DNA of 34,780 bases from Bacillota bacterium. Lineage in GTDB: Bacteria > Bacillota > Clostridia > Christensenellales > Borkfalkiaceae. The position numbers and the translations under genes are program-made. Below the pieces are notes generated by a model, which was not told where the DNA came from, ran no database searches, and saw only the letters and a program-made list of their open reading frames with translations. The number at the start of each line of letters is the position of its first letter. The first letter of the stretch is position 1. Shown here piece after piece: positions 1 through 34,780 of this stretch. Location of the stretch: positions 1-34,780 of the forward strand of contig QAKM01000045.1 of NCBI GenBank assembly GCA_003343805.1. Direction: 5' to 3'.

Positions 1-653
1 AAATGAGCCGAGCAGGGTTCCCCTGCGCTGGCTCACTCAATTTGCCCTATGCTTAGGGCTTGCTGCCCTTAGAATGACAAACGCGTTCGCGGGCGATAAC
101 GCTTGTTAAAATCAACCATCCCCACCCCTCACGGAATTTGTTTTGCGAAGCAAAAGAAATTCGTGAACCAAAATAAAATCCCGCGAGGAGGGTTGCCCTG
201 CGCTGCGGGAGGTATGATAAGGCGACTCCCTCAGTCTCGCTACGCTCGACAGCTCCCTCAAGAGGGCGCCAAGGGAATTACCGCTTCTCAAATCATGGCG
301 CAAGCAGGGTTTCCCTACGCCTCGTCGCAGCGGAGCAAATTTCGCAAGCCGCTGTGTTCCTCGCGGCTTTGCTCCGATGCTCGCTGCTCCTCTTCCCAAA
401 AAACTCGCTGCGCGACTTTTTCGGGAGCCCTTTCTTATAAATCTTTTCCGCGAGCAAAACCACGCTTTGCTTCTAAAAATAAAATCCCGCGAGGAGGATT
501 GCCCTCCGCTGCGGGACCCAATTTGTGCCATACCTGGCACTTATTGTCCAATAAGGACATGAACGCGCGCGGGCGATAACGCCGCTTAAAATCGCGGCAG
601 CTCACCCCTCGCCGCGAAGATTTCCCAAAGGGAAAGATTTGCGGCGAAACTTT
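1..653. repeat. Non-coding region with several structured repeats
   Basis: No credible gene is seen in these 653 bases. They hold at least three, probably four, copies of a hairpin with a fixed plan: outer arm, GA, a G-rich inner arm, TT(C/G), a C-rich inner arm, GCT, outer arm. Copies lie at 4-35, 179-210 and 485-516, with a weaker one at 297-321. Also present are two copies of a GGGCGATAACGC block (about 89-100 and 571-582), each followed by CACCCCTC and another hairpin (about 132-165 and 611-647), and a CTCCCTCAGT...CTCAAGAGGG unit at about 225-265. Translations on either strand look like low-complexity shadows of these repeats. Confidence 0.75.
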
Positions 654-1550
654 TTAGATGAATCCCTCTACAAACTGCTCGGCGTCGAAGGGGACGAGGT
701 CCTCCATCTTCTCCCCCACGCCCGTAAAGACGACGGGGATATTGAGCTCGCTGCACAGCGAGAACACGAACCCGCCCTTTGCCGTGCCGTCGAGCTTGGT
801 GAGGACGATGCCGTCGAGCTCCACCGCCTCGTCAAAGACACGCGCCTGCGAGACGGCATTCTGCCCCGTCGTCGCATCGAGCACGAGAAACTTCAAAAAC
901 TGCGCCTCGGGGAACTCGCGCGTCACCACGCGGTCCATCTTCCGGAGCTCCTTCATGAGGTTTTCCTTGACGTGCAGCCGCCCCGCCGTATCGACGAGCA
1001 CGACATCCGTCTTTCTCGCCTTGGCGGAAGAGAGCGCATCGAAGATGACCGCGGAGGGATCGCTCCCCTCCTCGTGCTTGACGATGCGCACATTGGCGCG
1101 CTCTGCCCAGACGGAGAGCTGATCGCTCGCCGCCGCGCGGAAGGTATCCGCCGCCGCCACGGTGACGCTCTTTTTCTGCGAGACGAAATAGTTGGCGACC
1201 TTGCCGATGGTCGTCGTCTTTCCGACGCCGTTGACGCCCACGAACATGATGACGCAGGGGTATTTGATCTCGGGCACGGGGGCTTCCTCGAGCTTTTCTT
1301 CGAGGATGTCCTTCAAAAGGTCGGTGACGAACGCCTGGTCCTTGACCTTGTTTCCGATCGCCTCCTCTCTGACCTCTTCGACGACCTCCTCCGCCGTGCG
1401 CACGGAGACGTCGGCAGAGATGAGGATCTCCTCGAGCTCGTCGTAAAATTCTTCGCCCAGCTTGTCTTTGGAAAACAGCAGGCGCAGCTTGGTCGAGACG
1501 CCGTCGCGCGTCTTTTTTAAGGCGTCTTTGATCTTTCCGAATAAACTCAT
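654..1550 (-). CDS. ftsY: Signal recognition particle receptor FtsY
   Basis: FtsY is the SRP-receptor GTPase that brings SRP-bound ribosomes to the Sec translocon at the inner face of the membrane. The 298-residue product is essentially an NG domain with a very short N-terminus, lacking the long acidic A domain of E. coli FtsY. GTPase motifs are visible: GVNGVGKTT (about 105-113), DTFRAA (135-140), DTAGR (187-191) and TKLDGTAKGG (251-260). The ATG at 1550 is chosen because AGGAG lies 8 nt upstream; a GTG 9 nt further upstream is in frame but poorly placed. It is the last gene of plsX-rnc-smc-ftsY, about 60 nt after smc. Ffh is not in the window. Confidence 0.97.
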   Translation of the reverse strand: MSLFGKIKDALKKTRDGVSTKLRLLFSKDKLGEEFYDELEEILISADVSVRTAEEVVEEVREEAIGNKVKDQAFVTDLLKDILEEKLEEAPVPEIKYPCVIMFVGVNGVGKTTTIGKVANYFVSQKKSVTVAAADTFRAAASDQLSVWAERANVRIVKHEEGSDPSAVIFDALSSAKARKTDVVLVDTAGRLHVKENLMKELRKMDRVVTREFPEAQFLKFLVLDATTGQNAVSQARVFDEAVELDGIVLTKLDGTAKGGFVFSLCSELNIPVVFTGVGEKMEDLVPFDAEQFVEGFI

Positions 1551-1610
1551 AAACGACACTCCTGTATGCGATCCGTGCGCCCTGCATCGGCAAGGGCACG
1601 GAAATTGCCG

Positions 1611-4600
1611 TCATGCCACGACGGTATCGCCGCCGAGGCGCTCCTCCACCTCCGACAGTTTGACGGAGACGATCTTAGAAACGCCCTTTTCCTCCATCGT
1701 GACGCCGAAGAGGGTATCGGCGCGGTTCATGGTGGGCTTGCGGTGGGTGATGACGATGAACTGCGTCTCCTTGGAGAACTTCTGCAGGTATTTTGCAAAG
1801 CGGTCGACGTTGGCTTCGTCGAGCGCCGCCTCGATCTCGTCGAGGATACAGAAGGGCATGGGACGCGACTTCAAGATAGCGAAGAGGATGGCGATGGCGG
1901 TAAACGCGCGCTCGCCGCCCGAAAGGAGGGAGATCTTCGTCAGCTTTTTGCCGGGCGGGCAGGCGACGATCTCGATGCCGGCATTCAGGGGGTCGTCGCA
2001 GTCGGTGTAGTCGAGCTGCATCTCCGCCTTGCCGCCGCCGAAGAGTTCCTTGAAGATGACGGTGAAGTTCTGATTGATCTCGTTGAAACCGTCGTCGAAC
2101 TGCTTCTGCATGGCGTCGCGGAGATCGTTGAGGACGGTGGTGAGATCGAAGATGCCCTTTTCGAGGTCCTCCTTCTGCGTCTGCATCTCGGAATAGCGGC
2201 CGAAGAGGAGCTCGTAGTCCTCCTCCGCATTCATGTTGACGGGCCCGAGCGCGGAGATCTTGCGCTTTAGGGAATTGATGTTGTTGTAGGACTGCGAGAC
2301 GTCGTAATTCTCGTCGCGCAGCTCCTGCGCGCTCTCGTAGGAGAGGCCGTACGCCTCGTCGATGCGCTGTTTCATGTTCTCGAGCGCGGCTTCCGCCTTG
2401 CTGATCTCCAGCTCGCTCCTGTGCCGCTTCTCGTCCTCCTGCTGCTGTTCTTCGAGGAGGGCGCGCTTGCGCTCCGAACGCGCTTCCTGTTCGGCACTCT
2501 TTTGGCGCTTTTCCTCCTCCGAGCGGGAGATCTCGGCGCGAACGGCGTTGATGGCGGCGCGGTCCTCGTCGGAAAGCGCCACCTTTTCCGCCTGCTCTTT
2601 GAGGGCGGAAAGTTCGGACGCGGTGCGCTCCTTCTCCTCACGGTCGGCGGTGATGCGCGCCGAAAGGGTCTCGCGCTCGTCCGTGAGGCGCTTGGCATTC
2701 TCCTCCTCGGCGGCGCGGGCCGAGACGATGGCGGCGCTCTCCACGCGGAGGGCAGCGATCTCTTCGTTGAGTTTGTCGCGCTCCTGCCTGAGTTTCCCGC
2801 TCTCGGCCTGGCGGGCGGCAGCTTCTGCGGCGGCCTCCGTGCGGATGCGGTTCAAAACGTCCTCGCTCTCGGCGGCGGAGAGAGCCTCGCTCTCCAGCCC
2901 CGCGACCTTCTGTTCGAGCTGCTGAAGGAGCGCGCCGTACTCGGCGATGTCGCGCTCGGCATCCGAGATGAGGTCGGTGAGCGCGAGCTCCTTCTGGGCG
3001 AGAGCGGCGCGGGAGGCGGTCTCCTTCTGTACTTCGGTGCGGAAGGCGGCGATGGCCGCCTCCGCCTTGCCCCGCTCCTGCTCGCAGGCATCCGCCGCGG
3101 CCTTGAGCTTTTCCGCCGTGATGCGCTTGCGGGCGATGGCGTCCTCGCACTCCTTGATGCGGCGTTCCCCCGCGAGGAGGTTGCCGCTCTCCTTGCGCTT
3201 GGAGCCGCCCGTCATGGCGCCGCTCGTTGCGATGATGTCGCCGTCCAGCGTCACGATGCGGAAGGCGCGCGGGTATTTTTTGGCGATCTGCGTGGCGCTC
3301 GCGATGGTGTCGCACACGAGGGTATTGCCGAGCAGATTGCAGATGACGTTGCCGTAGTAGGGATCGTACCGGACGAGCTCGTCGGCAAGGCCCAGCGCCC
3401 CCTCTTCGCGGAGGGCACGGCGGATCTCCCCGCTGTTGGCGCGGGGGCGGATGGCTGCGACGGGCAGGAAGGTGACGACGCCGCCGCCCGTGCGCTTCAG
3501 ATATTCGATGAGATAGCGCGCATCGTCCGCCGTGGCGGTGACGAGGTTCTGCATCGCCCCGCCGAACGCCGTCTCGATGGCGACTTCATACTTCTGCTCG
3601 GTGGAGACGATGTCGGCAATGGCGCCCTTGATGCGGTCCCCGAGCGCGGGATCCTTCTGCGCCTTCAACTGCAGGTTGCGGACGGAATCGCGGTAGCCGT
3701 CGAAGCGGTTTTTGAGGTTCTTATAAAATTCGAGGTTGTTGGTGTAGTTGGCGATGGAGGTGTTGCAGTCGATGTACTCCTGCGAGAGCTTCTGCCCCGA
3801 CCGGGCGAGCTCGCGCAAGGTCTCGGTGAGCTCCTCCTCCCGCTCGGCCTGCGATGCAAAGAAGGCTTCGACCTTCTCCTTCTCCGTGCGGCAGAGGGCG
3901 AGCTGATCGGAAAATTCGCGCTTTCTTGCGCCCGCGCGCTCGAGGGCGGTACGCACCTCTTCGATGCGTTCGCTCGCCGCCGTCTTCTGTGCGGAGAGGC
4001 TCCCCGCGCTGGCGCGCACGTCCGCCAGGTTCTCGACGGAGGAGAGCTCGCTGGCGCGCTTTTCGTCGGAGATGCGCTCGTATGCCTCGAGATGCGCCTC
4101 CGCCTCGTGCACCTTTGCCATGAGCGCGGAGCACTGCTTTTCGATCTCCCGGGCGCGCGCGGTCCCCGCCTGCGTCTTTTTCTGCCCCGCCTCCAAAAGG
4201 CGTGCGATCTCCGCGATGCGGCCCAGAGAGGCCTCTTCGTCGAGGGAGGCCTGTTCGGCACGGCGGCGGACGGCAGCCATGCGCTCGCCGATGAGCCGCG
4301 CCTCGCCGCTCTTGTGCTCGAATCCCACTTCAAAGGCGCGCAGCTTCTCGTTGAGGGCGCGCAGGGTATCGTCGGCACGGGCGATCTCCTCGCGGGCGAG
4401 GCGGTCCTCCTCGTCGATAACGTCCGACTCGGAGCGGATGGCGGCAAGCCGCTTTTCCGCCTTTTGGATGCGCTCGCGGTGCTTGCCCGTCTCGAAGGCA
4501 AAGTTATCGCAGCGGAGGAGGTAGGTGTTGACCTCTTCGTACTTGAGCTGATCGGAATAGGCGCGGTACTTCTTCGCCGTCTCCGCCTGCTTTTCGAGGG

Positions 4601-5210
4601 GGCGGAGCTGTTTTTCCGCCTCGTCCATGCGCTGGACAAAGACGGTGAGGTTGTCCTTCGCGCTCTCGAGCTTGCGCTCGATCTCGCCCTTCTGCGCCTT
4701 GAACTTCATGACGCCCGTCGCCTCTTCAAAGATGGCGCGGCGGTCCTCGGGCTTGGCGTTCATGATCTGCTCGACCTTGCCCTGCCCGATGATGGAATAG
4801 CCCTCCTTGCCGATGCCGACGCCGTGCAGAAGCGCGACGATGTCTTTCAGGCGGCAGGGCTGCTTGTTGAGAAGGTACTCGCTCTCGCCCGAGCGGTACA
4901 GCCGCCTCGTCATGGCGACTTCCTCGTAGTCGATGTCGAACATCCGCGAGGCGTTGTCAAAGACGAGCGTCACCTCGCAGTAGGAGAGGGCGCGGCGGGA
5001 TTCGGTGCCGTTGAAGATGACGTCCTGCATACTCGAGCCGCGCAGCGACTTGGCCGACTGCTCGCCGAGCACCCAGCGCACGGCGTCTGCGACGTTGCTC
5101 TTTCCGCAGCCGTTCGGACCGACGATGCAGGTGACACCGTCGTCAAATTTGATGGAGGTCTTGTCGGCAAACGACTTGAACCCCACGAGCTGTATTTCCT
5201 TAAAATTCAA
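1611..5210 (-). CDS. smc: Chromosome segregation ATPase SMC
   Basis: SMC forms the ATP-driven condensin ring, with ScpA and ScpB, that organises and segregates the chromosome. The product is about 1199 residues, usual for bacterial SMC. Walker A GPNGCGKS is at 31-38, long charged coiled coils flank a Gly-rich hinge near 510-670, and the C-terminal head carries LSGGERAFTA and Walker B with FCILDEIEAALDEAN. The start appears to be TTG at 5210: the protein homology begins there (NFKEIQLVGFKSFADK), a GAGG sits 7 nt upstream, and the gene overlaps the rnc stop by 11 nt, implying translational coupling. An in-frame extension upstream to 5387 overlaps rnc and has no SMC-like sequence. Confidence 0.97.
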   Translation of the reverse strand: MNFKEIQLVGFKSFADKTSIKFDDGVTCIVGPNGCGKSNVADAVRWVLGEQSAKSLRGSSMQDVIFNGTESRRALSYCEVTLVFDNASRMFDIDYEEVAMTRRLYRSGESEYLLNKQPCRLKDIVALLHGVGIGKEGYSIIGQGKVEQIMNAKPEDRRAIFEEATGVMKFKAQKGEIERKLESAKDNLTVFVQRMDEAEKQLRPLEKQAETAKKYRAYSDQLKYEEVNTYLLRCDNFAFETGKHRERIQKAEKRLAAIRSESDVIDEEDRLAREEIARADDTLRALNEKLRAFEVGFEHKSGEARLIGERMAAVRRRAEQASLDEEASLGRIAEIARLLEAGQKKTQAGTARAREIEKQCSALMAKVHEAEAHLEAYERISDEKRASELSSVENLADVRASAGSLSAQKTAASERIEEVRTALERAGARKREFSDQLALCRTEKEKVEAFFASQAEREEELTETLRELARSGQKLSQEYIDCNTSIANYTNNLEFYKNLKNRFDGYRDSVRNLQLKAQKDPALGDRIKGAIADIVSTEQKYEVAIETAFGGAMQNLVTATADDARYLIEYLKRTGGGVVTFLPVAAIRPRANSGEIRRALREEGALGLADELVRYDPYYGNVICNLLGNTLVCDTIASATQIAKKYPRAFRIVTLDGDIIATSGAMTGGSKRKESGNLLAGERRIKECEDAIARKRITAEKLKAAADACEQERGKAEAAIAAFRTEVQKETASRAALAQKELALTDLISDAERDIAEYGALLQQLEQKVAGLESEALSAAESEDVLNRIRTEAAAEAAARQAESGKLRQERDKLNEEIAALRVESAAIVSARAAEEENAKRLTDERETLSARITADREEKERTASELSALKEQAEKVALSDEDRAAINAVRAEISRSEEEKRQKSAEQEARSERKRALLEEQQQEDEKRHRSELEISKAEAALENMKQRIDEAYGLSYESAQELRDENYDVSQSYNNINSLKRKISALGPVNMNAEEDYELLFGRYSEMQTQKEDLEKGIFDLTTVLNDLRDAMQKQFDDGFNEINQNFTVIFKELFGGGKAEMQLDYTDCDDPLNAGIEIVACPPGKKLTKISLLSGGERAFTAIAILFAILKSRPMPFCILDEIEAALDEANVDRFAKYLQKFSKETQFIVITHRKPTMNRADTLFGVTMEEKGVSKIVSVKLSEVEERLGGDTVVA

Positions 5211-5865
5211 TGCTGTCCCTCTCGTTGAGAATTTTGAGAAGCTGTTCGGCGGCAGCCGTCTCTGCCGACTTCTTGCTCTCGCCGTACCCCGCCGCGCTCT
5301 TGCCGAGGGCGGTGACGGTGCATTCGTACCCGTCCCCCACGGCCTTCGTCCGGTAGTCGGGCGTCCTCTTTTCGCGCTCCTGCACATATTCCTGCAGGAG
5401 CGTCTTATAATTTTCCGTCGGGCAGAGGACGAGATACTTCTTTAAAAAGGCGCGCACGGGCTCCATGCCGCCCTCGAGGTAGAGCCCCCCGATGGCCGCT
5501 TCAAAGAGGTTGGAGCTCGTCTTGCCGCCGAGGTTCTGCTCCCCGCCCGAGTGGCGCAGAAAGCGCATGAGCCCCGCCCGGGCGCACGCTGCCTCGAGCG
5601 CGGACTGCGAGACATAGCGCTGGCGCATCTCCGTGAGTGCGCCCTCGCGGTTTTCGCTGGAGCGGAAGAGTTCCTCCGTCACGGCGAGCTCCAAAACGGC
5701 GTCGCCCAAAAATTCCAGCCGCTCGTTGTCCTTTCCGCCAAAGACGTTGGAATAGGAGCGGTGCGTGAAGCACGCCTTTAAAAGCTCCCGGTTGCGGAAG
5801 GTATGGCCGAGCACCGCCTCCGCCTCCTTCAGTTCCTCCTCGCGGAAGTCTTCGCCGTTACGCAT
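5200..5865 (-). CDS. rnc: Ribonuclease III
   Basis: RNase III cuts double-stranded RNA, including rRNA precursors. The 221-residue product has the signature NERLEFLGDAVL (47-58), the second acidic helix SNLFEAAIGGLYLEGG (118-133) and a C-terminal dsRNA-binding domain (about 155-215). Length is normal. The aspartate that usually precedes the second catalytic glutamate (E. coli pattern A-D-T-V-E) appears as asparagine here (S-N-L-F-E), so one metal ligand may be altered. The ATG at 5865 is preferred; a TTG at 5877 is in frame. The gene overlaps the plsX stop by 8 nt and smc by 11 nt, so translation is probably coupled throughout. Confidence 0.96.
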   Translation of the reverse strand: MRNGEDFREEELKEAEAVLGHTFRNRELLKACFTHRSYSNVFGGKDNERLEFLGDAVLELAVTEELFRSSENREGALTEMRQRYVSQSALEAACARAGLMRFLRHSGGEQNLGGKTSSNLFEAAIGGLYLEGGMEPVRAFLKKYLVLCPTENYKTLLQEYVQEREKRTPDYRTKAVGDGYECTVTALGKSAAGYGESKKSAETAAAEQLLKILNERDSIEF

Positions 5866-6883
5866 CCTGCTTTTCAAGCGCGCCGGAGGTGAGCATCTCT
5901 TCGATGGTCTCGACGAGGCGGTTCTGATATGCGTCGAGCGCCTGGATGACGGAGGGGCAGATGGAATTCGCCTTGGAGGAGCCGTGCGACTTTACGACCA
6001 CCTTTTTGAGCCCCAGAAAGACGGATCCGCCCAGCTTGGCATAGTCGAGCATATTCGCAAGGCCCGCGATCTGCTTCCTTGCGCACAGATAGGCGAGCTT
6101 GGAGGCAAGATTTTTCTTAAATTCCTTCTTTAAGATATGGGAAACCGTCTTGCCGCAGCCCTCCATCGACTTTAAGGCAATGTTGCCCGAGAAGCCATCG
6201 GCCACGGCGACGTCCACATCGCCGAACATGATGTCGCGCCCCTCGATGTTGCCCGCAAACGAAATGTTGGGGTTGGTCTTTAAGAGCTGGTGCGCCTCCT
6301 GATGCAGGGGATCGCCCTTGTGCTCCTCGGTGCCATTGGTGAGCAAGCCCACGCGGGGGTGTTCCATGTGAAAGGCGGCCTTGCCGTAGGCGGATGCCAT
6401 GATGGCGAACTGCTCGAGATACTGCGGCTTGCACTCGGCATTGGCGCCGCAGTCGCAAAGGAGCGTCCGCCCGCCGCGCACGTTGGGGATGCCCGGGCAG
6501 AGCGCGGGGCGCAAGACCCCCTTGATGCGCCCGATGAGCATGATGCCGCCCGTGAGCACGGCGCCCGTCGAGCCCGCCGAGACGAACGCCGCCGCCTCGG
6601 GATCCTCCTTTAAGATGTTCATGCCCACGACGAGGGAGGAATCGCGCTTAGAACGGATGGCGTGCGTGGGCACGTCGTCGTTGGTGATCTCCTCGGTGCA
6701 GTGCCTTATTTCCACGCGGGAAGCATCGTGCGGGGTCTTTGCAAGTTCCGCACGGATGCGCGCCTCGTCCCCCGTAAAGAGGATGCCGAAATTGTCCCGT
6801 TCCTTCAGCGCAAGCAGCGCGCCTTTTACGATCTCCGCGGGGGCGTTGTCTCCGCCCATCGCATCTACGACGACTTTGATCAT
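5858..6883 (-). CDS. plsX: Phosphate acyltransferase PlsX
   Basis: PlsX converts acyl-ACP to acyl-phosphate for the PlsY step of phosphatidic acid synthesis, as a peripheral membrane enzyme. The product is 341 residues with the N-terminal VDAMGGDNAP signature. Later blocks (GVLRPALCPGIPN; VGLLTNGTEEHKG; VAVADGFSGNIALKSMEG) are typical of the family. The ATG at 6883 has AAGGAG 6 nt upstream; an ATG two codons earlier overlaps the SD and is less likely. It is the first gene of the plsX-rnc-smc-ftsY operon and has a good promoter upstream. In many Firmicutes acpP lies between plsX and rnc; here the two genes overlap, so acpP must be elsewhere. Confidence 0.97.
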   Translation of the reverse strand: MIKVVVDAMGGDNAPAEIVKGALLALKERDNFGILFTGDEARIRAELAKTPHDASRVEIRHCTEEITNDDVPTHAIRSKRDSSLVVGMNILKEDPEAAAFVSAGSTGAVLTGGIMLIGRIKGVLRPALCPGIPNVRGGRTLLCDCGANAECKPQYLEQFAIMASAYGKAAFHMEHPRVGLLTNGTEEHKGDPLHQEAHQLLKTNPNISFAGNIEGRDIMFGDVDVAVADGFSGNIALKSMEGCGKTVSHILKKEFKKNLASKLAYLCARKQIAGLANMLDYAKLGGSVFLGLKKVVVKSHGSSKANSICPSVIQALDAYQNRLVETIEEMLTSGALEKQDA

Positions 6884-6930
6884 ATCCATCTCCTTTACCC
6901 TCGCCCGCAGGGCGAAAGTCATACAAAATG

Positions 6931-6959
6931 ATTATACCATTTCTTTTCGGAAAAGACAA
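6931..6959 (-). promoter_or_regulatory. Promoter of plsX operon
   Basis: On the minus strand, TTGTCT (6954-6959) and TATAAT (6931-6936) are separated by 17 bp. Predicted transcription starts about 40 nt before the plsX ATG, leaving room for the SD. The -35 lies in the T-tract of the preceding terminator. Confidence 0.8.
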
Positions 6960-6996
6960 ACAAAACGCGCCGCTCCCCGAAAGAACGGCGCGTTTT
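6960..6996 (-). terminator. Terminator after the cation efflux gene
   Basis: A 9-bp stem (AACGCGCCG 6964-6972 with CGGCGCGTT 6986-6994) is followed on the minus strand by a T-rich stretch that also contains the plsX -35. It also has a T-run on the plus strand, so it may act in both directions. Confidence 0.8.
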
Positions 6997-7033
6997 TTAC
7001 GTTTTCACAGGCGGGGAGCCGCCGCAGGGGCAT

Positions 7034-8158
7034 TCACTGCCGCTCCACCCAGACGGAACAGTCGTAATCGCCCAGCGACTTTACCCGTTCGGCGAGCGCG
7101 GCGGCGATCTCCTTATCCTTCTGCTTGCAGGCAAAGGGAACTGCGGCCTCAAAGACGAGCGTCTTTTTTGCCCCGCGCACGAGGCGGAAATCGTGCAGGT
7201 CCAGCCCGTCGATCATGCCCCGCACGCGCTCGCGCACGGCGCGCTCCAGGGTGATGGCCTCCTCGTCGTTGAGGTCGACGGGATCGAGATGGCTCGTAAG
7301 GTCGATCCCCAGCTCTTTCCGCACCTCCCGCTCGAGGCGGTCGAGCGCCTCGTGGGAGAGCATGGCGGGCTCGCTCGCGTCCCGCTCGACGTGCGCGGTC
7401 GCAAACAGGTGCTGCGGCCCGTAACTGAAGAGGCGCACGTCATGCACCCCCAACACGCCCGCACTCTTCAGGATGCAGGCGCGGAGCGCATCGAGCTGGG
7501 CGCGGTCGGGCGCCTGCCCGAGGAGCTTGGAACCCGCCTCTCGCAGCACCCCCACGCCCTGCCACACGATAAAGAGCGCCACAAGGACGCCTGCCCAGCC
7601 GTCCGCCGAGGGAACGTGTGCATACATGGAGATGAGCGTCCCCGCGATGGCGGCAAGGGTGGCGAGGCAGTCGCAGGCGCTGTCCTTCGCCGCCCCGAGG
7701 AGGGGATCGGAACCGCCCATCGAGCGCGACATGAAGCGATAGAAGAAGAACATCCCGCCCTTGACGGCGACGGAGGCCCCGAGGACGGCAAAGACGAGGG
7801 GCGACGCCGACGCGATGCCGCCCTCTATAACGCGGTCAACGGACTCGCGCAGAAGTTCGACGGCGAGCGCCAGGATGATGCAGCCGATGATCATGGAGGC
7901 GACGTACTCCGCCCGCTGATGGCCGAAGGGGTGCTCCTTATCCGCGGGCTTTGCCGCGATGCGGAAGGAGACGAGCGCCACCCCGCTGCTGCCGCAGTCA
8001 CTTAAGTTGTTGATGCCGTCGGCGAGCACGGACACGAGCCCGAACACAAGCCCCGCGGCGATCTTGGCGCCCGCAAGGAGGAGATTGAGGAACATCCCGA
8101 CGATGCTCGCGACCGTTCCCCGCTTTGCCCTTGCTGCGCCCTTGCTCTGTGTTTCCAT
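7034..8158 (-). CDS. Cation diffusion facilitator family transporter
   Basis: Members of the cation diffusion facilitator family export divalent metals (Zn, Co, Fe, Mn) in exchange for protons across the cytoplasmic membrane. The 374-residue product has several hydrophobic segments in its first 210 residues, the family metal-site motifs DGINNLSD (47-54) and HPFGHQRAEY (76-85), and a DSACDC stretch in a later helix. The C-terminal cytosolic part is long, with two apparent ferredoxin-like segments, the second starting around 280. The ATG at 8158 is chosen from homology and because the -10 box lies only 7 nt upstream, predicting a leaderless mRNA. Metal specificity cannot be read from the sequence. 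Confidence 0.9.
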   Translation of the reverse strand: METQSKGAARAKRGTVASIVGMFLNLLLAGAKIAAGLVFGLVSVLADGINNLSDCGSSGVALVSFRIAAKPADKEHPFGHQRAEYVASMIIGCIILALAVELLRESVDRVIEGGIASASPLVFAVLGASVAVKGGMFFFYRFMSRSMGGSDPLLGAAKDSACDCLATLAAIAGTLISMYAHVPSADGWAGVLVALFIVWQGVGVLREAGSKLLGQAPDRAQLDALRACILKSAGVLGVHDVRLFSYGPQHLFATAHVERDASEPAMLSHEALDRLEREVRKELGIDLTSHLDPVDLNDEEAITLERAVRERVRGMIDGLDLHDFRLVRGAKKTLVFEAAVPFACKQKDKEIAAALAERVKSLGDYDCSVWVERQ

Positions 8159-8165
8159 ACTCCAT

Positions 8166-8194
8166 ATTATAACACGCAAAACGCATTCTGTCAC
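8166..8194 (-). promoter_or_regulatory. Promoter of cation efflux gene, predicted leaderless start
   Basis: GTGACA (8189-8194) and TATAAT (8166-8171) are separated by 17 bp on the minus strand. Only 7 nt (ATGGAGT) lie between the -10 and the ATG, so transcription should begin at or next to the start codon. The GGAG in those 7 nt is 1 nt from the ATG and is unlikely to work as an SD. Confidence 0.75.
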
Positions 8195-8267
8195 GCCGGG
8201 GGGCAGGCAAAATCCCGCCCGGGACGTATATTTTTTGTGAAGCGGGGCAATCATTGCGTTGCTGCGG

Positions 8268-8297
8268 CGGACACCGAGCGAGCCTGCTACATACAAT
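8268..8297 (+). promoter_or_regulatory. Possible promoter of mazF
   Basis: TACAAT (8292-8297) is a good -10. The best -35 is CGGACA (8268-8273) with an 18-bp spacer, which matches the consensus only in part. Predicted leader is about 30 nt. Confidence 0.4.
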
Positions 8298-8333
8298 GAT
8301 AGCGGAGACAGTCCGACGCAAAAGAGGGACACT

Positions 8334-8693
8334 ATGAACGTGAAACGCGGTGAACTTTATTATGCCGATCTTTCGCCCGTGGTGGGCAGCGAGCAGGGCG
8401 GCGTGCGGCCGGTGCTCGTCGTGCAGAACGATACGGGCAACAAATATTCCCCCACCGTCATTGCGGCGGCGGTGACGAGCCGCATCCACAAGGCAAGGCT
8501 CCCCACGCACATCGAGCTCCCCCACGCCTTCGGCCTCCAGAAGGATTCCGTCATCCTGCTCGAACAGATCCGCACCATCGACAAGAAGCGGCTGATGTCG
8601 CGCATCGGAGAACTCCCTCCTGCAACCATGAGCCGCGTTGACAGGGCCATCCTCATCAGCCTCGGCTTCGAGCCGCGCTCTGCCCGCTCGTGA
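8334..8693 (+). CDS. mazF: MazF/NdoA-type endoribonuclease toxin
   Basis: MazF-family toxins cut single-stranded mRNA at short specific sequences. The 119-residue protein matches the family throughout: N-terminal [20 protein letters not shown], the RPVLVVQND strand, TVIAAAVTS, and a C-terminal [21 protein letters not shown]. It is closest in pattern to the chromosomal Bacillus NdoA/EndoA type. The ATG at 8334 has GAGGG a few nt upstream. No MazE/NdoAI antitoxin gene lies beside it: upstream is the divergent cation efflux gene and downstream a GNAT gene with its own promoter. It is therefore a solitary toxin gene here; the antitoxin may be elsewhere in the genome. Confidence 0.93.
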
Positions 8694-8707
8694 CGATGCC
8701 GCGGCGC

Positions 8708-8736
8708 TTGACATTTTGGGAAAAAGCGCGTAAAAT
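8708..8736 (+). promoter_or_regulatory. Promoter of GNAT gene, predicted leaderless start
   Basis: A consensus TTGACA (8708-8713) and TAAAAT (8731-8736) are separated by 17 bp. The ATG at 8744 lies 7 nt after the -10 and there is no SD, so the transcript should start at the initiation codon. Confidence 0.78.
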
Positions 8737-8743
8737 GGCGGCT

Positions 8744-9250
8744 ATGGAAGTGATTTTGGCAAAGCAATCGGATCTGGAGATGCTCGACGGGCTGTATGCG
8801 GGCGCGCGGGCATTCATGCGGGAACACGGCAACGGAGGGCAGTGGGGCGACCATTACCCCTCCCGCGCGCTCCTTTTGGAGGACATCGCAAAGGAGCGGC
8901 TGTATCTCATGAAGGACGGAGACGAACTCTTGGGCGCCTTCGTCTTTTTCGTGGGCGAGGAACCCGCCTACCGCGCCATCGGCGGCAAGTGGCTGACGGA
9001 CCAAACGCAATATGGCGTCATCCACCGCGTGGCGTCGGCGGGGAGAGGCGGCTTTCTGCGGCGCGTCGTCGAATTTTGCGGGGCGCGGGCGGAGGATCTG
9101 CGCATCGACACCCACCGCGACAACGCACCCATGCGCGGGGCGCTCGAAAAGCTGGGCTTTACGGCGTGCGGCACCGTCATCGTCGACGACGGCACGGAAC
9201 GAATTGCTTATGAATTGTGTTCACGCATTTCTTTTGCTTCGCAAAAATAA
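8744..9250 (+). CDS. GNAT family N-acetyltransferase
   Basis: GNAT enzymes transfer an acetyl group from acetyl-CoA to an amine; the substrate here is unknown. The 168-residue product has the fold order expected: N-terminal KQSDLEMLDGLYAGARAF, a WGDHYP segment, the YGVIHRVASAGRGG strand and loop in place of the usual V/L-x-x-x-x-R-G-x-G-x-G/A acetyl-CoA loop, and the closing DTHRDNAPMRGALEKLGF. The start at 8744 is set by the promoter 7 nt upstream; ATG 8735 lies inside the -10 box. The last nine residues (SRISFASQK) and the stop are encoded by a 28-nt sequence also found, inverted, at 141-168, so the 3' end seems to have been replaced by a repeat. Confidence 0.87.
   Translation: MEVILAKQSDLEMLDGLYAGARAFMREHGNGGQWGDHYPSRALLLEDIAKERLYLMKDGDELLGAFVFFVGEEPAYRAIGGKWLTDQTQYGVIHRVASAGRGGFLRRVVEFCGARAEDLRIDTHRDNAPMRGALEKLGFTACGTVIVDDGTERIAYELCSRISFASQK
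9219..9246. repeat. 28-nt hairpin repeat at the 3' end of the GNAT gene
   Basis: This stretch is the reverse complement of 141-168 with 27 of 28 bases identical. It contains the hairpin TTTTGC-TTC-GCAAAA. Here it is translated as the C-terminus of the GNAT protein; at 141-168 it is non-coding. Confidence 0.8.
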
Positions 9251-9268
9251 TGTTGTGAGAGATCCCTC

Positions 9269-9297
9269 TTGACAAATTAGCATAATTATGCTAAAAT
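9269..9297 (+). promoter_or_regulatory. Promoter and palindromic operator of the Phd/YefM-RelE operon
   Basis: TTGACA (9269-9274) and TAAAAT (9292-9297) are spaced 17 bp. A perfect 18-bp palindrome, TTAGCATAATTATGCTAA (9277-9294), fills the spacer and runs into the -10. Type II antitoxins commonly autoregulate through such sites; that this one binds the antitoxin is inference. Confidence 0.85.
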
Positions 9298-9319
9298 ACA
9301 AATCGACAGGAGGTGGCTC

Positions 9320-9595
9320 ATGAAACAGACGCATCGGATGATACGGCCGGTATCCGACCTCAGAAACAATTTTGCAGATATTTCACGCACCGTGCACGAG
9401 ACGCAGCAGCCCGTGTTCCTGACCAAGAACGGCTTCGGGGATATGGTCGTTCTGAGCATGGAATGTTATGACGAGCTGCGGCTCGACAGTGAGATCTATC
9501 TGAAACTTGCCGAATCGGAACGCAGCGAGAGTGAACAAAAACGCTATACGCTCTCCGAAGCAAGAGAAACGCTCGGAGAGATGCTCCGTGGATAA
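9320..9595 (+). CDS. Phd/YefM family antitoxin
   Basis: This is the labile antitoxin of a type II pair; it should bind and neutralise the toxin encoded next to it and repress the operon by binding DNA through its N-terminal domain. The 91-residue product has the Phd/YefM pattern: IRPVSDLRNNFADIS at the N-terminus, QQPVFLTKNGFGDMVVLSMECYDEL in the middle, and a charged C-terminal tail that would contact the toxin. A strong AGGAGG lies 7 nt before the ATG. The stop overlaps the toxin start by 8 nt, giving tight coupling. Confidence 0.92.
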   Translation: MKQTHRMIRPVSDLRNNFADISRTVHETQQPVFLTKNGFGDMVVLSMECYDELRLDSEIYLKLAESERSESEQKRYTLSEARETLGEMLRG

Positions 9596-9920
9596 TTACC
9601 GCGTCGAGCTGCTGCAGTCTGCCCTCACCGACATTGCGGAGGCCGTACGCTACATAACGGATGAACTCCTGAATCCGCAGGCGGCACAACTGCTTGCCGA
9701 GCGCTTTTTCAGCGAAGCAGAAAAACTGAGCAAATTTCCTTATGCTCACCCCGTCTATCTGCCCGTCAGACCGTTGAAATACGAATACCGCAAGGTGCCC
9801 ATCGAAAATTATCTGCTCTTTTACCGCGTGGACGAGCGTGCAACACTCGTCACGGTGGCACGGGTCGTCTATGCGAAGCGCAACATGACGAGACAATTCA
9901 AAAAAGAAGAGATCAAATAA
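9588..9920 (+). CDS. RelE/ParE family toxin
   Basis: The 110-residue product matches the RelE/ParE fold: an N-terminal strand YRVELLQSALTDIAEAVRYI, two helices containing QAAQLLAERFFSEAEKL, and C-terminal strands YRKVPIENYLLFYRVDE and VTVARVVYAKRNM. RelE-type toxins cleave mRNA on ribosomes, ParE-type toxins poison gyrase; the sequence does not settle which. The start is GTG at 9588, inside the last codons of the antitoxin gene. A strong hairpin follows the stop. Confidence 0.9.
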   Translation: MDNYRVELLQSALTDIAEAVRYITDELLNPQAAQLLAERFFSEAEKLSKFPYAHPVYLPVRPLKYEYRKVPIENYLLFYRVDERATLVTVARVVYAKRNMTRQFKKEEIK

Positions 9921-9922
9921 AA

Positions 9923-9970
9923 AACCGCGCCGCGGGGCTGCCGGATGGCAGCCCCGCGGCGCTTCTTATC
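9923..9970. terminator. Bidirectional terminator between relE and citrate synthase genes
   Basis: A perfect 16-bp stem (9927-9942 with 9947-9962) and GGAT loop. On the minus strand it is followed by a run of Ts, ending the citrate synthase transcript; on the plus strand the tail CTTCTTATCC is weaker but could end the toxin operon. Confidence 0.88.
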
Positions 9971-9992
9971 CTGTTTTACAAATATTTGCCGA

Positions 9993-11354
9993 TCAGCCGC
10001 GGTCCTTCATGGGAACGTATTCGCGGCGGGGCGCGACGGACTTGTAGGCGGGACGGATGATCTTGCCCGCACTCACGAGTTCCTCCATGCGGTGGGCGCT
10101 CCAGCCCGCGACGCGCGCGATCGCAAAGATGGGCGTGAAGAGTTCGGTCGGGATGCCCAGCATCCGATAGGCAAAGCCGCTGTAAAAGTCGACGTTTGCC
10201 GAAACGCCCTTATAGATCTTGCGGCGTTTCGCGATGATCTCGGGCGCGAGCTCTTCTACCTTCGCATAGAGGGCATACTCCTTTTCGAGCCCCTTCTCGC
10301 GGGCGAGCTGTTCGACCGAGCCCTTGAAGATGCGGGCGCGCGGGTCGGAGATGCTGTACACCGCGTGGCCCATGCCGTAGATGAGTCCCGCGCCGTCGAA
10401 CGCCTTGCCTTCCAGAAGGTCCTCAAGGTACTGCGCGATCGCCTTGTCGCTCGAGACGTCGATGGTCTTCTTCATGTCGGCGAACATCTGATCGACGCGG
10501 ATGTTGGCGCCGCCGTGGCGGGGACCCTTCAGCGAGGCGAGCGCCGCCGCCATCGCGGAATAGGTATCGGTGCCCGACGAGGTGACGACGTGCATCGTGA
10601 AGGACGAGTTGTTGCCGCCGCCGTGCTCGGCGTGCAGGACGAGCGCCATATCAAGCACCTTCGCTTCGAGGCGGGAGAAGTTCATGTCCTGCCGCAGCAT
10701 GTGCAGGATGTTCTCCGCCGTCGAATAGTCGGCGCGCGGGCGGTGGATGACGAGGGAATCGTCGTTGTTGTAGAAGCTGGATGCCGCGTAGCTGTACACC
10801 GAAAAGATGGGAAATTCGGCAAGCAGCTGCAAACACTGCCGCATGACGTTGGGGAGCGACGTGTCGTTGGGGGAGGGATCGTAGGGGAAGAGGGAGAGAA
10901 CGCAACGCATGAGGGTGTTCATCATATCCTCGGAAGGCGTCTTCATGATGACGTCGCGCACGAAGTTCTTGGGCAGCGTGTGGAACTCTGCGAGCAGCTC
11001 GCAGAAGTCGCTCAGCTCCTTCTCGGTGGGAAGCTCGCCCATGATGAGGAGGTACGCCGCCTCTTCAAAGCCGAAGCGCCCCTCGCGGAAGGAGCCGCGC
11101 ACGAGATCCTTCACGTTGTAGCCGCGGTAGAAGAGTTCGCCTTCCGCCGGCACCGTGACGCCGTCCACCTCCTTCGTCGCGTTGACCTCGGAGATCTCCG
11201 TCAGCCCCGCGAGGACGCCCCGCCCGTTGAGATCGCGCAGGCCCTTTTTGACATCGTACTTGGTGTAGAGGGCGGGATCGATGCGGCTGGAAGTCGCGCA
11301 CTTCTGCGTGAGTTCTTCCACTTCTCTTTGGATGTATTCCGCGTTCAAAGCCAT
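9993..11354 (-). CDS. gltA: Citrate synthase
   Basis: Citrate synthase condenses oxaloacetate and acetyl-CoA, the entry to the oxidative arm of the TCA cycle and to 2-oxoglutarate and glutamate. The 453-residue product shows the family active-site blocks: HAEHGGGNNSSF (241-252), LKGPRHGGAN (275-284), YGMGHAVYSISDPRA (326-340) and NVDFYSGF (387-394, catalytic Asp). A 2-methylcitrate synthase cannot be excluded from sequence alone, but no prp genes are nearby. The ATG at 11354 has AAGGAGG at good spacing. It is monocistronic, with its own promoter and a strong terminator. Confidence 0.95.
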   Translation of the reverse strand: MALNAEYIQREVEELTQKCATSSRIDPALYTKYDVKKGLRDLNGRGVLAGLTEISEVNATKEVDGVTVPAEGELFYRGYNVKDLVRGSFREGRFGFEEAAYLLIMGELPTEKELSDFCELLAEFHTLPKNFVRDVIMKTPSEDMMNTLMRCVLSLFPYDPSPNDTSLPNVMRQCLQLLAEFPIFSVYSYAASSFYNNDDSLVIHRPRADYSTAENILHMLRQDMNFSRLEAKVLDMALVLHAEHGGGNNSSFTMHVVTSSGTDTYSAMAAALASLKGPRHGGANIRVDQMFADMKKTIDVSSDKAIAQYLEDLLEGKAFDGAGLIYGMGHAVYSISDPRARIFKGSVEQLAREKGLEKEYALYAKVEELAPEIIAKRRKIYKGVSANVDFYSGFAYRMLGIPTELFTPIFAIARVAGWSAHRMEELVSAGKIIRPAYKSVAPRREYVPMKDRG

Positions 11355-11420
11355 AGTTTGCCTCCTTTTTTTGCGCACGCCGATGCAAAATGCCCGCCGC
11401 CGCAAAGGGTATTTTGGACC

Positions 11421-11450
11421 ATCATAACACATTTTTCGGACGATTGTCAA
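11421..11450 (-). promoter_or_regulatory. Promoter of citrate synthase gene
   Basis: TTGACA (11445-11450) and TATGAT (11421-11426), 18 bp apart on the minus strand. The leader is about 60 nt and ends with an AAGGAGG SD. Confidence 0.8.
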
Positions 11451-11499
11451 CCCCTGAATGGAAAAGTTGTGTGAAAATTGCGCCCATTTGCAGCGCAGA

Positions 11500-11545
11500 A
11501 AGAGAAAAGCAGCGCCGCCGCGGCTTTGCCGCGGCGGCGCTCATA
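11500..11545 (-). terminator. Terminator after the ABC permease gene
   Basis: A perfect 14-bp G+C stem (11511-11524 with 11528-11541) with a TTT/AAA loop, followed on the minus strand by GCTTTTCTCTTT. Confidence 0.85.
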
Positions 11546-11558
11546 GCGGATGGGATGA

Positions 11559-12689
11559 TCAGAACAAGGTAAGGTAAGCGATCTCGTCTGCGCTCCAGGA
11601 GATCCCCGACAGGAGCAGCTCGAGGAGCACTCCCGCCACAAGGGCGAGGATGACGGAGAGGATATCCGAAAGTTTCAGACGGAAGGAACGGCGATAGGCG
11701 AAGTAGAACGCCAGCGCGCACAGCGCCACCAGCACCAGATAGAAGACGGTGTTCCAATCGAACCAGCCCCACCCGACCGACACGATGATGAGTGCGATCA
11801 CACCGGCCTCTAAGGCGGGCAGCAGCACTTTGTACCCCATGCGGGAGGAGGAGATCTGCCCCACGCTCTCCGACTTGTCCTTATCGGCAAGCAGGAAGAG
11901 AGCGAGATAGGCCGCAGCACCTTCGAGGACGCCGAGGATGCTCGTCACCATGAAGTGGAACTCGTTGTCGAAGAACGCGCCCACGGTGATCAGCTTTTCA
12001 AAGGCGGCTCCCGTCCACGCGACCGGGCTGTAGGTGAAGAAATAGGTGAAGAAGAGCGACGAATTGACCCACGTCTGTCTGCCCGAAGCGCCCTGCCAAT
12101 AGAAATCGAAGGCAAAATCGTCATTGAGGACGACCACGAACAGCGGCACGAGGATCGCCCAGCCGAGGATGAAGAAGATGCCGTCGAACATGGAATTGCC
12201 GCGCGTGAAGAGGAAGGCGTTGACCCCGAAGAGGCAGGTCCCCAACAGCAGCATCTGCGCGAAACAGCTCAGATAATGGATATACTGAAAGTGAAAGCCG
12301 CGGACGGAGGAAGCGAGCTCGTTGCAGCGCATCGCCACAATCGCGACACCCGGCCAATAGGCGATCGTAAAGGGAACAAAGACGAGCAGGAGCCCCGCGA
12401 GCGTGCGCACGAGGACGAGCTGCTTTCTTGTGATGGGCAGGGAATACCACAGATCGACGCTGCGCTGCTTCATGCGGTAGGAAAACTGCAGCACGGGCGC
12501 CACCGTGCAGAGCACGCACAGAAGGACGGCATAGCACGCGAGGCCGGAATCGTAGCGGAAGGACGCAAAAGCGCCAACGCGAAGCTCCATCGTGGAGGTA
12601 TAGCTCACCCCGACGATGAGGGCGATCGCCGCAAAGATGACGAGCGGCAGAAGATTGCGCTTGACTTCGCACCAAAGAGCCTTTTTCAT
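11559..12689 (-). CDS. ABC-2 type transporter permease
   Basis: This is the membrane half of an ABC transporter. The 376-residue product has a short cytoplasmic N-terminus (KALWCEVKRN) followed by many hydrophobic stretches, a large polar loop between the first two segments, and a final hydrophobic segment near the C-terminus. The pattern fits ABC-2 permeases of the kind found next to YtrA-type GntR regulators; the substrate is unknown. In such operons peptides, antibiotics or cell-envelope stress are common signals, but that is only family knowledge. The start overlaps the ATPase stop (ATGA), so the two should be made together. Confidence 0.87.
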   Translation of the reverse strand: MKKALWCEVKRNLLPLVIFAAIALIVGVSYTSTMELRVGAFASFRYDSGLACYAVLLCVLCTVAPVLQFSYRMKQRSVDLWYSLPITRKQLVLVRTLAGLLLVFVPFTIAYWPGVAIVAMRCNELASSVRGFHFQYIHYLSCFAQMLLLGTCLFGVNAFLFTRGNSMFDGIFFILGWAILVPLFVVVLNDDFAFDFYWQGASGRQTWVNSSLFFTYFFTYSPVAWTGAAFEKLITVGAFFDNEFHFMVTSILGVLEGAAAYLALFLLADKDKSESVGQISSSRMGYKVLLPALEAGVIALIIVSVGWGWFDWNTVFYLVLVALCALAFYFAYRRSFRLKLSDILSVILALVAGVLLELLLSGISWSADEIAYLTLF

Positions 12690-13555
12690 GACAAGTACCC
12701 CCTGCTCTTGACTTCGCAGAGGAAGAGCTCCTCAAAGTCAACTTTGATCTCTTCCACAAAGATGGGCGAAAGCGCCTTAAGCGCCGAGACGATCTCCTCG
12801 CGCTCGCCGCGGACGACGAAGCGCACCACCCGCCCCTCGCTCTCGAAGGCGAGGCACTCGAATGGGAAGCGTTCGCGCGGGACGGGCTCTTCGAACGCCG
12901 CCTGGAACTTATGCACCTGAGCGAGCGTTTCCGAAAGGTCGCCCGCGTCGGCGACGGCGCCGCCGTCGAGGAGCGCAAAGCCCGAGCAGATGTCTTCGAG
13001 CTCGCGCAGCGAATGGCTGGAGATGACGGCGGTCGTCCCCTCGAGCGAGATGATGCCGCGCTTGAGTTCGAGGCGCGCCAAGGGGTCGAGCCCGTCGAAC
13101 GCCTCGTCCAGGAGGAGATACTTCGGCCTGCACGCGAGCGCGAGCGCCGCGAATGCCTGCCGCTTCATGCCCTTGGAGAAATTGCGGATGGGCGTGCGGC
13201 GTTCGAGCGAAAAGAGCTTTTCGTAACGGGCAAAGAGCTCGTCGTCGAAGGCATAAAAGCTCTTGTAGAGCGCGACGAGCTTTTCCACCGTCGTCCCCGC
13301 CGTGTAGTAGGGCTCGTCGGGCAGAAAGAAGAGCTCTTTGCGCTTTTTTGCGTTGCCCGCGATGTTTTCCCCGTCGTATTCGACCGTGCCTTCGTCGGGG
13401 CGCAAGACGTCTGCCATCATGCGCAGGAGCGTCGTCTTGCCCGCGCCGTTGATGCCGACGAGCCCGAACACCGAAGCGTCGGGCACCGTCAGGGAGACGC
13501 CGCTCAAGACCTCCTTCGTCCCATAACTTTTCCTTAATCCCTTGATCTCGATCAT
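12686..13555 (-). CDS. ABC transporter ATP-binding protein
   Basis: This is the ATPase partner of the ABC-2 permease. The 289-residue product has Walker A GINGAGKTT (34-42), an LPDEP segment where many ABC ATPases carry the Q-loop (78-82), the degenerate signature NFSKGMKRQ (125-133), Walker B YLLLDEAFDGLD (146-157) and a switch His (181). The C-terminal 80 residues form an extra domain, as in BcrA/YtrB-like ATPases. The operon order is GntR regulator, ATPase, permease, with a 19-nt gap before this gene and a 4-nt overlap after it. Confidence 0.94.
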   Translation of the reverse strand: MIEIKGLRKSYGTKEVLSGVSLTVPDASVFGLVGINGAGKTTLLRMMADVLRPDEGTVEYDGENIAGNAKKRKELFFLPDEPYYTAGTTVEKLVALYKSFYAFDDELFARYEKLFSLERRTPIRNFSKGMKRQAFAALALACRPKYLLLDEAFDGLDPLARLELKRGIISLEGTTAVISSHSLRELEDICSGFALLDGGAVADAGDLSETLAQVHKFQAAFEEPVPRERFPFECLAFESEGRVVRFVVRGEREEIVSALKALSPIFVEEIKVDFEELFLCEVKSRGYLS

Positions 13556-13574
13556 ACTTTACCCCGTACGGATG

Positions 13575-13919
13575 TTATCCGTCGTACACTTCCCCGATGA
13601 GGGCGAGCGCTTCCTCGCGCGTGAGCCCGGCATCGCGGAGCATGATGAGGCGCGAGCGCGCCTCCTCCTTGATGGGAGAGCGCTTGTCCGCCGCGCAGGC
13701 GAACACCCCCTTCTTGGGGATGGAACGAATGACGTTCTTGTCCTCCAGCTCGTAATATGCCCGTGCAACGGTGTTCGGGTTGACCCCGAGCCGCATCGCA
13801 AGGGTACGGACGCTGGGCAGACGTTCGCCGTCCTTGAGGACGCCGAGATCGATGTAGCGCTCGACCGTCTCCATGATCTCCTCGTAAATACTTTTCTTAC
13901 CAGTCAGATGAATTTCCAT
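13575..13919 (-). CDS. GntR family transcriptional regulator, YtrA-like
   Basis: The 114-residue protein has an N-terminal winged helix (LPSVRTLAMRLGVNPNTVA at 34-52; KKGVFACA at the wing) and only a short C-terminal helical tail, the size and plan of the YtrA subfamily. YtrA regulators repress adjacent ABC transporter operons and lack the large effector domain of other GntR proteins. No clear SD is seen before the ATG at 13919. Its promoter carries a good inverted repeat (13949-13958 and 13972-13981), so autorepression of the regulator-ABC operon is likely. Confidence 0.92.
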   Translation of the reverse strand: MEIHLTGKKSIYEEIMETVERYIDLGVLKDGERLPSVRTLAMRLGVNPNTVARAYYELEDKNVIRSIPKKGVFACAADKRSPIKEEARSRLIMLRDAGLTREEALALIGEVYDG

Positions 13920-13948
13920 GTGCGCACCATAAGAATTGTTTTATCTGT

Positions 13949-13990
13949 GGTCTCTGTCATGATTGTACACGGACACAGACCGTTTGTCAA
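13949..13990 (-). promoter_or_regulatory. Promoter and probable operator of the GntR-ABC operon
   Basis: On the minus strand TTGACA (13985-13990) and TACAAT (13962-13967) are 17 bp apart. An inverted repeat GGTCTCTGTC/GACACAGACC (13949-13958 and 13972-13981, 9 of 10 pairs, 13-bp centre) flanks the -10, so a dimer bound there would block RNA polymerase. Assignment to the GntR product is inference. Confidence 0.8.
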
Positions 13991-14008
13991 GGGATTCGGG
14001 AAAAATAG

Positions 14009-14047
14009 TTTTAAAAAATTTTGGCACCGCTGAGATCGTGCGGTGCC
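14009..14047 (-). terminator. Terminator of leuA
   Basis: An 8-bp stem GGCACCGC/GCGGTGCC (14023-14030 with 14040-14047), followed on the minus strand by AAAATTTTTT. It lies just upstream of the gntR promoter. Confidence 0.85.
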
Positions 14048-14062
14048 GGGGCCCCGGACCGG

Positions 14063-15724
14063 TCAGCTGCGGTCGGAGAAATAGTTGTTGAGTGCCGAGA
14101 CGAGCGCGTACACCGAGGAACGGATGATGTCGCTGTTCTCGCCCGCGCCCCAATAGAGGCGGCCGTCCTTTTCGACGGCGACGTAGGAGAGCGCCTGCGC
14201 GAAGGAGCCCGACGCGAGCGCGTGCTGCTCGTAGCCCGTGAGGACGTAATCGATGCCGAAGTACTGCTTGAGGGCGTTTGAAACGGCGTCGAGGCGGCCG
14301 TTGCCCGTTGCGGTGACGGTAACGGCGTCCCTGCCGTCCTTCACTTCCACGATGGCGGTGATGCCGTTCTCCTGTTTATAGTGCACCTCGCCGAGATCGA
14401 AGCGGCCGCGCGCGCTCAGGAATCGATCGCAGAAGAGCTTGAACAGCTCCTGCGGCTTGAGCTCCTTGTGCTGCTCGTCCGAAACGTGCTTTGCAAGGGC
14501 GCTCATCGCCTCGCGCATCTTGGCGGGAAGTTTGATGTCGTAACACTGTTCGAGGACGTACCCCACACCGCCCTTGCCCGACTGCGAGTTGATGCGGATG
14601 ACGTCCGAATCGTAGATGCGGCCGACGTCATGCGGGTCGATGGGAAGATAGGGAACGTTCCAGATGCCGCCGCCGTGCTCGGCGCGCCAGTGCATCCCCT
14701 TGGCGATGGCGTCCTGATGGGAGCCGGAGAATGCCGCAAAGACGAGCTCGCCCGCATAGGGCTGACGGGGAGAGATCTTGAGCGTCGTGAACTGCTCGTA
14801 GGCGTCTGCGATCTCGGGCATATCGGAAAAATCCAGGCCGGGATCGACGCCCTGCGAGTACATATTCATGGCGAGGGTGACGACGTCGCAGTTGCCCGTG
14901 CGCTCGCCGTTGCCGAAGAGCGTGCCCTCGACGCGGTCGGCGCCCGCAAGGATGCCGAACTCCGCCGTCGCGACGCCCGTGCCGCGGTCGTTGTGGGGAT
15001 GAAGGGAGAGAACGACGTTCTCGCGGTACTTCATGTGCTTGTGGAGATACTCGATCTGCTGCGCGTAGACGTGCGGCATGGCGTTTTCCACCGTGGAGGG
15101 AAGGTTGATGATGGCCTTCCGGTCCGCCGTGGGCTGCCAGACATCGAGGACGGCGTTGACGACCTCGAGCGCGTACTCGGGCTCGGTGCCCGTGAAGCTC
15201 TCGGGCGAATACTCGAAGCGGTACTTCTCCCCCGCCTCCTCGGTGAGCTGCTTTAACAGTTTTGCCCCTTCGACGGCGATCTGCTTGATCTCCTCTTTGG
15301 ACTTTTTGAACACCTGCTCGCGCTGGGCGACGGAGGTCGAATTGTAGACGTGGACGATGACGTTCTTGGCACCCTTGACCGCCTCGAAGGTGCGGCGGAT
15401 GATGTGCTCGCGCGCCTGCGTCAGCACCTGGATGGTGACGTCATCGGGGATGAGATCCTTTTCGATGAGGGCGCGAAGGAAGGCATACTCCGTCTCGCTC
15501 GCGGCGGGGAAGCCCACCTCGATCTCCTTGAAGCCGACTCTGAGGAGCAGTTTGAAAAAGTCGAGCTTGGTCTCCAAAGACATGGGCTCAATGAGGGCCT
15601 GGTTGCCGTCGCGAAGATCGACGCTGCACCAGACGGGCGCCTGTTCGATCATGTCCTTTTCCGCCCAATCCATGCAGCGCTCGGGCGGCAGGATGAATTG
15701 TTTGCAATACTTGTTGCTCTCCAT
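14063..15724 (-). CDS. leuA: 2-isopropylmalate synthase
   Basis: LeuA makes 2-isopropylmalate from 2-oxoisovalerate and acetyl-CoA, the committed step of leucine synthesis. The 553-residue product is of the longer LeuA2 class. Visible are the DRE-TIM motif VDLRDGNQAL (35-44), the metal-binding LHPHNDRGTG, GNGERTGNCD, and a C-terminal regulatory domain (about 430-553) that in this family binds leucine. The ATG at 15724 has a strong GGAGGG upstream; an in-frame GTG 15 nt earlier overlaps the SD. The other leu genes are not in the window. Expression is under a T-box leader with a leucine specifier. Confidence 0.96.
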   Translation of the reverse strand: MESNKYCKQFILPPERCMDWAEKDMIEQAPVWCSVDLRDGNQALIEPMSLETKLDFFKLLLRVGFKEIEVGFPAASETEYAFLRALIEKDLIPDDVTIQVLTQAREHIIRRTFEAVKGAKNVIVHVYNSTSVAQREQVFKKSKEEIKQIAVEGAKLLKQLTEEAGEKYRFEYSPESFTGTEPEYALEVVNAVLDVWQPTADRKAIINLPSTVENAMPHVYAQQIEYLHKHMKYRENVVLSLHPHNDRGTGVATAEFGILAGADRVEGTLFGNGERTGNCDVVTLAMNMYSQGVDPGLDFSDMPEIADAYEQFTTLKISPRQPYAGELVFAAFSGSHQDAIAKGMHWRAEHGGGIWNVPYLPIDPHDVGRIYDSDVIRINSQSGKGGVGYVLEQCYDIKLPAKMREAMSALAKHVSDEQHKELKPQELFKLFCDRFLSARGRFDLGEVHYKQENGITAIVEVKDGRDAVTVTATGNGRLDAVSNALKQYFGIDYVLTGYEQHALASGSFAQALSYVAVEKDGRLYWGAGENSDIIRSSVYALVSALNNYFSDRS

Positions 15725-15746
15725 GAGCTCCCTCCTCACTTACAAT

Positions 15747-16000
15747 ATAAAATAAGACCGCGCCTCTTGACCAGGAAGAGACGCGGAACACGCGCGGTAC
15801 CACTCTTGTTGCGGGCAGACGCCCGCCGCTCACGGGATACGACCGTATCCCCTCCCGGTAACGGAGGGATCCGTTCTGCCTTACTCTGCTTCGGGCAGAC
15901 CGCTCGGCGGCGAGTTCACCCCTCCCCTCTGCCGCCTCGCACCGTCCGGCGGCTCTCTGAAAGCAGGAAAAAGGGGGTACTGCTCCGCGTCTTTGCGTTA
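15747..16000 (-). ncRNA. T-box leader, leucine-specific, upstream of leuA
   Basis: On the minus strand the leader contains the T-box motif AGAGTGGTACCGCG (15793-15806). The UGGU bulge would pair with a tRNA ending in ACCA, as tRNA-Leu does. Stem I has the family features AGAGAGC...GGTGCGAG and then GAACTCGCC, in which CUC (15912-15914) occupies the specifier position, a leucine codon. A terminator stem CCGCGTCTCTT/AAGAGGCGCGG followed by TCTTATTTT lies at about 15750-15787. Uncharged tRNA-Leu should stabilise the antiterminator and turn leuA on. Confidence 0.94.
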
Positions 16001-16010
16001 TATTTGTTCT

Positions 16011-16039
16011 ATCATATCATGAAGATACGAAAAAAGCAA
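16011..16039 (-). promoter_or_regulatory. Promoter of the T-box-leuA transcript
   Basis: TTGCTT (16034-16039) and TATGAT (16011-16016), 17 bp apart on the minus strand, just upstream of the leader. Confidence 0.75.
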
Positions 16040-16053
16040 GCATTTTTCGGGAT

Positions 16054-16088
16054 TTTTTGTAAAAGATACCCTCTCCGGAAGGGAGAGC
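16054..16088 (-). terminator. Possible weak terminator after fur
   Basis: A 6-bp stem CTCTCC/GGAGAG (16071-16076 with 16082-16087) followed on the minus strand by GGTATCTTTTAC. Short, with a broken T-tract. Confidence 0.4.
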
Positions 16089-16092
16089 GTCA

Positions 16093-16461
16093 TCATTTTG
16101 CCGCGCACGCCGCGCAGACGCCCGAAACTTCCAGCTCGCACTCCTCCCAGGAAAAGCCCTCGGGAAGGGAGCGGGGCGCGGGGATGCCCTCGATATCCCA
16201 CACCCGCCCGCAGATGCGGCAGCGCGCATGGGCATGGGGAGAGGTGTTGAAGTCGTAGTGCGCTTCGTCGCCCAGAAGGCGCAGACGACGGATCCTGCCG
16301 CTCTCGGTAAAGCCCGAAAGGACGCGAAAGACCGTCCCGCGGCTGACCGCAGGCTCCTTCCCCTGCAAATACGCATACACCTCCGTTGCCGAAGGGTGAT
16401 TGAGCGCGCAGAGTGCCTCGTAAACGGCCTGTTTTTGTGCCGTGCGGCGCTGTGGCGTCAT
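16093..16461 (-). CDS. Fur family transcriptional regulator
   Basis: Fur-family proteins are metal-dependent repressors (Fur, Zur, PerR). The 122-residue product has the winged helix with SATEVYAYLQ and AVSRGTVFRVLSGFTESG (38-55), a His-rich segment SPHAHARC (74-81), and two CxxC pairs (81-84 and 116-119) for the structural zinc. The pattern leans towards PerR, whose family senses peroxide, but the metal and signal cannot be fixed from sequence. The ATG at 16461 has GGGAGGAG just upstream. It follows the RuvX-DUF1292 gene by 47 nt, an order common in Clostridia. Confidence 0.93.
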   Translation of the reverse strand: MTPQRRTAQKQAVYEALCALNHPSATEVYAYLQGKEPAVSRGTVFRVLSGFTESGRIRRLRLLGDEAHYDFNTSPHAHARCRICGRVWDIEGIPAPRSLPEGFSWEECELEVSGVCAACAAK

Positions 16462-16508
16462 CCTCTCCTCCCTGCCGTGCGCCCCCGCAGCGTGCGGGAG
16501 CCGCCCGT

Positions 16509-16853
16509 TCAGTTCTCTTCGTCGGGTTCGAGCAGCGCCGCTTCGTCGGCGTCCTCGAAATCTTCGTACTGGTTGCAGAACTCGGCAAACACCTCGTCGA
16601 GCAGCGCATCGTCGTCGATGGTCTCGAGACGTTCGTCGTCCTCGTCGCCTACCAGGCGGAACACGGCGACTTCCTCGCCCTCGTCCTCGTCCGCTTCCTC
16701 CACATTGAGGATGGGCGTGAAGAAGCAGTACCACTCGCCCTTGTATTCGATGGTGCCGACGTGCTCGTAACGGAGCGTGTTGCCGTCCTCGTCAATGAGT
16801 TCGACGATGTTCTCGTCGTTCTCGTAATCGTTGCGCTCTTCCTTCAGACTCAT
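16509..16853 (-). CDS. DUF1292 domain protein, possible internal start within the ruvX fusion
   Basis: Starting at ATG 16853 behind GGAG (16863-16866), the same frame gives a 114-residue acidic protein beginning MSLKEERNDYEND, with ELIDEDGNTLRYEHVGTIEYKGEWYCFF typical of DUF1292 and a tail rich in Asp and Glu. Function of the family is unknown. Whether the cell makes the fusion, this short form, or both is not visible; the SD is well placed, which suggests that the short form is made. Confidence 0.7.
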   Translation of the reverse strand: MSLKEERNDYENDENIVELIDEDGNTLRYEHVGTIEYKGEWYCFFTPILNVEEADEDEGEEVAVFRLVGDEDDERLETIDDDALLDEVFAEFCNQYEDFEDADEAALLEPDEEN

Positions 16854-17291
16854 CGTTTTGTTCTCCTTTTTGCTCTTTGCAAGATACCCTTCGAGGATGT
16901 ACGCCGCGGCAAGGGAATCGATGTGCTTGGATCCCTTGTCCTTCCTGGAACTGATGCCCGAAAAGACGAGATCGCGGCGCGCCTCGCGCGTCGTATAGCG
17001 CTCGTCCTCTTCATAGACGGGAATGGAGAGCACGTCGCGGAGGGCGGCGATGAAGCGCGCCGTCTTGCGCGTCTGGATGCTCTCGGTGCCGTCGGCGTTG
17101 AGGGGCAGTCCGCAGACGACTGCCCCGGCGTTCTCGCGCTCGGCGAGCTCCTTCATGGCGGCGACGTCGCGCATCAAGTCCCCCGTGCGGAAGTAGGTAT
17201 CCCCCGGCACGGCGTACTCGCCGAACGGGTCGCTGTAGGCGACGCCGATGCGCTTATCTCCGATATCCAATGCGACGATCCTCTGGGTCAT
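16509..17291 (-). CDS. ruvX: RuvX (YqgF) fused in frame to a DUF1292 protein
   Basis: Residues 1 to about 146 are the YqgF/RuvX RNase H-like fold, a putative Holliday junction resolvase also linked to 16S rRNA 5' maturation: IVALDIGDKRIGVAYSDP (4-21), VVCGLPLNADG, YEEDERYTTREA and the terminal KHIDSLAAAYILEGYL. Residues 147-260 are an acidic DUF1292 (YrzB-like) protein. In Bacillus these are adjacent separate genes; here no stop codon lies between them. The DUF1292 part begins with its own ATG (16853) behind AAGGAG, so it can probably also be made alone. The ATG at 17291 lies 6 nt from a -10 box, predicting a leaderless mRNA. A sequencing or assembly error could mimic the fusion. Confidence 0.88.
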   Translation of the reverse strand: MTQRIVALDIGDKRIGVAYSDPFGEYAVPGDTYFRTGDLMRDVAAMKELAERENAGAVVCGLPLNADGTESIQTRKTARFIAALRDVLSIPVYEEDERYTTREARRDLVFSGISSRKDKGSKHIDSLAAAYILEGYLAKSKKENKTMSLKEERNDYENDENIVELIDEDGNTLRYEHVGTIEYKGEWYCFFTPILNVEEADEDEGEEVAVFRLVGDEDDERLETIDDDALLDEVFAEFCNQYEDFEDADEAALLEPDEEN

Positions 17292-17297
17292 GCCTTG

Positions 17298-17326
17298 ATT
17301 GTAACACATTTCCCGCGCAAAGGCAA
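17298..17326 (-). promoter_or_regulatory. Promoter of ruvX-DUF1292-fur, predicted leaderless start
   Basis: TTGCCT (17321-17326) and TACAAT (17298-17303), 17 bp apart on the minus strand. Only 6 nt (CAAGGC) separate the -10 from the ATG of ruvX. Confidence 0.75.
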
Positions 17327-17390
17327 GTCTTTTTGGAAGAATGAGGGCGCCCCGCCTTGCATTGCCCCGCCCGTCCGGCGCCGGCACGCA

Positions 17391-17420
17391 AAAGGAGCGG
17401 GGCCGACTGCCCCGCTCCTC
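17391..17420 (-). terminator. Terminator after the small membrane protein gene
   Basis: A 9-bp stem GGAGCGGGG/CCCCGCTCC (17394-17402 with 17410-17418), followed on the minus strand by TTTTGCG. It begins only about 7 nt after the stop codon. Confidence 0.75.
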
Positions 17421-17424
17421 CCTT

Positions 17425-17613
17425 TCAATCGCGCTCTCGTTTGCGATCCGATCTCTCCATCGCATCGAGGCGCGCATCGACGGCCTCGTTGACCTTGTCG
17501 ATGAACTCTTCCTGGCTGCGCTTGACGAGCGAACGCATCTTGCAGCTGTTTGCAACGGCAAGCGCGCCGCCGAGCGCCCCCAGCGCCAGACCGAGACAGA
17601 ACATCTTTTCCAT
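17425..17613 (-). CDS. Small membrane-anchored protein of unknown function
   Basis: The 62-residue product has one hydrophobic N-terminal segment (MFCLGLALGALGGALAVANS, 4-23) with glycines spaced as in tight membrane helices, then a charged amphipathic tail likely to form a short coiled coil in the cytoplasm. The shape resembles YtxH-like small envelope proteins, but I do not recognise the family. The ATG at 17613 has AAGGAG 5 nt upstream. It lies 58 nt after the Myb-like gene on the same strand, so the two probably share a transcript. Confidence 0.75.
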   Translation of the reverse strand: MEKMFCLGLALGALGGALAVANSCKMRSLVKRSQEEFIDKVNEAVDARLDAMERSDRKRERD

Positions 17614-17671
17614 CCTTTCTCCTTTGCAGAGCCTTGCTCCGCCTCTGTTAGCTTGTGAAAGGACGCGCTCC

Positions 17672-18244
17672 TTATTCGCCGCGCTCCCTGCGCAATTTTT
17701 CCAATTCGGCGCGCAGGGCCTCATTCTCGCGGCGGAGCCCTTCGGCGATGCGGGAATAGAGGGCGTCGATCTCCCGCTCCAGACGGCGCTGCAGAAATTC
17801 GCTGCCCAGGGGCATCCCCGCCTCGCGCGCGGCCTTTTCCAGCCGCTCGGGCTGCTTTTTGAGGAGATTCCGGTACTTGTTCTGCATCCGGAGCATCTTC
17901 TTTTCGTCGCCCTCGGCGGCGTTCATGATGGCGCGGCGCACGGAATACCCCTTGGCTCGTTCCCGGAAGATGCGGCGAAGCATCTCGTCCGTCTCCTCCT
18001 CGGTGAAGGGCTTCACGACGCCCGCGCTGAGGCCCTTGCCCTCGAGCATCCGCTTCACGCGCGCGTCGTCCTGCTTTTTGAGGAGCGCATAGTAATAATT
18101 GCGCACGCTGCCCTTGGCGCGGCTGTGCGCCTTTCCGTACGTCTCGAAGAGATAGGAGAGCGTCTTGCCCGCATTCCTGCCCGAACAGATGTACTCGATG
18201 AGCCCCGTCGCTTCCTCTTCCGTATAACCGTTGATCTTGTTCAT
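17672..18244 (-). CDS. Tandem Myb/SANT-like domain protein with C-terminal coiled coil
   Basis: The 190-residue product holds two similar helical units: residues 5-57 (NGYTEEEATGLIEYICSG...NYYYALLKKQ) and 78-131 (KPFTEEETDEMLRRIFRERA...NKYRNLLKKQ). Each begins with an aromatic-T-E-E-E turn and ends in an aromatic-rich helix, as in Myb/SANT-like DNA-binding units such as those of the Bacillus RsfA family. From about 150 to the end is a charged heptad-like coiled coil, likely for dimerisation. A DNA-binding regulator is the best guess; targets are unknown. The ATG at 18244 has CGGAGG upstream. No clear promoter was found. Confidence 0.75.
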   Translation of the reverse strand: MNKINGYTEEEATGLIEYICSGRNAGKTLSYLFETYGKAHSRAKGSVRNYYYALLKKQDDARVKRMLEGKGLSAGVVKPFTEEETDEMLRRIFRERAKGYSVRRAIMNAAEGDEKKMLRMQNKYRNLLKKQPERLEKAAREAGMPLGSEFLQRRLEREIDALYSRIAEGLRRENEALRAELEKLRRERGE

Positions 18245-18325
18245 GGTCTGCCTCCGTGCGGGCACCCGCCCGCTTTCCCCTCTGTTCTTGACATAATTTT
18301 GTGCGTTTATACATCTAATAACGGT

Positions 18326-19207
18326 ATGCAGGTGTTTTTTTTGGCAGAGCGGCCGTGCATCCTCACGCTGGGCGGGGCAACACTCGGCGTTGTGGACACG
18401 TTCGAGCGCTCCGTCGAGCTCGATCCCGCCGACCGCACGCTCTGCACGCTCTCCCCGCTCGGGGAATATCTCCCCTTCAGCTTTTGCATCGACGAGGACT
18501 TTCTCCTCGCCCCGCCGCCCGGCATCACCCTCTATCACCTCAACGGAAAACGCAGCGCCGCCCTGTTTGCAGGCGGCTTCGCACGCACCGATCAGAGCCT
18601 CAAAGTGCTCCGCCAGGAGCGGCTCGGCGGCGCACGGCTCACCCTGCTCCGGCAGGGGAAGCTGCTGCTCGACCTCGAGACAGAGGAGGGCTTCCGCCTC
18701 ATCGAGCTGCCCGATGCACTGGAGGAGAGCACCTTTCTCATTCAGGACAGCGGCTTCCTGCTGCGCGCGCCGAACGCCTTTGCGCTCCTAACGCGGCAGG
18801 GGGAGATCGTGGTACAGGCGGAGGGGCGCATCGTGGAGACGGGGGATATCCTGCGCGCCGAGGTCCCCTTTCACGACAGCCGCGGCCACACCGCCCTGTG
18901 CGAATGGAAGAACGGCGAGCTCGTCTCCTGCACGCTCCGCACGGCGCGCGATCCCGTGCCCGCCACCTTTGCCCTCGCCTTCTTCGAGAGCGTGCTCCTG
19001 GGGCTGGACGCTTCCCCCTTCCTCTCCCCCGGGCTGGAGACGGACGCCCTCCGCGAATACCTCGGCGACTTCCGCTCCGTCGTGCTGACGGAGGAGGAAA
19101 GCCGCGTGGGGCTCGTCTATCCCCGCCGCGAACGCGTGTTCGACGTGCGCTATTTTTCCGTCGAGACGGACGGCGGGCGCGTGTGCAACATCATCCCCGC
19201 AGGATAG
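18326..19207 (+). CDS. Hypothetical protein, unknown family
   Basis: I do not recognise this 293-residue protein. It is rich in short beta-like segments (CILTLGGATLGVVDTF, RLTLLRQGKLLLDL, FLLRAPNAFALLT), has no signal peptide or membrane helix, and is probably cytoplasmic. Codon use matches the neighbours and a long antisense-free frame supports it as a real gene. The ATG at 18326 lacks an SD. TTGACA lies at 18288-18293, but no -10 is found at proper spacing. A run of eight Ts (18335-18342) sits at codons 4-6, where slippage would shift the frame. It lies between the divergent Myb-like gene and the convergent cyclophilin-like gene. Confidence 0.72.
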   Translation: MQVFFLAERPCILTLGGATLGVVDTFERSVELDPADRTLCTLSPLGEYLPFSFCIDEDFLLAPPPGITLYHLNGKRSAALFAGGFARTDQSLKVLRQERLGGARLTLLRQGKLLLDLETEEGFRLIELPDALEESTFLIQDSGFLLRAPNAFALLTRQGEIVVQAEGRIVETGDILRAEVPFHDSRGHTALCEWKNGELVSCTLRTARDPVPATFALAFFESVLLGLDASPFLSPGLETDALREYLGDFRSVVLTEEESRVGLVYPRRERVFDVRYFSVETDGGRVCNIIPAG

Positions 19208-19225
19208 ATCCCCCCGGATACAAAA

Positions 19226-19268
19226 ACAGCCCCGCTGCTAAGCAGCGGGGCGCGTTCGTTTGCGAACG
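19226..19268. terminator. Terminators between convergent genes
   Basis: A 10-bp stem CCCCGCTGCT/AGCAGCGGGG (19230-19239 with 19241-19250) is followed on the minus strand by GCTGTTTTTG, ending the cyclophilin-like gene. A second hairpin, CGTTCG-TTTG-CGAACG, lies at 19253-19268. Confidence 0.78.
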
Positions 19269-19269
19269 A

Positions 19270-20169
19270 TCAATACTTATTGACTTCGACCGACTTGACG
19301 ATGATGGGCTCGGTGGGGACATCGTACGTTGCCTTGATGTTCTCGCCCGAGAAGGTCGTCGTCCCAGTCACGGCGTCATAGGGGTCGTACTCGTTGACGA
19401 AGCAGACGGTGGATTCCGTGAAGTCATCGGGGCTGTCGAGCGTATCGATGTACTCCTGGATGGCGTCGAGCAGTTCCTCCATCTGCGTGTAGTCGCTCAC
19501 CTTGCCGAACACGGTGTACTTGGCATCGAGGTCGGTACGGGTGCCGGAACCCGTGAAGGTGTAGAACATGGACGTCGCGCAGTTGTACTTGTAGTAGTCG
19601 CCTTCCTGATACTCGTCGCCCTCGTTCTCGCTGCCGCCGTCGGCGCGGATGGTGCCCACGCGCACGGAGCTGTTGCCCTTTTCGGTATAGAACATGGCAA
19701 GTGCGCCCTGCTGATGGGTGAGCGTCTTGGTGTTACCCTCGACGCCGTTGTTCTCGAACTCGCCGCGCACCGTATAGAGGGGCTGGCCGCGCTGGCCGTT
19801 CTCGCCAAGCGTATAGACGGTCTGCGTGAGGTTGAGGCCCTTGACTTCCTCGTAGTAGTTCTTTTCGGTGATGGTGCCGGTCGCCTCGTTGTAGACATAG
19901 CCGCCGCCATAGAGGAAGGCGGAATCGACATAGTGATGGATGCAGGTGCCGTCGTAATAGCCGGCGTCTGCGAGCTCGATGAAGTGCTGCACCGTCTGAG
20001 GCGCGCCCTTGCGGGAGAGCTTGTACTCGACTTCGTAGTCCTCGCCGAGGAAGGTATAGGTGATCGTGACCTGGGGCTCGGCCGAGTCGCAGGCGGTAAA
20101 CATCGCGAACGCCGCCACAGAGAGCGCCGCCGCAGAAGCGATCGAAAGAATGCGGTGAAGTTTTTTCAC
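19270..20169 (-). CDS. Cyclophilin-like lipoprotein (putative peptidyl-prolyl isomerase)
   Basis: The 299-residue product has a lipoprotein signal: KK near the N-terminus, a hydrophobic stretch and lipobox FTAC with Cys27. The mature part matches cyclophilin-type isomerases in GAPQTVQHFIELADAGYYDG (55-74) and the following IHHYVDSAFLYGGG, and later GALAMFYTEKGNSSVRVG in place of the usual GxLSMAN segment. The catalytic FHR motif reads IHH here, so the active-site Arg is missing. There are inserts between strands. It may be an inactive or divergent extracellular folding factor. The start is GTG at 20169 with GGAGG 8 nt upstream. Confidence 0.82.
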   Translation of the reverse strand: MKKLHRILSIASAAALSVAAFAMFTACDSAEPQVTITYTFLGEDYEVEYKLSRKGAPQTVQHFIELADAGYYDGTCIHHYVDSAFLYGGGYVYNEATGTITEKNYYEEVKGLNLTQTVYTLGENGQRGQPLYTVRGEFENNGVEGNTKTLTHQQGALAMFYTEKGNSSVRVGTIRADGGSENEGDEYQEGDYYKYNCATSMFYTFTGSGTRTDLDAKYTVFGKVSDYTQMEELLDAIQEYIDTLDSPDDFTESTVCFVNEYDPYDAVTGTTTFSGENIKATYDVPTEPIIVKSVEVNKY

Positions 20170-20225
20170 GGTTAAGACCTCCGGAACACGGCGCAGGGAA
20201 CCCCGCTCCGTGCGGTATTATCCAT

Positions 20226-20254
20226 ATTTTACCCGTATTTGGTGCGTTCGTCAA
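20226..20254 (-). promoter_or_regulatory. Promoter of cyclophilin-like lipoprotein gene
   Basis: TTGACG (20249-20254) and TAAAAT (20226-20231), 17 bp apart on the minus strand. Leader about 50 nt. Confidence 0.78.
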
Positions 20255-20335
20255 GTGCTTTTGGGCGGGAAAGCATGAAAATTGCGTGTAGAGCGCCTTT
20301 TGCGGAAGAGCGCCCGCAGCGGGCCGACAAATACT

Positions 20336-20381
20336 CCCGCCCCGCAGTCAAAATTGCCCCCGCCCCGCAGTCAAAATTGCC
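20336..20381. repeat. Two perfect tandem 23-bp repeats
   Basis: The unit CCCGCCCCGCAGTCAAAATT plus GCC occurs at 20336-20358 and again directly at 20359-20381 without a mismatch, 23 bp upstream of the LRR gene's -35 box. Confidence 0.85.
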
Positions 20382-20404
20382 ACTAAAAATTTTTCATAAA
20401 GGGG

Positions 20405-20435
20405 TTGACACCCCCCCCCCGAAAAGTGGTATAAT
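20405..20435 (+). promoter_or_regulatory. Promoter of LRR lipoprotein gene with a poly-C spacer
   Basis: Perfect TTGACA (20405-20410) and perfect TATAAT (20430-20435) are separated by 19 bp, the first ten of which are all C (20411-20420). Loss of one or two Cs would bring the spacer to the optimal 18 or 17 bp. Confidence 0.85.
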
Positions 20436-20466
20436 ATAGACAGACAAATCGAACAGGGGGTATCGT

Positions 20467-21303
20467 ATGAAGAAAAAGATATGTTGTTTGTTGCTCGGAG
20501 GGCTTGTGCTCTCCTCCTGCGGGCTGATGGCGGCCTGCGAAAAGTCAGACCACGTCATCGACGGGATCGAGTACACCCGGATCCCGGAGGGGATCATGGC
20601 GATGATCGACGATCCCGCCATCACGCAGGCCTCTCCGCTGGCGGAATTTGACGGCGAACCCGTCGTCAAGGTCGATTTTTGGGACGGCACCGACCTGGAA
20701 GAACTGCATCTCCCCTCCTCGGTCAGAGAGCTTTCGATCAAAAACTGCCCCTCTCTCCGTCTTCTCGAGCTCAACGACGGTCTTTTGAAGCTCTCCTCCC
20801 TGAGCGGCCTTCCCGCACTCACCGAGCTCACCATCCCGGCAAGCGTCCGCAAGGTCGGCACGTTCTATAACAACGAAAACGGCACCGGCGGCCTCACCGT
20901 GTATTACGAGGGCTCGGTGGAGCAGATGATGAACATGGAATTTTCCGTGGTGGGAGGCTTTGGCTCCTGCAAGGCGCTGTATGTGGACGGCGAGCTGTTT
21001 ACCGATCCCGTCGTGCCGGACGGAGTCAGCGCCATCCCCGCCTTTATCTTCACCAACATGATGCAGCTCAAGTCGATCACCCTACCCTCCTCGGTAACGA
21101 ACATCGGCGAAGAGGCCTTCTCGGGCTGCCGCGCCCTCAGCGATATCTACTATCAGAGCACGACGTTGAATTGGGATATGATCGGCAAGGGCCATGCGTG
21201 GAATTCCAACAACCTTCCGGGCGAGGAACGCGGCCTGCTCTCCTTCACCGTGCACTGCACCGACGGAGACATCGAGTACGGCCCCGTCCTTCCGCAGGAA
21301 TGA
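20467..21303 (+). CDS. Surface lipoprotein with BspA-type leucine-rich repeats
   Basis: The 278-residue product begins with a lipoprotein signal (MKKKICCLLLGGLVLSSC, likely lipid-modified Cys18; Cys24 is an alternative). The body has BspA/LRR_5-like units: DLEELHLPSSVRELSIKNC, LRLLELNDG, ALTELTIPASVRKVGTF and LKSITLPSSVTNIGEEAF. Such proteins are usually exposed on the cell surface and bind host or neighbouring-cell molecules; the ligand here is unknown. The ATG at 20467 has AGGGGG 6 nt upstream. Its promoter has a 10-C tract in the spacer, so expression may be phase variable. It is convergent to rplL. Confidence 0.88.
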   Translation: MKKKICCLLLGGLVLSSCGLMAACEKSDHVIDGIEYTRIPEGIMAMIDDPAITQASPLAEFDGEPVVKVDFWDGTDLEELHLPSSVRELSIKNCPSLRLLELNDGLLKLSSLSGLPALTELTIPASVRKVGTFYNNENGTGGLTVYYEGSVEQMMNMEFSVVGGFGSCKALYVDGELFTDPVVPDGVSAIPAFIFTNMMQLKSITLPSSVTNIGEEAFSGCRALSDIYYQSTTLNWDMIGKGHAWNSNNLPGEERGLLSFTVHCTDGDIEYGPVLPQE

Positions 21304-21315
21304 CCGCATCAAACC

Positions 21316-21342
21316 GCGGCGCCGCCCGACGGGCGGCGCCGC
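21316..21342 (+). terminator. Hairpin after LRR lipoprotein gene
   Basis: Strong stem GGCGCCGCCC/GGGCGGCGCC (21318-21327 with 21331-21340) soon after the stop codon; its T-tract is weak, so the next hairpin may finish termination. Confidence 0.65.
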
Positions 21343-21360
21343 CTGCATCCTTTCAGGCAG

Positions 21361-21397
21361 CAAAAAACCGCCTCCCGACGGGGAGACGGCTTTTCTT
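21361..21397. terminator. Terminator of rplJ-rplL, probably bidirectional
   Basis: A stem CCGCCTCCC/GGGAGACGG (21368-21376 with 21381-21389, one G-U pair on the minus strand) is followed on the minus strand by GGTTTTTTGC and on the plus strand by CTTTTCTTTTG. Confidence 0.85.
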
Positions 21398-21406
21398 TTG
21401 ACTTGG

Positions 21407-21775
21407 TTACTGAAGCTCTGCGGTAGCGCCTGCTTCCTTGAGCTTTGCAACAGCGGCCTCGGCATCTGCCTTGGGAACTGCTTCCTTGAGCACGCCCATA
21501 GCCTCGACTGCCTTCTTTGCCTCTGCAAGGCCAAGACCCGTGAACTCGCGGACGACCTTGATGACGCCGATCTTGTTGGCGCCGATGTCCTTGAGGACGA
21601 TGTTGAACTCGGTCTTTTCCTCTTCAGCGGGAGCTGCCTCGGCAGCAACTGCGCCTGCAACCGCCACGGGAGCTGCAGCGCTCACGCCGAACTCCTCTTC
21701 GAGTGCCTTGACGAGGTCGTTGAGCTCGACCACGCTCATTGCTTTTACTTCTTCGATCAGCTTCTGAACATCCAT
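21407..21775 (-). CDS. rplL: 50S ribosomal protein L7/L12
   Basis: L7/L12 forms the flexible stalk of the large ribosomal subunit that recruits translation factors. The 122-residue product has the N-terminal dimerisation helix ([30 protein letters not shown]), an Ala-rich hinge (residues about 40-52) and the C-terminal domain with [25 protein letters not shown] and [20 protein letters not shown] precedes the ATG. It follows rplJ by 30 nt. In most Firmicutes rpoB comes next; here a terminator and a convergent lipoprotein gene follow instead. Confidence 0.98.
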
Positions 21776-21805
21776 TTTGAATACCCTCCGGTTTTTTTAA
21801 GAAAA

Positions 21806-22303
21806 TTATTCCTTGTTTTTCGCGATCGCGCCCAGCACATAGGCGAGATTTGCGATGGGAGCCTGCAGGCACCCGAGCATCTTGGCGATGAGCACCTCTC
21901 TCGAGGGGATGGAAGCCAGCTTCTTGATGCCCGCCACATCCACATAGGCGCCGTTGACATAGGCGCTCTTGGGAACGACTTTGCTTTCAAGAGCAGGCAC
22001 ATCCTTGACTGCCTTGGCAAGGACGGAGCAACCGCTCGTCTCGTCCGGGCAGAACACGAATGCCGTCGCGCCGTTGAGGTCGTTGTCGAAATCGTTCACG
22101 CCCAGCTCGTCGAACGCCTTTCTCACGAGGGTGTTCTTGTACACCTTATACTCGCTCGAAGCGTTGCGGAACCGGTTGCGAAGATCGGTGACTTCCGACA
22201 CGGTGAGCCTGTCGTACTGAACGAGGACGACGGACTTGCTCGCACGGATCTTTTCCTTGATCTCTTCGACGACCGCTTTTTTCGCTTCAAAATTTGCCGA
22301 CAT
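21806..22303 (-). CDS. rplJ: 50S ribosomal protein L10
   Basis: L10 anchors L7/L12 dimers to 23S rRNA at the base of the stalk and, with L12, represses its own mRNA by binding the leader. The 165-residue product starts SANFEAKKAVVEEIKEKI and contains YDRLTVSEVTDLRNRFR and YKVYKNTLVRKAF, typical of L10. The ATG at 22303 has AAGGAGG 6 nt upstream. It is the first gene of rplJ-rplL and lies behind an L10 leader and its own promoter. Confidence 0.97.
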   Translation of the reverse strand: MSANFEAKKAVVEEIKEKIRASKSVVLVQYDRLTVSEVTDLRNRFRNASSEYKVYKNTLVRKAFDELGVNDFDNDLNGATAFVFCPDETSGCSVLAKAVKDVPALESKVVPKSAYVNGAYVDVAGIKKLASIPSREVLIAKMLGCLQAPIANLAYVLGAIAKNKE

Positions 22304-22373
22304 GTTTACCTCCTTGGGACGCTTGCGCGCCCGTTCTCCGCTTCCCCCGCCCGTGCAAAAGCGGGAAAAGCCA

Positions 22374-22485
22374 CAAAAAAGCGCTCCGTACCGCAGGGGA
22401 CGAAGCGCATGGAAAGCCATTGCTCATTCGTTACCTCGACGGGATATTGAGCCAACCATGGGGCACCCGTTGTCTGCGGTATCGA
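22374..22485 (-). ncRNA. Ribosomal protein L10 leader with attenuator
   Basis: The minus-strand leader has the family core AGACAACGGGTGCCC...ATATCCCGTCGAGGTAACGA. Segment TACCGCAG (22474-22481) can pair with CTGCGGTA (22389-22396), closing the leader structure. The second segment also lies inside an alternative terminator hairpin (9-bp stem, 22381-22409) followed by TTTTTT (22375-22380). The two folds exclude each other, which suggests attenuation controlled by L10-L12 binding. Confidence 0.88.
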
Positions 22486-22497
22486 TCTTACTTTGCT

Positions 22498-22526
22498 ATG
22501 ATAGCACATCCGCGCGCCCTCGTCAA
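22498..22526 (-). promoter_or_regulatory. Promoter of rplJ-rplL
   Basis: TTGACG (22521-22526) and TATCAT (22498-22503), 17 bp apart on the minus strand, directly upstream of the L10 leader. No clear terminator separates it from rplA, so readthrough is also likely. Confidence 0.78.
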
Positions 22527-22551
22527 GCGATTTTGCGCGGTTTTGCCTCAT

Positions 22552-23241
22552 TTAGCCCTTGTTGTAGGCCACTTTGACGCCGGGGCCCATCGTCGAGGAC
22601 ACCGAAACGCTCTTGATATACTGGCCCTTCGCGGCAGCGGGCTTGGCACGGACGATCGCGTCCATCAGCGCCGTGAAGTTCTCGAGGATCTTCTCGTTCC
22701 CGAAGCTCTTCTTGCCGATGGGGCAGTGGATGATCGCCGTCTTATCGAGACGGTACTCGACTTTACCGGCCTTCACTTCCTGCACGGCGCGGGCGACGTC
22801 CATCGTCACCGTACCGCTCTTGGGGTTGGGCATGAGGCCCTTGGGGCCGAGGATACGGCCGATGCGGCCGACCACACCCATCATGTCGGGCGTCGTGATC
22901 ATGACGTCGAAATCGAACCAGTTCTCCGTCTGGATCTTCTGGATCATCTCCTCTGCGCCGACAAAGTCTGCGCCTGCAGCCTTTGCCTGGTCTGCACGCT
23001 CGCCCTTTGCGACGACGAGCACTTTCTTGGTCTTACCCGTACCGTTGGGGAGCACGAGCACGCCGCGGACCTGCTGGTCTGCCTGACGGGGATCGATACC
23101 CAGTCTCACATGGAGCTCGATGGTCTCATCGAACTTTGCCTTTGCGTTTCCGAGCACGATATTCACGGCCTCGGCCGCCTCGTAGGGGCGGGTCTTGTCG
23201 TATGCCTTCAGGCTCTCGGCGTATTTTTTACCGTATTTCAT
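22552..23241 (-). CDS. rplA: 50S ribosomal protein L1
   Basis: L1 binds 23S rRNA at the mobile L1 stalk that releases deacylated tRNA. The 229-residue product starts [17 protein letters not shown] and has [33 protein letters not shown] and a closing [13 protein letters not shown], all diagnostic. The second of two adjacent ATGs (23241) is preferred because GGAGG then sits 5 nt upstream. It follows rplK by 55 nt and is the last gene of the rpmG-secE-nusG-rplK-rplA group. Confidence 0.97.
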
Positions 23242-23296
23242 CATTACCTCCTTGTGGTCCAGCGAAGGCTTTGCCTTCTCCCACATTCTCCTTTAT

Positions 23297-23722
23297 TCAG
23301 TCCTCAACCGTAACACCCATGCTGCGTGCCGTACCTGCGATCATGCTCATCGCGCTCTCGAGCGACGTGCAGTTCAGATCGGGCAGCTTGGTCTTTGCGA
23401 TCTCTTCTACCTGCGCCTTGGTGAGCTTACCGACCTTCACCTTGTTGGGCGTAGCCGAAGCAGTCTCGAGCCCCAGCGCCTTCTTGATGAGGACGGGAGC
23501 GGGAGGCGTCTTGAGGACGAACGTGAACGAACGGTCCTGGTAGATGGTCATGACGACGGGGATGATGAGCCCCTCCTGACCGGCGGTCTTTGCGTTAAAT
23601 TCCTTGGTGAAACCGGGGATGTTGATCCCGTGCGGGCCGAGCGTCGAACCGACAGGGGGACCGGGAGTCGCCTTTCCTGCAGGGAGCTGAAGTTTGACTA
23701 CCGCAGTGATCTTTTTAGCCAT
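23297..23722 (-). CDS. rplK: 50S ribosomal protein L11
   Basis: L11 binds the GTPase centre of 23S rRNA and is needed for RelA-type stringent signalling. The 141-residue product begins [28 protein letters not shown] and contains [12 protein letters not shown] and [14 protein letters not shown], typical of the family. The ATG at 23722 has GGAGG 6 nt upstream; the in-frame extension upstream has no homology. It lies 113 nt after nusG. Confidence 0.97.
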
Positions 23723-23835
23723 ATTGTTCCTCCGTATTCGTGGTACTTGCAAGGCGGCTGAAACTTAGATTTGCCGTCTCTCCCACGTTATCGAAAAGCC
23801 GCTTGGGCTTTCTCGCCTAATGATGCGGGCAGAAC

Positions 23836-24408
23836 TCAGTCTGCCTCGTGCGCTTCGCCTGCCGCGTGCGCCTCTTCCGGCATCTTGCGCATCTGGATGT
23901 ACTCGACCTCCACTTCCTGCTCTCTGCCGAACATGAGGATGTTCACTTTGGCGTGCTGCTGTTCGTTGTTGAGTTCGACGATCGTGCCCTCAAATCCTTC
24001 CAAAGGCCCGTTGTCGATGGCGACGTGATCGCCCACCTTGAAGTCGGCGTCGGAGACGTACTCCTCAAGGCGCATACGGCGGATCTCATCCTCGCGCATG
24101 GGGATGGGGCGGCCCTGCGGACCGCAGAACCCCGTGACACCGCGCGTGTTGGTGACGAGATACCAAAGCTGATTGGAATAGACCATTTTGATAAAGACAT
24201 AGCAGGGCAGGAGCTTGCGCTCAACGACCTTCTTCTTGCCGTTCGCCTTTTCTTCGATGGTCTGTTCGGTGGGGATCTTGACGTCGACGATGCTGTCGCT
24301 TAAATTGTTGTTCTCGATCAGCCGAAGAAGGCTGTCCTTTACCATCGATTCATAGCCCGAGTAGGTATGAAGGATATACCACTTAGGCTCGCTGTCCGTT
24401 GTTGCCAT
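23836..24408 (-). CDS. nusG: Transcription termination/antitermination protein NusG
   Basis: NusG rides on RNA polymerase, modulating pausing and linking it to the leading ribosome or Rho. The 190-residue product has the NGN domain (KWYILHTYSGYESMVKDSL; LPCYVFIKMV; TRGVTGFCG) and a C-terminal KOW domain (VGDHVAIDNGPLEGFEGTIVELN), then an Ala/Glu/His-rich tail of about 20 residues. It starts 3 nt after the secE stop, behind a GGGGG, so the genes are co-translated. Confidence 0.97.
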   Translation of the reverse strand: MATTDSEPKWYILHTYSGYESMVKDSLLRLIENNNLSDSIVDVKIPTEQTIEEKANGKKKVVERKLLPCYVFIKMVYSNQLWYLVTNTRGVTGFCGPQGRPIPMREDEIRRMRLEEYVSDADFKVGDHVAIDNGPLEGFEGTIVELNNEQQHAKVNILMFGREQEVEVEYIQMRKMPEEAHAAGEAHEAD

Positions 24409-24411
24409 GGA

Positions 24412-24714
24412 TCATTCCCCCAGACCGGTCAGAAGCTGCAAGAGTGCAGAGAAACCGTAGTTGATCGCCGTGACGACGATAAGGAAGATGAGCACGATGA
24501 CGATGACGACGCCCGTTGCCTTGAGGGCCTGCGGAAGGGTGGGCCAGGTGACGCGCTTGAGCTCGGAGAAGGTCTCCTTGATCTTGCGGCCGGCGCGAAC
24601 GAAGATGTTCGGCTTCTTTTCGCCCTTTTTTGCGGGCTTTTTGGGCTGGTCCTGCTTCTTTACGTCCTGCTTTTTGACGTCGTTCTTTTCGATGCTCTCG
24701 TTGGACTTTTGCAT
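24412..24714 (-). CDS. secE: Preprotein translocase subunit SecE
   Basis: SecE is the clamp subunit of the SecYEG protein channel. The product is 100 residues: a Lys-rich cytoplasmic N-terminus containing a duplicated DVKKQD, the amphipathic helix FSELKRVTWPTLPQALKAT, and one membrane helix (VVIVIVLIFLIVVTAINYG). The second ATG (24714) is preferred over 24720 because GGAG lies 9 nt upstream of it but only 3 nt from the first. It follows rpmG by 37 nt. Confidence 0.95.
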   Translation of the reverse strand: MQKSNESIEKNDVKKQDVKKQDQPKKPAKKGEKKPNIFVRAGRKIKETFSELKRVTWPTLPQALKATGVVIVIVLIFLIVVTAINYGFSALLQLLTGLGE

Positions 24715-24751
24715 TCTCATTTACTCCAATGCGCAGAAAGAGCGCGAGACC

Positions 24752-24916
24752 TTACTTGGATTCCTTATGGACGGTGTGCTTCTTGCAGACGGGGCAGTAC
24801 TTTTTGAGCTCAAGACGATCGGGATCGTTGCGCTTATTCTTGAAGCTGTCGTAATTTCTGTTCTTGCATTCCGTACATTCAAACGTGATCTTCATTCTCG
24901 TCGATTTGGTAGCCAT
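24752..24916 (-). CDS. rpmG: 50S ribosomal protein L33
   Basis: A 54-residue small ribosomal protein: [20 protein letters not shown], then [20 protein letters not shown]. The CxxC pairs (about 14-17 and 41-44) form the zinc ribbon of the zinc-binding form of L33; zinc-free paralogues are used under zinc starvation in some bacteria. GGAG lies 10 nt before the ATG. It is the first gene of rpmG-secE-nusG-rplK-rplA. Confidence 0.95.
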
Positions 24917-24967
24917 GCGAAATAAACTCCATACAAAAAAATTACCCCCTCTCGGGTGTACAACGGA

Positions 24968-24996
24968 AGTTTATCACACTTTGAGGGGCTTGTCAA
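24968..24996 (-). promoter_or_regulatory. Promoter of the rpmG-secE-nusG-rplK-rplA operon
   Basis: TTGACA (24991-24996) and TAAACT (24968-24973), 17 bp apart on the minus strand. The 5' leader is about 45 nt. Confidence 0.8.
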
Positions 24997-25057
24997 CCGA
25001 TTTTGAAAGGAAGTTAGCAGTTTTTGAGAAATTTGCGGGAGGAGTTTTCTATATGAC

Positions 25058-25415
25058 AGCCTCCCCTGCGCAAGGGGTGAGCCGCGCGTTATGCGCACGC
25101 CACGGTGTGGCGTGCGCGCACGGCGAACTGCGGTTTTTGCCATTGTGGGCAAAAACCGCGACCGAGGCGGCGTCTCCCTTGCGCCGCCGAGACGGTGGAT
25201 TGCCGAAGGCAAGACGGAGGGGTTGTTGCGTCCGTACAACGCCTGCCTTTACAACCCTCCCGCCTCACTCCGTTCGGCACCGTCTCGCGCGGTAGTGCCC
25301 GCGCTCGGTCAGGAAACGGCGCGTACAATGCGCCGTTTCCAAGCTCGCAAATGGTCAACGCCACACTGTGGCGTTGACAAGAAAGCATTTGCTCGCCCCT
25401 TATACAGGGAGGGCT
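25058..25415. mobile_element. 358-bp multi-hairpin element with terminal inverted repeats
   Basis: The ends (AGCCTCCCCTGCGCAAGGGG and CCCCTTATACAGGGAGGGCT) are imperfect inverted repeats. Between them lie perfect hairpins: an 11-bp stem at 25093-25103/25107-25117, a 12-bp stem at 25130-25141/25148-25159, a 7-bp stem at 25166-25172/25182-25188, a 9-bp outer stem at 25189-25197/25278-25286, an 11-bp stem at 25312-25322/25330-25340 and an 11-bp stem at 25354-25364/25368-25378. Its core (about 25198-25280) is the inverse of the repeats at 31001-31140 and 31602-31735. No protein is encoded. A non-autonomous mobile element or an array of REP-like units is the best guess. Confidence 0.75.
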
Positions 25416-25442
25416 TAAATTTAGAAATTTGCCTCAACTCGT

Positions 25443-25478
25443 AAAAAAGAGAGCCCCCGCGCGAGCGGGAGCCCCCTT
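25443..25478 (-). terminator. Terminator of the large lipoprotein gene
   Basis: A stem of about 10 bp (GAGCCCCCGC 25451-25460 with GCGGGAGCCC about 25465-25474, with G-U pairs) followed on the minus strand by CTCTTTTTTAC. Confidence 0.8.
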
Positions 25479-25510
25479 TTGTTCACAACTTATGAAGTTG
25501 TAATGCGAAG

Positions 25511-28500
25511 TTACTTCGTAAACGTACCTACCCATGCAGCAATGTTATCGAGCCAATAAGGATTACCCGTAATGCTTGCGGTAAGAGCGGAAGTCGTGTA
25601 CCCGGAAATCGTATCAATCGTGGTGTAAACATCACCGTCCGTATTCGTCAAAGTTTGATAGATCATTAACGTCGATCCGTCTCTGACAACGTAAACAGTA
25701 TATTCACCGCCATAATTGGTTTCTGCGGCGCCCTGCACAGGGAAGTCAGAAGCCTCAGCCGCTTCACCGTTGATATAGCGTTCCGAAGTGACCTCAAAAG
25801 CTGCTAATGCGTCACCGGGATTTGTCCAAGCATTGCACTGCAGGAAGTTAAGATCCAGAGCAACATTTTCGCTATCGATGAACTCAATGACAGCATCCTG
25901 CGCCCATGTTACATCTCTCACGTTATCCCAAGTGTACATGATCGCAAAATCGCCCTCGACAACGAACGTAGACGTTCCGCCCGTCCACCAATCACCAGAG
26001 GTGTCGTTGTTCGTGATATTAATCGTTTCAACGTTAATGGTATAACCATCACCGACTGCAACATCCGTCGTCTGCGAAACAGTACCGATGTTGACCGTGA
26101 TATCGGCAAGCCAATAAACGTTACCGCCGATCTCGGAAACAAGATTAGCCTTCGTGAAGTTGGTAACGGTGAGAACGGATGTCCAAACATCACCGTTGGA
26201 AGCCGTAACGGTTTCGGTCACAGTAAGGTTCGTGCCAAGTCTCACAGCCGTAACTTCAAACTTACCATCGAGCCAGTAAGGAGCGGCTTCCGCCGTAGCG
26301 TCTGCAAACGACGAAGCTTCGCCGTTCTTATAAACGTTGTAGGTAACCACGGAATCTGCAGCCCAAAGAGCACTGTTATCGACAGAATCGATCGCAGACC
26401 AGCCTTCATTGGTCGCAGGCTCAAGGAAACGCTTGAACAAGCCGTTAGGCGTCGTACCCTCTTCATAATCAGCCTGCGTGAGGACGATCGCACCGTCCGC
26501 CACATAATTCTGATCGGTATTGGTCCAGGTGTACTTAACGGCGAAATCACCGGAAAGTTCTTTTGCACCAACTCTGGTCGACCACCAGCCGTTCGGATCG
26601 GTCGCGGTATTGCGAATGCTTTCCGAAACATTAGGCGTCAGGAGAACGACTTCATAGAAGGAGTTCTCATCGATCTCAAAGATCTCGCTCGACGCGCCGC
26701 AGACAGAGCAGGTAGCCTTGTTGTCTACATACTCGCCAAATTCATGTGCGCCGCTTGCAGGAGTGATGACAGCACCATACTTGAAGCCCGTCGTCTCATC
26801 GACATAAGCCTCGATACCATCGGTCACGCAGCTCCAAACCTGCGTCTCGGTACGCTCACCTGCAGGAGTGACCTCTGCGGAAGTGATCTCGTCGCCCGTC
26901 ACGGTGAACACCGTGTAGGTATCCTGACCGTTTTCGGTATCTTCGTTTGCGGTGAAGTAATAGGTCTGAGCGACATCTTCCGTTCTGAGACCGAGCGTCG
27001 TAACGGAGAGCTCGAGCATAAGGAGCGCGCCGTAGTCGTAATCGCTTGCATCGCCGACATTGCCGAGAGCAACAAGCTTGCCCTTCGTACCGAGGTCAGA
27101 CGTAATGTCATTCGACGCAACTGCAGAAACAACGCTCGTTGCAGTCGTTGCATCGTAAGCCGACGAAACAGAAAGGTCATAGGACAGACCGAGCTCATTC
27201 TGAATATTCAACGTGACGTTGAAAACAAGGTCTGCATACTCGAGCTTGCCTTCGACTTCCTCTGCGGAGAACGCCTTCATGACGAACATCTTGTCGCGTG
27301 CGACATAGACGTACACGTCGTCGGAGACCTTCGCAACGTTGCCGCCCTGCTCGGGTGCATCGCTGAATACCATGTTGTAGTGGAGCGTGACTTCTGCAAG
27401 CGTCTCGCCATCGGCATTACGGATGCCCACAAGACGATTTGCGTTCGTTGCGGAAAGGTTTGCAAGGTTGGGCTTCGCGATCTCGTAAACGACCGTCAGG
27501 CCCTCTTCGCCTTCCTCGACGGAGTTGATATAGAGCTGGTTTGCAAGTGCGGTGTACTTGCCGTCTGCCGTGATGGCTGCCTTGACATCGGCCACGGTGC
27601 TGCGCATACCGCCCGTGACGAGCGTGTAGTCGTCTGCGCCGGCAGGGATGCCCGTGTAGACCACGGTATAGGTGCCGCCTGCATCGAGCGTGAAGTCAGA
27701 ACCTGCGACATAGACGCTGACTTCGGGAGCCTTCTCGACGTCGGAAACGTCGATCGAAACGGTCTGGACCGTTGCATCGCCCTTCTTGAGGGTGAGGGTG
27801 ACGGTCGTCGTGCTGTCCGTAACGGGAAGGACAACGGAGATGACGCCGTTTGCAAGCGAAGCATAGCCTTCGGAGATCTCGACTGCGTCGAAGTCTGCGG
27901 AAAGGTTGCCGAGCTTGAGGGAAACGAAGTTGGATGCCTCGGTGTCGAGCGCGGCCTTCTGGTCTGCCGTGAGGACGGCTGCCTTGCCTGCGCCGACGAC
28001 ATCGATGCCGTCGCCTGCTGCGTTGACTGCATAGTCGAACGTAGCGTCGGGAGCGTCGAACGTGTAGCCGTTCGCAACGACTGCGGCGCCCGCAGCGGTC
28101 GTGAACTCGGAGGGAACGACCGTGATGAGGTCCTCACCGTCGATCGTGTTGTCGCTCGTGAAGAAGTAGGTCTTGCCTGCGAACTCGAGGTTGAAGGCGT
28201 ACATCTCTGCCGTCAGAGGCTCGCTCGCAAGGTTGACTCTCGTCTGCGTCGTGGTGCCGTCCTCGTTGGCGACATCGACGTACGCATACGCATTGTAGGA
28301 GTTGAGGACGGGATCGCCCGCGCTCATCTCTGCCGTAGCCTGGATGCCCGTCGTATCGAACATCTTGCCTTCAGCCTGCTCGGTCGCCGTGGGAAGCTCT
28401 GCCGTGAAGTCCGTGACATAGCGGTTCTGCACGCTCTCGATCGCGGTGACCTGATAGGTGACCTTCTCACCGTAAGCGACGATCTCGTACGATGCGTCGG

Positions 28501-29416
28501 GGACCGCGAAGGTATAGGTGAGGGTCATCGTGGAGTTGTCGGCCTTGGTGAGGGTGTGACGGATGGTCATGATGCCGTCCATGCCGTAGTTGTAGAAGAT
28601 GACGTCGGTACCGCCGACGAGATCGGCAGCCGTCCACGTCGAACCGCTCGAATAGACGACCCACTCGCCGGATTCTGCCGTCGCCGTACCGATGCCGGCA
28701 ACTGCTGCGTCCTTCGTGCCGCCGTCGGGCGTCGTGAAGCCCGCGACCGTACCGATGACGTAGTTGTCCTCACGGGGAAGGATACCGACCGCACCGTTGC
28801 GGACGCCCATCAGAGGAGTGTTCCAGGTAGCGCCCGTATCGACCTCGAGGATCTTGAGGGTGAGCTCCATCGACTGACCTGCGACGAGCACGCCGTAGCT
28901 GACGTGGTTCTCGCCTGCGCGGGGAGCCGTTGCGGGAGAGTTCTCCGACTTCTCGGTCAGCGTGGCCTGATTGCCCCAGGCAACCGTCGTGACGGTATCG
29001 GTAAGTCCCGAAAGCGACGTGCGGGATGCGCCGCAGTCGCACGAGAACGTGCCGTCGCCGTTATCCTGCCAGTTGTGCTCGACCGTGACGAGGTACGTCA
29101 TCGTAACGGGCTGAGCGCCTTCCGCGGGTTCCTGCTCGGGCGTGATGACGATGCTGTATTCATCCGCCTGATTGGGATTATAGGCCGAAGAGTCGACCTC
29201 GTATTGGTCCGCCTCGAGGACGACGGGCTCGTCCGACCCACGGTAGTACACCGTAACCGTGAGATCGCCGGTCGAGAACGCTTCGCCTTCGACGAACGAC
29301 GTTTTCTGTCCTTCGAGCTGGATCTCGGTCACTTCTTTCCCGCCGCCGCAGGCAACGAGGAAGAGCGAGAAGGTCAGCGCAAAGAGCAGACTCAAAGCTA
29401 TTTTCAGCTTCTTCAT
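25511..29416 (-). CDS. Large surface lipoprotein with Ig-like and repeated C-terminal domains
   Basis: The 1301-residue product has a lipoprotein signal (lipobox LVAC, Cys23, then GGG). Residues about 29-115 resemble a bacterial Ig-like domain (TEIQLEGQKTSFVEGEAF...YSIVITPE). Two short Cys motifs, FSCDCGAS (about 126) and ATCSVCGAS (near 900), recall the zinc-ribbon-like units seen in many Clostridial surface proteins. The C-terminal 380 residues hold two related units of about 155 residues, each beginning GxWWxxG/R and GDFA(V/I)xYTW and ending (N/G)xxYWLxxI, perhaps carbohydrate-binding. Base composition falls over 25511-26740 compared with the rest of the gene. GGGGGA precedes the ATG. The target molecule is unknown. 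Confidence 0.85.
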   Translation of the reverse strand: MKKLKIALSLLFALTFSLFLVACGGGKEVTEIQLEGQKTSFVEGEAFSTGDLTVTVYYRGSDEPVVLEADQYEVDSSAYNPNQADEYSIVITPEQEPAEGAQPVTMTYLVTVEHNWQDNGDGTFSCDCGASRTSLSGLTDTVTTVAWGNQATLTEKSENSPATAPRAGENHVSYGVLVAGQSMELTLKILEVDTGATWNTPLMGVRNGAVGILPREDNYVIGTVAGFTTPDGGTKDAAVAGIGTATAESGEWVVYSSGSTWTAADLVGGTDVIFYNYGMDGIMTIRHTLTKADNSTMTLTYTFAVPDASYEIVAYGEKVTYQVTAIESVQNRYVTDFTAELPTATEQAEGKMFDTTGIQATAEMSAGDPVLNSYNAYAYVDVANEDGTTTQTRVNLASEPLTAEMYAFNLEFAGKTYFFTSDNTIDGEDLITVVPSEFTTAAGAAVVANGYTFDAPDATFDYAVNAAGDGIDVVGAGKAAVLTADQKAALDTEASNFVSLKLGNLSADFDAVEISEGYASLANGVISVVLPVTDSTTTVTLTLKKGDATVQTVSIDVSDVEKAPEVSVYVAGSDFTLDAGGTYTVVYTGIPAGADDYTLVTGGMRSTVADVKAAITADGKYTALANQLYINSVEEGEEGLTVVYEIAKPNLANLSATNANRLVGIRNADGETLAEVTLHYNMVFSDAPEQGGNVAKVSDDVYVYVARDKMFVMKAFSAEEVEGKLEYADLVFNVTLNIQNELGLSYDLSVSSAYDATTATSVVSAVASNDITSDLGTKGKLVALGNVGDASDYDYGALLMLELSVTTLGLRTEDVAQTYYFTANEDTENGQDTYTVFTVTGDEITSAEVTPAGERTETQVWSCVTDGIEAYVDETTGFKYGAVITPASGAHEFGEYVDNKATCSVCGASSEIFEIDENSFYEVVLLTPNVSESIRNTATDPNGWWSTRVGAKELSGDFAVKYTWTNTDQNYVADGAIVLTQADYEEGTTPNGLFKRFLEPATNEGWSAIDSVDNSALWAADSVVTYNVYKNGEASSFADATAEAAPYWLDGKFEVTAVRLGTNLTVTETVTASNGDVWTSVLTVTNFTKANLVSEIGGNVYWLADITVNIGTVSQTTDVAVGDGYTINVETINITNNDTSGDWWTGGTSTFVVEGDFAIMYTWDNVRDVTWAQDAVIEFIDSENVALDLNFLQCNAWTNPGDALAAFEVTSERYINGEAAEASDFPVQGAAETNYGGEYTVYVVRDGSTLMIYQTLTNTDGDVYTTIDTISGYTTSALTASITGNPYWLDNIAAWVGTFTK

Positions 29417-29473
29417 GTTGTTCTTGTCCCCCTATAAGAGATTTTTTTCCACTTGTTTTGCGTGGTTATCATA

Positions 29474-29502
29474 ATTTTACAACAAAATGACAGTTATGTC
29501 AA
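29474..29502 (-). promoter_or_regulatory. Promoter of the large lipoprotein gene
   Basis: TTGACA (29497-29502) and TAAAAT (29474-29479), 17 bp apart on the minus strand; leader about 50 nt. Confidence 0.82.
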
Positions 29503-29594
29503 TACCTTTTGGAAAAAAGTTATCGCCTCTTTGATAATTTCTGCGGCAGGGAGAAATTCATACATCCGAAAGGTCGGCGCTCTCTTGAAAATGC

Positions 29595-29632
29595 AAAAAA
29601 AATGCGGCATTCCGCAGGGGAACGCCGCACGT
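29595..29632 (-). terminator. Terminator of the M23 peptidase gene
   Basis: An 11-bp stem (29603-29613 with 29619-29629, one G-U pair) followed on the minus strand by eight Ts. Confidence 0.87.
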
Positions 29633-29682
29633 TTGGGGGATCGTCTTTGGTGAGATCTTTGGTAAACGCTCTCTTTCGCGCC

Positions 29683-30309
29683 TTATTTTTCCTCGTAGGT
29701 GAGATCGAGGTGATCGGCGGGATCGACACTCTCCCCGTCGAGCGCAAGCTCGAAGTGAAGATGCGCGCCGCCGTGTGCCTCCGTGCCGTAGGGAGAGGCG
29801 ACCTTGCCGAGCACGCCGCCCTGCTCCACCTTGTCGCCCGCCTTGAGGCCGTCTTGGGGCTCCACAAAGCGGTAACAGCTCACGAGCCCGTCGCCGTGAT
29901 CGACGGTGATGAGGTTTCCGAGCTCTTCGGAGAGGCTGACGTCCGTCACGGTGCCGTCCGCGATACAGACGACCTCCGTCCCCTCCGCCGCCGCAAAGTC
30001 AACGGCCTTGTGGCGGTAGATCTTGTTGAGCGTCTCGTTGAAGTACACTTCGCCGTACTCCGAGGGCGTACCCTCGAGGGGAAGCACGAAGCGCACTTCC
30101 TCGCCGCCCGTGGGCTTGTCGGGCTCGTCGGGTTCATCGGTATCGCCGCCCGGCTGTTCGGTGACGGGGGGTTCGTTCAGCACGTCCTCCCCTCTCGTCG
30201 TGAAATACACCGTGAGCGCGATCGCCGCGGCGAGGAGCAGCACGCCCGCCCCCGCAAGCAGGGAATAGATGAGTTTCTTCTTTTGGATCGACGTCTCTTT
30301 TTCGTTCAT
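29683..30309 (-). CDS. Membrane-anchored M23 family metallopeptidase (LytM/SpoIIQ-like)
   Basis: The 208-residue product has a short cytoplasmic N-terminus, one membrane helix (13-36, LIYSLLAGAGVLLLAAAIALTV), a Pro/Asp/Glu-rich linker (46-70) and an extracellular M23 domain. Metal-site residues look present: H100 and D104 in RHKAVDF, and HLHFEL with H183 and H185. M23 enzymes cut peptidoglycan cross-bridges. The size, single N-terminal helix and linker also fit SpoIIQ, the forespore channel protein; no sporulation gene nearby supports that. GGAGG lies 6 nt before the ATG. It follows a small membrane-protein gene by 79 nt. Confidence 0.87.
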   Translation of the reverse strand: MNEKETSIQKKKLIYSLLAGAGVLLLAAAIALTVYFTTRGEDVLNEPPVTEQPGGDTDEPDEPDKPTGGEEVRFVLPLEGTPSEYGEVYFNETLNKIYRHKAVDFAAAEGTEVVCIADGTVTDVSLSEELGNLITVDHGDGLVSCYRFVEPQDGLKAGDKVEQGGVLGKVASPYGTEAHGGAHLHFELALDGESVDPADHLDLTYEEK

Positions 30310-30388
30310 AATGTCCTCCGGTTTGCGCTGATGATTGCCCCTTTTCGGGGAAGTTATACCTCACTTTGCAAAAATTCTGCCCAGAAAT

Positions 30389-30856
30389 TTAAAAGCCGCC
30401 GAAGATGAGGGGTGTCCCCGCCGCCGTCTGCCCGCCGCCCGCGGCGATGTGCAGGTTGACGTGCTCCCCGTTCAGCAGGATGCCCTCGCCGAGCAGAGGG
30501 GAACGGCAGTAATAGCTGACCGTCTCCCCCGTCCGCTCCGTAAAGAGAACGCGGGCGCCGTAGGCAAAAAGCAGCTTCTCGGCGCAGTCGCCCGCATAGA
30601 GGACGCTCTCGCCCCGCACCCCGGACGGGAGAAGCAGCGGGAGCGCATCCCCCTCGAACGTGAGCATCCGGGCGGAGGAGGTTTCGCCGAAATACAGGGT
30701 ATAGCGCTCTCCGCCCCGGAAGGCGGGCGCGTGCCAAAGGAAGAGGAGCACCCCCACCGCTGCCGCCGCCCCCGCGAGGACGAAGAGAAGCCTCACGGCC
30801 CGTGCGATCCGCCCCCAAAGGCCGCCCTTCCCGATGTTTCTGTGCCGAGACCGCAT
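30389..30856 (-). CDS. Small membrane protein of unknown function
   Basis: I do not recognise this 155-residue protein. It has a basic N-terminus (RSRHRNIGKGG), one membrane helix (about 18-41) and an extracellular domain of about 110 residues rich in short beta-like stretches and Gly. It sits directly upstream of the M23 gene, so the two may act together at the cell envelope. Its SD (GGAGG, 30863-30867) lies in the 3' arm of a stable hairpin that ends in six Ts just before the ATG. Confidence 0.72.
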   Translation of the reverse strand: MRSRHRNIGKGGLWGRIARAVRLLFVLAGAAAAVGVLLFLWHAPAFRGGERYTLYFGETSSARMLTFEGDALPLLLPSGVRGESVLYAGDCAEKLLFAYGARVLFTERTGETVSYYCRSPLLGEGILLNGEHVNLHIAAGGGQTAAGTPLIFGGF

Positions 30857-30885
30857 AAAAAACCTCCCCGAACTTCTTCGGGGAG
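30857..30885 (-). promoter_or_regulatory. Hairpin burying the SD of the small membrane protein gene
   Basis: On the minus strand CTCCCCGAA-GAAG-TTCGGGGAG is a perfect 9-bp stem (30864-30872 with 30877-30885), followed by G, six Ts and the ATG. The SD is in the 3' arm. The structure resembles an intrinsic terminator placed at the translation start, so it may block both transcription and ribosome binding. Confidence 0.75.
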
Positions 30886-30943
30886 ATGTTTGACAAGTTT
30901 GATGAGGAATATACGCTGCGGGAAGAAACTCCTTCCGTCAGCC

Positions 30944-31140
30944 CTGCGGGCCGCCACCGTCTCGCGCGGTAGTACCCGCGCGAGAAACCGTCACCTTATC
31001 TTTTGCCCTCCCTGTGCAAGGGAGGGTGCCGAACGAAGTGAGGCGGGAGGGTTGTAAAGGCAGGCGTCGTACGGACGCAACAACCCCTCCGTCAGGCTTG
31101 TACCTCGCCTGCCGCCTCCCCTTACACAGGGGAGGCTAAA
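30944..31140. repeat. Intergenic structured repeat, copy 2
   Basis: Contains the hairpin CTCGCGCGG/CCGCGCGAG (30961-30969 with 30976-30984), also found in altered form near 25284-25303, and then the repeat body 31001-31140. The body starts with the stem CCCTCCC...GGGAGGG and ends with CCTCCCC...GGGGAGG, the two ends being inverted copies of each other. Non-coding. Confidence 0.8.
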
Positions 31141-31174
31141 GTAAGGCTTTGCGACGTTGATGGAGCGAGCGCCG

Positions 31175-31507
31175 TTACCAGCCCAACGTCTCGCCGCCGA
31201 GAAGGTGCAAATGCAGGTGCATCACCGTCTGCCCGGCGTTCTCGCCCTGATTGATGACGACGCGGTAGCCCTCCTCGAGCCCCCACTCCTTGTAGTGTTC
31301 GCCCACCGTCCGGAGCATACTCCCGATGAGCGCCGCGCGCTTCTCGTCCGCTTCGGAGAGAAAGGCGAAGTGCTCCTTCGGCACGCACAGAAGATGTACT
31401 TTGGCCTTGGGCTCGATGTCCTTGAAGACGAGCATCTTGTCGTCCTCGTACACTTTGGCGGAGGGGATCTCCCCCGCAACGATCTTGCAGAAAATGCAGT
31501 TATCCAT
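31175..31507 (-). CDS. HIT family hydrolase
   Basis: HIT proteins are nucleotide hydrolases or transferases; HinT types act on phosphoramidates such as AMP-lysine. The 110-residue product is a standard bacterial HinT-like protein: CIFCKIVAGEIPSAKVYED at the N-terminus (Cys4 and Cys7 may hold zinc), VLIN-type strand RVVINQGENAGQTV, and the triad HLHLHLLGG (His97, 99, 101), ending in GW. The cellular substrate is unknown. CGGAGG lies before the ATG at 31507. Confidence 0.95.
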   Translation of the reverse strand: MDNCIFCKIVAGEIPSAKVYEDDKMLVFKDIEPKAKVHLLCVPKEHFAFLSEADEKRAALIGSMLRTVGEHYKEWGLEEGYRVVINQGENAGQTVMHLHLHLLGGETLGW

Positions 31508-31528
31508 AATCGATTGACCTCCGTTCGG

Positions 31529-31557
31529 ATTTTATTCGGAAATTTAAGATAAATCAA
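31529..31557 (-). promoter_or_regulatory. Promoter of the HIT hydrolase gene
   Basis: TTGATT (31552-31557) and TAAAAT (31529-31534), 17 bp apart on the minus strand; leader about 20 nt with an SD. Confidence 0.72.
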
Positions 31558-31601
31558 TGAAAAGCAGAAACGAGCAAGTAACTGAGGGAAGTTGCCTTGT
31601 A

Positions 31602-31735
31602 TTTTGCCCTCCCTGTGTAAGGGAGGGTGCCGAACAAAGAGAGGCGGGAGGGTTGTAAAGGCGCCATGCGGGCTCCGCAACCCCTCCGTCTTGCCTTCGG
31701 CAAGCCACCTCCCCTTGCACAGGGGAGGCTATAAG
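31602..31735. repeat. Intergenic structured repeat, copy 3
   Basis: Starts TTTTGCCCTCCCTGTGTAAG and ends with CCTCCCCTTGCACAGGGGAG plus GCT. It matches 31001-31140 over most of its length in the same orientation and 25198-25280 in the inverse. Terminal hairpins are inverted copies of each other. Non-coding. Confidence 0.85.
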
Positions 31736-31808
31736 GTGGACAGCTCCTTTCGTCATGCCTTGCTCCGATGTGCCGCAGCACGACAACGTATTGCGACGTT
31801 TATGCTTT

Positions 31809-33038
31809 TCACGCAAGGGGATGAAGAAGCTGAGCTTTCAACCCGTCTTTTTCGCGCTCCAAAAGTTTCACCCGCCACAGGCTGCCCTCTTCCGCGCCCT
31901 CGGCGTAGACGCGCAGATAGTTGGGCGTATAGCCGCCGTCCGATTCAAACAGCACGTCGCTCTCCCGCTCCACGAAGCGGGCAAGATACGCCTCCTCTGC
32001 CTCCCGGGCGGCCGCCATGAGCCGCTGCACGCGCTCGTGCTTGAGCGCGGCGGGAAGATCGGGCTTTTTGAAGGCAGCCGTCCCCTCCCGCGGGGAGAAG
32101 GGAAAGACGTGCACGCGCGAAAAGCCGGCCTCCTTCACGATGGAGAGGGAATCTTCAAAGTCCGCCTCGCTCTCGCCGGGAAAGCCGACGATGATGTCCG
32201 TCGTGATGGCGGCGTCGGGGAAGGCCTTGTAGATCTGACGGCAGGCGGCAAGGTATTCGGCGCGGGTGTAGCGGCGGTTCATCGAACGGAGCACTGCGTC
32301 CGACCCGCTCTGCAGCGAGAGATGGAAGTGGGGCATGAAGCTGCCCTCTTTCATGGCAGAAAGCAGTTCGTCCGTGACGGCGCTCTCCTCTACCGAACCC
32401 AGACGGATGCGGGCAGGCACGTCCTTTAAAAGGTGCAGAAGCCCCGCAAGATCGCAGTCGCCGTCGTGATAGTCGGAAATATCCACGCCCGTGAGGACAA
32501 GTTCTTTTGCGGGAGAGGCGAACGCCTCCGTTACGATCGCCTCCTTCTTCCGCGAGCGCGAACGGCCGCGAAGGTACGGGATGAGGCAGTAGGAACAAAA
32601 GCGGTTGCAGCCGTCCTGGATGCGGAGATAGGCGCGCGTCCGCGTCTTTTGCGGGGCGGGGAGCTCGGAAAAGCCGACTTCGGGCTCGACGAAGATGCCC
32701 TCCTTCCCTTCGCGGAGAAGGTCCAAGAGCCTTCCCTTGCCCTGCGCGCCCGTGACAAGAAGGACGCCCTCACGCCCCCAAAAATCTTCGGCATGGTGCT
32801 CCGCGGCACAGCCGCAGACGATGACGGGGGCATCCGGGTTATATTTGCGCATCCGGGCGACCGCCTGACGGCTCTTCTTTTCCGCCTCCCGCGTCACCGC
32901 GCAGGTGTTGAGAAGATACAGATCGGCAGGCCCGAGCTCCTCCGTCGTCTCGTAGCCGAGCGCCTTGAGGCCGCTCATGAGGGAAGCGCTCTCCACCTCG
33001 TTGAGCTTGCAGCCGAGGGTGAACACGCACGCCCTCAT
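31809..33038 (-). CDS. mtaB: tRNA N6-threonylcarbamoyladenosine methylthiotransferase MtaB
   Basis: MtaB is a radical-SAM enzyme that adds a methylthio group to t6A37 of tRNAs reading ANN codons. The 409-residue product has the N-terminal UPF0004 cluster cysteines (Cys10, Cys46 and the CGC at 75-77), the radical-SAM motif CNRFCSYC (144-151), LVLTGVDISDY, TTDIIVGFPGE and a C-terminal TRAM-like region. The start at 33038 overlaps the rsmE stop (ATGA). It is the last gene of prmA-rsmE-mtaB, as in Bacillus. A repeat copy follows it. Confidence 0.95.
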   Translation of the reverse strand: MRACVFTLGCKLNEVESASLMSGLKALGYETTEELGPADLYLLNTCAVTREAEKKSRQAVARMRKYNPDAPVIVCGCAAEHHAEDFWGREGVLLVTGAQGKGRLLDLLREGKEGIFVEPEVGFSELPAPQKTRTRAYLRIQDGCNRFCSYCLIPYLRGRSRSRKKEAIVTEAFASPAKELVLTGVDISDYHDGDCDLAGLLHLLKDVPARIRLGSVEESAVTDELLSAMKEGSFMPHFHLSLQSGSDAVLRSMNRRYTRAEYLAACRQIYKAFPDAAITTDIIVGFPGESEADFEDSLSIVKEAGFSRVHVFPFSPREGTAAFKKPDLPAALKHERVQRLMAAAREAEEAYLARFVERESDVLFESDGGYTPNYLRVYAEGAEEGSLWRVKLLEREKDGLKAQLLHPLA

Positions 33039-33751
33039 CGCCATTCCCCCAGCGCGTGCATCGCAACGGACAAAAGGGCGATGCACGCCGTCTCCGCGCG
33101 CAAAATGCGTTTCCCCAGCGAAACGCCCGTATAGCCGAGCTCCTTTGCCCGTTCAAACTCCTCCCGCGAGAAACCGCCCTCGCTGCCCACGACGAGCGCC
33201 GTCGGCCCTTCGAGCGCTGCAAAGTCCCCTTCGCCCGCCTCCAGAAATTCGCAGGCGAAGAGCTTGTTTTTGCAACTGCGCGCCGAGGAAAGCGCGCTGT
33301 CGAGGTCGGGATAGAGGGTGATCTCGGGCACGCGGGCGCGCAGGCACTGCTTTGCCGCCTCCCGCGCGACGCGCTCGAGCCTCTCGAGCTTGTTCTCCCC
33401 GAAGGAGACCGAACAGAAACGCGACAAAAAGATGCCGATCTTAAAAACGCCCAGCTCGACCGCTTTTTGCACGACGAGCTCGGACTTATCCCCCTTCAAA
33501 GCGCCGAAAAGAAGCGTGACCTCCGTCTCGGGCTCCTTGTCGGAGAGCGTCTTATTTAGAACGTTAAGCAGCATCCCGCGTTTGGAACACTGCGCGATGA
33601 CGGCGGAATATTCGGCGCCGCTGCCGTCGAGCAGGGTGACTTCATCGCCCGTCTTGAGACGGAGCACCTGGGAGGCATGGCGGAACTCTTCGCCTGAGAG
33701 CTCGACCTCCTCCCCGATCTTCTCCAAAAAAAAGCGCTTGGGAGCAGCCAT
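33035..33751 (-). CDS. rsmE: 16S rRNA (uracil1498-N3)-methyltransferase RsmE
   Basis: RsmE methylates U1498 of 16S rRNA late in 30S assembly. The 238-residue product has an N-terminal PUA-like part (KRFFLEKIGEEVELSGEEFRHASQVLRLKTGDEV) and a C-terminal SPOUT knot with TALVVGSEGGFSREEFE and SLGKRILRAETACIALL. The start abuts the prmA stop directly, and the end overlaps mtaB by 4 nt. Confidence 0.95.
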   Translation of the reverse strand: MAAPKRFFLEKIGEEVELSGEEFRHASQVLRLKTGDEVTLLDGSGAEYSAVIAQCSKRGMLLNVLNKTLSDKEPETEVTLLFGALKGDKSELVVQKAVELGVFKIGIFLSRFCSVSFGENKLERLERVAREAAKQCLRARVPEITLYPDLDSALSSARSCKNKLFACEFLEAGEGDFAALEGPTALVVGSEGGFSREEFERAKELGYTGVSLGKRILRAETACIALLSVAMHALGEWR

Positions 33752-34696
33752 TCAAGCCTCCCGGGAAAAGACGAGCGCAAACCACTCGCCCTTGCGGCGC
33801 TCCTCTTGGAGCGTGAGGCCGACGGAGGCGTATTTTTCTTTGACGAGGGAGAGACGACTCTCGATGATGCCGCTCAAAATGAGCGTGCCGCCCGCCTTGA
33901 GGTGCGCGGGGATGGAGGGCGCGAGGAGGCACAAAATTTCCGCCGTGATGTTGGCGAGGATGACGTCTGCCTCCACGGAAGATTCGGTGAGCAGGTCGGA
34001 GAGGGTGACGCGCGTCACGTCCTCGACGTTGTTTAAGGCACAGTTGTGTTCGGCGCTTTCGACGGCGATGGGGTCGAGGTCGGAAAGATAGCACCGCTTT
34101 GCTCCGAGCTTTGCCGCCGCAATGCCTAAAATGCCGCTGCCGCAGCCGACATCGAGGACGGTCTCCCCATCCTTCAAGTAATTCTGCAAAAGTTCGACGC
34201 ACATCGAGGTCGTCTCATGCTCGCCCGTGCCGAACGCCATGTTGGAATCGAGGAGGACGACCTCCTCCCCGGGCTTTTTGGAGTAATCGATCCATTCGGG
34301 CACAACGACGATGCGCCCGAGATGGATGGGACGGAAGTGCTTCTTCCACACGTCGATCCAGTCGTCGCCCTCGATCTCGCGCTTGGTCTCCTCGAGCGAG
34401 CCGAAGTCGATGGCGCCCCGCGCAAGCTCCTTGCGCGACGCGATCTCCCCCAGGATGAGTTTGATCTTCTCCTCCGCTTCCGAAGGCTCCAGATAGCACT
34501 TGACGAGGACGTCGCGGTTGTCGGTGGAGACATTCTCGTCCATGTAGTCCCAAAAGACGGTGGAATCTTTGGCGAGCGCGGCGGCGTCGGCGGCGTCGCA
34601 GACGGTCACGCCGTAGGGGGAATACGCCCACATCGCATCGGCGACGAGCTCGCTCCCCTCGGTGGCGGTATGTACGGTGAGTTCGATGTATTTCAT
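33752..34696 (-). CDS. prmA: Ribosomal protein L11 methyltransferase
   Basis: PrmA trimethylates ribosomal protein L11, here encoded at 23297-23722. The 314-residue product has an N-terminal substrate-binding region, then a class I methyltransferase domain with VLDVGCGSGILGIAAAKLGA and DLDPIAVESAEHNC, and the ILANITAEIL segment that replaces NPPY in this family. The ATG at 34696 is supported by homology and by a strong promoter whose -10 lies 7 nt upstream; an in-frame extension beyond it has no homology. There is no real SD, so the mRNA is probably leaderless. Confidence 0.95.
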   Translation of the reverse strand: MKYIELTVHTATEGSELVADAMWAYSPYGVTVCDAADAAALAKDSTVFWDYMDENVSTDNRDVLVKCYLEPSEAEEKIKLILGEIASRKELARGAIDFGSLEETKREIEGDDWIDVWKKHFRPIHLGRIVVVPEWIDYSKKPGEEVVLLDSNMAFGTGEHETTSMCVELLQNYLKDGETVLDVGCGSGILGIAAAKLGAKRCYLSDLDPIAVESAEHNCALNNVEDVTRVTLSDLLTESSVEADVILANITAEILCLLAPSIPAHLKAGGTLILSGIIESRLSLVKEKYASVGLTLQEERRKGEWFALVFSREA

Positions 34697-34703
34697 GCCC
34701 TCT

Positions 34704-34732
34704 ATTATATGGGAACGCGCGCGGAAAGTCAA
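34704..34732 (-). promoter_or_regulatory. Promoter of prmA-rsmE-mtaB, predicted leaderless start
   Basis: TTGACT (34727-34732) and TATAAT (34704-34709), 17 bp apart on the minus strand, with 7 nt (AGAGGGC) between the -10 and the ATG. Confidence 0.8.
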
Positions 34733-34751
34733 GAACTTTCCGCGCGCGTTC
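34713..34751. promoter_or_regulatory. 17-bp perfect inverted repeat over the prmA -35
   Basis: GAACGCGCGCGGAAAGT (34713-34729) and its exact reverse complement (34735-34751) flank a 5-nt centre. The -35 of prmA lies in the centre and top of the stem. On the plus strand the hairpin is followed by TGTTTTGG, a weak terminator tail; it could instead be an operator. Confidence 0.75.
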
Positions 34752-34780
34752 TGTTTTGGGGGCGGCGCCCCGCTAAGCGG

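Follow-up and report, generated by a model that had tools for sequence, protein, structure and literature searches.

A run of ten C residues that lies between the -35 and -10 hexamers of a sigma-A-type promoter, found in an uncultured gut bacterium of the Clostridia, is probably a contingency tract, through which random slippage would drive transcription of the following lipoprotein gene up or down. The DNA analyzed, called the window below, is the whole stretch of 34,780 nucleotides at positions 1 to 34,780 of contig QAKM01000045.1 (assembly GCA_003343805.1). The family to which it belongs is named Borkfalkiaceae. The elements of the promoter and its gene are given in Table 1.

Table 1. Promoter elements and gene at the C10 locus, numbered from the first nucleotide of the window
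Feature	Position	Strand	Basis
-35 hexamer TTGACA, perfect	20405..20410	+	read from sequence
C10 homopolymer, presumed slipping tract	20411..20420	+	sequence read and run count in the window
Extended -10, TGG-TATAAT	20427..20435	+	sequence
Likely ribosome-binding site AGGGGG, with ATG 6 nt further	20455..20460	+	sequence
Predicted lipoprotein, 278 aa, lipobox ...LMAAC, BspA-type LRR stretch	20467..21303	+	sequence and Pfam

The stretch GAAAAGTGG (20421-20429) bridges the C10 tract and TATAAT (20430-20435), and the spacer between -35 and -10 is 19 nucleotides long. The original prediction, which described perfect TTGACA and TATAAT hexamers separated by 19 bp of which the first ten are C, is exact in the sequence; it did not include the TG at 20427-20428, part of the motif generally named the extended -10. 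A leader of 31 nucleotides separates TATAAT from the ATG (20467). Within the whole window, the perfect arrangement TTGACA-19-TATAAT has a single match, and the mean count in 100 shuffled versions was 0.35 even when two mismatches were tolerated. The prediction had also noticed no second long C or G run in a promoter of the window, and this holds for the window at large: the C10 tract is its sole C or G run of seven or more, the expected number of run starts under a first-order model of the window being 0.06 for C10 and 0.02 for G10. Directly 5' of the promoter (20329-20374), a 23-nt unit is found twice in tandem, the two copies being 87% alike.

Ordinary promoters of the clade are spaced differently. 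A general promoter scan omits the C10 promoter because it admits spacers of 16 to 18 only; between positions 15000 and 34780, all five sites that it found with at least 10 of 12 matches have a spacer of 17. Promoter-like sites, taken as TTGACN plus a -10 with at most one mismatch, numbered 311 in the window and 80 related loci located through rplJ, and 255 of them have the 17-nt spacer; a C or G run of six or more occurs in the spacer only at the C10 promoter. Perfect-hexamer promoters without a C or G run of six show the same preference (17 nt in 68 of 83). This ordinary spacing of 17 may well also be the functional optimum in the clade, and with a spacer of 19 in the window, indels of one or two bases would move the promoter across it.

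The 278-residue product starts MKKKICCLLLGGLVLSSCGLMAAC, which contains the lipobox, and matches PF13306 (LRR_5) with 50 bits against a curated cut-off of 27.7, the best stretch being residues 179-232. The gene thus answers to the lipoprotein with BspA-type LRR that had been predicted, and a location at the cell surface would be compatible with the lipobox and the LRR_5 match. The same two features, LRR_5 above the Pfam cut-off plus a lipobox, make up its likeness to BspA-type LRR proteins (PF13306), from which it differs in passing with a short LRR stretch only. The representative of a 90% protein cluster with 178 member sequences is 99% identical to it. The next relatives, at 62% and 50% identity, are the only two outside this near-identical cluster that reach 50% over most of the length among the 120 relatives listed. 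Two overlapping samples, of 301 genomes from the family and 101 from the genus, yielded no ortholog, only distant LRR hits of which the best had 69 bits; a search of genome contigs for relatives of the lipoprotein confirmed none.

Kin of the window, which comes from a relative of Candidatus Gallimonas, were located through rplJ. The RplJ of the window matches its counterpart in an uncultured Clostridia metagenome-assembled genome (L001) at 100% identity, and those of two named Candidatus Gallimonas (L009, L060) at 82% and 79%; a search for rplJ in viral contigs found none. In L001 and two further congeners (L002, L003), the three with a readable junction, the neighbouring genes align with 78-91% nucleotide identity in long pieces, but the interval from the cyclophilin-domain gene to rplL contains neither the lipoprotein gene nor its promoter (window junction 20289-21362). 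The gene is therefore accessory, and with its promoter it looks like an insertion beside rplL. Elsewhere in the window, Rfam places an ordinary T-box leader 5' of the isopropylmalate synthase gene (15774-16002) and an ordinary L10 leader 5' of rplJ (22366-22497), and the minus strand carries an ORF of 1301 aa without a Pfam match at E 0.01 (25511-29416).

The design is found repeatedly in related genomes. In the family of the L001 genome, the pattern TTGACA..C8+..TATAAT occurs at 20 places in 17 of 398 genomes, and TTGACA..G8+..TATAMT at no fewer than 148 places in 63 of 201, with the reversed patterns giving 0 matches in both searches. A sample of the order gave 10 C8+ places in 8 of 297 genomes (control 0). 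In a class-wide sample, G8+ was found in 3 of 196 genomes (control 1), the three including G001, which is the family centre, and G486, which is also in the order sample. With 63 of 201 genomes in the family against 3 of 196 in the class, the design is therefore mainly a property of the clade. Each species is represented in these comparisons by a single consensus assembly, and the separate searches drew on overlapping samples.

Lipoprotein genes are over-represented behind these promoters. A lipobox, called by heuristics of our own in two versions, was present in 90 of 164 proteins behind homopolymer promoters and in 16 of 62 behind ordinary promoters of the rplJ loci (Fisher 9e-5); with duplicates removed by the first 12 residues, the former count is 85 of 156, and for ordinary promoters over all loci it is 20 of 82. 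The first version of the test gave 78 of 164 against 15 of 82. A called ORF was required, which 164 of 170 homopolymer promoters and 82 of 90 ordinary ones had, the 170 including a few that appear twice on account of an additional -10 or -35. Further products are membrane proteins, ABC-transporter ATPases, camelysin-like (M73) proteins and InlB-repeat proteins; a Pfam scan of ten downstream proteins left five without a match. For one membrane-protein family behind a tract promoter (L341, L262), a resemblance by eye to signal peptidase I was dropped after Pfam returned no hit at 0.001. One genome, G144, carries 18 near-identical, dispersed promoters with a G8 tract in a spacer of 15, and the three of these loci that were fetched (L240-L242) all encode predicted lipoproteins, two of which share one signal peptide.

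The spacers of the tract promoters avoid the ordinary length. A 17-nt spacer was found in 8 of 130 G-tract promoters when the 18 G144 copies, all of spacer 15, are set aside (8 of 148 with them). The spacers scatter mostly over 15 to 20 with a dip at 17: in the set of 130 there are 24 at 15, 21 at 16, 8 at 17, 22 at 18, 25 at 19 and 11 at 20, the remainder being shorter or longer within a full spread of 13 to 25 nt. The 30 C-tract promoters number 3, 12, 5, 2, 5 and 3 at spacers 15 to 20. When 143 promoters were clustered by their flanks into 125 clusters, about 23, 28, 14, 25 and 29 fell at spacers 15 to 19, both this clustering and the promoter-pair counts below being confined to spacers up to 19. 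Three larger sets, which overlap one another, give the dip at 17 binomial p values of 0.004, 0.005 and 0.018 against the neighbouring lengths 16 and 18. It is not significant (p 0.25) in the smaller set from a search with runs from five up in 61 genus genomes, for which the 141 matches listed, from 31 of the 61, were used, nine listed G144 rows being excluded.

In that smaller set, runs of 5-6 go with a spacer of 17 in 47 of 77 promoters, and runs of at least 8 do so in 5 of 59 (Fisher 1e-10). Its run lengths from 5 to 11 were counted 67, 10, 5, 12, 36, 10 and 1 times, a distribution that may be read as the tail of chance runs plus a distinct class at nine. The part of the G-tract spacer outside the tract is seldom 8 nt (12 of 148), between 7 (45, including the 18 G144 copies) and 9 (27), which is the pattern expected if the combination of nine and eight is disfavoured. 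The dip at 17 suggests a majority state that, as a rule, differs from the optimal one.

Differences of a single base were found at some tracts. One homologous promoter in three related species has G9 (spacer 17) in G001, G8 (16) in G002 and G10 (18) in G003; between G001 and G002, whose downstream proteins are 96% identical (36% for G001 and G003), one G is the sole difference from -35 to -10. The other two promoter pairs of G001 and G002 differ by one A deletion and by one substitution, so that a G difference is seen in one of three pairs. Two promoters one G apart also occur within single genomes, in G159 with upstream flanks identical at 55 of 60 positions, and in G486 with flanks identical at 59 of 60 upstream and 85 of 91 downstream. 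A pair of the same kind in G041 was discarded as evidence, the flanks being unlike. Among 21 promoter pairs with alike flanks, run length is equal in 18 and spacer in 15. Five copies in G046 share one G9 spacer length, and the 18 G144 copies are all G8, with one G7 copy in the search with runs from five up. Single-base changes thus occur, with equal lengths as the rule, and the 18 of 21 equal run lengths are evidence against fast slippage.

This constancy is what would be expected of a fixed promoter element with little slippage, read by a regulator or through DNA shape (the A-like form of poly-G/poly-C) and marking a regulated class of envelope genes. The idea is rather unlikely, although it draws on the common run length of the pairs and of the G144 copies, and on a regularity of the tracts themselves: in a sample taken regardless of promoters (L126-L155, L344-L401), 71 of 88 tracts of nine or more are exactly nine, and a G tract of this kind is followed by T in 76 of 87 cases. 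A fixed geometry, however, is not compatible with spacers spread over 13-25 nt, and the tract is found in both orientations and at many different distances from the -10. The single-G differences at homologous or duplicated promoters also speak against it, as does the promoter of an ABC-transporter ATPase gene, which has orthologs in 85 of 103 genus genomes: 30 of these loci were fetched (L304-L333), and a G run of eight or more precedes the gene in only 7 of the 27 readable ones (L309, L311, L316, L319, L321, L326, L331), L309 being counted though it has no clear -35. The tract has therefore been gained or lost at orthologous promoters. Hypermutability through loss of mutS was considered as a cause of the tracts and found unsupported, as 48 of 51 genus genomes contain MutS_I; with no hint that mismatch repair has been lost, this counts against the slippage reading.

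Similar tracts also lie inside genes, a further point against the fixed element. When the first-listed C9/G9 tract of each of 30 genomes was examined, 16 stood between promoter-like hexamers (L152 among them, which matches poorly and has a spacer of 24 nt), against 3 and 0 with two control hexamer pairs. Another 58 tracts of nine or more, namely those listed for eight genomes minus one whose region was common with another tract, gave 23 between promoter-like hexamers, and 100 permuted pairs a mean of 0.97 and a maximum of 11. By a crude test, 26 of the remaining 49 tracts sit within a reading frame that stays open across them, 5 within a frame that is broken, and 18 in other places. In the neighbourhoods of rplJ (80 loci), none of 21 tracts of eight or more is within a recognisable promoter, a point against the slippage reading. 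At one locus (L380; G322 contig 37, near 15619), a lipobox-like LAAC is directly followed by G9 and a stop a few codons on, and another frame is open for 60 or more codons; this looks like translational phase variation of a putative lipoprotein. At another (L045 near 12839), the contig ends within TTGACA plus 17 G, as if the assembly had broken at a variable tract.

After runs of 3-6 G, the next base is T in 16-25%, and the preference of the long tracts for T is also seen outside promoters (37 of 45). It is absent in the rplJ loci (8 of 20 for runs of 8-10). The tract of the window, read as G10 on the opposite strand, runs into a T, which is the A of TTGACA. No extended motif was found around the tracts apart from one base on each side and a weak A at +2. 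The G9-T regularity hints that a specific process, beyond free slippage, may make or maintain the tracts.

A functionless chance run in a GC-rich intergenic stretch, next to hexamers that are themselves accidental, is very improbable. C7 matches as a class are indeed not over-represented in the window (4 found, 4.98 expected), but at the C10 locus both hexamers are perfect and the -10 is extended, with the ribosome-binding site and the start codon in their proper order, and the same design recurs at more than 100 places, with 0 control matches and an excess of lipoprotein genes behind it. Least credible of all is that poly-G and poly-C are artefacts of sequencing chemistry or of the assembler, for although some very long runs are at contig ends (L134, L154, L045) and the relatives are metagenome-assembled genomes, the tracts lie between -35 and -10, many of them well within contigs and in numerous assemblies, and several species have them at homologous sites.

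Phase variation by slippage in the spacer is what we infer, from sequence comparison, as the best reading of the window locus. The proposal had been made in the original prediction, and it gains support at the sequence level from the recurrence of the design in the family, its rarity in the class, the lipoprotein genes and the spacers off 17. Strand slippage during replication would add or remove C's in the C10 tract, the distance from -35 to -10 would range over roughly 17-20 nt, and the lipoprotein gene would be transcribed more in some cells and less in others, at random. The assembled C10 state is probably low, because its spacer of 19 is two above the usual 17 of the clade; C9 or C8 would then give medium or high expression. 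As a counterpoint, some promoter activity could persist whatever the spacing, owing to the extended -10.

The recurrence of the design, the scatter of the spacers, the class of genes and the single-G differences would all be explained by tract slippage that moves the spacer around 17-18 nt. Many kindred promoters in the family, more commonly with G tracts of about nine, would likewise serve lipoproteins and other cell-envelope genes, with flanks mostly such that a nine-base tract misses 17 nt. Slipped tracts that revert towards nine would account for the equal lengths. Slippage would be the cause, transcription would respond to it, the resting state would be biased towards OFF, and variation of the surface would be the benefit. 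It is conceivable, if somewhat doubtful, that the family as a whole keeps a stochastic envelope repertoire with OFF as the default, in which tracts of about nine G or C lie in spacers whose other part is tuned so that the 17-nt optimum is missed, one or two slips switch one lipoprotein ON in a small number of cells, and the process that makes or maintains the tracts is the specific one hinted at by G9-T.

FetA is a surface protein; the spacer tract of porA is poly-G; and the C-stretch of the fim type occupies the place of the normal -35, between the activator site and the -10. In Neisseria gonorrhoeae fetA (frpB), a poly-C tract between -10 and -35 is described whose length varies by strain and alters expression (PMC5320596). 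For the promoter tracts of Neisseria meningitidis opc (poly-cytidine) and porA, variation of the -10/-35 spacing is reported to change expression (van der Ende 1995, Sarkari 1994, cited in PMC5084427). The C10 run between perfect hexamers is likewise a homopolymer between -35 and -10. The comparison drawn at the outset was with porA; the closest published parallels are instead the fetA and opc promoters with their poly-C tracts. The likeness to fetA is the C homopolymer in the promoter spacer, and the difference is that the window bacterium belongs to another phylum; porA and opc are single loci in a Gram-negative pathogen, whereas here many loci are found in uncultured gut Clostridia.

In the promoters of the Bordetella fimbrial genes fim2, fim3 and fimX, the length of a C homopolymer affects transcription, and in the model given there the C-stretch sets the distance from the activator-binding region to the -10 (PMC1891110). 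The window differs from this arrangement in that its perfect -35 abuts the C10 directly. The phasome of Campylobacter jejuni is reported to comprise 29 poly-G/poly-C loci of seven or more, with G8 to G12 measured, and 23 of the 29 tracts are in the main part of reading frames (PMC4965091). Many G/C tracts per genome are common to both; in the present sample, 39 of 88 tracts of nine or more lie between promoter-like hexamers.

A 2025 review treats it as a major question that genomes rich in phase-variable loci seem to be confined to pathogens (PMC11868660), and a candidate phasome in uncultured gut Clostridia speaks to it. No report of such a system in gut Clostridia is among the literature matches listed, a scope outside which preprints and most subscription papers fall. 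The dip at 17 nt hints from sequence alone which loci rest off, and the idea is therefore testable on existing metagenome reads. If it is true, individual cells of gut commensals would differ in their lipoproteins, with implications for immune recognition and phage resistance.
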